Origin: Trinickia soli
GTDB taxonomy: Bacteria; Pseudomonadota; Gammaproteobacteria; Burkholderiales; Burkholderiaceae
DNA length: 64,000 bases
Direction of reading: 5' to 3'
Assembly (NCBI RefSeq): GCF_002879855.1
Contig: NZ_PNYB01000003.1
Span: forward strand, 124,001 to 188,000
Below the pieces are notes generated by a model. It saw nothing but the letters and a program-made list of their open reading frames with translations. It was not told the DNA's origin and did not search any database. Made by a program: the position numbers and the translations under genes. Every line of letters starts with the position of its first letter. Within the stretch, counting starts at the first letter, position 1. Of the stretch, positions 1 to 64,000 are shown one piece after another.

Positions 1-62
1 CATCTTGCGCGGCGCGGCACCCGCTCCGAGCAAGCATCACTCGCGAACGGCAGGAGTTCGAC

Positions 63-896
63 ATGAACAGCGTGCGCATGGACAACATCAGTTGGGTCGA
101 ATACAAGCAGCGGGTCGATGCGGGATCGGTCGTCTTCCTGCCGTGCGGCGCGACGGAACAACATGGACCGCATCTCCCGCTCGGCACCGATGCCTTGCTG
201 GCGAGCGCGATCAGCGAGGATGTCGCGCGGCTGGTAGGCGGTCTCGTCGCGCCCGCCATTTCCTATGGCTATAAATCTCAGCCCAGGAGCGGCGGCGGTC
301 AACACTTTTGCGGCACCACGAGCGTGGACGGCGCGACGCTGAGCGCAATGGTCCGCGACGCCGTCCGGGAATTTCACCGACACGGTGTCAAGCGGCTCGT
401 CGTTGTCGTCGGGCACTTTGAAAACCAGTGGTTCGTCACCGAGGGGATCGATCTGGCGATGCGCGACATCGGCGAGCGCAATACGATCGAAGTCATGCGT
501 GTCGAGCATTGGGAATTCTGTCGCAGAGAAACGCTCGATGTTATTTTTCCCGACGGGTTTCCGGGCATCGCGCTCGAACATGCGGCCGTGATCGAGACGT
601 CGATGATGCTTCACTACTACCCTCAATGGGTTTCGCTCGACCGCATTCCAAGTCATGGCCCGGCCGACTTCCCGCCCTACGATATGTTCCCAGCCCGCAA
701 GGAATGGGTCCCGGCGAGCGGCGTGCTGTCGTCGGCGAAGGAATCGAGCAGCGAAAAAGGGCGTCTGCTCGTCAGAGATATCGTTGACTCGATGGCGACC
801 GCTGTGTGTGACGAATTCGACTTGGCGGCGCGCCCGTCTCCTCACGACGACGAGTCGGGCGCACTACCTTTCAACGGCGCTGCTTCGTCAGCGTGA
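63..896 (+). CDS. Creatininase family protein (creatinine amidohydrolase)
   Basis: A 277-residue member of the creatininase family, which hydrolyses creatinine or related cyclic amides with a two-metal centre. The metal ligands of the Pseudomonas enzyme have visible counterparts: Glu32, His34 and Asp43 in GATEQHGPHLPLGTD, and His118 and Glu120 in GHFEN. The YGYKSQ..SGGG..F.GTTS stretch (about 68-87) and the SSAK..S.EKG stretch near the C-terminus also follow true creatininases rather than the MftE or FAPy deformylase branches of the family. The start is chosen for the AGGAG about 8 bases upstream. The last 26 bases overlap the convergent phosphatase gene. Creatinine as substrate is inferred from similarity; no creatinase or sarcosine oxidase gene is seen nearby. 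Confidence 0.85.
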   Translation: MNSVRMDNISWVEYKQRVDAGSVVFLPCGATEQHGPHLPLGTDALLASAISEDVARLVGGLVAPAISYGYKSQPRSGGGQHFCGTTSVDGATLSAMVRDAVREFHRHGVKRLVVVVGHFENQWFVTEGIDLAMRDIGERNTIEVMRVEHWEFCRRETLDVIFPDGFPGIALEHAAVIETSMMLHYYPQWVSLDRIPSHGPADFPPYDMFPARKEWVPASGVLSSAKESSSEKGRLLVRDIVDSMATAVCDEFDLAARPSPHDDESGALPFNGAASSA

Positions 897-2559
897 CAGT
901 CTCGAACAACTCGTAGTCGCCCGTCGGCGCCCGATCCGCGCCCGGCGCGTGATAGTAGTTCATCGTGATCGTCGACTTGCCGCCGTGTTCGCCCGGATCG
1001 ACATCGAACACGGCGATACCGTATCCCGTGCCCGTATCGCGCTGCGCGGACCACACTGCGTCTTCCACGGCATCTGCCGGCGCGCGCACGAACACGCCCT
1101 CCGTTGCACCCGGCCTCGGCCGATTGGGCTTCGTAAACACCTTCGCTTGCGGATTGCCGGTGCCCGCATCGACGCCATACACGTCGAGCGGAGCGCTCGT
1201 ACCGCCGCCGCCGAGGATCAGGTGAATCGTGCCGCGGCTCATGTCGAACGTATTGGCGCCGAGCTGCGCGTGACGAACCGGCCGTGGCGTCAGCGTATCG
1301 ACGCGTTCGCCGGTTGTGACGTCCGTGCCCAAATGCCGGAAGCAACCGCACACCGGGTAGCTGCGTTCGTAGTCGTGATCGTGGCCGCACAGCACGAGAT
1401 CGACGCCGTAGCGCTCGAACAGCGGCAACCATTCTTCGCGTAGCGCCTTGTCGGATCCATTGCCCGTCTTCGACGAACTCAGCGCGTCCTGATGCATTTG
1501 CACGACGATCCAGTCGATGCCGCGGTCGTCCGCCGCGCGGCGCAAGGTTTTCTCGAGCCAACGCGTCTGTTCGCCGTTGCTGTAGCCTCGCACGTAGAGC
1601 GAAGTGCCGGGCTGGATCGGCGCGTTGCCGGTGCTCTGCGCCGGCACGAGCGGCGCCGGCCCCGCGACGAATGCAGCGGCGTCCTGGTAGACGATGTCGT
1701 CGGCATCGAGCGAAATGAACAATACCGAGCTGACCTGGAACGCGTACCAACGCCCCGGGAACCGCGTACCGTTCTCGGGCAGCGTGTAGCGCGTCAAATA
1801 GGAATCGAGGCCCTGGGCGCCGTTGTAGAACTCGAGTTCGTGATTGCCGGGGCATGGCATCCACGGGCGGTTCGCCGCCGATGTCTGGTTGTTGTTGCCG
1901 AAGTCGCGCCAGACGTCGGGTTGATGAGTCGGATTCAGATTCGCGTAACAAAGATCGCCGTTCAGTAAATGAAACAACGGCTGGAAGCGCTCGACGGCTT
2001 CGACGGCAAACCGGCTTTGCGGCGACGACAGCACCCAGGCCGTGTTGGGCGTGGCGAGGTCGCCGTAACTCGTGAAGCGAAACGGCTTGCGGCCGCGCGG
2101 CGCAGTCGTGAAGCTCGCGGCGAACGGGCTGCCGATGCGGCTGCTATTGTCCGCCGTTACTTCGTAGCGATAGGTCGTGCCCGGCTTGAGATCCCCCAGA
2201 CGGGCGTGGTAAGTGAAGACCACGGCACCATTGAGCCCGTCGGTGTAGGTGCGCTGAACGGCATGCACCGTTTCGCTGTGACCGTGATCGGCCGTTACGG
2301 TGACGCGCGGATGGACCGACGCCGCTTGCGACGCCCACGATACGACCACTTCACTCGTTGGATCGGCGCCCCAGGTCAGGTGGATCTGCTCGGGCGTACC
2401 GTCGGCCGTAGCGTTCGTGTCCGCCCCTTTGGCGGCGACGGTCAGCGCGCCCGCCGCACTCGCCAATCCCGATGCGCCCGCGAGTTTCAGAAAGCCGCGG
2501 CGCGACACACCCACGATCGATTCGTTCGAAGATGGATCGGGGGCTTTGTTCGTTGTCAT
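871..2559 (-). CDS. Tat-exported purple acid phosphatase-type metallophosphoesterase
   Basis: A secreted phosphoesterase of about 562 residues. The N-terminus carries a twin-arginine signal (SRRGFLKLAG followed by an Ala/Gly-rich hydrophobic stretch), so it is exported folded. A fibronectin-like purple-acid-phosphatase N-domain (about 55-160) precedes the metallophosphoesterase core, whose metal-binding blocks are visible as GDL, GDLCYAN, GNHE, a histidine in VQMHQDA, and GHDHDYER. The ATG at 2559 is preferred over longer readings because GAGAGG lies just upstream and the Tat motif then sits near the N-terminus. It probably releases phosphate from periplasmic organic esters. Its 3' end overlaps the convergent creatininase gene. 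Confidence 0.85.
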   Translation of the reverse strand: MTTNKAPDPSSNESIVGVSRRGFLKLAGASGLASAAGALTVAAKGADTNATADGTPEQIHLTWGADPTSEVVVSWASQAASVHPRVTVTADHGHSETVHAVQRTYTDGLNGAVVFTYHARLGDLKPGTTYRYEVTADNSSRIGSPFAASFTTAPRGRKPFRFTSYGDLATPNTAWVLSSPQSRFAVEAVERFQPLFHLLNGDLCYANLNPTHQPDVWRDFGNNNQTSAANRPWMPCPGNHELEFYNGAQGLDSYLTRYTLPENGTRFPGRWYAFQVSSVLFISLDADDIVYQDAAAFVAGPAPLVPAQSTGNAPIQPGTSLYVRGYSNGEQTRWLEKTLRRAADDRGIDWIVVQMHQDALSSSKTGNGSDKALREEWLPLFERYGVDLVLCGHDHDYERSYPVCGCFRHLGTDVTTGERVDTLTPRPVRHAQLGANTFDMSRGTIHLILGGGGTSAPLDVYGVDAGTGNPQAKVFTKPNRPRPGATEGVFVRAPADAVEDAVWSAQRDTGTGYGIAVFDVDPGEHGGKSTITMNYYHAPGADRAPTGDYELFETVTLTKQRR

Positions 2560-2749
2560 GTCGTCAGTGCCTCTCAAGTGGGGTGGTTCATGCATCGGCC
2601 GTGCGCCTTCAGCGCGCAGGTGGGCTCGGGCACGATACGGCGGGCCAATGAAATACAGATGACACTGACGCGGCCCGGCTAACAACGGCTGCGCCATCTC
2701 AGTGCAAGCGCTCGCTCAGAGTGCAGACGCTCGTTGGCTGTGCATGAAT

Positions 2750-2812
2750 CGCACTTGTGCTGTGCAGCCTCGCCATGCCGCGAGCACCGCGGCATCACAC
2801 CGCAATGGTGCG
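2750..2812 (+). promoter_or_regulatory. Two NtrC-like enhancer sites upstream of amt
   Basis: Two near-palindromes fit the NtrC consensus TGCACC-N5-GGTGCA at 9 of 12 positions each: CGCACT-TGTGC-TGTGCA at 2750-2766 and CACACC-GCAAT-GGTGCG at 2796-2812. Their centres are about 46 bp apart, and the pair lies about 55-120 bp upstream of the sigma-54 promoter, where NtrC dimers normally bind. NtrC binding is inferred from motif and position only. Confidence 0.55.
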
Positions 2813-2866
2813 CGAACCGCGTCGCGACGCGATCTCGCACAATATCGGAACGGCGATTCACCGACA

Positions 2867-2882
2867 TGGCCCATAACTTGCG
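2867..2882 (+). promoter_or_regulatory. Sigma-54 (-24/-12) promoter of amt
   Basis: The sequence TGGCCC-ATAAC-TTGCG has the invariant GG and GC with the required 10-base spacing. It lies 35 bases upstream of the amt start codon, which would put the transcription start near 2893. Together with the NtrC-like sites upstream it predicts induction on nitrogen limitation. Confidence 0.7.
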
Positions 2883-2916
2883 TTCCATGCCTTCTTTTTG
2901 CGCACAGACCTGAACC

Positions 2917-4119
2917 ATGACTGAACTGAAATCGGGCGCCGATACTTTATTTCTTTTACTGGGCGCCGGGATGGTGCTCGCGATGCACGCCGGCTTCGCC
3001 TTCCTGGAACTGGGCACCGTCCGCAAGAAAAACCAGGTCAACGCGCTCGTCAAAATCCTCGTCGATTTTGCAGTGTCTACGATCGCGTACTTCTTCATCG
3101 GCTACACGATCGCTTACGGCGTGCAGTTCTTCGGCAACGCCGCCACGCTCGCCGAGCACAACGGCTACGCCCTCGTTCGATTCTTCTTTTTGCTGACGTT
3201 CGCCGCCGCGATACCGGCCATCGTCTCGGGCGGCATCGCAGAGCGGGCCAGATTCAATCCGCAACTGTGCGCGACCTTCATGCTCGTCGGCTTCGTTTAC
3301 CCCTTTTTCGAAGGCATCGCCTGGAACGACCGGTTCGGTCTGCAGAGTTGGCTGGCCTCTGCGGTTGGCGCTCAGTTTCACGATTTCGCCGGCTCGGTCG
3401 TCGTGCATGCGTTCGGCGGCTGGGTGGCTTTGCCGGCCGTGTTGCTGCTCGGCGCGCGCCGAGGCCGGTATCAGCGTGACGGGCGCATCGCGGCGCACCC
3501 GCCGTCGAATATCCCGTTTCTCGCCCTCGGGGCCTGGGTGCTCGCGGTCGGCTGGTTCGGCTTCAACGTCATGAGCGCGCAGACACTCGATAAGATCAGC
3601 GGACTGGTCGCCGTCAATTCGTTGATGGCGATGGTCGGCGGCACGCTGGCCGCTTGCCTCGCCGGGCGCAACGATCCGGGCTTCGCCTATAACGGCCCGC
3701 TCGCGGGGCTGGTCGCCGTGTGCGCCGGCTCCGACGTCATGCATCCGATCGGCGCGCTCGTCACCGGTGCGATCGCCGGCGCGCTGTTCGTCTATATGTT
3801 CACCTGCGTGCAAAATCGCTGGCGCATCGACGACGTGCTCGGCGTCTGGCCGCTACACGGGATGTGCGGCGCGTGGGGTGGCATTGCCGCGGGGATCTTC
3901 GGGTTGCCGGCGCTCGGCGGCGCCGGCGGCGTGTCGTTGCTCGCGCAAGTGATCGGCACGCTGGCGGCGATCGTCGTTGCGACCGCTGGCGGCGCCCTCG
4001 TCTACGGCATTCTGCGCGCGACGGTCGGGATCCGGCTCGACAATGAAGCCGAATTCGATGGCGCCGATCTCTCGATTCATAACATCGGCGCGACACCCGA
4101 GCGCGAAACGGTAGTCTGA
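2917..4119 (+). CDS. amt: Ammonium transporter, Amt family
   Basis: A 400-residue integral membrane ammonium channel of the Amt/MEP/Rh family, the usual length. The family signature DFAGSVVVHAFGG is present. The twin pore histidines are His164 (VVVH) and His314 (WPLHG), and the conserved Asp is Asp156, all at the E. coli AmtB spacing. About eleven hydrophobic segments can be traced. It imports ammonium into the cytoplasm when nitrogen is scarce. No glnK lies directly upstream, unlike many glnK-amtB operons; instead the gene has its own sigma-54 promoter and NtrC-like sites. The start codon at 2917 gives the usual short external N-terminus. Confidence 0.93.
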   Translation: MTELKSGADTLFLLLGAGMVLAMHAGFAFLELGTVRKKNQVNALVKILVDFAVSTIAYFFIGYTIAYGVQFFGNAATLAEHNGYALVRFFFLLTFAAAIPAIVSGGIAERARFNPQLCATFMLVGFVYPFFEGIAWNDRFGLQSWLASAVGAQFHDFAGSVVVHAFGGWVALPAVLLLGARRGRYQRDGRIAAHPPSNIPFLALGAWVLAVGWFGFNVMSAQTLDKISGLVAVNSLMAMVGGTLAACLAGRNDPGFAYNGPLAGLVAVCAGSDVMHPIGALVTGAIAGALFVYMFTCVQNRWRIDDVLGVWPLHGMCGAWGGIAAGIFGLPALGGAGGVSLLAQVIGTLAAIVVATAGGALVYGILRATVGIRLDNEAEFDGADLSIHNIGATPERETVV

Positions 4120-4416
4120 ACATCGCGGCTGGGCCGCAGGTCTGAACCAGCCGGCCTCCTTCCTCGACGATCAAGCCACGTGCGCCGCCACGCGGCTTGT
4201 TATCGCGCGGCACACGCCGATTCGCTCCGGCGCGGCTGCGCGAGGCGCCCCGCCTCGGGTGCAGCGCTCGATCAGTCTCGCTGCTTCGCCCCCGTAGCCA
4301 ACCCGGTTGCCGGCTGCCACAGCGACGCCCGCGCTGCGGCCATCCTGCCCGACGCGGCGCGACCACTGAAGCCCCTTCGATCAAGTCGTGAACTTGAAAG
4401 CGTCCCAAAATTATGT

Positions 4417-4447
4417 AATGCTAATCGTTCTCATTTGCATTTATAAT
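4417..4447 (+). promoter_or_regulatory. Fur box overlapping the promoter of the iron-uptake operon
   Basis: AATGCTAATCGTTCTCATT at 4417-4435 closely resembles Burkholderia Fur sites (AATGATAATCATTCTCATT). A perfect TATAAT follows at 4442-4447, so iron-loaded Fur would cover the -35/-10 region and repress the six genes downstream. The rest of the 413-base gap after amt (4120-4416) holds no convincing gene or terminator. Confidence 0.75.
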
Positions 4448-4532
4448 CACCGCTGCTCGAAACAATGCAGCCGCGCTCCACCGCCTGCCGCGATAGCGGC
4501 GGGCCGCGCGACAGATACAGGGGTTCGTTTTC

Positions 4533-6779
4533 ATGTTGACCAAGACGCCGCTAGCACGAGCGCTCAAACTCGCGTTCGCGCTCCATGTCACGGCGCTGCC
4601 ACTTGCCGCACACGCTCAACAGGCTTCGGGGGCGCCGGGCAGCCCGCCGCGCAAAAATGTCGTCGCCGGTCCGGGCGAAAGCGCGCAAGCGGCCGCAACG
4701 GCTTCGGCGCCATCGGGCTTGACTTCGATCACGGCATTGCCGGCGGTTGAGGTCGGCGGCAACGCGCTTCATCACGATTTCCGCAGCGAGACCTCTACGG
4801 TCGGCGCCAAGGCACCGACGGCTCAGCGCGACATCGCGCAATCGGTCACCGTAATCAACCAGGCGCTCATGAAGTCGCAGGGCGCGACCTCGTTCCAGGA
4901 CAGTCTTCGCAACGCGCCGGGCATTACGATCGGCGGCGCGGAAGGCGGGCAGATCGGCAACAACATCAACCTGCGCGGCTTCACGGCGCAGAACGACATC
5001 TATCTCGACGGCTTCCGCGATCGCAACCAGTACTACCGCGACACGTTCGACCTCGAATCGATCGAAGTGCTCTATGGCCCGTCTTCAATGCTGTTCGGCC
5101 GCGGGTCGACGGGCGGCGTCATCAATCAGGTCAGCAAGCGGCCGACGTTGAAAGCGTCCGGCGAAATTTCGACGACACTCGGCACGCATGATCGGTACCG
5201 CACGGCAGTCGATCTGAACCGCCCACTGACCGAAACGGCGGCCTTTCGTATCGATGCGTTCGGCCAATCGCTGGGGTCGACGCGGGACGTGATGAAGAAC
5301 AAGGACTACGGGATTGCGCCGTCGATTCGGTTCGGAATCGGCACGCCGACCGAAATCACGCTGTCGGCACTGATCCAGCACAACTACGACATGCCCGATT
5401 ACGGCGTGCAGTCGATCGACGGGCATCCGTTCGCGCCATCGATGCATACGGACTACGGGCTGACGGACGACCGCACGATTCAAGACGTGCAAACGCTGAC
5501 GGCCCGCATCGATCACAAGGTATCCGACTCGCTCTCGGTGTCGAACCAGACACGCTTCTCGCATTCGATGACCGATGCGCGCGAGACGGCCGCAGCCAAA
5601 GTGCTGACGGGCCCGCTTGCGAGCAGCACCCCGCTGTCGAACGGCAACTACACGACACTGCCGCTCGAAGACCTCTACGTCCGACTCGCAAGCCACGACC
5701 GAGTGATCGAGAATCACTCGGTCTATAACGAGACGATGGTCCGCTATCGATTCGATACGGGGCCGCTCGGCCACGACTTGATCGGGGGCGCGCAGCTCGG
5801 CCACGACAGCTACGGCAACCAGGCGTACACGCGCAACAACATGCCGATCGTGTCGCTGGTCGATCCTGTCTATATGGGCACACCGTCGAGCGTCACGCAG
5901 ACAGTCGGCAACCGTGCCGATTCGGGCGCAACGTCGCTGGCCGCGTATCTGAACGACACGGTGTCGGTCGGTCAGCATTGGAAAGTGATTGGCGGGCTCC
6001 GCTGGGATCGCTTTCAGGCGCATATCCGCAATACGGTCAACGCACCCGCTTATGCGGCGCAAACGAACTACTTCACGAGCGTGCGCGCGGGCGCTATCTA
6101 TCAGCCCACCGATTGGCAGTCCTATTACGTCTCTTACGGCACGTCGTTCAACCCATCGCTCGAAGCGCTGACGGTCACGAACCTGACGCAGAACCTCGCC
6201 CCCGAGCATACGAAGTCGTACGAGATCGGCGGCAAGTGGGATTTGCTCGGCGGCAATCTGTCGGTCACCTCCGCGTGGTTCCTGCAAGAAAAGGACAACG
6301 CGCGCACGCAGGTGTCGTCCACCGAATACACGCTCGACGGCGACATCCGCGTGCGCGGATATCAGGCAAGCATCACCGGCCATCTCCTGCCGAACTGGCA
6401 AGTGTTCGGCGGCTACACCTACATGGACGCCGTCATCATGCGCGCGGCCGACGGCACGAGCGGGCACGTCCCCGCGAACACGCCGCGCAATACGCTGACG
6501 CTATGGACGACGTACAACCTGACGCCGCATTGGGAAATCGGCGGCGGCCCCACGTACATGTCGGCACGCTATGCGGCCAATACGAACTACGTGCAGGTAG
6601 GCGGTTACACGCGCTGGGATGCCATGGCCGCCTACCACGAGAAGAAATGGGACTTGCGCCTGAATCTGCTGAACCTGACGAACAAGTTCTATTACGACGC
6701 GCTGATCCAGTCCGACGGCGGCCGCTCGGTGCCTGGCATCGGACGCACGCTTCTCGCAACGCTCGAATATCGCCTTTGA
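4533..6779 (+). CDS. fiu: TonB-dependent catecholate siderophore receptor, Fiu-like
   Basis: A 748-residue outer-membrane receptor importing ferric siderophores with energy from TonB. A signal peptide of about 28 residues ends in HAQ. A TonB-box/plug segment follows ([16 protein letters not shown]... to about residue 240, with LRGF and the [14 protein letters not shown] plug signature), then a 22-strand barrel ending in LEYRL. The partner piuC directly downstream matches the E. coli fiu-ybiX pairing and supports monomeric catechol siderophores (dihydroxybenzoylserine type) as substrate; that specificity is inferred. It is first in an operon behind a Fur box, so expression should rise under iron starvation. 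Confidence 0.87.
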
Positions 6780-6877
6780 TGGCATCGGCCGTCATGCGCA
6801 GTAGGGACAGGCCTCGTCGCAACATGAGCGCGCTGCCCCTCACCTCAATGCATGAGCGGCCTTCAGGAAGCACCACC

Positions 6878-7561
6878 ATGCTGCTACAGATCCCCGGCGT
6901 CCTGAGCGCCGAACAGATACAAGGCGTGCGAAGCCGGCTGCAGGCAGCGGGCGACGCGTGGGTCGACGGCCGCGCGACGGCTGGCTATTCGGGCGCCCCG
7001 GTCAAGCGCAATCAGCAAATCGCCGAGCATTCGCCGATCGCACGAGAACTTGGCGATGTCGTGCTCGCCGCGCTCGAACGGCACCCGTTGTTCATCAGCG
7101 CCGTATTGCCGAATCAGGTCTATCCGCCGCTGTTCAACCGCTATGGGGCGGGCATGACGTTCGGCGATCACGTCGACGGCGCCGTGCGCCTTCTGCCGAA
7201 CGGCATCAAGCTGCGCACCGACGTTTCCGTCACGCTGTTTCTGTCTTCGCCCGACGAGTACGACGGCGGCGAGCTCGTAATCGAGGACACCTACGGCGCG
7301 CATGCCGTGAAGTTGGCGGCCGGCGACATGATCGCGTATCCGGCGACAAGCGTGCATCGCGTCACGCCCGTCACGCGCGGCGTACGCGTCGCGAGTTTCT
7401 TCTGGGTCCAAAGCCTCGTTCGCAGCGACGCTCAGCGCGCGCTGCTGTTCGACATGGACAACGCGATCCAGCGCCTGAACGCGACCGATGCCGACGAAAC
7501 CGCGCGCCGCACGCTCGTCGGCTGTTATCACAATCTTTTGCGTCTCTGGAGCGAACCATGA
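6878..7561 (+). CDS. piuC: PKHD-type Fe(II)-dependent dioxygenase PiuC
   Basis: A 227-residue cytoplasmic Fe(II)/2-oxoglutarate-type oxygenase of the PiuC/YbiX family, the expected length. The iron-binding facial triad is visible as His98 and Asp100 (FGDHVDG) and His160 (SVHRVTP), with Arg170 placed to bind the co-substrate. The family is tied to catecholate receptors (Fiu, PiuA) and thought to act on the imported siderophore; the exact reaction is not established. It follows the receptor gene by about 100 bases and overlaps the next gene as ATGA, so it is part of the same iron-regulated operon. The ATG at 6878 gives the normal [11 protein letters not shown]-terminus. Confidence 0.9.
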
Positions 7562-8244
7562 CCGTATCGGAAGCCGCCGTGCCTGTCCGCGCCGCGACCT
7601 CGAACGTCGCCGAATCGCAGGCGAAGCGCAGCCGGCGCGCCACTTTCATCAAATGGCTGCGCAACGTGCATGGCTGGGTCGGCCTCTGGGGCGCCGCACT
7701 GGGGATGCTGTTCGGCGCGACCGGATTCGTGTTGAACCATCGTGCCGAGCCGCTAAAGATTTCCACGGGCGCGCCGCACGTCTCGACCATGCAGGCGCGC
7801 TTGCCTGATCCGCTCCCGCAAACGCCGCATGAACTCGCGAGCTGGCTGCGCGAAACGTATGCGCTGAAGGGACGGCTGGGCCGTGCGCAGCGCGAACCCG
7901 AACATCGCGTGTCGTGGGGCGGCCGCGAGACGGTGCAACCGGAACGATGGCAGATCACGTTCTCGACGCCGCAAGACAGCGTCATCGTCGAGTATTGGAA
8001 AGGCAACGATTTCGTCACGCTCAAACGCAGCGAAAACTCGTGGGTTGCGACGTTGGTCAATCTGCACCGTGGCGTCGGACTCAGCGTCGGGTGGGTCTTG
8101 CTGATCGACACGATCGCCGGCTCGCTCGTGCTGTTGTCGCTGACGGGCGTGCTGCTTTGGACTCAACTGCATCGAGTGAAGACGCTCGCCGCCGTTCTTG
8201 TCTTCGGCTCGATCGCGCTCGCTGTGTGGGCGGGGCTCGCATGA
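7558..8244 (+). CDS. PepSY-associated TM helix protein
   Basis: A 228-residue inner-membrane protein of the PepSY-associated transmembrane group found in iron-uptake operons. A first membrane segment follows the basic [13 protein letters not shown] stretch (about 35-60). A periplasmic section of about 100 residues comes next, then LHRGVG and two C-terminal membrane helices (about 178-225). Relatives are often suspected to help reduce or release iron in the periplasm, but no function is proved. It overlaps piuC by ATGA at its start and tonB by ATGA at its end, which implies translational coupling. Confidence 0.75.
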
Positions 8245-9053
8245 ACCTGAACCTCGACACGACGCATGGCTGGACAGCCATGCCAACGAGCGATAACGCG
8301 GCGACCGTCAGGACCGCATTGATGGTCCAACCCGCGCAACCGCGACGCACGGCAAGCGTTGCGGGCTGGAGCGCATCGGCGCTCGCCCACGCCCTCGCGT
8401 TCGCGCTGTTGGCGAGCCACTTCGGCGAGAAGCAGACGAGAGAGCCTGCGGCCGTCCCACCGATCGCCATCGAGGTGGTCACGCCGGCGCAGAGCGCACC
8501 AGCGGTGGCACGCCCCGTTGCACCGCCGCGGCAAAGCACGCCATCGCCATCCGCACCGCCGCACCCGCGTAGCGCTGCGCCGCCAGCGTCGCCGCCCCGC
8601 TCCGCCCAGCACGCGCCCCCCGCTGCGGCCACACGACAGGACGCATCGCCCGCTGCGCCTCGCGCGCAGGACGCCGCATCGGCGCAGGCTGCTGCTGCGG
8701 CCTCGGCGGCTCCGTCCGCTGCGCCCAGCGCCGCCTCGGCTGCCCTCACGCCCGAGACGCCCGAGCTGCCTGTCACGCCGCCCATCGGCAACGCGGCTTA
8801 TCTGCACAATCCGCCGCCGCGCTATCCGCGATCGGCGCAAGAAGAAGGCTGGGAAGGACGCGTCGTGTTGCGAGTGCACGTCGACGCGGGCGGGCATCCG
8901 GTCGAAGTCCGACTGCATGCGTCAAGCAGCCATGAAGCGCTCGACAAGGCCGCGCTCGCGGCCGTGCGCCAATGGTCGTTCGTGCCGGCCAAACGCGGCT
9001 CGACGCCGACCGACGGTTGGGTGGACGTGCCGCTCGATTTTCGTTTGAACTGA
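8241..9053 (+). CDS. tonB: TonB energy-transducing protein
   Basis: A 270-residue TonB-type protein. An N-terminal membrane anchor (about 42-62) is followed by a long Pro/Ala/Ser-rich periplasmic spacer (about 70-180) that spans the periplasm. A C-terminal TonB domain (about 183-270, YPRSAQEEGWEGRVVLRVHV and VRQWSFVPAKR) contacts receptor TonB boxes. It transmits proton-motive energy from ExbB-ExbD to the receptor. The gene overlaps the PepSY gene and precedes exbB by 20 bases, so this operon encodes a dedicated energy module for its receptor. Confidence 0.88.
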   Translation: MNLNLDTTHGWTAMPTSDNAATVRTALMVQPAQPRRTASVAGWSASALAHALAFALLASHFGEKQTREPAAVPPIAIEVVTPAQSAPAVARPVAPPRQSTPSPSAPPHPRSAAPPASPPRSAQHAPPAAATRQDASPAAPRAQDAASAQAAAAASAAPSAAPSAASAALTPETPELPVTPPIGNAAYLHNPPPRYPRSAQEEGWEGRVVLRVHVDAGGHPVEVRLHASSSHEALDKAALAAVRQWSFVPAKRGSTPTDGWVDVPLDFRLN

Positions 9054-9073
9054 CTTTCGAAGGAGTACCCGAT

Positions 9074-9853
9074 ATGTCCGAATCCGTTTCCTCGCTCATC
9101 GCCCACGCGGCGTTATGGATCTTGCTGGCGTTCTCCGTCGCCAGTTGGGCGCTGATCATGCTGAAAGCCCTGCAAGCGGTGCGCGCGGGCCGCGCCGATC
9201 GCCGCTTCGAGCGGTCGTTCGGCCAGGCGACCGATCTCGAAGCCGCCGCCCGAACCGCCGGCGCTGCTGCACCGGACAGCCCGAAGGCCCAGCTCGCCGC
9301 GGCGTTCTTCGACGCACTGGCGGGTGCCGCGGACGCCGCGCCCGGCATCCATGCCGTCTACGGCGGACACGCCGTACATGCCGGGCAAGAACGCGAATAC
9401 CACGCGATCGGCAAGGAGTTGTGCGAGCGAGCGCTCGCGCAGCGTATCCGTCGCGAACGGCGCACGTCCGAGAACGGCCTCGCCGTGCTCGCGTCGATCG
9501 GCAGCACCGCGCCGTTCGTCGGCTTGTTCGGGACGGTCTTCGGCATCATCCATGCGTTGAGCGCGATCTCGCACCGCGCCTCGGCAAGCATCGATGTCGT
9601 CGCGGGGCCGATCGGCGAGGCGCTCGTCGCGACCGGGGTGGGGATTGCCGTTGCGGTACCGGCCGTGCTCGCCTACAACTTCTTCGTTCGCCGCAGCAAA
9701 TCGCTGCACGCCGATCTCGACGACTTCGCCAACGACCTGCTCGCGCTCGCGCAACAACGCGGTTTCGCGCTTCGCTCCGAGCACCGCCACAGCGCGACAC
9801 CGGCCACCGCCACGACGGTTCGCCGCGGATCCACGCGGGAGGCGCTCGCATAA
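9074..9853 (+). CDS. exbB: ExbB/TolQ/MotA-family proton channel protein
   Basis: A 259-residue inner-membrane subunit of the TonB motor. TM1 is at about 12-30. A long cytoplasmic region precedes two further helices carrying the family block [18 protein letters not shown] and the [20 protein letters not shown] helix. With ExbD it forms the proton channel that energises TonB. AAGGAG lies 8-13 bases before the start. The stop codon overlaps the exbD start as TAATG. The cytoplasmic loop is somewhat longer than usual, with an Ala-rich insert near residues 70-110. Confidence 0.9.
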
Positions 9854-10260
9854 TGGCGTTCTCGACCCAATCGGACAACGACGACGTCGTCAGCGAAATC
9901 AACATCACGCCGCTCGTCGACGTCATGCTGGTGCTGCTGGTTGCCTTTATCGTCACGGCGCCGCTGCTGAACAACGCGATCCGCGTCAACCTGCCGAAGA
10001 CGGACGCCGCGGCGAGCGCGCCCGAGCGCCCCGTCACGGTCAGCGTCGACAAGGATGGCGGGATTTTCATCGACAAACGGCGCATTGCCCGCGAACAGAG
10101 CAACGCCGAATTCGCGCGGCTGCATGCGCAGCATCCCGAGGCGCTCGTGACCTTGCAAGGCGACGAAGGCACGCCCTACGGCAACGTTGCCCAGGTATTG
10201 GCGGGACTTCAACGTGCCGGTGTGACAAAGCTCGCAGTGCTCACGCAGCCCGTGCAGTAA
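9853..10260 (+). CDS. exbD: ExbD/TolR-family biopolymer transport protein
   Basis: A 135-residue protein with one N-terminal membrane helix (about 20-40) beginning [19 protein letters not shown]. The aspartate in PLVDVML is the conserved proton-carrying residue. The rest is a small periplasmic domain. It assembles with ExbB and TonB and closes the iron operon that begins at 4533. The start overlaps the exbB stop. No obvious terminator lies in the 31 bases before ribBA, so some read-through is possible. Confidence 0.92.
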
Positions 10261-10291
10261 AATACGCGCTTTCCCGAATCCATCCAATGAC

Positions 10292-11422
10292 ATGTCCATC
10301 GCCTCCACTCCCGAGATCATCGCCGAGCTCAAAGCCGGCCGGATGGTGATCCTCGTCGACGAAGAAGATCGCGAAAACGAAGGCGACCTTGTGCTCGCGG
10401 CCGATTTCGTCACGCCGGAAGCGATCAATTTCATGGCCCGCTACGGCCGCGGCCTGATTTGTCTGACGCTGACGCAGGAGCGTTGCAAGCAGTTGAACCT
10501 GCCGCTCATGACCTACAAGAACGGCACCCAGTACGGCACGGCGTTCACCGTCAGTATCGAAGCGGCCGAGGGTGTCACGACGGGCATCTCCGCGGCCGAC
10601 CGGGCCCGCACGATCGCCACGGCCGTCGCGCGCGACGTACGGCCCGAGCACATCGTGCAGCCTGGGCACGTGTTCCCCATCATGGCGCAGCCGGGCGGCG
10701 TGCTCGTGCGCGCGGGCCATACGGAAGCCGGCTGCGACCTCACGGCCCTGGCGGGGCTCACGCCGGCGGCCGTCATCTGCGAAGTCATCAAGGACGACGG
10801 CACGATGGCGCGCCTGCCCGATCTGATCGAGTTCGCGGCCCAGCACAACCTGAAGCTCGGCACGATCGCCGACCTGATCCACTACCGCAGCCGCACCGAA
10901 TCGATCGTCACGCGCGTCGCCGAGCGCACGATGCAAACGGCGCACGGTCCGTTCCGCGCGATTCTCTATCAAGACCAGCCGAGCGGTTCGCCGCACCTCG
11001 CGCTCGTGCGCGGCACGCCCACGCCCGAGAGCGAAACGCTCGTGCGCGTCCACGAGCCGCTGTCGGTGCTCGATCTGCTCGAAGTCGGCACGTCCACGCA
11101 CTCGTGGACGCTCGACGCCGCCATGAAGGAGATCGCCCAGCGCGAGGTCGGCGTCATCGTCATGCTCAATTGCGGCGACACGAAAGATCATCTGATCGAC
11201 GTCTTCCGGGCGCTCGATGAAGAGGAAAAAGCGGCTGAACTGAAGCGGCGGCCCGTCGATTTCAAAACCTACGGCGTGGGTGCGCAGATTTTGCGCGAGC
11301 TCGGCGTCGGCAAAATGCAAGTGCTGTCGAATCCGCGGCGGCTTGGCAGCATGTCGGGTTACGGCCTCGAAGTGACGGGGTTCGTACCAATGCCGGGCGC
11401 AAGCGCGCAGCCGGGCGCATAA
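10292..11422 (+). CDS. ribBA: RibBA-type protein: DHBP synthase with zinc-less GTP cyclohydrolase II-like domain
   Basis: A 376-residue riboflavin protein. The N-terminal half (about 1-205) is 3,4-dihydroxy-2-butanone 4-phosphate synthase, with the [10 protein letters not shown] acidic loop and the HTEA motif, converting ribulose 5-phosphate to the four-carbon riboflavin precursor. The C-terminal half (about 210-370) aligns with GTP cyclohydrolase II, ending in [15 protein letters not shown]. However, the zinc-site cysteines (CX2GDX8CXC) are missing: the equivalent stretch is [20 protein letters not shown]. It should therefore supply only the RibB activity, as described for RibBX hybrids; a separate ribA would be needed elsewhere. 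It lies in a cluster with ribH and nusB. Confidence 0.92.
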
Positions 11423-11476
11423 TCCCCGGCATTGCGTCGGCAACCCGCCCTTCCCCAACTTTCTACGGACCTCATT

Positions 11477-11986
11477 ATGGAAATCGGACAATACCAACCG
11501 AATCTCGACGGCGACGGCCTGCGCATCGGCATCGTTCAGGCGCGCTTTAACGAACCCGTCTGCAACGGGCTCGCCGACGCTTGCGTCGAAGAGCTCGAAC
11601 GCCTCGGCGTCGTCGGCGAAGACGTGCTGCTCGTCAGCGTGCCGGGCGCACTCGAAATTCCGCTCGCCCTCCAAAAGCTCGCCGAAAGCGGCCAGTTCGA
11701 CGCGTTGATCGCGCTCGGCGCCGTTATCCGCGGCGAGACCTATCACTTCGAGCTGGTCTCGAACGAAAGCGGTGCCGGCGTCGCGCGCATCGGTCTCGAC
11801 TTCGGCATTCCCGTCGCCAACGGCGTGCTGACGACCGACACCGACGAACAAGCCGTCGCGCGCATGACCGAAAAGGGCCGTGACTGCGCGCGTGTCGCCG
11901 TCGAGATGGCGAACCTGTCGGTTGCGCTCGAACAGCTTGGCGGCGACGAAGACGAAGACGAGGACGAAGAAGAGGACGAGGCATGA
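11477..11986 (+). CDS. ribH: 6,7-dimethyl-8-ribityllumazine synthase
   Basis: A 169-residue cytoplasmic enzyme condensing the DHBP unit with 5-amino-6-ribitylaminouracil, the penultimate step of riboflavin synthesis. Family blocks are clear: [44 protein letters not shown] (with the catalytic histidine) and [11 protein letters not shown]. The last 14 or so residues form a strongly acidic Asp/Glu tail, as in other Burkholderia RibH proteins and not needed for catalysis. The ATG at 11477 gives the normal N-terminus. The end overlaps nusB as ATGA. Confidence 0.95.
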
Positions 11987-12420
11987 AGAGCGCCCGCCGA
12001 CGCTCCCGCGAATTGGCCACGCAGGGGCTGTATCAGTGGCTGCTGTCGGGTGCGCCCGCCGGTGAAATCGACGCCCAGCTGCGCGGGGCGCAAGGCTTCG
12101 ACAAGGCCGACCAGGAGCACCTCGACGCGCTGCTGCATGGGGTCATCCGCGAGAACGAGGCGCTCACGGCCGACCTCACGCCTTGCCTCGATCGGCCGAT
12201 CGAGCAGCTCTCGCCCGTCGAACGCGCCGTGCTGCTCGTCGCCGCATTCGAGTTCAAGCATCACGTGGAAATTCCGTATCGCGTCGTCATCAACGAAGCG
12301 GTGGAGCTCGCGAAGACGTTCGGCGGCTCGGACGGCTACAAGTACGTCAACGGCGTGCTCGACAAGCTCGCGCTGAAGCTGCGCGCCACGGAAGCGCAGG
12401 CGGGGCGGGCCAACCGCTGA
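11983..12420 (+). CDS. nusB: Transcription antitermination factor NusB
   Basis: A 145-residue all-helical RNA-binding protein that joins NusE (S10) at boxA in rRNA antitermination. It starts with the usual basic N-terminus ([21 protein letters not shown]) and carries [14 protein letters not shown] and [17 protein letters not shown], typical NusB blocks. The length is standard. It overlaps ribH by four bases; the ribH-nusB arrangement is common in proteobacteria. Confidence 0.95.
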
Positions 12421-12499
12421 GCCCCCGCAGATGGTTTATTTCGCGCGTGCGCCGTACCCCGGCCCGCGCCGACCCGAATCCCGATAGTTGATTTCCAGC

Positions 12500-13693
12500 A
12501 TGAACATCGCCGCAGAACCGCTCATCAAGCTGGCGTCGCGTGTGGACGCGATCGCTCCGTTCTACGTCATGGAACTCGCCAAAGAAGCGCGGCAGCTCGA
12601 ACTGGCGGGACGCCACATCATCCACATGGGCATCGGCGAGCCGGATTTCACGGCGCCGGAACCAGTGGTCGAGGCCGCCGCACAGGCGCTGCGGCGAGGC
12701 GTGACGCAGTACACGGGGGCGTTAGGCATCGCGCCGCTGCGCGAAGCGATTTCGGCCTACTACCAGTCCACCTACGGGCTCAACGTCGAGCCTTCGCGCA
12801 TCGTCATTACGGCCGGCGCGTCCGCTGCTCTGCTGCTCGCTTGCGCGGCGCTCGTCGATCGCGACGACGAAGTGCTGATGCCCGATCCGTCCTACCCCTG
12901 CAATCGGCACTTCGTCGCGGCGATGGAAGGCCGGCCCGTGCTCGTGCCAAGTGGCCCGGAGGCGCGCTACCAGTTAACGGCCGCCGAAATCGAACAGCGC
13001 TGGGCACAAAAAACGCGTGGCGTGCTGCTCGCCTCGCCGTCGAACCCGACCGGCACGTCGATCGAACCGGCCGAACTCGAGCGCATCGTCAAAGCCGTCC
13101 GGGCGCGGGGCGGCTTTACGATCGTCGACGAAATCTACCAGGGGCTGTCGTACGACGCGCGGCCGGTCTCGGCGCTGTCGTTTGGCGACGATGTCGTCAC
13201 GGTCAACAGCTTCTCGAAGTACTTCAACATGACCGGTTGGCGCCTTGGCTGGCTCGTCGTTCCGCCCGCGATGGTCGGCGCATTCGAAAAGCTCGCGCAG
13301 AACCTGTTCATTTGCGCATCGGCGCTCGCGCAACATGCGGCGCTGGCCTGTTTCGAACCCGAGACGATCGCCATCTACGAAGGGCGTCGGCTTGAATTCA
13401 AACGCCGTCGCGACTTCATCGTGCCGGCGCTCGAGCGTCTCGGGTTTTCGGTCCCGGTCATGCCCGACGGCGCGTTTTACGTCTATGCCAACTGCCGCGG
13501 CGTCCCGCACCCGGCCGCGGGCGACAGCGCGGCGCTCACGAAAGCGATGCTCCATGACGCGGGCGTCGTCCTCGTGCCCGGCCTCGATTTCGGCCAACAC
13601 GCGCCGCGCGACTATATCCGCTTGTCATACGCCACGGCCTATGCCTCGCTCGAAGAGGCCGTCGAGCGCCTCGCGCGGCTTTTCGGGCATTAG
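12500..13693 (+). CDS. PLP-dependent aminotransferase (class I/II)
   Basis: A 397-residue fold-type I aminotransferase. Visible motifs are GIGEPDF near the N-terminus, the substrate/cofactor loop SPSNPTGT, IVDEIYQ (Asp binding the PLP nitrogen), the Schiff-base lysine in NSFSKYFNMTGWRLGW, and a C-terminal Arg region YIRLSYA. It probably transfers an amino group between an aromatic, branched or acidic amino acid and 2-oxoglutarate; the exact substrate cannot be read from sequence. The ATG at 12500 is chosen over an upstream TTG. A bidirectional terminator follows. Confidence 0.88.
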   Translation: MNIAAEPLIKLASRVDAIAPFYVMELAKEARQLELAGRHIIHMGIGEPDFTAPEPVVEAAAQALRRGVTQYTGALGIAPLREAISAYYQSTYGLNVEPSRIVITAGASAALLLACAALVDRDDEVLMPDPSYPCNRHFVAAMEGRPVLVPSGPEARYQLTAAEIEQRWAQKTRGVLLASPSNPTGTSIEPAELERIVKAVRARGGFTIVDEIYQGLSYDARPVSALSFGDDVVTVNSFSKYFNMTGWRLGWLVVPPAMVGAFEKLAQNLFICASALAQHAALACFEPETIAIYEGRRLEFKRRRDFIVPALERLGFSVPVMPDGAFYVYANCRGVPHPAAGDSAALTKAMLHDAGVVLVPGLDFGQHAPRDYIRLSYATAYASLEEAVERLARLFGH

Positions 13694-13790
13694 GACCCAA
13701 GCGAAGGCTGGCACAACGAGATCAGGCGCTTCGGACATCAAGCGCAGCGCCGCGGCCCCACTGCGGATCGCCAATCACGCCCACGGACGA

Positions 13791-13818
13791 AAAAAAGCAC
13801 CCATGCGGGTGCTTTTTT
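13791..13818. terminator. Bidirectional rho-independent terminator
   Basis: A perfect GCACCC/GGGTGC stem (13797-13802 and 13807-13812) with loop ATGC is flanked by six A on the left and six T on the right. It therefore ends transcription from both strands: the aminotransferase on the plus strand and the convergent lytic transglycosylase on the minus strand. Confidence 0.92.
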
Positions 13819-13854
13819 ATTTCCAGCTGCGTTCGTGCTGCGATGTGCTACGGC

Positions 13855-14994
13855 TTACGCACCCAGTTCCGTTTGCGTGCCGTGCCGCGGCGCGGCGAGG
13901 TTGCTCGAATCTTCGGAGTCAGAAGCAGGCGCCGATGTTGCCGCGGTATTCGTCTTCGATGGTGCCCCGTCCGTGTGGCCGTCGAGCGCAACCTGAACGC
14001 GCTTGGTCGACACCACGACTTGCTTCTGCGGCGCCTGCGGCGCGTTGATCGGCACCGACCGGCCACGCGCGACGTCACGCAGGCGCGCTCGCTCGGCCAG
14101 GACTTTCGCGCCATAACCGCCGTCATCCTGCGACGTCGAACCGACATAGAGACGCAGGCCATCGGCCAGCGAGCCGCCGCGCGCGATGCAGTCTTTCAGC
14201 ACGACCGCGCCGACCGTGATGTTCGCGAGCGGCTCGAGCGCCGCACCGGGGCCGCCGAAGTAACGGAATTTGTCTGAATGAACCTTCGACATGACCTGCA
14301 TGAGCCCCTGCGCTCCGACGCCGCTTTCGGCGTACGGATTGAAGCCCGATTCGATCGCCATCACCGCGAGGAGCAACAACGGGTCGAGACCGACTTGACG
14401 ACCGGTGTCGAAGGCGGCCTTCACCAGCTCGCCGACAGGCTCCTGGGCCACGTGGTAGCGACGCGCCACATACGACGTCACGAGCGCTTGCTCGCGCGCC
14501 GACACGAGTACGCGATCGTCGCGCGCGTCGGCCGACACATGCTGCGACGAGATCATCTTGGCGAGCAGGTACAGATTCGACGGAGTCAGGCTCGTGGCCA
14601 AGTGCGCATCGCCCGAAGGCGACGTGCTCGCCAGGGCGAAACCGCTTACGCCGCTGCCGTCGAAGGCGCCGTCATAGCTCGCGTTGTCCGCGCCGGCTAC
14701 GGCGCCGGGAACGTCGTCGCCGCTATCGGGCGTGGCCGGGCCGAACGCAGGCAGCGGATGACCGCTCAGGAGACGCGCCGGGCCCGCCTGCACGGCGGCC
14801 GAGATGAACGGCATCAAGCGCGCCGCCAACGTACCGCGTACGGTCGGCAACAGCCAGAGGGCAAGCGCGACCACCACGGCGCAAGCACCTACGAGGCTGA
14901 ACAGATGGTGACTGACACGCGTCCCACGGCGCAGTGCGGTTCGCACCGCTACGCCGAAGCTGCCATCGGGACGCCAAGACAACCAAGTATTCAT
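13855..14994 (-). CDS. Lytic transglycosylase (SLT domain) with membrane anchor
   Basis: A 379-residue peptidoglycan lytic transglycosylase. A single membrane segment (about 30-50, VGACAVVVALALWLLPTV) anchors it with the catalytic part in the periplasm. The SLT domain occupies about 190-300, with the catalytic glutamate in AIESGFNPYAESGVGAQGLMQVM and a later YVGSTS block. A Ser/Thr/Ala-rich low-complexity tail follows. It cleaves the glycan strand to 1,6-anhydromuropeptides during wall remodelling. The start is supported by GGGAG upstream. A 7-bp hairpin (15062-15082) lies in its leader. Confidence 0.87.
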   Translation of the reverse strand: MNTWLSWRPDGSFGVAVRTALRRGTRVSHHLFSLVGACAVVVALALWLLPTVRGTLAARLMPFISAAVQAGPARLLSGHPLPAFGPATPDSGDDVPGAVAGADNASYDGAFDGSGVSGFALASTSPSGDAHLATSLTPSNLYLLAKMISSQHVSADARDDRVLVSAREQALVTSYVARRYHVAQEPVGELVKAAFDTGRQVGLDPLLLLAVMAIESGFNPYAESGVGAQGLMQVMSKVHSDKFRYFGGPGAALEPLANITVGAVVLKDCIARGGSLADGLRLYVGSTSQDDGGYGAKVLAERARLRDVARGRSVPINAPQAPQKQVVVSTKRVQVALDGHTDGAPSKTNTAATSAPASDSEDSSNLAAPRHGTQTELGA

Positions 14995-15594
14995 TCAGTT
15001 CTCCCATTGAGCATGGCTCGTCTCGACGGTACGGCGGCGCGCAAGCGCGTATCGAGAAAAGCCAAGGCGTCGCAAGCCTTGGTTGGGACTGAGGCGACGC
15101 CGGGATACGGCAAGCTACCGTCAACGACGACAACGTACCGTGTGGAGGGCCACATCGGAGCAAAAGGACCGGCGACATGCCTGTGGGCATGCACGCAGTG
15201 GCTCTCACGCAAAAGCCAGCGGCAACGCGCTGGCGGAAGACAACTCTTTGGGCCGTAGAACGCCGTGCAGGGCGGCGTACGGCGACGCGACACTTCTGGC
15301 CGCGAGTCAGGCCGGGGGCGGTGACTCAAAACTACTTGGCCCTGCAGCCAATGTGGGACGGATTCTAGCAGGCTTTTATAGATCGTCAATGCTACAAAAT
15401 CGCAAATCAATAACAAAATGTAATAAAGAGCCGGGGCAGCAGGGCTAAAATCCGCTTCCCGCGCGGGTCTCGACCCATTTTGCGTTTCGACGCCCGGGGG
15501 ACGCTTCCTGCTTTCCGCAGGTAAAATCGGCGACTCCCTGCGCTCGCGCTCCGGTTCGATGCGGTGCCGCAGTGTCGTCCAATCCACACTTGTT
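14995..15594. other. 600-base intergenic region between divergent transglycosylase and ubiD genes
   Basis: No convincing gene. It should hold divergent promoters. The stretch 15370-15430 is markedly A/T-rich against its surroundings, a likely promoter zone for ubiD. A CCAAGGC/GCCTTGG hairpin (15062-15068 with 15076-15082) followed on the minus strand by CTTTTC could act as an attenuator in the transglycosylase leader. I could not match any known riboswitch. Confidence 0.5.
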
Positions 15595-17169
15595 ATGAAA
15601 TATAAAGATCTGCGGGACTTCATCGGCCGTCTGGAGGCCATCGGCGAACTGCGGCGGGTGCCCGAGAGCGTCTCTCCCGTGCTCGAGATGACCGAACTGT
15701 GCGATCGCGTTTTGCGCGCCGGTGGCCCCGCACTGCTGTTCGAAGCGCCTGCAGGCCAGCATTTCCCGGTCCTCGGCAACCTGTTCGGCACCACGCGGCG
15801 GATTGCGCTCGGGATGGGCGTCGACGAAACGGCGGCGGCCGAGGAAGGCGCGGCGCTGCGCTCGCTGCGCGATGTCGGGCGATTGCTGTCGGCGCTCAAG
15901 GAGCCCGAGCCGCCGAAGGGGCTCAAAGACGCCGGCAAGCTCTTTTCGTTCGCCAAGGCGGTCTGGGACATGGCGCCCAAGACGGTCAGCGCTGCGCCCT
16001 GCCAGGAAATCGTCTGGGAAGGCGCCGATGTCGATCTCGCCCGCCTGCCGATCCAAACCTGCTGGCCTGGCGACGCCGCCCCCCTCGTCACCTGGGGGCT
16101 GACCGTCACGCGCGGGCCCAACAAGCCCCGGCAAAACCTCGGCATCTATCGTCAGCAGCTGATCGGCCGCAACAAGCTGATCATGCGCTGGCTCGCCCAC
16201 CGAGGCGGCGCGCTCGACTTCCGCGAATTTGCGCTCTCGAATCCCGGCAAGCCGTATCCGGTGGCGGTCGTGCTCGGCGCCGATCCCGCAACGATCCTCG
16301 GGGCCGTAACGCCCGTGCCCGACACGCTGTCTGAATATCAGTTCGCCGGCCTGTTGCGCGGCGCCCGCACGGAATTGGCGCGGTGCCTGACGCCGGGCGT
16401 CGATACGCTGCAAGTGCCTGCGCGCGCGGAGATCGTCCTCGAAGGTTTCATTTACCCACAGGCCGGTACGCCGGCTGCGGCACCCGCGGGTACGCCGCCG
16501 CGGCCGTCGCATGGAGCTGCAGCCTCTTACGAGCATGCGCTCGAAGGGCCCTACGGCGATCACACGGGTTACTACAACGAGCAGGAATGGTTTCCGGTTT
16601 TCACCGTCGAGCGCATCACGATGCGGCGCGACGCGATCTACCATTCGACCTATACCGGCAAACCGCCCGACGAACCCGCCATGCTCGGCGTCGCGCTGAA
16701 TGAAGTGTTCGTGCCGCTACTGCAAAAGCAGTTTCCCGAAATCACCGATTTCTATCTGCCGCCCGAAGGCTGCAGCTACCGGATGGCGATCGTGCAGATG
16801 AAGAAGAGCTACGCCGGGCACGCCAAACGTGTCATGTTCGGCGTCTGGAGCTTCCTGCGGCAATTCATGTATACGAAATTCATTGTCGTCGTCGATGAAG
16901 ACGTGGATGTACGCGATTGGAAGGAAGTGATCTGGGCGATCACGACCCGCGTCGATCCCGCACGCGATACGGTGCTCGTCGAGCGCACACCGATCGACTA
17001 TCTCGATTTCGCGTCGCCGGTCGCGGGGCTCGGATCGAAGATGGGCCTCGACGCCACCAACAAGTGGCCTGGCGAGACCGATCGGGAATGGGGGCGGCCG
17101 ATAGCCATGGACGCCGCCGTCAAAACGCGCGTCGACGCGCTGTACGAACGCCTCGGACTAGGTCGCTAA
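15595..17169 (+). CDS. ubiD: UbiD family decarboxylase (4-hydroxy-3-polyprenylbenzoate decarboxylase)
   Basis: A 524-residue UbiD enzyme, which uses prenylated FMN to remove the ring carboxylate in ubiquinone synthesis. It begins [10 protein letters not shown] as in E. coli UbiD and carries the conserved [15 protein letters not shown] block and the C-terminal [20 protein letters not shown] signature. An insert near residues 290-320 (Pro/Ala-rich, before [16 protein letters not shown]) makes it longer than the E. coli protein. The partner prenyltransferase ubiX is not in the window. The ATG at 15595 is preferred over an in-frame start 36 bases upstream. Confidence 0.93.
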
Positions 17170-17237
17170 AGCCTCGCACAGCAGCACCGCCCGCGATTTC
17201 GAATCCCATCGATCTGAACAGAACGAAGGTCATCGCC

Positions 17238-18302
17238 ATGAATACTGCTTTCGATTCGCAAGTGGCCGTCACCACCTATCGCGGCCCGGCCGTCGAAAAC
17301 CGCCATCTGGCACATGTCGCCGTAGTCGATGAAGCGGGCCGACTGTTGTACGCCTTCGGCGATCCGCACCGCCTCACGCTGCCGCGCTCGGCCGTCAAGC
17401 CCGCGCAGGCGCTGGCGGTGGTCGAGACGGGAGCGCTCGAACGTTTCGGCTTCGACGAAGCCGACCTCGCGCTGATGTGCGCCTCGCACAGTAGCGAGGA
17501 GCGCCACATCGCCCGCGCCCGCGCCATGCTCGCGAAGACGCATCTGACCGAAGGCGACTTGCGCTGCGGCGGCCATGTGCCGATCTCGGACGAGGTCCAT
17601 CGCGCCTGGATCAAGCGCGACTTTACGCCGACACCCGTCTGCAGCAACTGTTCGGGCAAGCACGCCGGCATGCTTGCCGCCGCCCTCGCGATGGGCGAGC
17701 CGACCCGTGGTTACGAGTGCCCCGACCACCGGCTGCAGCGGCACGTGAAATCCACGCTGGCCGAACTCGTCGATTTGAGCGAGAGCGAGATCGCCTGGGG
17801 GACCGACGGTTGCAATCTGCCGACGCCGAGCTTCGCGCTCGATCACCTCGCGCGTTTGTTCGTGAAACTGGCCGCCGCCATGGAGAAGCCCGCGCCCGCC
17901 TCGCCGCGCGAAGCCGCGCTCGCGCGCATTTATCGCGCAATGACGACATATCCGGAGCTGGTAGCCGGCAATGGCCGGTACTGTACGGCGCTCATGAGCG
18001 CGTTCGAGGGTGAGGTGGTTGGCAAAGTGGGCGCCGAAGGCAGCTACGGCCTCGGCGTGCGTGCCGGCACACACGGCATCGAAGGCGTCGCCGGACCAAT
18101 CGGTTTGGCCGTCAAAGTGGAAGACGGCGACGGTGCGATCCTGACCGCCGTCGTCACTGAACTGCTCCATCAGCTCGATATCGGCACGCCGCAACAGCGC
18201 GCTCAACTCGACAATTTCCGGGCGCCCCGGATCAAGAACTCCGTCGGGGTGGAAGTCGGGCGCACGGAAGTATGCGTACCGCTCGTGCGCCAACCAGGCT
18301 GA
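17238..18302 (+). CDS. L-asparaginase, Rhizobium-type (asparaginase II family)
   Basis: A 354-residue asparaginase of the Rhizobium etli/thermolabile type, unrelated to the E. coli AnsA/AnsB fold. Family landmarks are LPRSAVKPAQALAVVETGA, MCASHSSEERH, and CSNCSGKHAGML containing the serine-lysine pair thought to be catalytic. It hydrolyses asparagine to aspartate and ammonia in the cytoplasm, in keeping with the nitrogen-scavenging genes elsewhere in the window. It starts 68 bases after ubiD; an AAGG stretch precedes the ATG. Confidence 0.85.
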   Translation: MNTAFDSQVAVTTYRGPAVENRHLAHVAVVDEAGRLLYAFGDPHRLTLPRSAVKPAQALAVVETGALERFGFDEADLALMCASHSSEERHIARARAMLAKTHLTEGDLRCGGHVPISDEVHRAWIKRDFTPTPVCSNCSGKHAGMLAAALAMGEPTRGYECPDHRLQRHVKSTLAELVDLSESEIAWGTDGCNLPTPSFALDHLARLFVKLAAAMEKPAPASPREAALARIYRAMTTYPELVAGNGRYCTALMSAFEGEVVGKVGAEGSYGLGVRAGTHGIEGVAGPIGLAVKVEDGDGAILTAVVTELLHQLDIGTPQQRAQLDNFRAPRIKNSVGVEVGRTEVCVPLVRQPG

Positions 18303-18380
18303 CCGGCGTATGGACGCGGCAGTCGACGTTTCCGCGCCCGCCCCAAACGAAGAACCGAACAAACGAAGAGACAGCACCGC

Positions 18381-19046
18381 ATGCATCCGGCATCGCTTTT
18401 ATCCAACGGCTTTTTTCTGTCGCTCTCGCTGTGTCTCGATATCGGCATTGTGAACGTCGCGATTCTTTCGAGAACGTTGTCGCACGGTTTCAAGCCGGGC
18501 TTTTGGCTGGGCCTCGGCTCGTGCATCGGCGATCTCGTCTACGCGACGCTCGCGCTCGCGGGTATGTCGGCGCTGCTGCGGTTCGACGCCGTACGCTGGT
18601 TCGTTTGGATCGGTGGCGCCGCCATGTTGCTGTATCTCACATGGAAGATGGCGCGTGAGGCGCTCTCGCCGGCGCGGGGCCTGGCAGGCGCGGCTGGCGA
18701 TCCCGACCCGGGCGTCAGACGCGGGTTCGCCCGCGGCGTCGCGTTGGCGATGTCGTCGCCGTCCGCCATCCTCTGGTTCGCCGCCGTCGGCGGCGCACTC
18801 ATTGCAAAGGCCGGCGCAACGAGCACACAGACGGCATCGCTTTTCCTCGGCGGCTTCTTCCTCGGCGGGCTCGCCTGGACGCTTTTCATCTGCACACTCG
18901 CGAGCCAAGGCCGGAAGCACGCCGGCGCCTCGCTGCTGCGCGGATGTCATATCGTTTCCGCGCTGCTGTTCGCTTACTTGTCATACAGCGTAATCGTGGA
19001 CGGGTACCGCGACCTCATCGTCCATGCGTCGCACGCGTCCGTTTGA
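18381..19046 (+). CDS. LysE/RhtB family amino-acid exporter
   Basis: A 221-residue membrane protein with about six hydrophobic segments and the LysE/RhtB pattern: an N-terminal SLCLDIGIVNVAILSRTLSHGFKPG loop and SSPSAILWFAAVGG mid-protein. It probably exports an amino acid or related compound; the substrate is unknown. It lies 78 bases after the asparaginase gene on the same strand and may be co-transcribed. Confidence 0.82.
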   Translation: MHPASLLSNGFFLSLSLCLDIGIVNVAILSRTLSHGFKPGFWLGLGSCIGDLVYATLALAGMSALLRFDAVRWFVWIGGAAMLLYLTWKMAREALSPARGLAGAAGDPDPGVRRGFARGVALAMSSPSAILWFAAVGGALIAKAGATSTQTASLFLGGFFLGGLAWTLFICTLASQGRKHAGASLLRGCHIVSALLFAYLSYSVIVDGYRDLIVHASHASV

Positions 19047-19218
19047 GCCGAACCGGTAGGGACCGCCCGCACCGCAAGCGCAGCTCGCCGAAAACCCAGC
19101 GCCGGCCTGCCAGCACCGTCCTCTACCGCCTCGCGAACCGACGCGCGCAATCGGGGCGCAGCGCAGCCGCCGCGCCCTCAACGTTGCACTAGATTGCTGT
19201 GGATCGCTCTGGATCGCG

Positions 19219-20232
19219 TTAAGCGATGAATTCGGCGTAGCGCGGCAAGTCGACGTTGCCGCCGCTGACAATCACGCCCACCCGTTTGCCTCGCGCAGGC
19301 ACGATGCCATGCATGACGGCCGCTGCGGCGAGACACCCGGTGGGTTCGACGACCATCTTCATGCGCTGAGCGAAGAAGCGCATCGTCTCGATCAGCTGCG
19401 CGTCGCTGACCGTTTCGATCCGCGAGACCAGGCGCTGAATCACAGGGAAGGTGTAATTGCCCAGGAATGCCGTGGCAGCCCCGTCGGCGATCGTCCGCGG
19501 CGGGTCGATTCTGACGATTTCACCGCGCGCGAGCGACTGCTGGCCGTCGTTGCCGGCTTCCGGCTCGACGCCGATGATTTCACAAGACGGGCTCAGCGCT
19601 GCTGCCGACAAGGCGCAGCCCGACAGCAGGCCTCCGCCGCCGAGACAGACGACGAGCACGTCGAGCGGCCCCGCCTCCTCGATCAATTCCTTCGCCACCG
19701 TGCCCTGTCCCGCCATGACGTGCGGATGGTCGTACGGCGGAATCAGCGTCATGCCGCGCTCCTGCGCGAGACGCCGCCCGATCGCGTCCCGGTCTTCCGT
19801 GTAGCGATCGTAGAAGACGATCTCGCCGCCGTACCCTTTCGTCGCTTCGACTTTGGCGGCTGGCGCATCCTTGGGCATCACGATGGTGGCGCGAATGCCA
19901 GCGAGCTTCGCCGACAGCGCGATGGCCTGCGCATGATTGCCCGACGAATAAGTGATCACACCGCCCGCACGCGCCTGGGCGTCGAAGTGCGAAATCGCGT
20001 TATACGCGCCGCGGAATTTGAACGCGCCCATGCGCTGGAAATTCTCGCACTTGAAGAAGACCGAACCGCCGATGCGCTCGTCGAACGTTCTGGAACTGAG
20101 AACGGGCGTGCGATGCGCAACGCCGTCGATGCGCGACGCGGCATCGACGACATCATCGAAAGTGGGAAGGGCAAGCGCTTCTTGCATGGGTGAAAAGGCC
20201 CGCGACGCAGGCAATGGTGACTGAAGACGCAT
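19219..20232 (-). CDS. Serine/threonine dehydratase-like PLP enzyme
   Basis: A fold-type II PLP enzyme of about 337 residues, or 322 if the ATG at 20187 is used. The Schiff-base lysine lies in MGAFKFRGAYN, the substrate loop is SSGNHAQA, and the phosphate-binding glycine loop is GGGGLLSG. Such enzymes eliminate ammonia from serine, threonine or threo-3-hydroxyaspartate. The short single-domain length without an ACT domain favours catabolic or hydroxyaspartate lyase-type members over biosynthetic IlvA. The start is uncertain: 20232 has a GGAAG further upstream, while 20187 gives the more usual N-terminus. Confidence 0.82.
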   Translation of the reverse strand: MRLQSPLPASRAFSPMQEALALPTFDDVVDAASRIDGVAHRTPVLSSRTFDERIGGSVFFKCENFQRMGAFKFRGAYNAISHFDAQARAGGVITYSSGNHAQAIALSAKLAGIRATIVMPKDAPAAKVEATKGYGGEIVFYDRYTEDRDAIGRRLAQERGMTLIPPYDHPHVMAGQGTVAKELIEEAGPLDVLVVCLGGGGLLSGCALSAAALSPSCEIIGVEPEAGNDGQQSLARGEIVRIDPPRTIADGAATAFLGNYTFPVIQRLVSRIETVSDAQLIETMRFFAQRMKMVVEPTGCLAAAAVMHGIVPARGKRVGVIVSGGNVDLPRYAEFIA

Positions 20233-20374
20233 TGTCCCAGCTTCCGCGTTCGTTTGCGATATAGCCGAACGGCTAACGCGAACCGTACGCAAACATCAGG
20301 ACGCGCACGTCTTAACCGCGCCGCAGACGCGCCGACGGCGCAACCCGGCGGGAAGCCGGCGTTGCGCCGTCGAG

Positions 20375-20398
20375 AACGAAAGCCCGCGCGGGCCTTCC
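20375..20398 (-). terminator. Probable terminator of the small exported-protein gene
   Basis: The palindrome GCCCGCGCGGGC at 20382-20393 is flanked on the minus strand by AAG before and TTTCGTT after. It lies about 25 bases past the stop codon of the gene at 20421-20729. The T-tract is interrupted, so termination strength is uncertain. Confidence 0.5.
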
Positions 20399-20420
20399 GG
20401 CAAATGCGTCAGCGGCGTGC

Positions 20421-20729
20421 TTACCAACGACGCCAGTGATGGTGGTGGTGCCAACCGCCGTGGCGCCAACCGCCGTAGTAGCCACCACCATAGCCACCGC
20501 CGTAGTAACCGCCGACCACGACGGGCGGCGGCCCGTAATAGACCGGCGCCGGCGCGTAGACCACGGGCGGCGGCGGCGCGTAGTACACCGGCGGCGGGGC
20601 CTCGTACACGGGGTAAGCCGGCGCAACCGGGATCCCGATACCAATGCCGACCGATACGTGAGCCTGCGCCGTTGCGGCGAACCCCGCGCACAACGCAGCG
20701 GCGGCGGCCAATGTAACAAGCTTCTTCAT
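20421..20729 (-). CDS. Small exported Pro/Tyr/Gly-rich protein with histidine-rich tail
   Basis: A 102-residue secreted protein of unknown function. It has a clear signal peptide (MKKLVTLAAAAALCAGFAATAQA) and a mature part of low complexity. The first portion alternates hydrophobic residues with Pro and Tyr (VYYAPPPPVVYAP type), then a Gly/Tyr-rich run, then a tail with five consecutive histidines. AGAGGA lies just upstream of the ATG. Similar proteins are common in Burkholderiaceae; the His tail suggests metal or surface binding, but this is a guess. Confidence 0.7.
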   Translation of the reverse strand: MKKLVTLAAAAALCAGFAATAQAHVSVGIGIGIPVAPAYPVYEAPPPVYYAPPPPVVYAPAPVYYGPPPVVVGGYYGGGYGGGYYGGWRHGGWHHHHHWRRW

Positions 20730-21039
20730 GACTGTTCCTCTGGCGAATGTGCAGACGCGCCCACTGCAACGGCGGGCACACTGCATCCCATGCTTCAAAT
20801 GTATAGAAAAAGCATCGGCCAGGGGCTGGGCATTTGTTGCAAATTGCAATCCGGACGCCGCCTCCAGGCCTCCTGCGCGGAGCGCCGCGAAGCGCGGCAA
20901 AGCGCGGCAAAGCGAGACGGGCAATATTTTACCGCTCGGCCGAAGAACGCCTCGCCGCCGTCGGTAATGTTTAATTACAAATCCGTTGCACAGAACGCAC
21001 AGTCCTTGCGAAGGCGCGCAAGCGCACGGCGCCGCGCCG
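20730..21039. other. 310-base intergenic region with short tandem repeat
   Basis: No gene seen. It should contain the promoter of the small exported-protein gene on the minus strand; TATACAT around 20800-20810 (minus strand) is a candidate -10. Two to three imperfect tandem copies of GCGCGGCAAA lie at about 20885-20912. Confidence 0.4.
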
Positions 21040-21201
21040 TCATCCCACTTTGACGTAGGTAAACTCGCGTGTGATGCTGGGCGGCACGTACGCCTCCCCG
21101 ATTTTGACGCGCGGCGTCAGCCGCTTTTTCTGGTCCCACCAAAGGCGCCGCTGAGCGCGGCTCAGAAACCGCAAATGTTTGCGGTAGGAAAAAACGTTCA
21201 T
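21040..21201 (-). CDS. Small basic hypothetical protein (53 residues)
   Basis: A 53-residue protein rich in Arg/Lys and aromatic residues (MNVFSYRKHLRFLSRAQRRL then WWDQKKRLTPRVK). The ATG is directly preceded by an excellent GGGAGGT ribosome-binding site at ideal spacing, the main reason to accept it as a gene. No domain is recognised. The charge suggests nucleic-acid or membrane association, without proof. Confidence 0.55.
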   Translation of the reverse strand: MNVFSYRKHLRFLSRAQRRLWWDQKKRLTPRVKIGEAYVPPSITREFTYVKVG

Positions 21202-21458
21202 CGTGACCTCCCATGCATAGCTGCGACGCAAGAACGAAGAACGAAAAACGCAGGCCGGCCCGGCACGCGGCGCACCGGATACGCATCTCAATACGACGCC
21301 CGAAACGCATCGGCGAAAATCGGCACGAACCCCCGTTGCGCAACGGCGCGCGGCAAGGTAAGCGAAATGAATGCCCGCCCCTTTCGCGATGCGCGATACT
21401 GGCGACTTCGCCGCTCTCGCACGCTGTCGCGCCCCGCGCGCCGCGTCCTGCTCATCCA

Positions 21459-22397
21459 ATGCCGCCCTCTTCTACCCGTCCGTTTCCTGCTCGTCCCCGT
21501 CTCGGATTCGTCGGCGTCGGCCGCCTGGCGCGTTGCCTGGCTGCCGGATTTGCCGCCGCGGGCTATCCCGTGGTCGCCGTGGCCGGCCGTTCGCCCGCGT
21601 CCGCACAGCGCTTGGCCGACAATCTGCCGCACTGTCGCGCCGTATCTGACGCTCAGGCGGTCGTCGACGCCTCCGAGCTTGTCTTTTTAGCGGTTCCCGA
21701 TGACAACATCGGTACGATTGCGAACGAATTGCGGTTTGATGCGTGCGACGGACGCTCCATGGCGCTCGTGCATTGCAGCGGCGCGACGGACGTCGAGGTC
21801 CTTGCGCGGGCGCGCGAGCAAGGTGCGCTGATCGGCGGATTCCATCCGCTTTATTTGTTCAGCGGCGAAGCGGCCGATCTCGAACGCATCGCCGGCTGCT
21901 CCGTGACGATCGAGGCGCAAGCCGAACTGGCCGCCGTGCTCGAAGCGCTGGCCCGCGCGCTCGGTTGCGCGACGCTCGCGCTACCCGGCGGGCAACGCAT
22001 GCTGTATCACGGCGCCGCACATTACGCGGCCAGCTTCGCGCTGGCCGCACTTGGCGAGGCCACCGACATCTGGCGCAGGCTGGGTTTCGATGAAGAGCAA
22101 GCCCTGCGGGCTTTGCTGCCGATGCTGGCGGGCACCGTGGAAGCCGCACGCGGGAAGGGCCTGGCAGGTGCGCTGGCGGGCCCTGTCTCGCGCGGCGACG
22201 CCTCCGTCCTCGAACAGCAGCTGGCGGCATTCGAGACGCTCGGCGAGGATCACGCCGCGTTGTATGGGCTGCTCTCGCGCAGGGCCCTTGCGCTCGTTCG
22301 GCGTCGGGCACAGCCGCCCGCTTCCGTCGAAGCGATGGCCGATGCCGTGCAAGCCTCGCTGGAGCGCTCGCTCGCGCGAAGTGCAGGCTCCACGTAA
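21459..22397 (+). CDS. Rossmann-like/DUF2520 domain protein
   Basis: A 312-residue protein with an N-terminal NAD(P)-binding Rossmann fold (LGFVGVGRLARCLAAGFAAAG, about 12-35). Continuation blocks VFLAVPDDNI and HCSGA lead into a C-terminal all-helical DUF2520 domain (about 150-300, starting near GGFHPLYLF). The architecture resembles ketopantoate/pyrroline carboxylate reductases, so an oxidoreductase role is plausible, but no substrate is known. The start at 21459 is chosen because translation further upstream is arginine-rich and untypical. Confidence 0.78.
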   Translation: MPPSSTRPFPARPRLGFVGVGRLARCLAAGFAAAGYPVVAVAGRSPASAQRLADNLPHCRAVSDAQAVVDASELVFLAVPDDNIGTIANELRFDACDGRSMALVHCSGATDVEVLARAREQGALIGGFHPLYLFSGEAADLERIAGCSVTIEAQAELAAVLEALARALGCATLALPGGQRMLYHGAAHYAASFALAALGEATDIWRRLGFDEEQALRALLPMLAGTVEAARGKGLAGALAGPVSRGDASVLEQQLAAFETLGEDHAALYGLLSRRALALVRRRAQPPASVEAMADAVQASLERSLARSAGST

Positions 22398-22481
22398 GCC
22401 GTGATATGGTGACGACCGGCGCGGACCGGCAACGCAATGCCAGCCGCGAGCGCCGCTTAGCAACCTGACAAGAAGGCAACA

Positions 22482-22799
22482 ATGATCAAGGTCAGCATCC
22501 TCTATCCGTTTCGAGAGAACGTTCGCTTCGACATCGACTACTATCGCGACAAGCATATGACGCTTGCGGCGAGGCATTTCGGAGCAGCGCTCAAGGGGTG
22601 GTCGATCGACAGTGGCATCAACGCCGGGGAACCAGGCTCCAAGCCCGGCTTCGTGGCGGCGGGCCATTTCCTGTTCGATTCGATAGAGTCGTTTACCGCA
22701 GTGTTCGAACCCGTCGCCGACGAACTCGTGGCGGACATTCCGAACTACACCGACAGTGCGCCGCAGATTCTCATCAGCGAAGTCGTGATGAGCGTTTGA
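22482..22799 (+). CDS. EthD family protein
   Basis: A 105-residue ferredoxin-like dimeric alpha/beta barrel protein of the EthD family. The N-terminal MIKVSILYPF strand and the DYYRDKHMTLAARHFG helix with the conserved histidine are visible. EthD was first linked to ether degradation by a cytochrome P450, but most homologues are of unknown role. A GAAGGCAAC stretch precedes the ATG. It stands alone between the DUF2520 gene and yggT. Confidence 0.8.
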   Translation: MIKVSILYPFRENVRFDIDYYRDKHMTLAARHFGAALKGWSIDSGINAGEPGSKPGFVAAGHFLFDSIESFTAVFEPVADELVADIPNYTDSAPQILISEVVMSV

Positions 22800-22903
22800 C
22801 GGTTTGCCGCGTGCAGGGCGGCGCGGCCGGCATGGCGCGCCGGGCGACGCACGCGGGCGCCCGGATGTAGCGACAAGATACTCAAAGAAGGGAAGGATCG
22901 AAG

Positions 22904-23467
22904 ATGTTCGGGGATATCGCCCGCTTTCTGCTCAATACCGTGTTCACGTTGTTCGGCGCCGCGCTGATTCTGCGCGCATGGATGCAGGTCGTACGCCTGC
23001 CGCCGTACAACCCCGTGTCGAACGCAATCTTCCAGGCGACGAACTGGCTCGTGCTGCCGCTCAGGCACGCGCTGCCGAGCGCGCGCCGGGTCGACGTGGC
23101 GAGCCTCGTCGCCGTGCTGTTGACGTCGGTTGTCTATGTCGTCGCGATGGTGGCGATTGCCGGCGTCGATCCGCTCGGGTTCGCGCCGGTCATCGCGCTC
23201 GTCTCGTTGCTGACCATCGTCAAATGGGCGCTGAACCTCGTCATCTGGCTGACGATCCTGATGGCGCTGCTGTCATGGCTGAACCCGCACTCGCCGGCTA
23301 TGCCGATCCTTTATCAGCTGACCGCGCCGTTCCTGAACCCGCTGCGGCGCGTGATACCGAATCTCGGCGGCATCGACCTGTCACCGATCCTGCTGTTCGT
23401 CATCGTGCAGGTGTTGCTGATGATCGTGACGCGGGCAGCCGTCTCGCTGACGCTGTTCGGTATTTGA
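22904..23467 (+). CDS. YggT family membrane protein
   Basis: A 187-residue inner-membrane protein with two YggT repeats, each a pair of hydrophobic helices. The first includes ILRAWMQVVRLPPYNPVSNA and the second ILMALLSWLNPHSPAMPILYQLTAPFLNPLRR. YggT proteins have been linked to osmotic or ion stress and, in some bacteria, to division-site organisation; the molecular role is unproved. GGGAAGGATCG precedes the ATG. It is convergent with the DUF190 gene. Confidence 0.88.
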   Translation: MFGDIARFLLNTVFTLFGAALILRAWMQVVRLPPYNPVSNAIFQATNWLVLPLRHALPSARRVDVASLVAVLLTSVVYVVAMVAIAGVDPLGFAPVIALVSLLTIVKWALNLVIWLTILMALLSWLNPHSPAMPILYQLTAPFLNPLRRVIPNLGGIDLSPILLFVIVQVLLMIVTRAAVSLTLFGI

Positions 23468-23495
23468 GCGAAACGGGACGCGAGCCGAAAACCGG

Positions 23496-23828
23496 TCATG
23501 CGTCGGCGCCAATGACGCCGAACGTGGCCGGAATCAGGGTATAAACGGCGCGCACTTTTTCTTTCGACACTGCCTCGACGAGCTTGCGCGCATCGGATTC
23601 GGTCGCGATAAATTCGACTTCGACCGTCAGCGAGCCCTGCAGCTCGAAAAAGCGGTCTTCGTGCAGAACGCGATGTGCGCCGAACCCGGCCATCGCGCGA
23701 AACGCCGACCCGCCCATGATCTCCATGCGCCTCGCACTGGAGAGCAGCCACTCCCATAGCGGTACGCCGCCCAGACGGTGGTTCTCATGGACATAAAACC
23801 GCAACAACACGTATTGCTCGGATTGCAT
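23496..23828 (-). CDS. DUF190 domain protein
   Basis: A 110-residue soluble protein of the DUF190 family, which has a PII-like ferredoxin fold. It begins MQSEQYVLLRFYVHENHR after a strong GGGAGGT ribosome-binding site. The family is often encoded beside crcB fluoride channels and is suspected to regulate ion transport. Here it lies 112 bases downstream of crcB on the same strand and is probably under the same fluoride riboswitch. Confidence 0.85.
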   Translation of the reverse strand: MQSEQYVLLRFYVHENHRLGGVPLWEWLLSSARRMEIMGGSAFRAMAGFGAHRVLHEDRFFELQGSLTVEVEFIATESDARKLVEAVSKEKVRAVYTLIPATFGVIGADA

Positions 23829-23940
23829 GTGACCTCCCGGCGCTACACGGTGTTGTTCGATTTTGCCCCCGGCCGTGCATCGCGGCAACCGTCTGAAACG
23901 ATGCGCATCGTGCCTCGTTCGTGCCCGCGCAGCGCGTCGA

Positions 23941-24327
23941 TCAGGCAGCCACGAGCCACACCCGCGCCGTCCACATCCCGAGCGCCGTCAGCGAGAATGA
24001 CCCGAACAGGTGCAGGCCTGCGGAGAGCAGCGCCCAGCCGGGTTGGTCTTGAGTCAGCAACGTGACGACTTCGAGAGAAAACGTCGAGAAGGTGGTCAGG
24101 CCGCCCATGAACCCGGTGATGACGAACAGCCGCCATTCGGGGGGCAAGCCGGCTTTGGCAGCGAAGACGACTGCCGCGACGCCGATCAGATAGCCGCCGA
24201 TCAGATTCGCGGCGAGTGTCCCGAGCGGGATCGTCGGGAAGATGGCGTTCAGGCCGAGGCCCAACCCCCAGCGCAGCAATGCGCCGAGACCGGCTCCGAC
24301 AAAAATGGAGAGGATCGAGTAAATCAA
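23941..24327 (-). CDS. crcB: Fluoride exporter CrcB/Fluc
   Basis: A 128-residue four-helix membrane protein forming dual-topology dimeric fluoride channels that expel fluoride. Family blocks are visible: [27 protein letters not shown] (with the pore Asn), and [15 protein letters not shown] with the conserved Phe/Thr track. A TTG start at 24327 is used, preceded by AGGA; no in-frame ATG gives the full first helix. A fluoride riboswitch lies about 95 bases upstream, fixing its role. Confidence 0.92.
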
Positions 24328-24420
24328 CGTGCGGTCCTGATTCGAATCATGATGTCGATCGAACCGGAAAGCGGGGAGCGCTGCGCGAGCAAACGCCTAC
24401 CGATTCCGGCTCGGGGAACG

Positions 24421-24470
24421 GGTAGGCATCATCAGCCACAAGGGCGGTTGAAGGAGGAATGCCATCTCCC
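24421..24470 (-). promoter_or_regulatory. Fluoride riboswitch (crcB motif)
   Basis: On the minus strand the leader reads GGGAGATGGCATTCCTCC, then CAACCGCC, a short loop, and GGCTGATGATGCCTACC. This matches the crcB-motif fluoride aptamer: the GAUGGCAUUCC stem-loop, the AACCGCC strand and the CUGAUGNNGCCUACC segment that form the pseudoknot around fluoride. It lies about 95 bases upstream of crcB. Fluoride binding should switch on crcB and the following DUF190 gene. The expression platform was not resolved. Confidence 0.9.
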
Positions 24471-24624
24471 GTGCGCCGACCGGCGGCATGCGGCCGCGCC
24501 GTAGAACGCAACGAGGCGATACTTTAAGCGCTAGCGCCACGGCAGGCAACCCGGATGCGGCCCACCCGTTGCGCCGGCTACTGTGTTGCTCGTCAACGAG
24601 GGCCGGTTGGCGCGACAGCGGGCT

Positions 24625-25548
24625 TTACGCGGCCCGCGGCGAATGCTGTCGCCCTTCGAACAAATCTCGCTCGCGCGACAACCCTTCGCCCACCACGTCG
24701 AAGAATGCTCTCACGCGAGCGGTGCCTTTCAAGTCCGCGTGCGCAACGATCCACAGCTCGCCCTCGAGACCCGGCGCCGGCGTTTCCATTGCCCGTACGA
24801 CGCCGTCGTCGGCGTCACCGAGATAACACGGCAACAACGCGAGTCCTATCCCCGCACGCGCAGCGGTCAGCTGGTTGACGAGACTGTTCGTTCGGTAAAC
24901 GAAGGCGTCATGCGGTGCGGCTTGCGAAAGCCATTCGGCCGCGGCAATCCCTGTCGCGCCGTACTCCCAGCCGATCAACGCGTGACCCCCGAGTTCGCCT
25001 ATGCTCGAGAACGCCCCACCCGCTTCGGCCAGATAACGCGGCGCGGCATAAAACCCCCAGGCGACCTGCGCGAGCCGGCGCCCCCACAGATCGCCCTCCT
25101 TGGGCCGCACCGGGCGCAGTGCGATGTCGACCTCGCGGCGCGACAAATTCAGCACGCGGTTATCGACGACCAGCTCCACCACCACGCCGGGGTAAGTCTG
25201 CCGAAACGCAGCGAGGTGCCGTGTCAGCCGGCTGTAGGCCAACGTCTCGGACGATGTCACGCGCAGGCGGCCGCAAAGCCGATGATCTCTGCCGGTCAGG
25301 TCGCGATCGAGCGCGAGCGCCTCGTCTTCCATCCGCTCGGCTGCCGCAGCCATGCGCTGCCCCGCTTCGGTGGCTTGGTACACGCCCCCCGAGAGCCGCT
25401 CGAAAAGCCGCACCCCGAGGCGTGTCTCGAGCGCCTTGAGGCGGCGGAACGCCGTCGAATGATCGACGTTCAACCGCTGGGCCGCCACAGTCAGGCTCGC
25501 CGCTCGCTGCACCGCGAGCACCAGACGCAATTCGTTCCAATCGTTCAT
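24625..25548 (-). CDS. LysR family transcriptional regulator
   Basis: A 307-residue LysR-type regulator. The N-terminal winged helix-turn-helix (about 5-62, LTVAAQRLNVDHSTAFRRLKALETRLGVRLFER) is standard. A linker helix and a LysR substrate-binding domain follow (about 88-295). It is divergent from the two glutathione S-transferase genes, with a 177-base shared promoter region, so it probably controls them and itself. The effector is unknown. Confidence 0.88.
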   Translation of the reverse strand: MNDWNELRLVLAVQRAASLTVAAQRLNVDHSTAFRRLKALETRLGVRLFERLSGGVYQATEAGQRMAAAAERMEDEALALDRDLTGRDHRLCGRLRVTSSETLAYSRLTRHLAAFRQTYPGVVVELVVDNRVLNLSRREVDIALRPVRPKEGDLWGRRLAQVAWGFYAAPRYLAEAGGAFSSIGELGGHALIGWEYGATGIAAAEWLSQAAPHDAFVYRTNSLVNQLTAARAGIGLALLPCYLGDADDGVVRAMETPAPGLEGELWIVAHADLKGTARVRAFFDVVGEGLSRERDLFEGRQHSPRAA

Positions 25549-25725
25549 GCCGGAACGTTAAGCGATTGCTTGCGCCACCGCAAGTCAGAATGGCATTTGT
25601 ACAATGGACGTTGCGAATATGCAGATCGTATTCTCTGCGGGTCGTCAACTTCGCTTCGAACCGGCAAACGGCCAAACCGCCACCGCCAAAGCGCGCCACC
25701 CTCCAACCATCGGGAACCGATCGAC

Positions 25726-26352
25726 ATGAAACTCTATTACGCCGCGGGCGCATGCTCGCTATCGCCGCATATCGTCGCCGCCGAAGCGGGTATCGCTCTC
25801 CAGCTCGAACGCGTCAACATCGGCCGTACGCCGCATACGACCGGATCGGGTCACGACTTTGCGGCGGTCAATCCGAACGGCTATGTGCCCGTGCTCGAAC
25901 TCGACGACGGCACATTGCTGACCGAAGGTCCGGCCATCGTTCAATTCCTGGCCGATTTGAAGCCCGAAAGCGGGCTAGCGCCGGCCGCGGGCACGCTCTC
26001 GCGCGCTCAACTTCAATCGTGGCTGAACTTCATCGCGACCGAGTTGCACAAGACGTACAGCCCATGGCTGTTCCATGCCGAATATGGCGCCCAGGCGCAA
26101 ACGGTCGCCCGCGGCAAAATTTCGGAGCGGCTGGCCTACGTCGAGGCGAAGCTGGCCGCCGGCGGCCCCTTTCTGACCGGCGAACGATTCACGGTCGCCG
26201 ACGCGTATCTGTTCACCGTCGTCAGCTGGTCGAAATTCGTCGACGTCGATCTTTCGGCATTCCCGGCATTGCGCGCTTATCTGGAGCGCGTCGCCAAGCG
26301 TCCTGCCGTGCGCGAGGCAATGATGGCGGAAGGATTGAAGGTGCCGGCATGA
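25726..26352 (+). CDS. gstA: Beta-class glutathione S-transferase
   Basis: A 208-residue cytosolic glutathione transferase. The thioredoxin-like N-domain starts MKLYYAAGACSLSPHI with Cys10, the residue that marks bacterial beta-class enzymes. The glutathione loop (NPNGYVPVLELDDG, then EGPAIVQFLAD) is intact. The helical C-domain ends with the FTVADAYLFTVVSW block. It conjugates glutathione to electrophiles or protects against oxidative stress. The start is clear from this N-terminus. Its stop overlaps the next gene as ATGA. Confidence 0.93.
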   Translation: MKLYYAAGACSLSPHIVAAEAGIALQLERVNIGRTPHTTGSGHDFAAVNPNGYVPVLELDDGTLLTEGPAIVQFLADLKPESGLAPAAGTLSRAQLQSWLNFIATELHKTYSPWLFHAEYGAQAQTVARGKISERLAYVEAKLAAGGPFLTGERFTVADAYLFTVVSWSKFVDVDLSAFPALRAYLERVAKRPAVREAMMAEGLKVPA

Positions 26353-27059
26353 TGCGCTCATCGAACGCGCCCACTTACACGTTGGTCAGCCACGCGCTGT
26401 GCCCGTACGTGCAGCGCGTGGCCATCGCGCTGGCCGAAAAGGGCATCGCATTCGAGCGACGCTACATCGATCTGGCCGACAAGCCGGCGTGGTTCGACGC
26501 GATTTCGCCGCTTGGCAAGGTTCCCTTGTTGCTCGTGGACGATCACACCGGGGGAGGCCCCAAGGCCGTCTTCGAAAGCGCGGTGATCTGCGAATTTCTG
26601 GAGGACGTCGGCGCGGGCCCGGCGCTTCATCCGGCCGCTCCTCTCGAGCGCGCGCTGCATCGGAGCTGGATCGAATTTGGTTCGACGATACTCGCGGACC
26701 TCTGGCACTTCGAGACGGCTGCCGACGCCACCACCTACGAAGCAAAGCGCGCTTCGCTGAAAAAGAAGTTCGGTCGCGTCGAAGCGCAATTCGGTGAAGG
26801 TCCGCTGTTCTCGGGGGCGCAAATGTCGCTCGTCGATGCCGTATTCGCACCAATCTTTCGATATTTCGATGTGTTCGACGCGCTCGCGCCGACGGGTGTC
26901 TTCGAGCAAATGCCGAAGCTGCGCGCCTGGCGACGCGCATTGTTCCTAAGGCCGAGCGTGACAGGTGCCGTCCTGCCCGACTACAACGTTCGCTTGCAGG
27001 CGTTTCTGGTCAAGCACGACGCCTATCTGCTTCGGCTCACGCGGGAGGCAGTGCAATGA
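26349..27059 (+). CDS. Glutathione S-transferase family protein (omega-like)
   Basis: A 236-residue glutathione transferase-fold protein. The N-domain has LCPYVQRVAIALAEKG with Cys18 in the catalytic position, SPLGKVPLL, and ESAVICEFLED (Glu-Ser binding glutathione). The C-domain has MSLVDAVFAPIFRYF. The CPYV motif resembles omega or SspA-like members, suggesting thiol transferase or dehydroascorbate reductase chemistry rather than classic conjugation. It overlaps gstA by four bases, so the two are co-translated. An ATGATG doublet leaves the start ambiguous by one codon. Confidence 0.88.
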   Translation: MMRSSNAPTYTLVSHALCPYVQRVAIALAEKGIAFERRYIDLADKPAWFDAISPLGKVPLLLVDDHTGGGPKAVFESAVICEFLEDVGAGPALHPAAPLERALHRSWIEFGSTILADLWHFETAADATTYEAKRASLKKKFGRVEAQFGEGPLFSGAQMSLVDAVFAPIFRYFDVFDALAPTGVFEQMPKLRAWRRALFLRPSVTGAVLPDYNVRLQAFLVKHDAYLLRLTREAVQ

Positions 27060-27075
27060 GCCAGGGCGTTGGCTT

Positions 27076-27124
27076 GCATGACAATACTTAGGTGTTGACC
27101 TAAGTATTGTCATGCGCCTATCAT
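27076..27124 (+). promoter_or_regulatory. Perfect 17-bp inverted repeat overlapping the arsR-type promoter
   Basis: Arms GCATGACAATACTTAGG (27076-27092) and its exact complement (27099-27115) surround a 6-base centre TGTTGA. A promoter overlaps it: TTGACC at 27095-27100 and TATCAT at 27119-27124, spacing 18. The ACTTAGGT..ACCTAAGT core is the kind of operator bound by ArsR-type repressors of ArsR-SRPBCC operons, so autoregulation is likely. It could also form a hairpin that stops read-through from the GST genes. Confidence 0.75.
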
Positions 27125-27157
27125 CGCCCCGGGATGCAAACGATGGAGGTCAATGCT

Positions 27158-27535
27158 GTGAGAGCGCAGATCGGCGGCGCGCGCCAAGGTTCGGCAGTAC
27201 CCGATCCCGCGATGGTGGACCGGGTGTTCCGTGCGCTGTCGGATCCCACGCGGCGCGGTGTGCTGGAGCGGTTGTCTGTTCGCCCCGCATCCGTGAGCGA
27301 TCTGGCAGCGCCATTCGAGATGGCGTTGCCATCCTTCATCGGGCATCTGAAGGTACTGGAGGAAAGCGGCCTCGTCCGTTCGTACAAGAGCGGGCGCGTC
27401 CGGACCTATGAACTCGCCCCGGAGCAGATCAAGCTTGCCGAAGATTGGCTTGGCCAGCAGCGACAACTCTGGGAGCGGCGTCTCGACCGGCTCGATCACT
27501 ATCTAATGAAAATGAAAGAGGAGCACAAAGAATGA
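27158..27535 (+). CDS. ArsR family winged-helix repressor
   Basis: A repressor of about 125 residues. The DNA-binding winged helix spans about 18-95: [45 protein letters not shown], then SGRVRTYEL. Metal-binding cysteines of the ArsR/SmtB type are absent, as usual in the subfamily paired with SRPBCC proteins. GTG at 27158 is preferred because GGAGG lies 8 bases upstream; an ATG at 27134 without a site would add 8 residues. It overlaps the following SRPBCC gene by ATGA. It should bind the palindrome at 27076-27115. Confidence 0.85.
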
Positions 27536-28023
27536 CGTCGTCGATTATCAAACTCAACCCCGACCTCGACCTCGTACTCGAGCGCGAAATCGACGTACCG
27601 GTCGAACTCGTCTGGAAAGCGTGGACTACGCCCGAACATCTTCGCCAATGGTTTGCACCGAAGCCTTGGAACATCACGGCGTGCGAAATCGATCTTCGCC
27701 CGGGCGGCGCATTGAACTTCACGATGGCTTCGCCGGAGGGCGGTGAGTTTCCGAACACGTTGTGCTTCCTCGACGTTGCGCCTTGCGAGCGGCTGATCAT
27801 GACCGACGCACTACAGGGCGGCTACCGTCCTTCGACGAATCCGTTCTTCACGGCCGTCGTCGAAATGGAGCGTCGCGGCGCCGGGGCGTTCTACCGGGCA
27901 GTGGCGATTCATGCCGACGACGCTGCGCGCAAGAAGCACGAGCAGATGGGCTTTCACGACGGATGGGGTACCGTCCTCACGCAGATGGTCGATTACATCA
28001 AGGCGGGGCGCGTGTCGCAGTGA
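27532..28023 (+). CDS. SRPBCC (AHSA1-like) domain protein
   Basis: A 163-residue START-like ligand-binding fold protein of the activator-of-Hsp90 C-terminal (AHSA1) group. The first strand [27 protein letters not shown] and the CEIDLRPGG block are characteristic; the C-terminal helix is [15 protein letters not shown]. Such proteins regularly form operons with ArsR repressors, as here with a four-base overlap, and probably bind a small hydrophobic ligand. No catalytic activity can be assigned. Confidence 0.88.
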
Positions 28024-28132
28024 CCCGGGGTTGAAGGTTTTGGGAGCGCCGGACTGCTGCCATGTCCGCATCCCCGCCGCGCGCGACACGCGGCTCGTAG
28101 ACCCGGTCGCGCCGGCTTCCATCGTTGTCCCG

Positions 28133-28450
28133 CTACGCTTGCGCGACCTCGAAGCCGTAAGCTTCGAGCATCTCCATGCAACTGCGTTGGACATCGGGCG
28201 GGTTTTCGCAGCGCTCGCCAATCTGAGCCTGGTAGGCCTTGAAGGCCGGCAGTGCGGTCAACGCTTCGGCGTCATCGGCCCGGGCGTTCACGAATACATG
28301 CAGAAACGCGCGGCCATCTCTGAAAAGCGCGTATGAAAGGCCTGCCGGCTTCGCTTCCTCGAGCTCGGCGAACACGGCCCGTGCGAGCACCTCGTTTTCG
28401 TCGGCGTATTCGGGTTTGACGGTGTATCGTACGACGGTGACTCGTTGCAT
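28133..28450 (-). CDS. Small dimeric alpha-beta barrel protein (monooxygenase-like fold)
   Basis: A 105-residue protein beginning MQRVTVVRYTVKPEYADENEV, the opening strand and helix of antibiotic-biosynthesis-monooxygenase-like dimeric barrels. It ends in MEMLEAYGFEVAQA. A near-consensus GAGGAGG precedes the ATG. No cofactor motif is visible, so the fold is a fair guess and the function unknown. It is divergent from the fused sigma factor gene, which may control it. Confidence 0.6.
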   Translation of the reverse strand: MQRVTVVRYTVKPEYADENEVLARAVFAELEEAKPAGLSYALFRDGRAFLHVFVNARADDAEALTALPAFKAYQAQIGERCENPPDVQRSCMEMLEAYGFEVAQA

Positions 28451-28618
28451 CACAACCTCCTCACGGTTCGATCGGCGCTCGATTGCGCCGACAACCGCAT
28501 AGACGTCGCCGCCAAGTGAAAGGATGCTCGCCCGGTTTTTTTTTGCGTCGACGAATCCTTCGCATTTCGACAAACGTCTTGCAACGTATCCCGCAATGGA
28601 TGACGGAGGACGGGCGAA

Positions 28619-29500
28619 TTGGAAGCAGAAGAACTGACAGAATGGCTGGCGCAGATGCGACCGCGCTTGCACCGTTACTGCGCGCGGATCGTGGGGTCCG
28701 CGTTCGACGGTGAAGACGTCGTGCAAGATGCGCTGGTTCGTGCGCTGGAGGCGTGGCCGGTTGCCGGCGAAATCCGACAACCGCAAGCATGGCTGATGCG
28801 CATCGCGCATAACGCGGCGCTGGATGCCTTGCGTCACAGAAAGCGTCGCGGTTGGCTCGAACCCGAAACGGCCGTAGACGATCTGCCTGACGATGCCGCT
28901 GCTGCCGACACTCGCGTGGCCGCGGCGGCGAGCCTCGCGCATTTCATGCATCTATCGACGATCGAGCGCGCCGCCGTGGTGCTCGCCGACGTGTTCGGCT
29001 ACTCGTTAGCAGAAACGAGCGAACTGCTCGGGCTCAGCGTGGCCGCCATCAAATCGGCACTGCATCGCGGGCGCACGCGGCTCAAGGCCGTCGCGCAAAT
29101 GCCCGCCGAGCAGCGGCGCGCGATCAACGAAGTGGACCGGGAGCGCCTCGGCGCCTATGTCGATCACTTCAACGCGCGCGACTTCGACACGCTGCGCCAT
29201 CTGCTATCAGAGGAAGTGCGGCTCGATCTTGTCGGGCGCGCACAGTTCGTGGGGCGCAAAGACGTATCGAAGTACTTCGCGCGATACGAGGCAAACGCGG
29301 CTTGCCGCCTGGCGCTTGGCCATGCGGAGGACCGCGTCGTACTGCTCGCGATCGATGCGTCGACCAGTGCGGACGTCGCGTACGTGATCGTGCTCGATTG
29401 GGAAGGCGATCGGCTCGCGAGGATACGCGACTTCCGGTACGGGACGTATGTGATGGAGGGGCTCGATTGGGTATCGTCCACGCCGCGAGCATCACGATAG
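28619..29500 (+). CDS. ECF sigma factor with C-terminal SnoaL-like domain (SigJ/ECF41-like)
   Basis: A 293-residue extracytoplasmic-function sigma factor. Region 2 (about 8-75, FDGEDVVQDALVRALEAWP and RQPQAWLMRIAHNAALD) binds the -10. Region 4 (about 105-160, YSLAETSELLGLSVAAIKSALHRGRTRLK) binds the -35. A further domain of about 110 residues has an NTF2/SnoaL-like pattern (YVDHFNARDFDTLRHLL). In this type of sigma factor that extension replaces a separate anti-sigma protein and tunes activity. The TTG start at 28619 is supported by GGAGGA 8 bases upstream. Confidence 0.85.
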   Translation: MEAEELTEWLAQMRPRLHRYCARIVGSAFDGEDVVQDALVRALEAWPVAGEIRQPQAWLMRIAHNAALDALRHRKRRGWLEPETAVDDLPDDAAAADTRVAAAASLAHFMHLSTIERAAVVLADVFGYSLAETSELLGLSVAAIKSALHRGRTRLKAVAQMPAEQRRAINEVDRERLGAYVDHFNARDFDTLRHLLSEEVRLDLVGRAQFVGRKDVSKYFARYEANAACRLALGHAEDRVVLLAIDASTSADVAYVIVLDWEGDRLARIRDFRYGTYVMEGLDWVSSTPRASR

Positions 29501-29522
29501 CCCTACGGTCGACGCAACGAAG

Positions 29523-30242
29523 TTAATGAATGAAGCGGCGCAGTTCGACTGTCGCGGGGTGATCGAAGATCGCCTCGGGCGTGCCGCTTTCCCACACTCG
29601 GCCCTCGTGCATGAAGACGACCTTGTCGCTGACCGCGCGCGCAAAACGCATCTCGTGCGTCACCATGATGAGAGTCATATGCTCGCGCGCGAGGCTCTCT
29701 ACCACGCCGAGCACTTCGCCGACGAGTTCCGGGTCGAGCGCCGACGTGATCTCGTCGCACAGCAACACGGACGGGTTCATCGCCAGTGCCCGGGCGATGG
29801 CCACCCGTTGCTGCTGCCCGCCCGAGAGCTGATCGGGATAGGCGCCGAACTTATCGCCGAGACCGACGCGCGCGAGCATCGCCTCCGCAGTCGCGCGCGC
29901 CTCGTGCCGAGACGTTTTCTTGACCACAGTCTGCGCAAGCATGACGTTTTCACCCGCCGTGAGGTGCGGAAAGAGGTTGTACTGCTGGAAGACCATACCC
30001 ACTTTCAGGCGCAGCGCGCGCAGGTCTGCGTGACGTGGGTCGATATGCGCTCCGTCGATTTGAATCGATCCGGCATCGATGCTCTCCAGCCCGTTCAGCG
30101 TGCGCAGAAACGTGCTTTTGCCCGACCCGCTGCGGCCGATGATCGAGACGACCTGCCCGCGCTCGACGGAAAAATCGATCCCTTTTAAAACATGGTTCGC
30201 GCCGAACTGTTTCTCGACGCCTGAAGTTTCAACGAGGGCCAT
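29523..30242 (-). CDS. Polar amino-acid ABC transporter, ATP-binding protein
   Basis: A 239-residue ATPase of the polar amino-acid uptake family (GlnQ/HisP type). The Walker A is GRSGSGKST, the Q-loop is VFQQYNLFPH, the signature is LSGGQQQR, the Walker B is VLLCDEITSALDPE, and the H-loop histidine is in VTHEM. It powers uptake through the two permeases encoded just upstream. It overlaps the upstream permease gene by 14 bases. The ATG at 30242 gives the normal MALVETSGVEKQFG start. Confidence 0.93.
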   Translation of the reverse strand: MALVETSGVEKQFGANHVLKGIDFSVERGQVVSIIGRSGSGKSTFLRTLNGLESIDAGSIQIDGAHIDPRHADLRALRLKVGMVFQQYNLFPHLTAGENVMLAQTVVKKTSRHEARATAEAMLARVGLGDKFGAYPDQLSGGQQQRVAIARALAMNPSVLLCDEITSALDPELVGEVLGVVESLAREHMTLIMVTHEMRFARAVSDKVVFMHEGRVWESGTPEAIFDHPATVELRRFIH

Positions 30243-30879
30243 ACATCGTCCTTTGCAACGTGCGCGCGTAGTGGGTGAGCGGATAGCAGAGCGCGAAATA
30301 GATGAGCGCAACGAGCCCGTAGACCAGGAAAGGCCTGAACGTAGCATTCGAAATTTCAGTGCCGGCTTTCGCGAGTTCAGCGAAGCCGATGATCGAGACG
30401 AGCGCCGTATCCTTGATCGCCTGCACGCCGAAGCCGACGGTCGGCGCCACCGCGATACGCGCTGCTTGTGGCAGGATGACGTGTCGCAGTTGCTCGAAGT
30501 AGTTCATCGCCAGACTGGCCGATGCCTCCCACTGCCCTTTCGGCACCGCTTCCACGCAGCCGCGCCAGATTTCGGCCAGATAGGCGCTGGTAAAAAAGGT
30601 CAAGCCGACCGTAGCGGCCACCCAGGACGACACATCGACGCCGACGAGCGGCAAGCCGAAGAACACGATGAACAACTGCAGCAGCAGCGGCGTACCTTGA
30701 AATACCTCGATGTAGATGCGCACCAATGCCCGCAGCGCACGCGAGCGCGACACGCGCATCACGAGCAGCACGAGCCCGACCGCCCCGCCCGCACAAAACG
30801 AAACGAGCGAGAGCAAGACCGTCCAACGCGCGGCGAGCAGCAACGCTTCGAGCATCTGGCCGAACGTGAATTCGATCAT
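30229..30879 (-). CDS. Polar amino-acid ABC transporter, permease
   Basis: A 216-residue inner-membrane permease of the His/Glu/Gln/Arg type with about five helices. The EAA loop that docks on the ATPase is visible around EASASLAMNYFEQLRHVILPQA, preceded by the GTPLLLQLFIVFFGLP block typical of the family. It overlaps the sister permease by ATGA and the ATPase gene by 14 bases, so all four importer genes form one operon. Confidence 0.92.
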   Translation of the reverse strand: MIEFTFGQMLEALLLAARWTVLLSLVSFCAGGAVGLVLLVMRVSRSRALRALVRIYIEVFQGTPLLLQLFIVFFGLPLVGVDVSSWVAATVGLTFFTSAYLAEIWRGCVEAVPKGQWEASASLAMNYFEQLRHVILPQAARIAVAPTVGFGVQAIKDTALVSIIGFAELAKAGTEISNATFRPFLVYGLVALIYFALCYPLTHYARTLQRTMYGPR

Positions 30880-31553
30880 CGCGCACCTCGCAGGTTGCGG
30901 GCGAACAGCCGGCGGCCCGCCGCGTGAAGCGCCGCGCGCAGCACCATCGCCATCACGAAATACACGAGCGCGATCAGAAAGTACGTCTCGAACGCACGAA
31001 AATTACGCGATTGCACGTAGCTGGCCGCGTAGGTCAGATCCGCTACGGAGATTTGAGAGACCACGGCCGAGCCCAGCATCGTAATGACGATCTGACTGGC
31101 GAGCGCAGGGAACACTTTTGCGAAAGCCTGCGGCAGCAAGACGTGAACGAACGTCTCGCGTGGCGACATGGCGAGCGCCGCTGCCGCCTCATGGTGCCCC
31201 CTCGGTACCGCGCGAATTCCGGCGCGCAGGATCTCGACCGAGTAGGCACCGAGATTGAGCGTCATCGCGGCAATGGCGGCCGAATATTCGCCGATGTGAA
31301 TGCCGAGCGCGGGCAGCCCGAAGAACACGAAGAAGAGTTGCACGAGAAACGGCGTATTTCGAATGCCTTCGACGTAACAGAAGGAGGTGCGGCGCAGCGC
31401 CGCATAGCGGCTTTCGCACGCCGCGGCGCCCAGAACGCCGACGCTCACGCCTAGCAGCGTCGATGCCGCCGTCAGCGCGAGTGTGACGGCCGCGCCGCTG
31501 GCGAACATGCCGGTATAGGCCGACAAGTCGCCGAACTGCAGTTGATAACTCAT
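30876..31553 (-). CDS. Polar amino-acid ABC transporter, permease
   Basis: A 225-residue second permease of the importer. It shows the family block RNTPFLVQLFFVFFGLPALG and the EAA loop HEAAAALAMSPRETFVHVLLPQAF. It pairs with the permease encoded at 30229-30879 to form the channel. It is 71 bases downstream of the binding-protein gene. Confidence 0.92.
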   Translation of the reverse strand: MSYQLQFGDLSAYTGMFASGAAVTLALTAASTLLGVSVGVLGAAACESRYAALRRTSFCYVEGIRNTPFLVQLFFVFFGLPALGIHIGEYSAAIAAMTLNLGAYSVEILRAGIRAVPRGHHEAAAALAMSPRETFVHVLLPQAFAKVFPALASQIVITMLGSAVVSQISVADLTYAASYVQSRNFRAFETYFLIALVYFVMAMVLRAALHAAGRRLFARNLRGAR

Positions 31554-31624
31554 AGCAATACCGTTGAAGCGAACGACGAAGCGGCTCGCCGCATGGCAGC
31601 GAGCGCCGAGCGTGCTCGTTTATG

Positions 31625-32431
31625 TCAGAGGTTGGCAGGCAGCGGCTGACCCAGCCACTTCTTCGACATCGCCTCCAGCTCGCCGTCCTTTTTCGCCGCT
31701 TCGATGGTGGCATTGACCTTCGCAAGCAGGCGCGGCTCGTCTTTAGCGAGCCCGACATAGCACGGCGAATCCTTGATGATAAATTTCATCTCGGGCAACC
31801 GCGGCGGGTGCTTGGCGATGATGGCGGCCGCGACGACATTGCCGGCCGCGATCAACTGCACTTGGCCGGAGAGAAACGCCTGGATGGTGGCGTTGTTATC
31901 GTCGAAGCGGCGAATGGTCGCCTTGGGCGCCATGTTCGTCAGCGCGATTTCCTCGAGCGCCCCGCGCGTCGCACCCACGGTTTTGCCAGCCAGATCGCCG
32001 GGCGTCTTGACGCTGACGTCGGCCGGGCCGAACACGCCTTGGAAGTATGGCGCGTAAGCCGCCGAGAAATCGATGACCTTCGCGCGGTCGGGCGTCTTGC
32101 CCAGAGAGGAGATGATGAGATCGACCTTGTTCGTTTGCAGATACGGAATGCGGTTCGCGCTATTGACCGGGACGAGTTCGACCTTCACCTTCATCGCCTT
32201 CGCCAGCAGCGTGGCCATATCGATGTCGTAGCCTTGCGGTTTCATGTCGGTGCCCACGGAGCCGAACGGCGGGTAGTCAGCCGGCACCGCCACGCGCAGC
32301 GTGCCGCGCTTGGCGATCGCGTCGATCGCATCGGCATGCGCTGCTTGCGCGGACAACAAAACGAATGCAGGGGCGGCGACGAGCGCGGCGAACCAGCGGC
32401 GGCGAGCGGTAAAGTGCGGCTTGTGTTCCAT
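31625..32431 (-). CDS. Polar amino-acid ABC transporter, periplasmic binding protein
   Basis: A 268-residue family-3 solute-binding protein. The signal peptide runs to about residue 33 (ALVAAPAFVLLSAQAAHA). The mature protein shows LRVAVPADYPPFGSV, GYDIDMATLLAKAM and VDLIISSLGKTPDRAKVIDFS, all typical of glutamine/histidine/cystine-type receptors. The substrate cannot be set by eye. It is first in its operon and has a possible sigma-54 promoter upstream, which would fit use of amino acids as nitrogen sources. Confidence 0.9.
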   Translation of the reverse strand: MEHKPHFTARRRWFAALVAAPAFVLLSAQAAHADAIDAIAKRGTLRVAVPADYPPFGSVGTDMKPQGYDIDMATLLAKAMKVKVELVPVNSANRIPYLQTNKVDLIISSLGKTPDRAKVIDFSAAYAPYFQGVFGPADVSVKTPGDLAGKTVGATRGALEEIALTNMAPKATIRRFDDNNATIQAFLSGQVQLIAAGNVVAAAIIAKHPPRLPEMKFIIKDSPCYVGLAKDEPRLLAKVNATIEAAKKDGELEAMSKKWLGQPLPANL

Positions 32432-32504
32432 CTTGATTCCCGGACTAAAGTGATTGGGGCGGCACGCGCCCTGCTGTGGTACGCGTGGGTCCGGGGCCGC
32501 TAAG

Positions 32505-32520
32505 AGCAAAGAGCGGGCCA
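32505..32520 (-). promoter_or_regulatory. Possible sigma-54 promoter of the amino-acid ABC operon
   Basis: On the minus strand TGGCCC-GCTCT-TTGCT keeps the GG and GC at the required 10-base spacing, about 75 bases before the binding-protein start. No convincing NtrC site was found nearby. One or two such matches are expected by chance in a window this size, so this is only a candidate. Confidence 0.4.
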
Positions 32521-32652
32521 AGCGTGGCCAGGCGGCCCTGCCGGCACGGCGAAGCCGACCCGTGGGCGGCGATGGTGCCTTCGCGGGGCTCGCGATGCAT
32601 CGTTTCAGTGCATGACGGCGCCGGCCTTTACGGAAATGTGCCGAGGTAGACG

Positions 32653-32853
32653 GTGAACGATCCTCTTGCGCTGAAATTGCGTATCGAAGGCATGGACTGC
32701 GCCTCCTGCGCGTTGAAAATCGAGAATGCGCTAAAGCGACTGCCGGGCGTGTACGACACGCCCGCGCTTGCCGCCGCATCGGTGGGTATTGCAATGGGCG
32801 GTGGCACCGAAGCGACCAAAGAGCGCCGGCGTGAACCGGATTCGTTCGGTTGA
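32653..32853 (+). pseudogene. Remnant of a heavy-metal P-type ATPase with large internal deletion
   Basis: The first 33 or so codons encode the start of an N-terminal heavy-metal-associated domain with the metal motif GMDCASC, after a good GAGGT site and GTG start. It then jumps in frame to TPALAAASVGIAMGGGTE, the segment that in full-length CadA/ZntA/CopA-type ATPases follows the GDGIND hinge about 500 residues later. After that the reading departs into unrelated residues and stops. Membrane helices, the phosphorylation Asp and the nucleotide domain are gone. The product could be a 66-residue metal-binding peptide but is most likely non-functional. Confidence 0.8.
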
Positions 32854-32887
32854 TCGTAGTTGGGACACTTCCTCTGGCAGGCAAGGC

Positions 32888-33313
32888 TTACGGCGCCAGC
32901 CCTGCGCGACGCAGCGCCTCCTCAGCGGCCTCATGGTCTTGAACCGATGTTCCGCCAGAAATGCCGATGCCACCTACCAGACGCCCTTCGTGGAAGATCG
33001 GCACGCCACCGCCGACCGGCATGAGCCGCGGATGCTTTGCCAGCGGAGCGACGGCAGGCTCGGCCATGTACTGGTTCCATTGGTGCGTGGCCATGCCGAA
33101 CGACGCGGCGGTCCACGCCTTGTCGATGGCGACATCAACGGTCAGGAACGGGGCGGAATCCGAGCGCTCAAACGCCCGCAAGTGGCCGCCGGCATCGGTA
33201 ATCGCGATTGTCGCGTCGAACCCGCGCGCGGCGCACGCTCGGCGTGCTTCTGCCAACAGTGCTTGCGCGGCTTCGAGGCTGATCGTGGCCGTGCTGATGA
33301 TGGGCGATTTCAT
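32888..33313 (-). CDS. GlcG/HbpS family heme-binding-type protein
   Basis: A 141-residue protein of the GlcG/HbpS (formerly DUF336) family. The signature blocks are ISLEAAQALLAEA, ITDAGGHLRAFERSD, KAWTAASFG and the C-terminal PIFHEGRLVGGIGISGG. HbpS binds heme and senses oxidative stress in Streptomyces; GlcG accompanies glycolate oxidase in E. coli. A generic role in redox or cofactor handling is the limit of inference. It lies 24 bases downstream of the alcohol dehydrogenase-like gene and is probably co-transcribed with it. Confidence 0.88.
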   Translation of the reverse strand: MKSPIISTATISLEAAQALLAEARRACAARGFDATIAITDAGGHLRAFERSDSAPFLTVDVAIDKAWTAASFGMATHQWNQYMAEPAVAPLAKHPRLMPVGGGVPIFHEGRLVGGIGISGGTSVQDHEAAEEALRRAGLAP

Positions 33314-33337
33314 CTTGATGCTCCTTCTCGAACGGGT

Positions 33338-34351
33338 TCAGTGGTTGGCAACGACGACCTTGCCGATCGTCTTGCCGGCCTCGACCAGCGCATGCGCTTC
33401 GATGAGACTGGCTGCATTGATGCCGTCAATGCGTCTGGTCACGGTGTGCTTGAGGCGCCCCTGGTCAACCAGCTGCGCCGCGCGGCGCAGCAAGGCGTGC
33501 TGCCGTGCGATGGTGTCGGTGGTGAACATCGCGCGGGTGAACATCAGCTCCCAGTGAATCGAAATAGACTTTCCCTTGAATGGGCCGATGTCCAGTCCCA
33601 CCGGGTCGTCGATCAGTGCAAATTGTCCTTCCGGACGAAGCACGGCCGCGATTTGAGGCACATAGGCGGCGCTATTGTTCAACCCGGCAACGTGGGTAAC
33701 GTGCTCGATACCGAGCGCGGCCAACTGGGGTGCCCAGGGTTGATGGTGATCGAGAACGTGATGTGCGCCATGAGCCAGCGTCCACTCGCGGGTTTCCGGC
33801 CGCGAGGCCGTGCCGATGACGGTCATACCCGTCAGCTCGCGTGCCAGTTGGGTAAGAATCGAGCCGACGCCGCCCGCCGCTCCGATGACGAGCAGCACGT
33901 TGTTGTCGGTCGGGTCGGCTGCCTGAACATGCAGGCGGTCGAACAGCAGTTCCCACGCAGTGATTGTCGTCAGCGGCAACGACGCGGCTTCTGCGAAGTC
34001 GAGTGATGCCGGCATGGGGCCGACGATACGTTCGTCCACGGCGTGCAGTTCGCTGTTGCTGCCGGGCCGCGTGATGTCACCGGCGTACCAGACACGGTCG
34101 CCTGGCTTGAAACGCGAGGCCAACGGACCGGTTGCGCGGACGATTCCCGCCGCGTCCCAACCGGCGATACGCGCCGTCCCTTCCGGGATGTCGCCACCGC
34201 GCCGGATTTTGGTGTCGACGGGGTTAACCGACACCGCTTTCACTTCCACCAGCAGATCGTGGCCACGCAATTCCGGCGTAGGCAGCTCGATATCTCGCAG
34301 TGCCTCCGGGTGGCTGATGGGATGGTTCTGATAGAAACCAATGGCTTTCAT
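33338..34351 (-). CDS. Zinc-type alcohol dehydrogenase-like/quinone reductase family protein
   Basis: A 337-residue medium-chain dehydrogenase/reductase of the quinone oxidoreductase-like branch. The GroES-like N-domain (VNPVDTKIRRG, GWDAAGIV) lacks the catalytic zinc cysteines. The NAD(P)-binding Rossmann motif is LLVIGAAGGVGSILTQLAREL (about 160-182). It likely reduces quinones or enones with NADPH. The start at 34351 is supported by GGAG upstream. It is divergent from a LysR regulator and heads a two-gene operon with the GlcG-like gene. Confidence 0.88.
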   Translation of the reverse strand: MKAIGFYQNHPISHPEALRDIELPTPELRGHDLLVEVKAVSVNPVDTKIRRGGDIPEGTARIAGWDAAGIVRATGPLASRFKPGDRVWYAGDITRPGSNSELHAVDERIVGPMPASLDFAEAASLPLTTITAWELLFDRLHVQAADPTDNNVLLVIGAAGGVGSILTQLARELTGMTVIGTASRPETREWTLAHGAHHVLDHHQPWAPQLAALGIEHVTHVAGLNNSAAYVPQIAAVLRPEGQFALIDDPVGLDIGPFKGKSISIHWELMFTRAMFTTDTIARQHALLRRAAQLVDQGRLKHTVTRRIDGINAASLIEAHALVEAGKTIGKVVVANH

Positions 34352-34442
34352 GGGTTTGCTCTCCAAGAGTGTTTGAGACCATGTTATCTTTCGTCGAAAC
34401 ACGGATAAATACCCGTCGAACTCAAACACTTTCGGCGTTTTG

Positions 34443-35381
34443 ATGAAAATGATTCGACTCGATGACGTCCAGATCTTCGTGCACACGGTGGACTACGGAA
34501 GCTTCTCGGAGGCGGCACGTCAGCTGAATATCGCGCCCGCACATGCGAGTGCGTCAGTGCAGCGGCTCGAACGGGCGCTGGACACGCGTCTGTTCACCCG
34601 TTCGACGCGAAGCATGCAACTGTCGGAGGCTGGCGAGCGTTATCTGCCGCATGCGCGGATCATGATTGGCGCGCTCGTGCAAGGCGAGCAGGCTCTGGCG
34701 AGCGGGCGGGGAGCACTGTCCGGGCCGCTGCGGCTGTCGGCGCCGTCTGACTTTGGGCGAAACCTGCTGTTGCCGTGGCTGGATGAATTTCAGCGCCGGC
34801 ACCCGGGCTTGTCGCTGCACCTCAAAATGAGCGACCGTGCGGCCGATCTCATCCGCCAGCCACTGGATGCTGTCGTGCGCTACGGGGCGCTGCCCGATTC
34901 GTCGCTGCTGGCCATGAAACTGGTCGACAACAACCGCCGGGCGTTGTGCGCCGCGCCGTCATACGTCCAACGACATGGCGCACCGGCCAAAGTTGAGGAC
35001 CTGCGGCGACACAATTGTCTTCGGTACGTCTGGAGCGAGCAGATTCATGAACGCTGGCGCTTTACGCCGCCGGGCGGCGAGCGCATCGTGGCAGTGACAG
35101 GCAATCGCATCAGCGATGACGCCGATGTCGTTCGTCGCTGGGCAATAGCGGGGGAAGGCATCGTCTACAAGTCGCGACTGGATCTCATCGACGATCTGAA
35201 GGCAGGACGACTCGTGGAGCTATTTCCGCCGGAGCATTGCGAGCCTTCGCCGCTGCACTTGATTTGTGCTCACCGCTCGCAATTGACGCCGGCGATCATC
35301 GAGTTGCATGCCTTCCTGAGCGAGCGCTGCTCGGCGTTGCTTGCGAGCCATCCAGCGGGAAGCTCACGTCCTGTGCAATGA
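34443..35381 (+). CDS. LysR family transcriptional regulator (CrgA-like)
   Basis: A 312-residue LysR regulator. The winged helix-turn-helix is at about 4-62 (FSEAARQLNIAPAHASASVQRLERALDTRLFTRSTRSMQLSEAG). The effector domain starts near LSGPLRLSAPSDFGR, the pattern of the CrgA/YafC group. It is divergent from the quinone-reductase-like gene with a 91-base shared region, the usual layout for a LysR regulator and its target. It forms the left border of the accessory island. Confidence 0.9.
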   Translation: MKMIRLDDVQIFVHTVDYGSFSEAARQLNIAPAHASASVQRLERALDTRLFTRSTRSMQLSEAGERYLPHARIMIGALVQGEQALASGRGALSGPLRLSAPSDFGRNLLLPWLDEFQRRHPGLSLHLKMSDRAADLIRQPLDAVVRYGALPDSSLLAMKLVDNNRRALCAAPSYVQRHGAPAKVEDLRRHNCLRYVWSEQIHERWRFTPPGGERIVAVTGNRISDDADVVRRWAIAGEGIVYKSRLDLIDDLKAGRLVELFPPEHCEPSPLHLICAHRSQLTPAIIELHAFLSERCSALLASHPAGSSRPVQ

Positions 35382-35450
35382 AGTTCGCGCCTTCTTGCTC
35401 GTCTCGATGAAGCGACGAACGGACAGGCAGCGAGGACTGCCGGAGAGGAT

Positions 35451-35520
35451 CCACTTTTCACACCAGCGACCGCGACTCCCCTCTCCCCAACCCACCCAAA
35501 ACCCTGTAGAAACGCGCTCT
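35451..35520 (+). repeat. Copy of the tRNA-Gly upstream flank, tRNA missing
   Basis: This 70-base stretch, from CCACTTTTCACACCAGCG to AAAACCCTGTAGAAACGCGC, is a close copy of the sequence just before the intact tRNA-Gly (41760-41831). Most positions agree, including the -10-like TAGAA. Exactly where the tRNA should start, the sequence switches to an IS3-type coding fragment. It marks the left edge of the island. Confidence 0.75.
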
Positions 35521-35521
35521 C

Positions 35522-35645
35522 AATCCCTACGCGCCGGAATTTCGGGCACAGATGGTCGAGTTAGTGAAAGCCGGTCGCTCGCCAGAAGAGCTTGCGCGCG
35601 AGTTCGAGCCAACAGCGCAAACGATCTACAACTGGGTCGCACCGT
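35522..35645 (+). pseudogene. IS3-family OrfA transposase fragment
   Basis: Reading frame starting AATCCCTAC encodes NPYAPEFRAQMVELVKAG, then RSPEELAREF and TIYNWVAP. This is the helix-turn-helix beginning of IS3-family OrfA proteins. It is cut at both sides: the start is fused to the tRNA-flank copy and the end runs into the STM2901 fragment at GGGTCGCACCG. No inverted repeats or OrfB are left. Confidence 0.8.
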
Positions 35646-35748
35646 CCCGATCATCGGGGAAGTCATCCTCGCCTACGACGTGTCGATCATCAGCTACCGC
35701 AGCGCCGTTCATTACAACCAACTCGTGAAGCCCGAGGACCGACTATGA
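35631..35748 (+). pseudogene. Truncated STM2901 family gene, 3' end only
   Basis: The last 38 or so codons (GRTVPIIGEVILAYDVSII to KPEDRL) match the C-terminus of the intact STM2901-type protein encoded at 39512-39943 (GRTLPGVGWVLLANDVAQI to SPEDRVF). The 5' two thirds are replaced by the IS3 fragment. Its stop overlaps the DUF1493 start as ATGA, the same coupling seen in the intact pair. Confidence 0.8.
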
Positions 35749-36104
35749 GCAATTCTCTGCTGCTCGAAGAAGTCGAATCGTTCGTGCGTAAGGAGCGCGG
35801 CTTGTCCCAGAGCAAGGTCGTCACGACGGCCACGACGCTTGAAGACGACCTCGGTATCACAGGCATCGAGGGTGAGATGTTCATGGAAGCCTTCTTTGCC
35901 CGCTTCAAGGTCGACGAAGGCGATTTCGCGTCGGGGCGCTACTTCGTGGACGAGGGGTCCGGCCTTCTTCTCATGCTCGTCACAGCCCTGTCGCGAAAGC
36001 GGCGAAAGGCGCTCGATCGCATTCCTATCACGGTCGGCATGCTCGTCACAGCTGCCAGCCTTGGTAAATGGGATTCCGCCAAGGTCGAGAACAGTCGTTG
36101 GTGA
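35745..36104 (+). CDS. DUF1493 family protein (acyl-carrier-like fold), copy 1
   Basis: A 119-residue DUF1493 protein. It shows LLEEVESFVRKERGLS at the start, LEDDLGITGIEGEMFMEAFF in the middle and ITVGMLVTAASLGKWD at the end. The middle block resembles the acyl carrier protein helix II region (DLGxDSL) but has Gly where the phosphopantetheine serine would be, so it should not carry the prosthetic group. GAGGA precedes the ATG. It is a paralogue of the gene at 39943-40290; its STM2901 partner is truncated here. Function unknown. Confidence 0.82.
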   Translation: MSNSLLLEEVESFVRKERGLSQSKVVTTATTLEDDLGITGIEGEMFMEAFFARFKVDEGDFASGRYFVDEGSGLLLMLVTALSRKRRKALDRIPITVGMLVTAASLGKWDSAKVENSRW

Positions 36105-36142
36105 CGAAGGGAGGGATTACCGCTCGATGCATACCTGCAAAA

Positions 36143-36163
36143 AACCTAACGTCAGGTTATAAT
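36143..36163 (+). promoter_or_regulatory. Palindromic operator and -10 box of the DUF4160-DUF2442 pair
   Basis: AACCT-AACGTC-AGGTT (36143-36158) is an inverted repeat directly abutting a perfect TATAAT (36158-36163), seven bases before the DUF4160 start codon. An operator overlapping the -10 with a very short leader is the usual layout for autoregulated toxin-antitoxin pairs. Confidence 0.6.
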
Positions 36164-36169
36164 CCCGGC

Positions 36170-36418
36170 ATGCCAACACTGCTAAGAATCCTCGGCTATC
36201 GTGTTCAAATATTCACCAACGACCATAGGCCACCGCACGTTCACGTCGAAAAAACGAGCGGTCCATCGTGCGTGTTTGAACTGAACTGTCCGCGCGGCCC
36301 GCTCAGGTTGCGGACAGTCAAGGGGCGCATGTCGGATCGCACAATCGCCCGGCTTGCTGAACTGATTGCACCCGAAATCGAGCGCCTTTGCAGGGAATGG
36401 AGAAACATACATGGCTAA
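36170..36418 (+). CDS. DUF4160 domain protein, possible toxin of a TA-like pair
   Basis: An 82-residue protein of the DUF4160 family. It begins MPTLLRILGYRVQIFTNDH and contains the hallmark RPPHVHVEK with its two histidines, ending EIERLCREWRNIHG. DUF4160 genes regularly precede DUF2442 genes, and the pair is suspected to be a toxin-antitoxin module; no activity is proved here. It overlaps the next gene by eight bases and has a palindromic promoter. Confidence 0.82.
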   Translation: MPTLLRILGYRVQIFTNDHRPPHVHVEKTSGPSCVFELNCPRGPLRLRTVKGRMSDRTIARLAELIAPEIERLCREWRNIHG

Positions 36419-36839
36419 GATCACTGCTGCCGAAATGGCCGCCGCACGCAAACGCGGTGCAGAGGAGCCGACCATCGTAGCGGCTCGCTTCATACGGTCC
36501 ACACGCACGCTGGAGGTCACCTTCGTATATGGCGTGAAAATCGCGGTCCCTATCGCACTGCTGCAAGACTTCAGCATGCTGGAGCATGCGCCGACATTGG
36601 CCGAACTGGCTGAGGTCGAGGTCTCGGGCGCGGGTACCTCGCTGTACTGGCCGCGCCTTGATCTCGGTCTGTGGGGCCCGGGCCTGCTGCAAGGCATTTT
36701 TGGCACCAAGGGATGGATGCGCGAACTTGCGCGCGGGATGGGCGCAATCAAGTCGCCTGCCAAGGCCGCAGCCTCACGCGAAAACGGACGCAAGGGTGGC
36801 CGCCCGCGCAAACACGCTGCGACTCCCGCACACGCGTAA
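36411..36839 (+). CDS. DUF2442 domain protein with basic tail, possible antitoxin
   Basis: A 142-residue protein. A DUF2442 core (about 20-100: IRSTRTLEVTFVYGVKIAVPI, then LAELAEVEVSGAGTSLYWPRLDLGL) is followed by a basic C-terminal tail (ASRENGRKGGRPRK) that looks DNA-binding and AT-hook-like. In DUF4160-DUF2442 pairs this protein is the presumed antitoxin and repressor. It is translationally coupled to the DUF4160 gene. Confidence 0.82.
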   Translation: MAKITAAEMAAARKRGAEEPTIVAARFIRSTRTLEVTFVYGVKIAVPIALLQDFSMLEHAPTLAELAEVEVSGAGTSLYWPRLDLGLWGPGLLQGIFGTKGWMRELARGMGAIKSPAKAAASRENGRKGGRPRKHAATPAHA

Positions 36840-37014
36840 CAAAGACGGCTCGGACCACGGGAGCGGCGGCTTCTACGCCCCCCTTAATCGGTGGTTCGCC
36901 ATTAAGCCTAGCGAAGCCACCGCCCCCACCAGCGAGCCATACCAGTTTCGCTACCACCGGCCAAACTCTTGCGCTTGCCATCCGCACCGGAACCCCTGTA
37001 AAATTGTGCGTTCT

Positions 37015-37054
37015 GCGGGCGTCGTATAATGGCTATTACCCTAGCTTCCCAAGC
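37015..37054 (+). pseudogene. Truncated tRNA-Gly(CCC), 5' half
   Basis: Forty bases identical to the first 40 of the intact tRNA at 41832, from the acceptor 5' strand GCGGGCG through the anticodon loop TTCCCAA. The next bases (CCCTACGCG) are unrelated to a tRNA. About 25 bases of promoter sequence (CCTGTAAAATTGTGCGTTCT) are also shared. The break in the anticodon stem-loop is a classic integrase crossover position, so this looks like an attachment-site remnant. It cannot give a tRNA. Confidence 0.9.
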
Positions 37055-37398
37055 CCCTACGCGTTAAGCAACACCACTATTCACGCGCGTTCTCACTTCA
37101 GGTTTTCTCCCATCTCCTCGTAGATCCACTGTCCATGCGGGTTTCGCGGCGATGCCAGTTTTCACGCCTGCGTGGATATCAAGAAGCTAACGGTATAGCG
37201 CTGCGAACTTCACCAGATCACCGGCCGTATCGAAACAAAAACATGCCCCGCCCCATCTCATCAACTCGCTAATTCAGTTCAATCCCAAGAAATTGCGAGC
37301 CACGGGCGGCAACTTGGCGAGGTCGATCCTGAGCCCTTCCCGATACCCCGGACCCATCACATTCAGCGATGCGAGGCATTGGGCTTGGCCTTGGTATC
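37055..37398. other. Non-coding/degraded stretch between the tRNA fragment and mrr-like gene
   Basis: A 344-base stretch without an intact gene. It begins CCCTACGCG right after the tRNA break, a 9-base match to the junction at 35525-35533 where the IS3 fragment meets the other tRNA flank. Its right part holds a degraded reading frame (37274-37396, minus strand). The promoter of the restriction gene should lie near its right end. Confidence 0.5.
37274..37396 (-). pseudogene. Possible 3' end of an unrecognised gene
   Basis: The minus strand has a 41-codon frame bounded by stops that reads like real protein: ASLNVMGPGYREGLRIDL, then AKLPPVARNFLGLN and stop. I do not recognise the family. It may be the tail of a mobile-element gene whose front was lost at integration. 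It runs opposite to the restriction gene and lies in its upstream region. Confidence 0.35.
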
Positions 37399-38367
37399 AT
37401 GATTGAAGCCAACACGAAGCCAAGCGCTATGCCCATTCCAGACTATCAATCCCTCATGCTGCCGGTCCTTCGCATGGCAGCAGACGGACAGGAACATCGG
37501 TTTCGGGACATGATTGAAACCCTCGCCGACCAACTCCAGTTGACCGACGAGGAGCGCAATGCCCTTCTCCCGAGCGGTACCACCCCCGTCTTCAACAATC
37601 GCGTTGGCTGGGCTCGCACATACTTGAAGCAAGCTGGTCTACTCGAGATCAAGCGGCGCGGATACTCCAATATCACGCCGCGAGGCCAAGCGTTGCTCGC
37701 AGAGAACCCGGCGAAGATCGACGTAGCTATGCTCAATCGGTTTCCTGAATTCGTGGCCTTCCGCCAAAGACGAGAAGATGATTCAGGTTCGACTCAAACC
37801 TCCTCCTCACCAGCGGAGGCTGCCTCGATCAATGCCGACGTGACGCCAGAGGAACTGTTTGCCCTGTCATACCAACGACTGCAATCCAACCTTGAAGGCG
37901 AGTTGCTCGATCAAATCAAACGTTCAACACCCGCCTTCTTCGAACAGTTGGTCATCGATTTGCTGGTAGCAATGGGCTACGGCGGATCCCGTCAAGATGC
38001 TGGGAGCGTAATCGGTCGCAGCGGGGACGAAGGTATCGACGGCACCATCAAGGAGGACAAGCTTGGCTTGGACGTGATTTACGTCCAAGCCAAACGATGG
38101 GGAAACACCGTCGTTGGTCGTCCGGAAATTCAAAAATTCGCCGGTGCGTTGCAGGGCCAGCGCGCGAACAAGGGAATATTCATTACCACGTCGTCGTTTT
38201 CTCGCGACGCCCGGGAATATACGAGCAACATCGCGGCGAAAATCATTCTCGTCGACGGCGATCAACTTGTGAAGCTCCTGGTCGAACATGACGTTGGTGT
38301 TTCGACCGCCAGCACCTACAAGATCAAGAAGATCGATTCGGATTACTTCGAAGGTGACTCGCTCTAA
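37399..38367 (+). CDS. mrr: Mrr-type restriction endonuclease
   Basis: About 322 residues (312 if the ATG at 37429 is used, giving MPIPDYQSLMLPVLRMAADG as in other Mrr proteins). The N-terminal winged helix (about 12-100) is the DNA-recognition part, with NNRVGWARTYLKQAGLLE. The C-terminal Mrr_cat nuclease (about 180-290) shows FFEQLVIDLLVAMGYGG, GDEGIDG and the PD-(D/E)XK-like IYVQAKRW. Mrr enzymes cut methylated foreign DNA without a partner methylase, so this is a type IV-like defence gene. It is the first gene after the truncated tRNA. Confidence 0.9.
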   Translation: MIEANTKPSAMPIPDYQSLMLPVLRMAADGQEHRFRDMIETLADQLQLTDEERNALLPSGTTPVFNNRVGWARTYLKQAGLLEIKRRGYSNITPRGQALLAENPAKIDVAMLNRFPEFVAFRQRREDDSGSTQTSSSPAEAASINADVTPEELFALSYQRLQSNLEGELLDQIKRSTPAFFEQLVIDLLVAMGYGGSRQDAGSVIGRSGDEGIDGTIKEDKLGLDVIYVQAKRWGNTVVGRPEIQKFAGALQGQRANKGIFITTSSFSRDAREYTSNIAAKIILVDGDQLVKLLVEHDVGVSTASTYKIKKIDSDYFEGDSL

Positions 38368-38373
38368 TCGAGG

Positions 38374-38748
38374 CTATCCCTCGTAGTCTGCCGTATATCG
38401 ACGGCATTCCGACGACAACCGGTTCAGGTACGGGAGCAAGCTCCCAATCTCGGCTTGCAGGCGACCGACCGCAGCGGCGTGGGCCGCTCTGACACGTCCA
38501 TCCTCTATCTGGTGTGCCGGCCATGAGTACAACAGGCCCAATGATGCCAGCCCGGCGTACAGAATTTGAGCCGTGAGTTCCGCAGATTCTGCGAGGCTGA
38601 CGAGCACGTCGGGTTCAGCTTCGGCGTAGTCCGGTTCGCCGGATTGTGTCATGGGAAGTTGCGCCAACTCCGCTATGAAGTCGCGCAACGGACGACGGAT
38701 CATGTCCGGCGTCGCCATCTGTGGCACTATGGGATGCTTGCCTTTCAT
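38374..38748 (-). CDS. Hypothetical protein of plasmid/ICE type
   Basis: A 124-residue predicted helical, acidic protein with no recognised domain (PLRDFIAELAQLPM, DVLVSLAESAELTAQILYAG, then YLNRLSSECRRYTADYEG). It is the third gene of a minus-strand cassette; the preceding stop and its start are separated by only two bases. It is convergent with the mrr-like gene, leaving six bases between them. Function unknown. Confidence 0.6.
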   Translation of the reverse strand: MKGKHPIVPQMATPDMIRRPLRDFIAELAQLPMTQSGEPDYAEAEPDVLVSLAESAELTAQILYAGLASLGLLYSWPAHQIEDGRVRAAHAAAVGRLQAEIGSLLPYLNRLSSECRRYTADYEG

Positions 38749-38750
38749 GC

Positions 38751-39023
38751 TCAGTATTCTTCCGGAAACAGCAGTGTCGTTACGCTGCGATCTGCCTCGG
38801 TGATGATCCAGACGCGTTTGCCTGCAATGTTGTAGCTCGACACGATACGAGCGCCATGTTCGACGGCGCTGTGATTGGCCCTTGCGTCCTCGGCGAGCAC
38901 ACTCCCCCAATCGCCGGATGCGTGACGGGCAACGTATGGAGTGGGATTGGCATTGTGCTGTTCAAGATGAGCGAACACCGCCCGCGTAGCAACAATCTGC
39001 CCAAGTGGGAACAGCGGTCGCAT
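38751..39023 (-). CDS. Small plasmid-related protein
   Basis: A 90-residue protein. It begins MRPLFPLGQIVATRAVFAHL, contains HASGDWGSV followed by an acidic stretch, and ends VWIITEADRSVTTLLFPEEY. This pattern is familiar from small proteins of unknown function carried on plasmids and integrative conjugative elements; I recall no assigned activity. GGGAG precedes its ATG, which overlaps the upstream gene's stop (TGATG). Confidence 0.7.
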   Translation of the reverse strand: MRPLFPLGQIVATRAVFAHLEQHNANPTPYVARHASGDWGSVLAEDARANHSAVEHGARIVSSYNIAGKRVWIITEADRSVTTLLFPEEY

Positions 39024-39268
39024 CACGAATTGACTCCCGGCCTGCTGTACAGAGCCCACGCCGACTCGATCAATGCCTCCGGCACATCGCCCGTCTCGTA
39101 ACCCGGCACGTCTTCGAACAGAACCAATAGATGATTCGTGAAAACGGCCCGCGAGAAATCATTGCCGAACGCGTCTTGAATGGATTCCACCAGCCCCTGA
39201 ATCTGCACGATGGTCAGCGGCGGGAAATCGTTTGGGTGTTCGGTGTCGTCCATGCGGCGACTATCCAT
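39023..39268 (-). CDS. Small acidic hypothetical protein
   Basis: An 81-residue acidic protein, or 76 if the ATG at 39253 is used (IVQIQGLVESIQDAFGNDFS, then HLLVLFEDVPGYETGDVPEAL). First gene of the three-gene minus-strand cassette. Neither start has a strong ribosome-binding site. No domain is recognised; the gene neighbourhood suggests a mobile-element accessory function. Confidence 0.55.
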   Translation of the reverse strand: MDSRRMDDTEHPNDFPPLTIVQIQGLVESIQDAFGNDFSRAVFTNHLLVLFEDVPGYETGDVPEALIESAWALYSRPGVNS

Positions 39269-39422
39269 CGCTACGTCGGAGTCGGCAACGCTAGCTCATC
39301 CGCTTCACGAATCACGAGGCCCCGGGATCTGACGATGGCTGCGTTTCACGCATGGCGATATGACGTCCCATCCCCGTCGCCGTCCGATTCCCCAGACGGA
39401 CCGCCCGCCGCCCCAGCTTTTT

Positions 39423-39479
39423 GATACGATCCAACCTACGAACAGGCGGCGTTTCGTCGGCTATTCGTAGGCTCGTATC
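39423..39479. repeat. Long imperfect inverted repeat between divergent island genes
   Basis: Left arm GATACGA (39423-39429) plus CCTACGAA (39435-39442) pairs with TTCGTAGG (39464-39471) plus TCGTATC (39473-39479), giving 15 base pairs with a small bulge and a loop of about 21 bases. It lies in the 243-base gap between the divergent cassette and the STM2901 gene. Candidates are an operator, a structured leader or small RNA, or a recombination site. Confidence 0.6.
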
Positions 39480-39511
39480 CGAGCCAAGCAAAAAACAAAC
39501 ATGAGGGCCGC

Positions 39512-39943
39512 ATGAACAACACGTATAGCTACGGATCTCACAAAGATCTGGAGCCAACCGAGCTTTTCGTATTCATCGCTGTTGAGCAGACCTGCGAGCA
39601 GCTCGGGATCGACGACGTGGAATACGTCATCTTGATTTTTTCCGGTCTGCCGATTTTGCCAACGCGCGCCAAGCCATTAGGAGCAACGAAGGGCACGTCT
39701 ATCGCCTCCGTTATGTCTCGTTCGCTGTTCCGCTACGAGCTAAAAAAGAAGGTCTTGCCGACCTTCACGCTGAACAGCATAAAGCGGCTTCGTTGGATTT
39801 TGACTCACAAGCTCAGCACGTTTGTCGGTCGAACGCTGCCGGGCGTCGGGTGGGTTCTCTTGGCAAACGATGTTGCCCAGATCGGGTATCACACCGTCAT
39901 TCAATACAACCGCATCGTTTCGCCCGAGGATAGGGTGTTCTAA
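39512..39943 (+). CDS. STM2901 family protein
   Basis: A 143-residue protein of the STM2901 family, named after a Salmonella gene of unknown function. Family blocks are DLEPTELFVFIAVEQTCEQLGIDD, SGLPILPTRAKPLGATKGTSIASV and the C-terminal FVGRTLPGVGWVLLANDVAQI. The last is a glycine-rich hydrophobic stretch that may insert in a membrane. GAGGG precedes the ATG. The stop overlaps the DUF1493 start (TAATG), so the two products are probably made together and may interact. Confidence 0.78.
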   Translation: MNNTYSYGSHKDLEPTELFVFIAVEQTCEQLGIDDVEYVILIFSGLPILPTRAKPLGATKGTSIASVMSRSLFRYELKKKVLPTFTLNSIKRLRWILTHKLSTFVGRTLPGVGWVLLANDVAQIGYHTVIQYNRIVSPEDRVF

Positions 39944-40290
39944 TGGCAAGCCATACCTGGGAAGACCTCGAATCGTTTGTCAGAAAGGAAGCGTGCGTAT
40001 CACCGAAGAAGGCCATAACACCCGAATCGACAATCGAAATGGATTTGGGGCAACAGGGCGACGATGCTGACGAATTCATGCAGCACTTCTTTGAAGTGTT
40101 TGGCGTGGACAGGGGCGATTATGATTTTCATCGCTACTTCCTGATGGAGGGCGAAGGAATTCTCTATCATCTGCTAATGAAGCTGATGAGAAAGCCACAC
40201 ACTTTTAAGCGAGAGGCTCTGACCATCGGGATGCTTCATCGTGCGCTAGTCGACGGGAAATGGGACTCGAATGCTATTCGCTTGAAATAA
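39943..40290 (+). CDS. DUF1493 family protein (acyl-carrier-like fold), copy 2
   Basis: A 115-residue paralogue of the protein encoded at 35745-36104. Shared blocks are WEDLESFVRKEACVS, the DLG-containing helix region (STIEMDLGQQGDDADEFMQH) and LTIGMLHRALVDGKWD. The residue at the acyl-carrier serine position is again not Ser, so carrier function in the usual sense is unlikely. It is translationally coupled to the STM2901 gene and followed after 77 bases by the unknown 437-residue protein gene. Confidence 0.82.
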   Translation: MASHTWEDLESFVRKEACVSPKKAITPESTIEMDLGQQGDDADEFMQHFFEVFGVDRGDYDFHRYFLMEGEGILYHLLMKLMRKPHTFKREALTIGMLHRALVDGKWDSNAIRLK

Positions 40291-40367
40291 AGACGTTTGG
40301 TCCTAGTGCAAACCTTGAGTCGAGCCGGACAACGCGACTGGTGGCGCAGGGACGAATCTCGGAATAG

Positions 40368-41681
40368 ATGGTTCTCGCCCGCATCTTCTGGATTTCTTCG
40401 ATGTCTGACGGTTCCGAACGAACAGCATCCCCAAAATTCTCTGAGCAGCTCCTCGTGCAGGAGGTCTGCTCAGCTTCAAATGCACTGGAAGCGCAGCGCC
40501 GGTTCGAGATGAACGCGACCGCTTTGAAAGACTGGCAGATCCTCTTTGCGGAGGAGAGCGATGCCGGATCCATCAAGCTGCTGAATCGGACGCTAGGCCC
40601 CTCCGGCGTTGCGACGTCTGTATTCCGAGGGAAATCGCTATGGTTGATAGACGCTCCATTTGTCGTGCAATCTGGGCCAATGAGCTTTCGCGGCGGCTCG
40701 GCTGTGTTCCTAGACTCCAATGCGGCTTCCTATATTCGTAAAATCGCCTACCAAGGCGATCCGCCGCCGGGACTGCTGAGTTGGGCCAACTTAATCAATC
40801 AAATCGGAACACGGCTGCAACAGCTTAATCCCTACCTCTATCTGTGGGAGTCCTTACGCTGTTGGAACGACGAGACGGTCGCCAGATGCAAAGAGGCAGT
40901 GGCAGCGATCCATGCGCTGGCGTCGTCCGGCAGTAAGCTGACTGCGGAATGGGGCAGACGGTTCCGCACGACATTCCGTGAAAGTGCGGAGAACTTTGCC
41001 AACGGCTTGATTGTGGAATTCGAACAGAATCTGAAGGCTGGACTTTTCGCCGGCATGGAGGATCAGCTCAACTTGATCGAGGCCGTGCTCGTCCGGAGCC
41101 AGATCATCGAACTCGGGTCCAATAGGGCTAAGGAGCATAAGCTAGCGCAGTTGGTCGCCTACATGCACGAAGAACTGTCTACGATCATGCTCCGGGAACT
41201 GATCGTCTGCGGCGACATTTTGCTTCGGAGCAGCGGATCTCGAATTTCTAAGAAGCTCAACTCAATCCAGAACCACCCCGCCCCCCTGACGCTAATTAGA
41301 AACTGCGCATGGGACATGTACATTCCTCGCGCCCTCGATGCTTTAACTTCAGTCACCCCCGACCACGCTCCACACGTGGACTTCTATGTGGCGGAAGTAC
41401 TAACCTTCGACGGCGACGTATTGGACATTATCAATACCACGAAGTTGAGAGCGATCGCCGTGCATCGGCCGTCAAAGAAAACCTTCCCATTCTTCGACAG
41501 CGACGTGGCCGAGTGGTTGGGCAACCGCCTCGGGCCGAAGCGCATGCCCGCACTGATGGAATACTTCTCGACGCAAGCATTCGTCGATCGAGCGCGGCGC
41601 CGACCCTTGATTTCCATCGGTTCCATTCTTGAAGCGAACCGCGAAGAACTAATGCGTATGATCGGCCGAAGAAAGCACTGA
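40368..41681 (+). CDS. Unrecognised 437-residue protein, PIN-nuclease-like motifs
   Basis: No family is recognised. A central helical part (about 130-290) is flanked by segments resembling a PIN-like nuclease core. These are a hydrophobic strand with Asp-Ser-Asn (SAVFLDSNAASYI, about 110-122), RNCAWDMYIPRALDAL (about 306-321), and DFYVAEVLTFDGDVLDII (about 336-353). The D...WD...D.D spacing is like toxin or defence PIN-like proteins. No signal peptide or clear membrane segment. Starts at 40368 or 40401 (MSDGSER) are both possible; neither has a strong ribosome-binding site. It lies between the STM2901-DUF1493 pair and the tRNA, so a defence role is a reasonable guess. Confidence 0.65.
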   Translation: MVLARIFWISSMSDGSERTASPKFSEQLLVQEVCSASNALEAQRRFEMNATALKDWQILFAEESDAGSIKLLNRTLGPSGVATSVFRGKSLWLIDAPFVVQSGPMSFRGGSAVFLDSNAASYIRKIAYQGDPPPGLLSWANLINQIGTRLQQLNPYLYLWESLRCWNDETVARCKEAVAAIHALASSGSKLTAEWGRRFRTTFRESAENFANGLIVEFEQNLKAGLFAGMEDQLNLIEAVLVRSQIIELGSNRAKEHKLAQLVAYMHEELSTIMLRELIVCGDILLRSSGSRISKKLNSIQNHPAPLTLIRNCAWDMYIPRALDALTSVTPDHAPHVDFYVAEVLTFDGDVLDIINTTKLRAIAVHRPSKKTFPFFDSDVAEWLGNRLGPKRMPALMEYFSTQAFVDRARRRPLISIGSILEANREELMRMIGRRKH

Positions 41682-41831
41682 ACCCGAAAGCGTGCGTCTA
41701 CGTTGGCTCGCCAGCTGCACTTTTTCCACGCGCTGCCAGCAAGGACTTCCGGGGTGGCGCCACTTTTCACGCCAGCGTCCGCGAACCCCTACTCCCCAAA
41801 CCGCTCAAAACCCTGTAGAATCGTGTGCTCT

Positions 41832-41906
41832 GCGGGCGTCGTATAATGGCTATTACCCTAGCTTCCCAAGCTAGAGACGTGGGTTCGATTCCCATCGCCC
41901 GCTCCA
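41832..41906 (+). tRNA. tRNA-Gly(CCC)
   Basis: A complete cloverleaf with encoded CCA. The acceptor stem is GCGGGCG/CGCCCGC (41832-41838 with 41896-41902). The anticodon stem-loop CTAGC-TTCCCAA-GCTAG carries anticodon CCC, and the T arm is GTGGG-TTCGATT-CCCAT. It decodes GGG glycine codons. The first 40 bases are repeated at 37015-37054, and its upstream flank (41760-41831) at 35451-35520. It is the right border of the island and the only intact copy. Confidence 0.97.
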
Positions 41907-41965
41907 CGTTTCCTGAAGCGATGCCTTCGGAGTCGGCAATTTGCCTCTGATGACGTGATCCTCCC

Positions 41966-42436
41966 ATGTCGGCGGAAAGACTAACGAAACGCATGGTGCT
42001 GCTGCTCGCCTGGGTATCGGCGTGCGCGTCTGCTGCCGTGATCGCCGCGCCTGCGCAAACGCAAACGCCCCCCCCAGAAACGCTCACCGAAGTATTGGCT
42101 CAACGCAGCGGTCTCACTTCGACCGAGGTCGCCTCCCTACTCGCCAGTTGCGACGCCAACCCCACCAGCATGAGGTTTTGCGCGTGGCGCGATCAACTCG
42201 TGGCGGAACGCAAGCTACAACAGCTCATCGACGAGAGACGCACGGCCTCCCCGAAATGCGCAGCGGCGCTCGCGCAAAAGGTCGCCGCCTGGCAAAAGTT
42301 GCGCGATCAAACTTGCACAAGGTCGGCGCAGGATCACTGGGGCAACGGTTCGATGCTGTCGGCCGCGGTGGCCATGTGCGAGACCGATCGGACCAAGCAA
42401 ATGGTGCAATCGATCTCTTCCAATACCTGCAACTGA
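41966..42436 (+). CDS. Exported LprI-like (DUF1311) protein
   Basis: A 156-residue secreted protein. The signal peptide (MVLLLAWVSACASAAVIAAPA) follows a short basic start. The C-terminal half shows the LprI N-terminal domain pattern: AWQKLRDQTC, then HWGNGSMLSAAVAMCETDRTK, with paired cysteines likely to form disulfides. LprI-type proteins include lysozyme inhibitors, but most are uncharacterised. It is the first gene right of the island. Confidence 0.7.
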   Translation: MSAERLTKRMVLLLAWVSACASAAVIAAPAQTQTPPPETLTEVLAQRSGLTSTEVASLLASCDANPTSMRFCAWRDQLVAERKLQQLIDERRTASPKCAAALAQKVAAWQKLRDQTCTRSAQDHWGNGSMLSAAVAMCETDRTKQMVQSISSNTCN

Positions 42437-42693
42437 GACGTTCGTCGAAATCCGCCGCGCTTGAAAAACAGCATGCAACGCCCAATGTGAGTCTCAATCG
42501 AGACCGCAAACGCGCACGCGTGCAGTTTCCCTCGCCGACCATGAGCCATGATCGGCACGCCAGCTTCGGCTCTGCTTCGAGCCTGTACAGACAGCGGAAT
42601 TTTTGGCGCGCGTAGCGGTCGATAGACAGCCGACTACCCCGCCGCCCACGACGCTACTTCTTGTTGCATTCAAAAAAAATGGAACGGTTCTTC

Positions 42694-42897
42694 ATGTCGC
42701 GCACGAGCGCGGTCGCCCTACTCGTCGATACGCGTCGCGCGCTGACCGCCGATCTGCACGACACGACGATGGGCTCGGAGCGCCATCAAGCCATGCTGCA
42801 CGAGGTCGAACGGCTGCTGCTCAATGTGCGCGTGGGCCGAACGCGCGAGTTCGAGCTCGAATATCCGAACCGGATGCAGGTCATCGTATCGGACTGA
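42694..42897 (+). CDS. Small hypothetical protein (67 residues)
   Basis: A 67-residue protein (SRTSAVALLVDTRRALTADL, then LLNVRVGRTREFELEYPNRM). The ATG at 42694 is chosen for the GGAACGG just upstream; in-frame starts at 42661 and 42679 lack a site. No domain is recognised. The terminator-like hairpin at 43041 may end its transcript. Confidence 0.5.
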   Translation: MSRTSAVALLVDTRRALTADLHDTTMGSERHQAMLHEVERLLLNVRVGRTREFELEYPNRMQVIVSD

Positions 42898-43040
42898 GCG
42901 CCCGGTTTTCTTCCCTCGCACCAAACCGCGCACGGCCCGCTAAAGGTCGTTGAGATTTCACAGGCGATTTCACGGGCGTCGCGCACTCGTCTACAATCCT
43001 GCCCACGCTCGCCGGCCGCACGCCGGCCCGCCCGATATGC

Positions 43041-43065
43041 AAGCCGCCCGCCTTGGCGGCTTTTT
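43041..43065 (+). terminator. Terminator-like hairpin upstream of trmB
   Basis: AAGCCGCC (43041-43048) pairs with GGCGGCTT (43055-43062) around a 6-base loop, followed by a T run. It lies about 40 bases before trmB, so it either terminates the preceding transcript or attenuates trmB. Confidence 0.7.
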
Positions 43066-43104
43066 CACGTCGTGGCGGCCGCTGTTTTCGACTGTTGGAA
43101 CACC

Positions 43105-43869
43105 ATGATTCACGATCCGAATGAAACGGGCTACGAGCCCGACGCCCCCGGCCATGCCGATGACGCCACCCAATCCCCCGCCGACGGCGCCCCCGCTTTC
43201 CCACGCCGCATCCGCAGCTTCGTGACACGCGCCGGCCGCGTGTCGACCGGCCAGCGCCGCGCGATGGACGAATTAGGCCCGCGGTTCCTCGTCCCGTACA
43301 CATCGAGCCCCGTCGAATGGGACGCCGCGTTCGGCCGACATGCGCCGCGCGTGCTCGAAATCGGCTTCGGCATGGGTGCGTCGACGGCGGAGATCGCCGC
43401 CGCGCGGCCGGGTGATGATTTCATCGGCGTCGAGGTACACGAGCCCGGTGTGGGCGCGTTGCTCAAGCTCATCGGCGAACAGCAACTGACGAACATCCGC
43501 ATCATTCAGCACGACGCGGTGGAAGTCATCGAGCAGATGATCGAACCCGGTACGCTCGACGGCGTACATGTGTTCTTCCCCGATCCATGGCACAAGGCCC
43601 GGCACCACAAGCGGCGACTGATTCAGCCGCCGTTCGTCGCGCTATTGGCCCCTCGTTTGAAACCGGGCGGCTATCTGCATTGCGCAACGGACTGGCAGAA
43701 CTACGCCGAGCAGATGCTCGAAGTGCTCGCCGCCGAGCCTTCGCTCGAAAACACCGCCGAGGGATATGCACCGCGCCCCGACTACCGCCCGGTGACAAAA
43801 TTCGAGCGGCGCGGGCTACGACTCGGCCACGGCGTGTGGGATCTCGTCTTCAAACGTCGCGCAACGTAG
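43105..43869 (+). CDS. trmB: tRNA (guanine-N7-)-methyltransferase TrmB
   Basis: A 254-residue SAM-dependent enzyme making 7-methylguanosine at position 46 of tRNA. Visible motifs are the SAM site [20 protein letters not shown], the acidic loop [13 protein letters not shown], and the family hallmark [17 protein letters not shown] with [14 protein letters not shown]. The N-terminal 40 residues are a variable acidic/proline extension. The start at 43105 is preferred over an upstream reading. Confidence 0.94.
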
Positions 43870-43951
43870 CAACGCGCGCCGCACCGCCAAACGTGCGAGA
43901 CGGCAACCATCCGGTCATCGCAGGGTGAGCCATCGCGCCCTGCGAACTTCG

Positions 43952-44788
43952 CTACGCACCCCAATTCAGCGCATCAGCATAGCCGATCACGAGCACGATC
44001 ATCCCGAAGGCGATCCGGTACCAGGCAAACGCGGTGAAGTCGTGGGTGGCGAGATAGCGCAGTAGCCAACGCACGCAGATGAACGCGCTGACGAAGGCCG
44101 CCGCCGTGCCGATCGTGAAAATTTCGGCCATGTCGACGAAAGCCCCGCCGCGGTGCTTGGCCAGTTCGTAGAGCGTCGCCCCGCCGATGACGGGAATGGC
44201 CAGAAAGAACGAGAACTCGGTGGCGACACGCCGATCGACGCCGACCAGCATCGCGCCGATGATGGTCGAGCCCGAACGCGATACGCCGGGGATCAGCGCG
44301 CAGCACTGCGCGATGCCGACTTTGAGCGCATCGAGCGGCCGCAATTCCTCCAGCGCGCTGATGCGGGCCGAAGCGCCGCCACGGCGACGCTCACGCGCCT
44401 GCGCCCAAAGAATGACGACGCCGCCGAGCACGAGCGCGAAAGCGACGGGCACCGGCGCGAACAGCGCATCCTTGATCACGGTTTCGAACAACAGCCCCAG
44501 CACGACCGCCGGGATCGTGGCGATGACGACATTCAACGCAAACCGGCGCTGTGTTCCATCGGTCCAGACGCCGGATGCCACGCGGCCGATGCGCCGCCGA
44601 TACTCCCAACACACCGCCAGGATCGCGCCGAATTGAATCACGACGTGAAACGCCTTGGCGCCGTCCCCGCCGAAGTTGAGCAGGCTGCCGACGACAATCA
44701 GATGCCCCGTGCTGGAGACGGGGAGAAACTCGGTCAATCCTTCCACGACGCCGAGAATCAACGCTTTGCCGACTAGTACCCAGTCCAT
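43952..44788 (-). CDS. uppP: Undecaprenyl-diphosphatase UppP/BacA
   Basis: A 278-residue polytopic membrane phosphatase that recycles undecaprenyl pyrophosphate, the lipid carrier of cell-wall synthesis; raised dosage is known to give bacitracin resistance. Both active-site motifs are present: [15 protein letters not shown] near the N-terminus and [10 protein letters not shown] in the middle. About eight hydrophobic segments and normal length. It is convergent with trmB. Confidence 0.95.
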
Positions 44789-44857
44789 CGATGCCCTCTC
44801 TCGAAGCGCGAGAAGGCCGCAGCAATGGGGGCGCAGCCTCTCGCGGCCGCGCGCCGG

Positions 44858-45451
44858 TCATTTTTCGACGATCTGCACGCGTATGCCGTTTGTAAGGATC
44901 GTGATTGTACCGGGTTCGAAGTTCACGCCGGCAAATTGCAGTTGATCGGGCTTGAACGTGTAGATCGGGTAGCCGTCGAGCCACTGTGCGGCGGCCAGCG
45001 CGCCCGCGGCTTCGATTTGCTGCTGGTAAGCGCGCGCCTCGCCGCCGACCTCGACGTGCTCGACGCTTGGCGAACGCAGCACGACAGCGTGGCGCGCATC
45101 GTCGTACTCGAGCCGGCTCGACAGCAGGAACGCGCCGTCGACCGGTTGCTGCAGGAACGGGCTCTCCACGTGCGCGTCGACATGCACCGTCACGCGATCC
45201 TGGTCAGGCTCCAACCCGACGACGGGGTTCGTCAACGCGACATCGAACAACTGCGAAACGGTATGGCGATAGGGAAACTTGCGCGCAACGGCCGTCTGCA
45301 CCTGCGCACGCGAAAACGTGTAGTGATCGGGAATGAACGGAAACGTCGGGCTCGCGCATGCGCCGAGCGACACGGTCAAACCTGCGCCAGCCACCGCAGC
45401 GCAAACGAATCCCAACAACCTGCGCCGACGGGGCGCGACTGCGTATGCCAT
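44858..45451 (-). CDS. DUF1439 family lipoprotein
   Basis: A 197-residue lipoprotein. The N-terminal signal ends in a lipobox (SLGAC, Cys about residue 32). The DUF1439 domain follows, with FSRAQVQTAVARKFPYRHTV and the C-terminal FAGVNFEPGTITILTNGIRV. The E. coli relative is YceB. It is expected in the periplasm on the outer or inner membrane. Function unknown. It shares its strand with uppP, 69 bases upstream of it. Confidence 0.82.
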   Translation of the reverse strand: MAYAVAPRRRRLLGFVCAAVAGAGLTVSLGACASPTFPFIPDHYTFSRAQVQTAVARKFPYRHTVSQLFDVALTNPVVGLEPDQDRVTVHVDAHVESPFLQQPVDGAFLLSSRLEYDDARHAVVLRSPSVEHVEVGGEARAYQQQIEAAGALAAAQWLDGYPIYTFKPDQLQFAGVNFEPGTITILTNGIRVQIVEK

Positions 45452-45573
45452 GCATGAACCTCCTACCGGACTGCTAGTATCGATGCGAACCTGCCATTTT
45501 ATGCCGTCGCGCTGCGCCCGGGCGCGCGCCTGAATGTGCGACGCTTCTTCACGGACGCAACCTATCGCCCTCC

Positions 45574-46773
45574 ATGCATATCGAACCGGAAATCCGCATC
45601 GTCCGCCACATTCCCCGCACCGTTTGGGTTCTGGGCTGCGTGAGCCTGTTCATGGACGTCTCATCCGAGATGATCCATAGTTTGCTGCCGATGTTTTTGA
45701 TGGCGAGCCTCGGCGCCAGCGCCGCCATGATCGGCGTCATCGAGGGCATTGCCGAAGCGACGGCGCCTGTCGTCAAAGTGTTTTCCGGTGCGCTCAGCGA
45801 TTATCTGAACAATCGCAAATGGCTGGCTGTTGCCGGGTACGGCCTTGGCGCGCTCAGCAAGCCGCTGTTCGCCGTGGCGCCCGGCATCGGCGTCGTAGTG
45901 ACCGCGCGCATCATGGACCGCATCGGCAAAGGGATCCGAGGCGCGCCCCGCGACGCGCTCGTCGCCGATGTCACACCGCCGCACCTGCGCGGTGCGGCGT
46001 ACGGGCTGCGCCAATCGCTCGATACGGTGGGCGCATTTGTCGGTCCGCTGCTCGCAGTGGGCGTCATGCTCGCGTGGGCCGACAACTTTCGGCTGGCGTT
46101 CTGGCTTGCAGTGATTCCGGGCGTGCTCGCCGTGGCATTGCTCGCGCTCGCCGTGCAGGAACCGGAGCATAAGGCGACCGAAAAACGGGTCAATCCGATT
46201 CGCTGGGAAAATCTGAAGCGGCTGGGCCTCGACTACTGGTGGGTGACCGCGGTAGGCGCCGTCTTCTCGCTGGCAAGGTTCAGCGAGGCGTTTCTCGTGC
46301 TGCGCGCCATGAAAAGCGGCATTCCGATCGCGCTGGTGCCGCTCGTGATGGTGGCCATGAACGTGGTGTATGCGCTATCGGCGTTCCCGTTCGGCAAGCT
46401 GGCCGACAAAATCGACCCGATGCGGCTGCTCGTTGCCGGTCTGGTGGCGCTCATCGCAGCGGATCTCGTCCTCGCCCACGGCGATCATTGGGGCGTGATC
46501 GTTGCGGGCGTCGCGCTGTGGGGTCTGCACATGGGGATGACCCAGGGGCTACTCGCCGCGATGGTGGCCAAAACGGCGCCCGCCCAGTTGCGCGGTACGG
46601 CGTTCGGCCTGTTCAATCTGTTGACCGGCATCGTCACGCTTGTCGCGAGCATCATTGCCGGCGCGCTCTGGGATCGAGTCGGGGCTACAGCGACCTTTTA
46701 CGCGAGCGCGGCATTTTCCCTTTGCACCATCGCGCTCTTGCTGCTGCGAGGCGGGCGGCTAAAGTCCGTGTAA
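45574..46773 (+). CDS. Major facilitator superfamily transporter
   Basis: A 399-residue twelve-helix transporter. The cytoplasmic loop motif between TM2 and TM3 is present in the form GALSDYLNNRKW, and RIMDRIGKGIRGAPRDALVADVTP is typical of a subfamily of uncharacterised bacterial efflux-type MFS proteins. FSLARFSEAFLVLRA begins the second half. The substrate is unknown. It stands alone, divergent from the DUF1439 lipoprotein gene. Confidence 0.88.
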   Translation: MHIEPEIRIVRHIPRTVWVLGCVSLFMDVSSEMIHSLLPMFLMASLGASAAMIGVIEGIAEATAPVVKVFSGALSDYLNNRKWLAVAGYGLGALSKPLFAVAPGIGVVVTARIMDRIGKGIRGAPRDALVADVTPPHLRGAAYGLRQSLDTVGAFVGPLLAVGVMLAWADNFRLAFWLAVIPGVLAVALLALAVQEPEHKATEKRVNPIRWENLKRLGLDYWWVTAVGAVFSLARFSEAFLVLRAMKSGIPIALVPLVMVAMNVVYALSAFPFGKLADKIDPMRLLVAGLVALIAADLVLAHGDHWGVIVAGVALWGLHMGMTQGLLAAMVAKTAPAQLRGTAFGLFNLLTGIVTLVASIIAGALWDRVGATATFYASAAFSLCTIALLLLRGGRLKSV

Positions 46774-46827
46774 CGCCCCCGACGCGGTGCGATAGCGGCT
46801 CCCTACCCGCCCGCATCGGCGTCACGC

Positions 46828-47898
46828 TCAGTGACAGCCGCGCTTGCCCGCTCCGGATCGGACATGACCCTTGATATCGATGCAGACGTCGTCTTCGACC
46901 TGCACCGTGACGTGATCGATGTCGAAGCGCTCCGAGAGCCGGCGCTGGACCGCGGTGACGACATCGCGCGCATTCGTTCCCTGCGCCGGGTGGACATGCA
47001 AAGTCAGCAGGTGCTGCTCGCCGGTGATGGACCATGCGTGAATGTGATGCGCGTCGCGCACTTCTTCGAGATTGGCCTCGAGGTCCGCCTTGATGTCAGC
47101 GAGGCTGATGCCTTCCGGCGTGCCTTCGAGCAGGATATGCGCCGACGATCTGACGATGCCCCAGGCACTGCGCAGCACGACCACCGCAACGAACACCGAC
47201 AGCAGCGGGTCGATCGGCATCCAGCCCGTCAGCAGGATCACGCCCGCGGCGATGATGGCCGCGGCCGAACCGAGCATATCGCCAAGGACATGCAACCAGG
47301 CGCCGCGCAAGTTGAGGTTCTGCCGATTCCCGCCATGCAGGACGACGAACGCGGCAATATTGGACGCAAGCCCCGCCAACGCAACGATAAGCATCATGTT
47401 GCCGGCCACTTGCACGGGCGCGAAGAAACGTTGGATCGCCTCGACGATGATCCACGCGGCGATGACGAACAAGGCGCAGCCGTTCACGAATGCCGCGAGG
47501 ATCTCCAACCGCTTGTAGCCGTAGGAAAGTTGCGCAGTCGCGGGGCGGCGGCCGTAATGCATGGCCGCCCAACTGAAGCCGAGCGCAGCGGCGTCGCTCA
47601 CCATGTGGCCGGCGTCGGCCAGCAGTGCCAGCGAGCCGGACAAGAAGCCGCCCACCACCTCTACGATCATGAACACGGTGATGATGAGGAAAGCCCAACC
47701 GATACGGCGCTGGTCCGTCACGCCGTGCAGATGGTTGTGACCGGCGTGACTATGACCGTGGCCGTGACTATGGCCGTGCCCTCCGTGATCATGGTCATGG
47801 TCGTGCGCATGACCAGGGTGGTGGCCCGTGTGATCGTCGTCGTGATCATGACCGACGCCGTGATCGTGCCGATCGTGCTTGTCGTAGTTGTGCGCCAT
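46828..47898 (-). CDS. Cation diffusion facilitator (ZitB/CzcD/DmeF-like) metal exporter
   Basis: A 356-residue divalent-metal/proton antiporter. The first 60 residues form a long His/Asp-rich metal-binding tail. Six membrane helices follow with the transport-site motifs ADAGHMVSDAAAL (TM2) and WLHVLGDMLGS (TM5), then a cytoplasmic C-domain with HHIHAWSITGEQHLLTLHV. It should export zinc, cobalt or related ions. The extra-long His tail is the notable feature. Confidence 0.92.
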   Translation of the reverse strand: MAHNYDKHDRHDHGVGHDHDDDHTGHHPGHAHDHDHDHGGHGHSHGHGHSHAGHNHLHGVTDQRRIGWAFLIITVFMIVEVVGGFLSGSLALLADAGHMVSDAAALGFSWAAMHYGRRPATAQLSYGYKRLEILAAFVNGCALFVIAAWIIVEAIQRFFAPVQVAGNMMLIVALAGLASNIAAFVVLHGGNRQNLNLRGAWLHVLGDMLGSAAAIIAAGVILLTGWMPIDPLLSVFVAVVVLRSAWGIVRSSAHILLEGTPEGISLADIKADLEANLEEVRDAHHIHAWSITGEQHLLTLHVHPAQGTNARDVVTAVQRRLSERFDIDHVTVQVEDDVCIDIKGHVRSGAGKRGCH

Positions 47899-48020
47899 CG
47901 AAAAATCCGCTGTACCAGCAATAAAACGACATTATGAACTGGCGCCGATGCGGCCAGGCTGCCGCGAGTATCAAACAATGGACGGCATTACGCCCCGCCA
48001 GATCGAATCCGGGCTCCGGC

Positions 48021-48329
48021 TTAGATCAGACCACCGTTATGATCCGGGGCCGTGTGCGCCTCCATCCGCTCGAGCCAGACCATCGCATGGTCGCGGCTGT
48101 TTCCACACATCTCTTCGCTCGGCCTCAGCGAGCCGCAAACGGCAGGCCGGTCCGCGCGCCCGAAAATCATGCATCGCTCGTCGGGGCCAAGCTGCACGCA
48201 ACGCACGCCGGCCGGCTTGCCGTCGGGCATGCCGGGGATGGGACTCGTGATGGACGGTGCGATACAACAGGCGCCGCAATCCGGACGACAGACGCGTTCG
48301 GCCGATGAAGGCGAACCGGGGGCGGTCAT
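48021..48329 (-). CDS. YkgJ family cysteine-cluster protein
   Basis: A 102-residue protein with the YkgJ zinc- or iron-chelating cysteine pattern: CRPDCGACC near the N-terminus (Cys14, 18, 21, 22), then single cysteines in [19 protein letters not shown] and EEMCG. Family members are thought to bind Zn or an Fe-S cluster. The ATG at 48329 places the first cysteine cluster at its normal place. Function unknown. Confidence 0.85.
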
Positions 48330-48420
48330 GGCGATTTCTCGGTAAAGCACAAGTGTGCGCCCGGAGCCGGCGCGCACTTGATAGAGTAGTAGGTTCAACC
48401 GCAATTCTAGAGGATCCAGC

Positions 48421-48678
48421 ATGCGCAGTACGCGCGCCATTTCCGCCGTGCAAAAGCTCAAGGAGCGCACGGGCAACCCGCACTACGCCGCCATCGGCAT
48501 GCCGGGCGGCCTGTTTCGACTGGTCGATCGGGCCAGCGGCGTCGAGTTGCCGCTTTCCGAGCCGTTGCCGCTCGATGCGTTCGTCGCATTCGTCGACGCC
48601 GTGTCGCCCGCCAAACCCAAGCGCGTCAGCAAGCTCGACGCTGCGTTCGAAGCGCAGCTCAAACGCAGCAAGCGCTAA
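48421..48678 (+). CDS. Small conserved hypothetical protein (85 residues)
   Basis: An 85-residue protein with a basic start and end ([18 protein letters not shown], then [12 protein letters not shown]) and a central [20 protein letters not shown] stretch. AGAGGAT precedes the ATG. No domain is recognised, but length, start signal and amino-acid composition look like a real gene. Confidence 0.6.
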
Positions 48679-48770
48679 GAACGACGGCCGGACTACGCGG
48701 TTTGGTACAATTCCAAGGTTTCTTTCGCACATTTCGCACGAACCGCTACGTCCAAGACCGTCAAGTCGCC

Positions 48771-49424
48771 ATGAACATCGAGCAAGCCCGTTTCAACATG
48801 ATCGAACAACAAATTCGCCCCTGGGACGTGCTGGACCAGGACGTGCTGAATCTGCTGTCGGTCGTCAAGCGTGAAAACTTCGTTCCCGCCGCCTATCGCG
48901 ACATCGCCTTCGCCGATCTCGAATTGCCGCTGCCGGCCGGCGAACACATGCTCTTCCCGCGCGTCGAAGCACGCATCATGCAGGAGCTGGCTGTGAAGAA
49001 GCATGAGGCCGTCCTCGAAATCGGCGCGGGCTCGGGCTACATGGCCGCGCTGCTCGCCCATCGCGCGCGCCACGTGTTGACGGTGGACATCAAGCCCGAA
49101 CTGGCCGACCTTGCCAAGCGCAATCTCGCCGACAACGGCGTGACCAATGCCGAAGTCGCCCTCGGCGACGGCGCACGCGGCTGGGCCGCCGCCGCACCCT
49201 ACGATGTCATCTGCATCTCGGGCGGCCTGCCCGTGCTGCCGCAGGAAATGCTTGAACAGCTGAAGATCGGCGGCCGGCTCGCCGCATTCGTCGGCACGGC
49301 CCCCGTCATGAAGGCGCAGGTCATCACGCGTATCGACGAAAAGCAGTACCGCGTGGCTGATGTGTTCGAGACCTACGTCGAGCCGCTCATCAACGCCGTG
49401 CACCCGCCGCGCTTCAAGTTCTGA
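48771..49424 (+). CDS. Protein-L-isoaspartate O-methyltransferase family protein
   Basis: A 217-residue SAM-dependent methyltransferase of the PCMT fold. It starts MNIEQARFNMIEQQIRPWDV and has the PAAYRDIAFADLELPL block, the SAM motif VLEIGAGSGYMAALLA and ISGGLPVLP. In this short betaproteobacterial branch the classic isoaspartate-site sequence is altered, so repair activity is uncertain. The rhodanese gene follows after 72 bases, a pairing often seen upstream of tolC-like genes, although no tolC follows here. Confidence 0.85.
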   Translation: MNIEQARFNMIEQQIRPWDVLDQDVLNLLSVVKRENFVPAAYRDIAFADLELPLPAGEHMLFPRVEARIMQELAVKKHEAVLEIGAGSGYMAALLAHRARHVLTVDIKPELADLAKRNLADNGVTNAEVALGDGARGWAAAAPYDVICISGGLPVLPQEMLEQLKIGGRLAAFVGTAPVMKAQVITRIDEKQYRVADVFETYVEPLINAVHPPRFKF

Positions 49425-49439
49425 GCGCACTGCAGCCAG

Positions 49440-49466
49440 CTGGCGCGCCCCCGTAGGCCGCGCCAG
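49440..49466 (+). terminator. Hairpin after the PCMT-like gene
   Basis: CTGGCGCG (49440-49447) pairs with CGCGCCAG (49459-49466) around an 11-base loop. The following CCTTCGCTCCTCTT is pyrimidine-rich but lacks a T run, so termination would be weak; it may instead stabilise the mRNA end. Confidence 0.35.
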
Positions 49467-49496
49467 CCTTCGCTCCTCTTAACCCGGTAGTCTCCC

Positions 49497-49820
49497 ATGC
49501 AAAATCTGACCGCGCCCGCACTCGCCGAATGGTTGGCCGACACGTCGCGCCCCGCCCCGGTTCTGCTCGATGTCCGCGAACCGTGGGAAGTCGCCACCGC
49601 TCACATCGCCGGTTGCGTGGAGATTCCGATGCGCGACATCCCTGCTCGCAGCGAAGAGCTCGACGACGAAGCGCAGATCGTCTGCATCTGCCACCACGGC
49701 GCGCGCAGCGCGAACGTGGGCATGTTCCTCGAAGGGCGCGGCTTCAAGCATGTCTTCAATCTGCAAGGCGGCATCGACGCGTGGTCACGACAAGTCGATC
49801 CGAAGGTCCCGCTTTATTAA
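49497..49820 (+). CDS. Rhodanese-like domain protein
   Basis: A 107-residue single rhodanese domain. It has LLDVREPWEVATAHIAGC at the start, the active-site loop CHHGARS with the sulfur-carrying cysteine, and GGIDAWSRQVDP at the end. It can carry persulfide sulfur in the cytoplasm; the acceptor is unknown. The active-site loop is GlpE-like. Confidence 0.9.
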   Translation: MQNLTAPALAEWLADTSRPAPVLLDVREPWEVATAHIAGCVEIPMRDIPARSEELDDEAQIVCICHHGARSANVGMFLEGRGFKHVFNLQGGIDAWSRQVDPKVPLY

Positions 49821-50008
49821 GGCCTAAAGCGTCGCTTGTTGCTGCGCATGTGACACGTCGGCCGTCACGGCCCGACTCACCAATATCGCGCCTTTCGCTC
49901 CGCGGCGGCGCGCCGCGCACCAGTTTCGACGCTCAAATCGGTGCAGCCGATCCGCCCGCCGCGGGCGCTGATCCCATCGAACCCCGCTGCGCCTGACGCT
50001 CCCGCCAT

Positions 50009-50024
50009 TGGCATACCCCTTGCA
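50009..50024 (+). promoter_or_regulatory. Sigma-54 promoter of the urea-uptake operon
   Basis: TGGCAT-ACCCC-TTGCA matches the -24/-12 consensus very well, with GG and GC 10 bases apart, about 92 bases before urtA. Half-sites resembling the NtrC box lie upstream (CGCACC at 49916-49921, GGTGCA at 49940-49945). Nitrogen-limitation control is predicted. The rest of 49821-50115 holds no gene. Confidence 0.72.
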
Positions 50025-50115
50025 ACGCACGGCGGCCCGCGCGCTCGTACGTCGTTTCCAACGATGCGCGCCTGGCGAAATTCACGCCAATAAACGTTGA
50101 CGGCAAGGGGAAAAC

Positions 50116-51417
50116 ATGAAACGTCGTAGCTTGTTGAAGCTCGGCTCGCTCACCGGCGCGCTCGCACTTGCAGGACAAAGCCCGTTCGCCCGCGCGCAAT
50201 CGTCGAGCGGTCCAATCAAGGTGGGTATCTTGCATTCGTTGTCGGGCACGATGGCGATCTCGGAAACGTCGCTCAAAGACACGGCGCTCATGACGATCGC
50301 CGACATCAACAAGAACGGCGGCGTGATGGGACGACAGATTCAGCCCGTCGTCGTAGACCCCGCCTCGAATTGGCCGCTGTTCGCGGAAAAAGCACGGCAG
50401 TTGCTGACGCAAGACAAAGTCGCGTGCGTGTTCGGCTGCTGGACGTCGGTGTCGCGCAAATCGGTGTTGCCCGTGTTCGAGGAACTCAACGGGTTGCTCT
50501 ACTACCCCGTTCAATACGAAGGCGAAGAGATGTCGCGCAACGTCTTCTACACGGGAGCGGCGCCAAATCAACAGGCACTTCCCGCCGTCGAATATCTGAT
50601 GAGCGCCGAGGGCGGCGGTGCGAAGCGCTTCTTCCTGCTGGGCACCGACTACGTTTATCCGCGCACCACCAACAAGATCCTGCGCGCCTTCCTGCATACG
50701 AAGGGCGTCAAGGACGAAGACATTCAAGAGGTCTACACGCCCTTCGGGCATAGCGACTATCAAACGATCGTCGCCAATATCAAAGCGTTCGCCCAAGGCG
50801 GCAAGACGACGGTCGTCTCGACCATCAACGGCGATTCGAACGTGCCTTTCTATAAAGAACTCGGCAATCAGGGGCTCAAAGCAACCGATGTCCCTGTCGT
50901 CGCGTTCTCGGTCGGCGAAGAGGAACTGCGCGGCATCGACACGAAGCCGCTCGTCGGCCACCTCGCCGCATGGAATTACTTCATGTCGGTCAAGGGTTCG
51001 GCCAACGCGAAGTTCAAGAAGCAATGGGCCGCATGGGTCGAGTCGCAGCACCTGCCCGGCGGCGCGAAGCGCGTGACGAACGATCCGATGGAAGCGACGT
51101 TCGTCGGCATTCATATGTGGAAGCAGGCCGTCGAAAAAGCCAAGAGCACCGACGTCGACAAAGTGCGCACGGCGATGATCGGCCAAACGGTCGCGGCGCC
51201 TTCGGGCTTCACGCTGACGATGGACGGCAACCATCATTTGCACAAGCCCGTGATGATCGGGGAAATTCGCGCCGACGGCCAATTCAACATCGTCTGGGAA
51301 ACGAAGACGGCCATTCGTGCGCAGCCCTGGAGCCCGTACATCGCAGGCAACCAAGGCAAGCCCGACATCGTCAGCTCGATCGGCGAATTTCTGCGCCGTC
51401 GCCGACAAACCGCCTAG
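50116..51417 (+). CDS. urtA: Urea ABC transporter, substrate-binding protein UrtA
   Basis: A 433-residue periplasmic receptor of the urea/short-chain amide type. The N-terminus KRRSLLKLGSLTGALALAG looks like a Tat signal ending near ARAQ. The mature protein has IKVGILHSLSGTMAISETSLKD and the UrtA-typical LLYYPVQYEGEEMSRNVFYTGAAPNQQ block, and is longer than leucine-binding relatives. It delivers urea to UrtBC. It is first in the urt operon, preceded by a sigma-54 promoter. Confidence 0.95.
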   Translation: MKRRSLLKLGSLTGALALAGQSPFARAQSSSGPIKVGILHSLSGTMAISETSLKDTALMTIADINKNGGVMGRQIQPVVVDPASNWPLFAEKARQLLTQDKVACVFGCWTSVSRKSVLPVFEELNGLLYYPVQYEGEEMSRNVFYTGAAPNQQALPAVEYLMSAEGGGAKRFFLLGTDYVYPRTTNKILRAFLHTKGVKDEDIQEVYTPFGHSDYQTIVANIKAFAQGGKTTVVSTINGDSNVPFYKELGNQGLKATDVPVVAFSVGEEELRGIDTKPLVGHLAAWNYFMSVKGSANAKFKKQWAAWVESQHLPGGAKRVTNDPMEATFVGIHMWKQAVEKAKSTDVDKVRTAMIGQTVAAPSGFTLTMDGNHHLHKPVMIGEIRADGQFNIVWETKTAIRAQPWSPYIAGNQGKPDIVSSIGEFLRRRRQTA

Positions 51418-51527
51418 CGGCCAGACGCGCTCCGTGGAGCCGCGCCTCGGCGCGGCGTCGTTACGCGGGCGTGCGCTCAGTTGCGTTGCGCACGCCACCG
51501 GCTTGCTTTCGCTTTCGGCTCTTATCG

Positions 51528-53141
51528 ATGACTCGATCCCTCTACCGTTGCCTCCTCGCGACGGCGCTGTCGTGCTGGCTTGCCGCTGCCCCTGCGTTCG
51601 CACTCGCGCCGGCCGACGTCGCCCCGCTCGCGGGCGATGACTTCCATGCGAAAGCCAGCGCGATCGATGCGCTCGCAGCCAAACCCGACACGGCGGCGCG
51701 AGCGTTGCTCGACGGCCTCGCCGACGATCGCGTACTCGCGACCGGCTCCGGCGAAGTGCTGATTCAGACGGACGGCGACGATACGCAGGCGCGCGACGCC
51801 GTGACCGGCCGGCTGGTCGCCATCGGCGACGCGCAGCCCGTGATGCTCAACAATCTGCTGCGCGGCAAGGTCTCGCATGCCCTGGCCGGCTTGCGGCTCG
51901 CCTCGCCCGATCTCCCGACCCGCCGCGCCGCCGTCGATGCTTTGCTCGCGAATCCCGACGCTTCGATGAAGCCGTTGGTCGAAGCCGCTCGTGCGAAAGA
52001 AACCGATCCCGCACTGAAGCGACGCCTCGATGCGCTATGGGCAACCACTGCGCTCACCGATCCCGATCCGGCCAAACGGCTCGAAGCGGTCAAGCTCGTC
52101 GCGGGGCGGCACGATCTCGACTTTTACCCGCTGCTGCGGCCGCTCGTGGCAATGCGCGCCGACGGCGCCTTCGCAGAGCCGAACCCGGCCGTCCGCGCGG
52201 CCGCACAGCGCGGGATCGACGAACTGGACGCCATCGAGCGCAATAGCCGCATCGTCGGCACGCTGTTCGCCGGGGTCTCGCTCGGCAGCGTATTGCTGCT
52301 GGCGGCACTCGGGCTTGCCATCACCTATGGCGTCATCGGCGTCATCAACATGGCGCATGGCGAATTTTTGATGATCGGCGCTTATGCGACCTACGTGGTG
52401 CAAAACGCGTTTCGGCACTATGCGCCGAATGCCTTCGATTGGTATCCATTGGCAGCCGTGCCGGCCTCGTTCGTGGCGGCAGCGGCCGTCGGCGTCGTGC
52501 TCGAACGGCTGGTCCTCAAGCGGCTTTACGGCCGGCCCCTTGAAACGCTGTTGACGACATTCGGCGCAAGTCTGGTGCTGATGCAAGGCACCCGCACCCT
52601 GTTCGGGGCGCAAAACGTCGAAGTGGCCAATCCCGCTTGGATGACGGGCGGCATCGCAGTCATGCAGAACCTGATCCTGCCGTACAACCGGATCGTCATC
52701 CTCGCGTTCTCGCTGACGGTGGTCGCGATCGCATGGAGCGTCCTCACACGGACACGCCTCGGCCTGTTCGTCCGGGCCGTGACGCAGAACCGCTCCATGG
52801 CGGCCTGCGTCGGCGTGAAGACCGCGTTCATCGATTCGTATGCCTTCGCGTTCGGCGCCGGCATCGCGGGCCTCGGCGGTTGCGCGCTCTCGCAGATCGG
52901 CAACGTCGGCCCCGATCTCGGCCAGAGCTACATCGTCGATTCGTTCATGGCCGTCGTGCTCGGCGGCGTCGGGCAATTGGCCGGCACGGTGCTCGGCAGC
53001 TTCGGGCTCGGCGTGCTCACGAAAGCGATCGAGCCGTTCTCGGGCGCCGTGCTCGCGAAGATTGCCGTGCTCGTGTTGATCGTTCTATTCATTCAGAAAC
53101 GCCCGCAAGGCTTGTTCGCCTTGAAAGGACGCAGCGCATGA
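51528..53141 (+). CDS. urtB: Urea ABC transporter, permease UrtB
   Basis: A 537-residue permease. A signal peptide and a periplasmic helical-repeat-like N-domain (about 25-235), usual in proteobacterial UrtB, precede the LivH-type membrane part: LGLAITYGVIGVINMAHGEFLMIGAYATYV, then LTTFGASLVLMQGTRTLFG and LGGVGQLAGTVLGSFGLG. It forms the urea channel with UrtC. Its stop overlaps the urtC start (ATGA). Confidence 0.94.
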   Translation: MTRSLYRCLLATALSCWLAAAPAFALAPADVAPLAGDDFHAKASAIDALAAKPDTAARALLDGLADDRVLATGSGEVLIQTDGDDTQARDAVTGRLVAIGDAQPVMLNNLLRGKVSHALAGLRLASPDLPTRRAAVDALLANPDASMKPLVEAARAKETDPALKRRLDALWATTALTDPDPAKRLEAVKLVAGRHDLDFYPLLRPLVAMRADGAFAEPNPAVRAAAQRGIDELDAIERNSRIVGTLFAGVSLGSVLLLAALGLAITYGVIGVINMAHGEFLMIGAYATYVVQNAFRHYAPNAFDWYPLAAVPASFVAAAAVGVVLERLVLKRLYGRPLETLLTTFGASLVLMQGTRTLFGAQNVEVANPAWMTGGIAVMQNLILPYNRIVILAFSLTVVAIAWSVLTRTRLGLFVRAVTQNRSMAACVGVKTAFIDSYAFAFGAGIAGLGGCALSQIGNVGPDLGQSYIVDSFMAVVLGGVGQLAGTVLGSFGLGVLTKAIEPFSGAVLAKIAVLVLIVLFIQKRPQGLFALKGRSA

Positions 53142-54334
53142 GGCCCCCGATGCAGTCGCTCCCCTCCTCCGCCGCCGTCCAGGACGCGCGCTCATCGCAG
53201 GCCGGCGCCGAACTTCGCGCGGCGACGGAAGGCTTTGGGCAGTACGACCGCCACGCATTGCTCTCTCGCCCCGCGTGGATCGCGCTCGCCGCGTTCGTGC
53301 TCGCCGTCGGCTTCGGCGCGCCGCTCGCCGCGCTCGTGCTGCCGGAGTCGAGCGCGTTTCATCTGTCCGCCTACGCGCTCACGATCGGCGGCAAATTCAT
53401 GTGCTACGCGATCGCCGCGCTCGCGCTCGATCTCGTCTGGGGCTATTGCGGCATCCTGAGCCTGGGCCACGGACTCTTCTTCGCGCTCGGCGGCTACGCG
53501 ATCGGGATGTACCTGATGCGCGCGATCGGGCACGACGGCGTCTACGGCAGCGATCTCCCCGATTTCATGGTGTTTCTGAACTGGCACACGTTGCCCTGGT
53601 TTTGGCGCGGCACCGAACATCTTTGGTATGCACTGTTGCTGATGCTGATCGTGCCTGCCGCGCTCGCCTGGACGTTCGGCTTCTTTGCATTTCGTTCTCG
53701 CGTGCAAGGCGTCTATCTCTCGATCATCACGCAAGCGCTCACGTACGCGGCCATGTTGCTGTTCTATCGGAATGAAACGGGTTTCGGCGGCAATAACGGG
53801 TTCACCGATTTCAAGCGCATTGCCGGTTTTCCGATTGCGCACGCAGGCACACGCGTGACGTTGTTCTTGCTGACGTTCGCGACCCTCGTGCTTGCGTTTA
53901 TCGGTGCGCGAGCGATCGTGACGTCCAAGCTCGGCCGCGTCGTCACCGCGATGCGCGATAGTGAAACGCGCCTGATGTTCCTCGGCTACAGTCCGCTCGC
54001 CTACAAACTTTTCATCTGGACGATTTCGGCAATGCTCTGCGCGATCGCAGGCGCGTTGTATGTGCCGCAAGTGGGCATCATCAACCCGAGCGAGATGTCG
54101 CCGGCCAACTCGATCGAAATGGCGATCTGGGTGGCCGTCGGCGGCCGCGCGACACTCGTCGGGCCGATCGCCGGCGCCGTCGTCGTCAACGCGGCGCGCA
54201 GCATATTCACAGCCTACCTTCCCGAGTACTGGCTGTTCTTCCTGGGCGCCCTGTTCGTGATCGTGCCGCTCGCGTTGCCGCGCGGCCTCGCCGGCTTGGC
54301 CATGGCGCTGACAGGCAAAGGCGGACGACAATGA
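53138..54334 (+). CDS. urtC: Urea ABC transporter, permease UrtC
   Basis: A 398-residue LivM-type permease, partner of UrtB. Landmarks are LDLVWGYCGILSLGHGLFFALGGYAIGMYLM, the ETGFGGNNGFTDFKRI loop and the C-terminal VAVGGRATLVGPIAGAVVVN. Start at 53138 overlaps urtB; a second ATG four codons later is possible. Its stop overlaps urtD as ATGA. Confidence 0.94.
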   Translation: MRPPMQSLPSSAAVQDARSSQAGAELRAATEGFGQYDRHALLSRPAWIALAAFVLAVGFGAPLAALVLPESSAFHLSAYALTIGGKFMCYAIAALALDLVWGYCGILSLGHGLFFALGGYAIGMYLMRAIGHDGVYGSDLPDFMVFLNWHTLPWFWRGTEHLWYALLLMLIVPAALAWTFGFFAFRSRVQGVYLSIITQALTYAAMLLFYRNETGFGGNNGFTDFKRIAGFPIAHAGTRVTLFLLTFATLVLAFIGARAIVTSKLGRVVTAMRDSETRLMFLGYSPLAYKLFIWTISAMLCAIAGALYVPQVGIINPSEMSPANSIEMAIWVAVGGRATLVGPIAGAVVVNAARSIFTAYLPEYWLFFLGALFVIVPLALPRGLAGLAMALTGKGGRQ

Positions 54335-55176
54335 TCGGCACGCCTGACGAAAGCATCGAGCGGGAAGCACCGGCCTCCGGCGATGCCGCGCTGGCGCATA
54401 TCCTCGCGCCCGGCGTCATCGACGTGACGCACGGTCCGATTCTCTATCTGGACGACATCACCGTCAGCTTCGACGGTTTCCGCGCGCTGAACGGCTTGTC
54501 GTTGACGCTCGATGCCGGGGAATTGCGCTGCGTGATCGGCCCGAACGGGGCCGGTAAAACGACGATGATGGACGTCGTGACAGGACGCACACGGCCCGAC
54601 AGCGGACGCGCGTTTCTTGGCCAGACGCTCGACCTCACCCGGATGGACGAGCCGACGATCGCGCGCGCCGGCATCGGCCGGAAGTTTCAGAAGCCGAGCG
54701 TGTTCGAGCAGCATCCCGTGTGGGAGAACCTCGAACTCGCCATGAAGACCGACAAGCGGTGGCATGCGTCGCTGCGTGCGCGGCTGACCGCCGATGCCCG
54801 TCTTCTGATCGAACAAACGCTCGCTACCATCGGTTTGGAACACGAAGCGCGGCGAGCCGCTGGCGAGCTTTCTCACGGGCAAAAGCAACGCCTCGAAATC
54901 GGCATGCTGCTCATGCAGCAACCGGCGTTGCTGCTGCTCGACGAGCCGGCGGCCGGCATGACCGACGACGAAACGATGGCGCTCGCGGCGCTGCTCGATC
55001 GATTGCGCGGGACCTGTTCGATGATCGTCGTCGAACATGATATGGAGTTCGTCGCCGCACTCGCCGGTGCGCAATCGCGCGTCACGGTAATGGCCGAAGG
55101 CCGTGTGCTCGCCCAAGGCACGTTGGACGAGGTCAAGCGCGACGAGACGGTCATCGAGTCATATCTCGGCCGGTAA
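54331..55176 (+). CDS. urtD: Urea ABC transporter, ATPase UrtD
   Basis: A 281-residue LivG-type ATPase. The Walker A is GPNGAGKTT, the signature region is [19 protein letters not shown], the Walker B is [15 protein letters not shown], and the H-loop lies in VVEHDMEFV. An N-terminal extension of about 30 residues is poorly conserved. It powers urea import together with UrtE. Confidence 0.94.
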
Positions 55177-55212
55177 CCGCACCATGGGATCGCATCAACA
55201 AGGACAGCTTCG

Positions 55213-55905
55213 ATGCTCGACGTGACAGGACTCAATCAGTTCTATGGCGGCAGCCATATCTTGCGCGACGTCGCGATCCACGTTCCGCAAGGGGAGCTGA
55301 CGGTATTGCTCGGCCGCAACGGCGTGGGCAAGACGACGCTGATCCGTTGCCTGATGGGACTCGTGCGCGCGAAAAGCGGCTCGATCCTATGGTGCGGCGA
55401 AGCGATCGACGCGCTCGCTCCGCCCGCACGCGTGGCACGAGGGATCGCCTATGTGCCGCAGGGCCGCGACATCTTCGCGCGGTTGACGGTCGAAGAGAAT
55501 CTGCTCGTCGGCGCGGCAAGCAAGCGCGGCGTTTCGCGTGTGCCGGACCGCATCTATGCGCTCTTTCCCGTGCTCAAGGAGATGCGCAAGCGGCGCGGCG
55601 GCGATCTATCGGGCGGCCAACAACAGCAACTCGCGATCGGCCGCGCGCTGATGAGCGACCCGCGTCTGCTGATCCTCGACGAGCCCACGGAAGGCATCCA
55701 ACCGTCGATCATTCAGGCAATCGGGCGCACGCTGCGCGAGCTCGTCGACGAAACGGGCATGACGGTGCTGCTCGTCGAGCAGTACTACGACTTCGCCAAA
55801 GCACTCGCCGATCGCTACTGGGTGATGTGCCGCGGCGAAATCGTGGCGGGCGGCACGGGTGCGCAGATGGACGAGCACCGGGTGCGCGAGATGATCGCTG
55901 TCTAG
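55213..55905 (+). CDS. urtE: Urea ABC transporter, ATPase UrtE
   Basis: A 230-residue LivF-type ATPase. The N-terminus [20 protein letters not shown] is characteristic of UrtE. The Walker A is GRNGVGKTT, the signature [15 protein letters not shown], the Walker [15 protein letters not shown], and [11 protein letters not shown] follows. It completes the urea importer and is followed by ureD after 74 bases, so uptake and hydrolysis genes may share a transcript. Confidence 0.95.
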
Positions 55906-55979
55906 CCCGAAGCGCACGGTGCTATGCTCGACCCCATTCACCTGCGCGCCTGCCCGACGCCCGGCGCCCCACGCATCTC

Positions 55980-56897
55980 ATGCCTTATCGAGCACTTTAC
56001 GATGTCCCGTCAGCGGCGACGACCGAACACGACGCGACGCACGACGCAGCACATGCCGCACACGAGCGCGACGGCTGGCAGGCGAAGCTATCGCTCGGTT
56101 TCGAGCAACGCGGCGCACGCACAACGCTCTCGCATCGGCTCCATTCGGGGCCGCTGCGCGTGCAAAAACCGCTCTACCCCGAGGGCGACTCGATCTCCCA
56201 CGCTGTCATCGTGCATCCGCCCGGCGGCGTTGCGGGCGGGGATGTATTGACGATCGACGTCTCGCTCGGGGCGCGTACGCATGCGGTACTGACCACGCCC
56301 GGCGCGGCCAAGTGGTACAAGGCGAACGGCCGTCTTGCGCGTCAACGGATCGACATCGCCGTCGGCGCCGACGCGAAGCTCGATTGGCTGCCGCAAAACA
56401 ACATCGTCTTCGATCGCGCGCAAATCGCGCTCGAATTCACGCTCACGCTCGCCGAAGGTGCAACGGCGCTCGGCTGGGACGCGACGCAACTGGGCCGGAT
56501 CGCCGCGGGCGAGCACTGGCGCGACGGCACTTTGTCGAGCGTGGCGCGGATCATCGGGCCGGCTGGCAAACCGCTTTGGTTCGAACGCGCCGAGCTCGCG
56601 GCCGACGACCCGCTGCGCACCGCGCAGCAGGGGCTCGCAGGCTACCCCGCATTCGGCGCGCTATGGGCCGTCGGCCCGGCGTGCAACGAAGCGCTCGCCG
56701 AATCGCTTGCACGTCAGTTGCCGTTCGACGCATCGCAACGCGCGGGCGTGTCATGCGTCAGCGATGGCGTGCTGATCGTGCGCACGCTGGCCCATTCGAT
56801 GGAAGCGCTGCAACAGACGCTCATGCAATGTTGGCTTACGCTGCGTCCGATCGTTCATGGTGTCGATGCAAGACCGCTTCGACTGTGGCGCACTTGA
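55980..56897 (+). CDS. ureD: Urease accessory protein UreD
   Basis: A 305-residue accessory protein (UreD/UreH) that forms the UreDFG complex to load nickel into urease. The [10 protein letters not shown] block, [24 protein letters not shown] and the C-terminal LRLWRT are typical. An N-terminal extension of about 35 residues is rich in His and Asp. First of the urease genes. Confidence 0.93.
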
Positions 56898-57031
56898 ACG
56901 AAGGGGGTTATTGTCTGCATCGACGCGGTGCTACGATTGAACGCCCCCCTGCATCCGCTCGTGACGCCACTCATTAGACCAAACGAACGCAGCTTCTTTC
57001 AACGACCTTACGGTTTAGAGCAACCCGCGCC

Positions 57032-57334
57032 ATGAAATTGACGCCCAGAGAAAAAGACAAGCTGCTGATCTTCACCGCTGCGCTGCTGGCCGAACGGCGT
57101 CGCGCTCGCGGCCTGAAGCTGAACCACCCCGAAGCGGTCGCCTTCATTTCCGCGGCGTTGATGGAAGCGGCGCGCGACGGCAAGACCGTCGCCGAAGTCA
57201 TGCACTACGGCACGACGCTGCTCTCGCGCGACGATGTCATGGAAGGCGTGCCCGAAATGATCGCCGAAATTCAGATCGAAGCGACCTTCCCCGACGGCAC
57301 GAAACTCGTGACCGTTCATCATCCGATTGCCTGA
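57032..57334 (+). CDS. ureA: Urease gamma subunit
   Basis: A 100-residue subunit of exactly the normal length: [20 protein letters not shown], then [24 protein letters not shown] and the C-terminal [15 protein letters not shown]. It assembles with UreB and UreC into the urease apoenzyme. A 134-base gap separates it from ureD. Confidence 0.97.
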
Positions 57335-57363
57335 ACCCTTTCGAGCCAGGCGGCGAGGCAAAT

Positions 57364-57669
57364 ATGATTCCCGGTGAACTCCTCATCGAAGACGGCGAGA
57401 TCGAACTGAACGCGGGCCGCGAGACGCGCACGCTGATTGTCGCCAACACAGGTGACCGGCCCGTGCAGGTGGGCTCCCACTATCACTTCTACGAAACGAA
57501 CGCCGCGCTCTCGTTCGACCGCGACCAGGCCCGCGGCTTCCGCCTGAACATTGCGGCCGGCACCGCCGTGCGCTTCGAGCCCGGGCAGTCGCGCACCGTC
57601 GAATTGGTGGCGCTCGGTGGCGCACGCGTGGTCTACGGCTTCAACGGCAAGATCATGGGCGCGCTCTGA
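57364..57669 (+). CDS. ureB: Urease beta subunit
   Basis: A 101-residue subunit of normal length: [20 protein letters not shown], then [40 protein letters not shown] in pieces typical of the family and the final [12 protein letters not shown]. It packs between the catalytic subunits. Confidence 0.97.
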
Positions 57670-57721
57670 GCCGCTGGCCGCTTTCTCGCCCGGCGAAAAA
57701 CACTTAGGACTGCAAATCGTC

Positions 57722-59428
57722 ATGACACTACGGATCAGCCGCCGCGCGTATGCGGAAATGTTCGGCCCGACGACAGGCGACCGGATTCGGCTCGCCGACA
57801 CCGATCTCCTGATCGAGATCGAACGCGACTTCACCGTCTACGGCGAAGAGGTGAAGTTCGGCGGCGGCAAAGTCATCCGCGACGGCATGGGGCAATCCCA
57901 ACGCCCCGCGCGCGAGGTGGCCGATACGGTCGTGACGAATGCGGTCATCCTCGATCATTGGGGCATCGTCAAAGCCGATATTGCAATCAAGAACGGACGC
58001 ATCGCCGCGATCGGCAAGGCCGGCAATCCCGACATCCAGGCGGGCGTGACGATCGCGATCGGCGCGGCTACCGAGATCATTGCCGGAGAAGGACTGATCG
58101 TCACGGCCGGCGGCGTCGATACGCACATTCACTTCATTTGCCCGCAGCAGATCGACGAGGCGCTGGCGTCCGGCATCACGACGATGATCGGCGGCGGCAC
58201 GGGCCCCGCGACGGGCACGAATGCGACGACCTGCACCCCGGGCCCGTGGCATCTCGAACGCATGCTGCAGGCGGCCGACGGCTGGCCGATGAACCTCGGC
58301 TTTCTCGGCAAAGGCAACACGAGCCTGCCCGAACCGCTCGAGGAGCAGGTGGCCGCGGGCGCGATCGGTCTGAAGCTGCACGAGGATTGGGGGTCGACGC
58401 CCGCCGCGATCGACAACTGTTTGAGCGTGGCCGACGCCACCGACACGCAGGTGGCCATTCACACGGACACGCTGAACGAAGCGGGATTCGTCGAAGCCAC
58501 CGTCGCCGCCTTCAAAGGACGAACGATCCATACGTATCACACCGAAGGCGCGGGCGGCGGCCACGCACCCGACATCATCAAGGTGTGCGGCGAAGCGAAC
58601 GTGCTGCCGTCATCGACGAATCCGACGCGGCCCTACACCATCAACACGCTCGACGAGCATCTCGACATGTTGATGGTGTGTCATCACCTCGACGCATCGA
58701 TCGCCGAAGACCTCGCTTTCGCCGAATCGCGCATTCGCCGCGAGACGATTGCGGCCGAAGACATCCTGCATGATCTGGGCGCATTGTCGATGCTGTCGTC
58801 CGACTCGCAAGCGATGGGCCGCGTGGGCGAAGTCATCATCCGCACCTGGCAAACCGCACACAAAATGAAGCGGCAACGCGGTCCGCTGCCGCAAGACGCC
58901 GCGCGCAACGACAACTTCCGCGCCAAGCGCTACGTGGCGAAGTACACGATCAATCCGGCGCTGACCCACGGCATCGCGCACGAGGTGGGATCCGTGGAAG
59001 TTGGCAAGTGGGCCGATCTCGTGTTCTGGGAGCCTGCTTTTTTCGGCGTGAAGCCCACGATGATACTGAAGGGCGGCATGATTGCGCTCGCGCAGATGGG
59101 TGACCCCAATGCATCGATCCCCACGCCGCAGCCCGTGCATTACCGCGAGATGTTCGCCACGCGCGGCGCAGCCTTGGCCCAGACATCGCTGACATTCGTG
59201 TCGCAAATGGCGCTCGAAGCCGGTATCGGCGAGCGCTATGGCTTGAACAAGCGTCTCGTAGCGGTGCGCGGATGCCGCTCCGTATCGAAAGCCGACATGA
59301 TTCACAATGCATGGCAGCCGGCCATCAGCGTCGATCCCGAGACGTACGAAGTCGTCGCGGACGGCGAGACGCTCACCTGCGAACCCGCCACCGTGCTGCC
59401 AATGGCCCAGCGTTATTTCTTGTTCTGA
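57722..59428 (+). CDS. ureC: Urease alpha (catalytic) subunit
   Basis: A 568-residue catalytic subunit hydrolysing urea to ammonia and carbamate. The dinickel ligands are visible: HIHFI (two His), the carbamylated lysine in [37 protein letters not shown] and the later Asp. The flap cysteine/histidine region [10 protein letters not shown] is intact. Start ATG gives the normal [20 protein letters not shown]. All catalytic residues appear present, so the enzyme should be active. Confidence 0.97.
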
Positions 59429-59469
59429 GCTTGAGTAACGGATGCTTCGGTGTCCTGAATATATTTCCG

Positions 59470-60114
59470 ATGCGAACGATCGACAAACGTATTGCCCCTC
59501 CCGCGAAACTCGCTGCGTCGCTCGTTGCACGCGCGCCTACCCTGACGCTTGCCTACGATGAACGGTGCAAGAGCCGGCTCGCGGCCACGCTCGATACGGG
59601 CGAAGCAGTCGCACTCGTCATGCCGCGCGGCACCGTGCTCGCCGATGCAGACATCCTCGTCGCCGACGACGGTGCGCTCGTGCGCGTCGTCGCCGCCGCC
59701 GAGACGGTGGTCGTCGTACGCGCGCGCGACACGCTCGCGCTCACGCGGGCGGCCTACCACCTCGGCAATCGCCATACCCCCGTGGAGATCGGCGCGGATT
59801 ATCTGAAACTTGCAGCCGATGCCGTTCTCGAAGCGATGCTGAGCCGGTTGGGCGTAGACGTCGAGCGCGCGACCCTGCCGTTTCATCCGGAAGCCGGCGC
59901 ATACGGCGGCGGCCATCGCCATGGGCACGATGCCACGTTTGCCGAAGACTATGCGCTCGCACAGCAGGTGTTCGCACAGCGTCACGGCGATGAAAAAGAG
60001 CCCGCCGGGAACGGCGGCGCGGACCACGTCCATAGTCACGATCACGATCACGATCACGGCCACGGCGAAGAAGATAGTTGCGCACACAACCATCGTCATT
60101 CGCACGGGCATTGA
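59470..60114 (+). CDS. ureE: Urease accessory nickel chaperone UreE
   Basis: A 214-residue nickel metallochaperone with the peptide-binding N-domain and the metal-binding domain ([14 protein letters not shown] with the nickel His, then [21 protein letters not shown]). The C-terminus is a long His/Asp-rich tail ([14 protein letters not shown] and onward), which stores extra nickel. UreE hands nickel to UreG. Confidence 0.95.
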
Positions 60115-60118
60115 CAGC

Positions 60119-60799
60119 ATGCGTGTGGCCGAACTGACCGCTCTGCTGCATCTCGCGTCGCCGGCGCTGCCGATCGGCGCGTTCAGCTATTCGCAAGGCC
60201 TCGAAGCCAGCATCGAAGCGCAGTGGACCACCGATGCCGACACGACGCGAACCTGGGTTGAAGATGGGTTGCTGCATGTCCTCGCACGTGGCGAACTGCC
60301 GCTCATTGCGCATCAAATGTCACGCTGGCACGCGCAGGACGCAGCGGCCATCGCCGCCGCGGACGCGCAGTTTCTGGCCAGCCGCGAGGCCGCCGAACTG
60401 CGCCGCGAAACCGAACAAATGGGATGGTCCCTCAAGCAGCTCGCGTTTTCGCTCGAATGGGGCGACGAAGCAGGTCGGGCGATCCTGGCCGCTTTGACGC
60501 CCATATCGCAGCCGAGCGCCTACGCTTTCGCCGCTGCTGCGCACGGACTTGCGCCCGATGCGGCACTCGCGGGCTATGCCTTCGCCTGGGCCGAAAACCA
60601 GGTCGCGGCAGCCATCAAGGCCGTCCCGCTCGGCCAACTGGCGGGACAACGCATTTTGATGGCAGCGCGCGCGGTCATCGATCAAGCCGTCGAGCAGGCG
60701 CTGCGCACGCCGCCCGATCGCATTCACACCTTTTCGCCGATGCTCGGCATTTTCTCCGCGCGGCACGAGGCGCAGTATTCGCGCCTGTTTCGCTCATAA
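60119..60799 (+). CDS. ureF: Urease accessory protein UreF
   Basis: A 226-residue helical protein that gates UreG GTPase action in urease activation. Typical blocks are [21 protein letters not shown] near the start, [22 protein letters not shown] in the middle and the C-terminal [15 protein letters not shown]. It starts four bases after ureE. Confidence 0.95.
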
Positions 60800-60841
60800 A
60801 TCGAATTCGATTGGATTTCCTGAATCGGGAGGCAATAAGCC

Positions 60842-61462
60842 ATGAGGACGAAGAAACTGCCGCCGCTGCGCGTCGGCGTAGGCGGTCCGGTCGGCTCGGG
60901 CAAGACGACGCTGCTCGAAATGCTCTGCAAAGCGATGCGGGACCGCTACGACCTCGTCGCCATCACGAACGACATTTACACGAAGGAAGACCAGCGGCTG
61001 CTGACGGTTGCCGGGGCGCTCGCGCCCGAGCGCATCATGGGCGTCGAAACGGGCGGCTGCCCGCACACGGCGATCCGCGAAGACGCCTCGATCAATCTCG
61101 AGGCCGTCGATCGCATGCTGACGCGGTTTCCCGATGCCGACATCGTCTTCATCGAATCGGGCGGCGACAATCTCGCGGCGACGTTCAGCCCCGAGCTGTC
61201 CGACCTCACGATCTACGTCATCGATGTCGCGGGCGGCGAGAAAATCCCTCGCAAGGGCGGCCCCGGCATCACGAAATCCGATCTGCTGGTGATCAACAAG
61301 ATCGATCTTGCGCCGCACGTCGGCGCCAACCTGGACATCATGGCGACAGACGCGAAAGCAATGCGGGGCGAACGGCCCTTCGTCATGTGCAATTTGAAAA
61401 CGCAAAGCGGGCTTCGCGAAATCATTGCCTTTATCGAGCGTAAGGGATTATTGGCCGATTAG
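60842..61462 (+). CDS. ureG: Urease accessory GTPase UreG
   Basis: A 206-residue SIMIBI-class GTPase that drives nickel insertion. The P-loop is [52 protein letters not shown] with the Cys-Pro-His nickel site, [17 protein letters not shown] and [12 protein letters not shown] are all present. Normal length. It closes the urease cluster. Confidence 0.97.
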
Positions 61463-61622
61463 AGGGCCATAAACAAACCGATGACATTCAATTCATCGGA
61501 AGCGAGTGCCAGGCTGCGCATCAAAATCATCGGCGGCGCCGGCGGTCGAAGGCAGCGCTCGCGCTCGGACCCCTGCCCACCCGAGTTCGGCGCACGCTCG
61601 GCGCCCACGCCTCACCCCCGAC

Positions 61623-62939
61623 CTACGCGACGCTTGGGGGCAGCAACGCCTCGAGCACAGCCACCGTGCGTGACGTTGCGCCACGATGGCGCGCCGCGAA
61701 AGCTGCCGCCGCGGCCCCCATCGCCACGCGCCGAGGCTTGTCGGCAAAGAGCTCTCCGAGCACGCGCGCCAGGTCGCGCGGATCGTCGACTTGCACCGCC
61801 GCGCCCGCCGCGACCGCATCAGCCGTGGCCTGAGCGAAGTTGAACACATGCGGGCCGATCAGTACGGGCACGCCCACCGCGCACGCTTCGATGAGGTTTT
61901 GTCCGCCCAGCGGCAACAGGCTGCCGCCGATGAACGCCACGTCCGACGCCGCATAGTAGGCGCCCAGTTCGCCCATGGAATCGCCGAGCAGCACCGTCAC
62001 ATCGCCCGGCAGCGGCTCTTTGGCCACCTGTGCAGCCGCAGCCGCGGCCAGCGCCGCGCCGCCCCAGGCGGAGCGCCGCACGCAGCGCAGCCCGCGCCGC
62101 TCGGCCAGCATGGCGACTTCGTCGAACCGTTGAGGATGGCGCGGCACGAGAATCAGCAGTGCGTCTTCGGTGGCGAGCGCTGCGAACGCGTCGAGCACCA
62201 GCGCTTCCTCGCCTTCGCGCGTGCTCGCGGCCACCCAGACGGGCCGCGCGCCGATCGCCTCGCGCCACGCCCGGCCCCGGGCGACAAGTTCGGGCGGCGT
62301 CGCCATATCGAACTTCAGGTTGCCGAGCACGGCCACGTTGCGCGCACCGAGCGCGGTCAGCCGCTCGGCATCCGACGGGCTTTGCGCGAGCACACGCGTA
62401 AAGCCGCCGAACACCTCGCGCGCGGCCGAGCCGAAGCGCGCGGCACGCTTGAACGAGCGAGCAGACATGCGGGCATTCGTCAGCACCAGCGGCACGTCGG
62501 CGACACGGCACTCGTCGATCAGCGTCGGCCATACCTCCGTTTCCATGATGATGCCGAGCGACGGCCGCCAAGCGCGCAGAAAGCGCCGCACGGCGCGCGG
62601 CAGATCATAGGGGATGTAGCAACGCAACACGCGATCGCCGAACAGCTGCACGCTCGTTGCACGCCCGTTCGGCGTCATGTGCGTCACGAGTAATCGCGCG
62701 TCGGGCCGCGCCTTCATCAACGCCGTGATCAAGGGCTCGGCCGCACGTGTCTCGCCCACCGACACGGCATGCACCCAGATCAGCGGCGCGCTGTCGTCGG
62801 GCACGCGCCCGCGCGCATGGCCAAAACGCTCGCCGATATGCTCGCGATACCCGCGTTCGCGACGCGAGCGGATCAAGAGCCGCAAGACGGCGAGCGGCGC
62901 GATCAGCCACCATAGGGCACGATAGATCGCCCTCAACAT
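61623..62939 (-). CDS. waaA: 3-deoxy-D-manno-octulosonic acid transferase (Kdo transferase)
   Basis: A 438-residue glycosyltransferase adding Kdo to lipid IVA. An N-terminal membrane anchor (about 5-22) is followed by WVHAVSVGETRAAEPLI, the VTHMTPNGR block, the catalytic METEVWP and the C-domain VLLGDSMGELGAYYAASDVAFIGGSLLPLGGQNLIE. It acts at the cytoplasmic face of the inner membrane. The Kdo hydroxylase gene lies directly upstream on the same strand. Confidence 0.95.
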   Translation of the reverse strand: MLRAIYRALWWLIAPLAVLRLLIRSRRERGYREHIGERFGHARGRVPDDSAPLIWVHAVSVGETRAAEPLITALMKARPDARLLVTHMTPNGRATSVQLFGDRVLRCYIPYDLPRAVRRFLRAWRPSLGIIMETEVWPTLIDECRVADVPLVLTNARMSARSFKRAARFGSAAREVFGGFTRVLAQSPSDAERLTALGARNVAVLGNLKFDMATPPELVARGRAWREAIGARPVWVAASTREGEEALVLDAFAALATEDALLILVPRHPQRFDEVAMLAERRGLRCVRRSAWGGAALAAAAAAQVAKEPLPGDVTVLLGDSMGELGAYYAASDVAFIGGSLLPLGGQNLIEACAVGVPVLIGPHVFNFAQATADAVAAGAAVQVDDPRDLARVLGELFADKPRRVAMGAAAAAFAARHRGATSRTVAVLEALLPPSVA

Positions 62940-63045
62940 GCCATTCCCACGATGACGGCGGGTTGCGCGCACGCCATCGCTCGCGCGTCGGCGCGGCCCG
63001 CCTTCCGGCCAAAGGCAACCAGGGACCGGCAGTCACCCAGCGTCG

Positions 63046-63930
63046 TCATATCAGCGCGCGGCCTTCGAGCCGCTCGAGAATGCCGAGCGGCGCGCATTCG
63101 GGCTGAACCATTGCGCGCACGGGCAGAAAGAATGTCTGCTCCAGCATGTATTGCCCCGACATGGCGGCATGCGAGGTTTGATCGGAGAAGCAGATCCAGA
63201 CGCTGCCCGGCGGGAACGGCATCGTCACTTGCGGGCAGGTCTTCTGATAGTCGAGGTCCGCCTTCATGCCGTCGTGAAGATGGAGCATCAGATGATCGTA
63301 GGCGCTGCGCGTCGATTTGGTGATGTGCAGCGTCTTGAGGAGCCAGGCCGAACCCGGCATCTGGCGCTTGATCTTCGGCAGGAAACGCCGAGCCATCTGC
63401 TCGAACGGCTCGCCGACACGCCAGACGCGCGGCTCGCCGTGCGGGTTCACGTTGGCGAACACACGCAGGATCCGCTCGCCGCGATTGGGCCGCGAAGGAA
63501 ACGCATCGACGTGCAAACGGCTGTCGTCCTTGCGCCATGACGTATGGCGCGTCTCCACGCGCAACAGGCGCAGGCTCGTTGGCGCGGGGCGTAATGCGTC
63601 GCGATACTCGGGCAGCAGCAAATCGACGAGCGCCCGCGCTTGCGTTTGATAACGGGCCACGAGCGCGCGCACGGCCGATTGGGTGACGATGTCGCCGGCG
63701 ACACCGCGCAATTCGCCGCCGTTCGGATCGAGGCTGATGTTCTTGCGCTTGGGATCGGCAAGCGCCGGATCAAGCAGCGCGGTTTCGCCGCCTTCGATCG
63801 CAAAGCGCAGATTCGGAAAATAAATCACTTTGCCGGTTTCAAGCGCGACACGCAGCGTTTCGCGCGTGACGGAAAGGTCCGAGCCTTCCCAATCCGAGCA
63901 ATTGACTTCGAGGATTTGCGATTCTTTCAT
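63046..63930 (-). CDS. kdoO: Kdo 3-hydroxylase (KdoO-like) Fe(II)/2-oxoglutarate dioxygenase
   Basis: A 294-residue cytoplasmic dioxygenase that converts Kdo of Kdo2-lipid A to Ko (D-glycero-D-talo-oct-2-ulosonic acid), a modification typical of Burkholderia and Yersinia lipopolysaccharide. Visible features are LHVDAFPSRPNRGERILRVF (His-X-Asp metal motif), the PGSVWICFSDQTSHAAMSGQ block with the distal His, and EQTFFLPV. It lies 106 bases upstream of waaA on the same strand, matching the pathway. Starts at 63930 (MKESQILEV) and 63963 are both possible. Confidence 0.88.
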   Translation of the reverse strand: MKESQILEVNCSDWEGSDLSVTRETLRVALETGKVIYFPNLRFAIEGGETALLDPALADPKRKNISLDPNGGELRGVAGDIVTQSAVRALVARYQTQARALVDLLLPEYRDALRPAPTSLRLLRVETRHTSWRKDDSRLHVDAFPSRPNRGERILRVFANVNPHGEPRVWRVGEPFEQMARRFLPKIKRQMPGSAWLLKTLHITKSTRSAYDHLMLHLHDGMKADLDYQKTCPQVTMPFPPGSVWICFSDQTSHAAMSGQYMLEQTFFLPVRAMVQPECAPLGILERLEGRALI

Positions 63931-64000
63931 GGTCGCGTGGTGGGGTCCCTGGTGCGCCGGCATCTATAGCAAGCCGAATCCGCCCAACGCGGCCTTCACT

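Follow-up and report, generated by a model that had tools for sequence, protein, structure and literature searches.

The PIN fold is a parallel alpha/beta/alpha sheet with strand order 3-2-1-4-5, and PIN toxins of the VapC type usually act on tRNA. DS-3, an E. coli defence system from the DefensePredictor study, consists of one protein in which the PIN domain is split between the N and C terminus and which has no antitoxin; a catalytic mutation abolishes defence, and its authors suggest that the protein inhibits itself (PMC13092281). DS-5 likewise uses a PIN nuclease in phage defence, with two proteins that are both required (PMC13092281). The minimal RNase P HARP (PIN_5) is a PIN metallonuclease made of one chain, to which a helical (spike-helix) domain has been added; the aspartates D7, D138, D142 and D161 are all essential (PMC8266387).

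Here we analyse a gene in a 64,000-nucleotide stretch of the Trinickia soli genome (hereafter, the window), for which a preliminary description had reported an open reading frame of 437 residues belonging to no known family. The reading frame was found exactly as described, at 40368-41681 on the forward strand. Because the burkholderial relatives begin at its residue 12, we prefer as the start the ATG at 40401, the 12th codon, which yields a protein of 426 amino acids; residue numbers are counted from this codon throughout. The ORF is real and under purifying selection, with dN of 0.12-0.19 and dS of 0.8-2.0 against close relatives (dN/dS about 0.14, range 0.10-0.15). The absence of a known family was also borne out: searches of Pfam, NCBIfam, PADLOC, PHROGs and PDB sequences gave the protein no match, and the best result of a PDB profile search was a chance match (E = 0.17).

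By description, DS-3 is the nearest published example to this protein. Compared on that basis only, the two are alike in being encoded by a single gene, in having PIN-type acids split along the chain and in lacking a linked antitoxin, and we propose that the T. soli protein may work as DS-3 does. The likeness to DS-5 would be a PIN nuclease in defence, but DS-5 is a two-protein system and the present one a one-gene system. HARP provides a precedent for a PIN metallonuclease of one chain that has been elaborated by helices; it is, however, a smaller, oligomeric enzyme of pre-tRNA processing, and our family matches no PDB chain by sequence. With VapC (PF01850), the protein appears to share a D-x-N that ends the first strand, a glutamate some 40-45 residues later, an aspartate in a helix and a T-x-D/N after a strand, whereas VapC has about 130 amino acids and a VapB partner and the T. 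soli protein has 426 amino acids and no linked partner.

The residues behind these comparisons were drawn from an alignment of eight sequences (A5) that spans the distance between Burkholderiales and a Streptococcus phage and in which divergent groups share about 15-23% identity. Besides the first methionine, just 11 of its columns are invariant (D105, L148, E150, L173, L259, E266, A303, D305, R310, D337 and L417), and 5 of these 11 are acidic (D105, E150, E266, D305 and D337), as compared with the 12.7% expected from composition (binomial P = 0.008). The preliminary description had read the motifs FLDSN, N..WD (NCAWD) and TFDGD as those of a PIN-like nuclease. All three are present, their aspartates (D105, D305 and D337) are invariant down to 17-20% identity, and this reading of the motifs is upheld because remote homologues conserve the same acids. 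In most members D105 is followed by x-N, and the chain after D337 looks like a helix and then a strand, the topology that we infer being that of the C-terminal part of PIN domains.

In order and placement, D105, E150, D305 and D337 match the active-site acids of PIN domains (an aspartate in strand 1, a glutamate in a helix, an aspartate in a later helix and an aspartate or asparagine after strand 4), and VapC-type proteins encoded in the T. soli genome and in related ones have their acids in the same order. E266 equals the other four in invariance, but a PIN site offers it no obvious canonical position. The first two acids lie 45 residues apart, as compared with about 40 in one VapC-type protein of T. 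soli, and the last two are 32 residues apart, wider than in VapC (about 19). Between the glutamate and the third acid, 155 residues intervene, versus about 58 in one VapC-type protein of the same genome. This corresponds to the split-PIN layout proposed in the preliminary description, in which two halves of the domain would be separated by a long, mostly helical insert (Table 1).

Table 1. Features of the window around the PIN-like gene, with residues numbered from the ATG at 40401.
Feature	Position	Strand	Basis
64-bp direct repeat with truncated tRNA-Gly(ccc) 5' half, left border	36991-37054	+	92% identical to 41808-41871
Mrr type IV restriction endonuclease, island cargo outside the PIN-like unit	37369-38367	+	Pfam 5e-36; PADLOC mREase_IV 3e-97
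STM2901-family ORF, island cargo	39512-39943	+	NCBIfam E = 3e-51
DUF1493 ORF, island cargo, 1-bp overlap with the STM2901 ORF	39943-40290	+	profile match
PIN-like protein CDS, likely true start	40401-41681	+	homologue starts; dN/dS 0.10-0.15 in comparisons with close homologues
D105 (FLDSN), putative metal-binding Asp, first of the acids, ends a hydrophobic strand	40713-40715	+	invariant in alignments A3 and A5
E150 (YLYLWE), putative second acid, 45 residues past D105	40848-40850	+	invariant
Presumed, mostly helical segment between the putative PIN halves, residues ~159-288, limits approximate	40875-41265	+	low-confidence secondary structure, two models
E266, further invariant acid within the inserted helical part	41196-41198	+	A5
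D305 (RNCAWD), putative third acid, predicted helix	41313-41315	+	invariant
R310, invariant, shortly after D305	41328-41330	+	A5
D337 (TFDGD), putative fourth acid, after a strand/hydrophobic stretch	41409-41411	+	invariant
Matching repeat overlapping the intact tRNA, right border	41808-41871	+	repeat comparison
tRNA-Gly(ccc), intact	41832-41906		

Structure prediction and fold search, which had been put forward as a check of the PIN reading, gave AlphaFold2 models too poor to read (pLDDT 38 and 40, from alignments of 6 and 7 sequences that left out the more diverse plasmid and E. coli relatives), and Foldseek searches with these unreadable, low-pLDDT models returned nothing at E <= 0.7. When PIN models were compared with every member tested, none matched at E < 1, PF01850 included. 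Aligned by hhalign over its full length with 16 VapC-type proteins, the family scored 18.4, as compared with 11.6 +/- 1.8 for column-shuffled VapC (0/100 shuffles reached the score); with the core only, the score was 17.9 against 10.6 +/- 2.0 (1/200). Among decoys made of real proteins, an unrelated protein reached 17.1, and the likeness to VapC detected in this way is only suggestive. The PIN reading thus stands in part: conservation in the family is highest at the three acidic motifs, but the PIN models of Pfam are unmatched and the hhalign score lies just above those of real-protein decoys. We consider that the protein is probably a PIN-like nuclease.

About a dozen relatives of the protein were found. 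The closest (71-78% identity) come from Paraburkholderia, Burkholderia sp., Achromobacter and one further burkholderial species, followed by those on two chromosomes of E. coli and one plasmid of Klebsiella (39%), on a Legionella plasmid (about 22%), on Enterobacter and Pantoea plasmids and one viral contig (17-20%) and in a Streptococcus phage (about 19%). Homology of the Streptococcus phage protein is secure, because a profile built without it recovers it at E = 4.6e-16, as compared with E = 9.8 for the best of 2000 shuffles. The gene is sporadic, mobile and moving horizontally: it is present in 2 of 399 burkholderial species, T. soli counted, and in none of 10 further species of its genus. 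In a DNA search, the E. coli members were found in only 2 of 5426 complete genomes, the difference that we note from DS-3. Profile searches across the phylum and class of the window added no full member and one weak match containing stops, and a degenerate DNA pattern for AWDxFHxR, run on viral contigs, hit 16 loci, among which the known phage was the sole relative. A copy on a Klebsiella grimontii plasmid (L009, 5992-6495) retains only about 150 residues of the family and is directly followed by an IS26 transposase gene.

Between burkholderial loci, DNA homology around the gene does not extend beyond 40382-41695, which is the ORF flanked by about 19 bp upstream and 14 bp downstream. Because this homology ends at the gene edges, the gene is a one-gene unit, or cassette. 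Comparison of the neighbour genes across clades revealed none that is shared or conserved, and together with the limits of the homology this means that there is no conserved linked antitoxin gene or upstream RNA; an adjacent gene for a VapB-type antitoxin was not found either. Two candidate partners were rejected. The STM2901-DUF1493 pair that precedes the gene in the window has no relative beside the homologues examined, and the retron reverse transcriptase found near two of the relatives belongs to a retron with its own NDT effector, other loci having no reverse transcriptase.

In the window, the gene lies in a genomic island, which is confirmed by a GC dip (about 0.55 versus 0.64) and a 64-bp tRNA repeat; the gene occupies the end of the low-GC stretch. 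Between the repeats are Mrr, small ORFs on the opposite strand, the STM2901-DUF1493 pair and the PIN-like gene. The setting that had been described, next to the pair, an intact tRNA and Mrr, is accurate except that Mrr lies about 2 kb off, not directly beside the gene. Island border repeats are usually the 3' end of a tRNA. Here, the repeat comprises 24 bp of upstream sequence and the tRNA-Gly(ccc) 5' half, as far as the anticodon loop, and the element seems to bring a new tRNA 5' half and promoter. The same truncated tRNA copy also precedes the gene at three Paraburkholderia/Burkholderia loci (L001, 3555-3611; L002, 1561-1617; L003, 3554-3618), and in L003 an intact tRNA-Gly(ccc) lies downstream of the gene as well. 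The cargo of L001 and L003 is a type II-A retron (NDT and RT), where the window has Mrr and the STM2901-DUF1493 pair.

Beyond the left repeat, another 145 bp or so are common to the window and L001. A 78% copy of the 103 bp directly upstream of the tRNA (41728-41830) is found at 35419-35521, apparently cut by a transposase-like remnant; this is perhaps an older island border and, if so, tandem insertions would perhaps have occurred at tRNA-Gly. A second DUF1493 ORF is present at 35592-36104, and an STM2901 partner was not seen beside it.

By raw count, 7 of the 11 distinct contexts have defence genes close to the PIN-like gene. The gene is directly followed by avs3a/avs3b in E. coli and by avs3a in Klebsiella. 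The type II-A retron lies upstream of it in L001 and in the near-identical counterpart L003, GajA of Gabija downstream in L004, a PD-Lambda-2_B-like protein near it in L006, and PD-Lambda-1 with a ShosA-like gene nearby in L015. In the Streptococcus phage, a gene with an Mrr catalytic domain occurs two genes upstream. Among the genes scanned at L002, L008, L009 and L010 there was no clear PADLOC-named defence neighbour, and L008 contains an AbiEi-like gene. The defence-island position claimed at the outset holds, given Mrr in the window and the raw count of 7/11, and the profile search for homologues and their neighbours suggested along with it yielded relatives from Burkholderiales to a Streptococcus phage, mostly amid defence genes. 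We regard it as very likely that this is a defence gene.

Two of these neighbourhoods have features of their own. The E. coli gene (L012 and L013) resides in an Asn-tRNA integrase island, and the annotation of L013 divides the avs3a region into two ORFs. In the Streptococcus phage (L020, 3887-7176; L018, 1179-4414), a gene for a 358-aa PHROG 15273 protein, with an RHMIGH motif that is HEPN-like by eye, follows the Mrr-catalytic gene and is in turn followed, stop to start, by the PIN-like gene; the three are possibly a defence operon.

Several other explanations can be weighed against this evidence. A stand-alone defence protein might bind metal through the same acids in a non-PIN nuclease or phosphoesterase fold, with perhaps DNA as its substrate; such a fold would accommodate invariant acids in a strong defence context that are yet unmatched by PIN models, as well as E266, an extra invariant acid. 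The order of the motifs is nevertheless typical of PIN domains (a strand with D-x-N and a helix, E about 45 residues on, a helix with A-W-D, then a strand with T-x-D, a helix and a strand), and the HMM-HMM score to VapC exceeds that of shuffles, so that we judge another fold unlikely.

VapC toxins being PIN domains, the protein could also be the toxin of a toxin-antitoxin pair, its antitoxin either unlinked or encoded in a divergent or upstream neighbour. Candidates for such a neighbour exist, as the Legionella gene and a DUF6088 (AbiEi-like) gene are divergently oriented and a MazE-like gene lies upstream in E. coli and Klebsiella. But the MazE-like gene is paired with its own MazF, the clades have no neighbour in common, burkholderial similarity ends 19 bp before the start codon, and VapC is only a third as large as this protein, all of which makes a paired toxin quite improbable. 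The position of the gene, directly upstream of avs3a in some genomes, downstream of a retron in others and upstream of gajA elsewhere, could instead reflect an accessory or regulatory, non-enzymatic component that accompanies several unrelated defence systems. No component is common to these partners, however, L002 and L010 carry the gene but none of the partners, and the invariant set of acids suggests catalysis; we give this explanation very little credence.

We lean, if only slightly, towards a stand-alone, self-inhibited, metal-dependent PIN-like RNase acting by abortive infection, where we infer the fold, the RNA target, the self-inhibition and the abortive outcome alike. According to this model, the active site would consist of D105, E150, D305 and D337, joined from two halves of the chain around the helical insert, and the nuclease would be kept inactive, and infection sensed, by the N-terminal part (about residues 1-95), by the insert or by the two together. 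Infection by a phage would release the nuclease, which would then cut RNA, and growth would stop before the phage matures. More tentatively, and at somewhat less than an even chance, the proteins may form a family that is new and self-contained, made up of split PIN-like nucleases for defence, unrelated in sequence to DS-3 and with a sensing domain of its own, carried in Proteobacteria and Firmicutes by tRNA-linked islands, plasmids and phages.

Through this analysis, an ORF that had been anonymous becomes a member of a defined family, absent from Pfam, NCBIfam, PADLOC-DB 2.0 and PHROGs, with a putative active site that can be tested and a likely class of function. A one-gene PIN effector without an antitoxin would raise the question of how a lethal nuclease stays silent until infection, and the members of this family, from E. 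coli to a Streptococcus phage, provide material for asking it.
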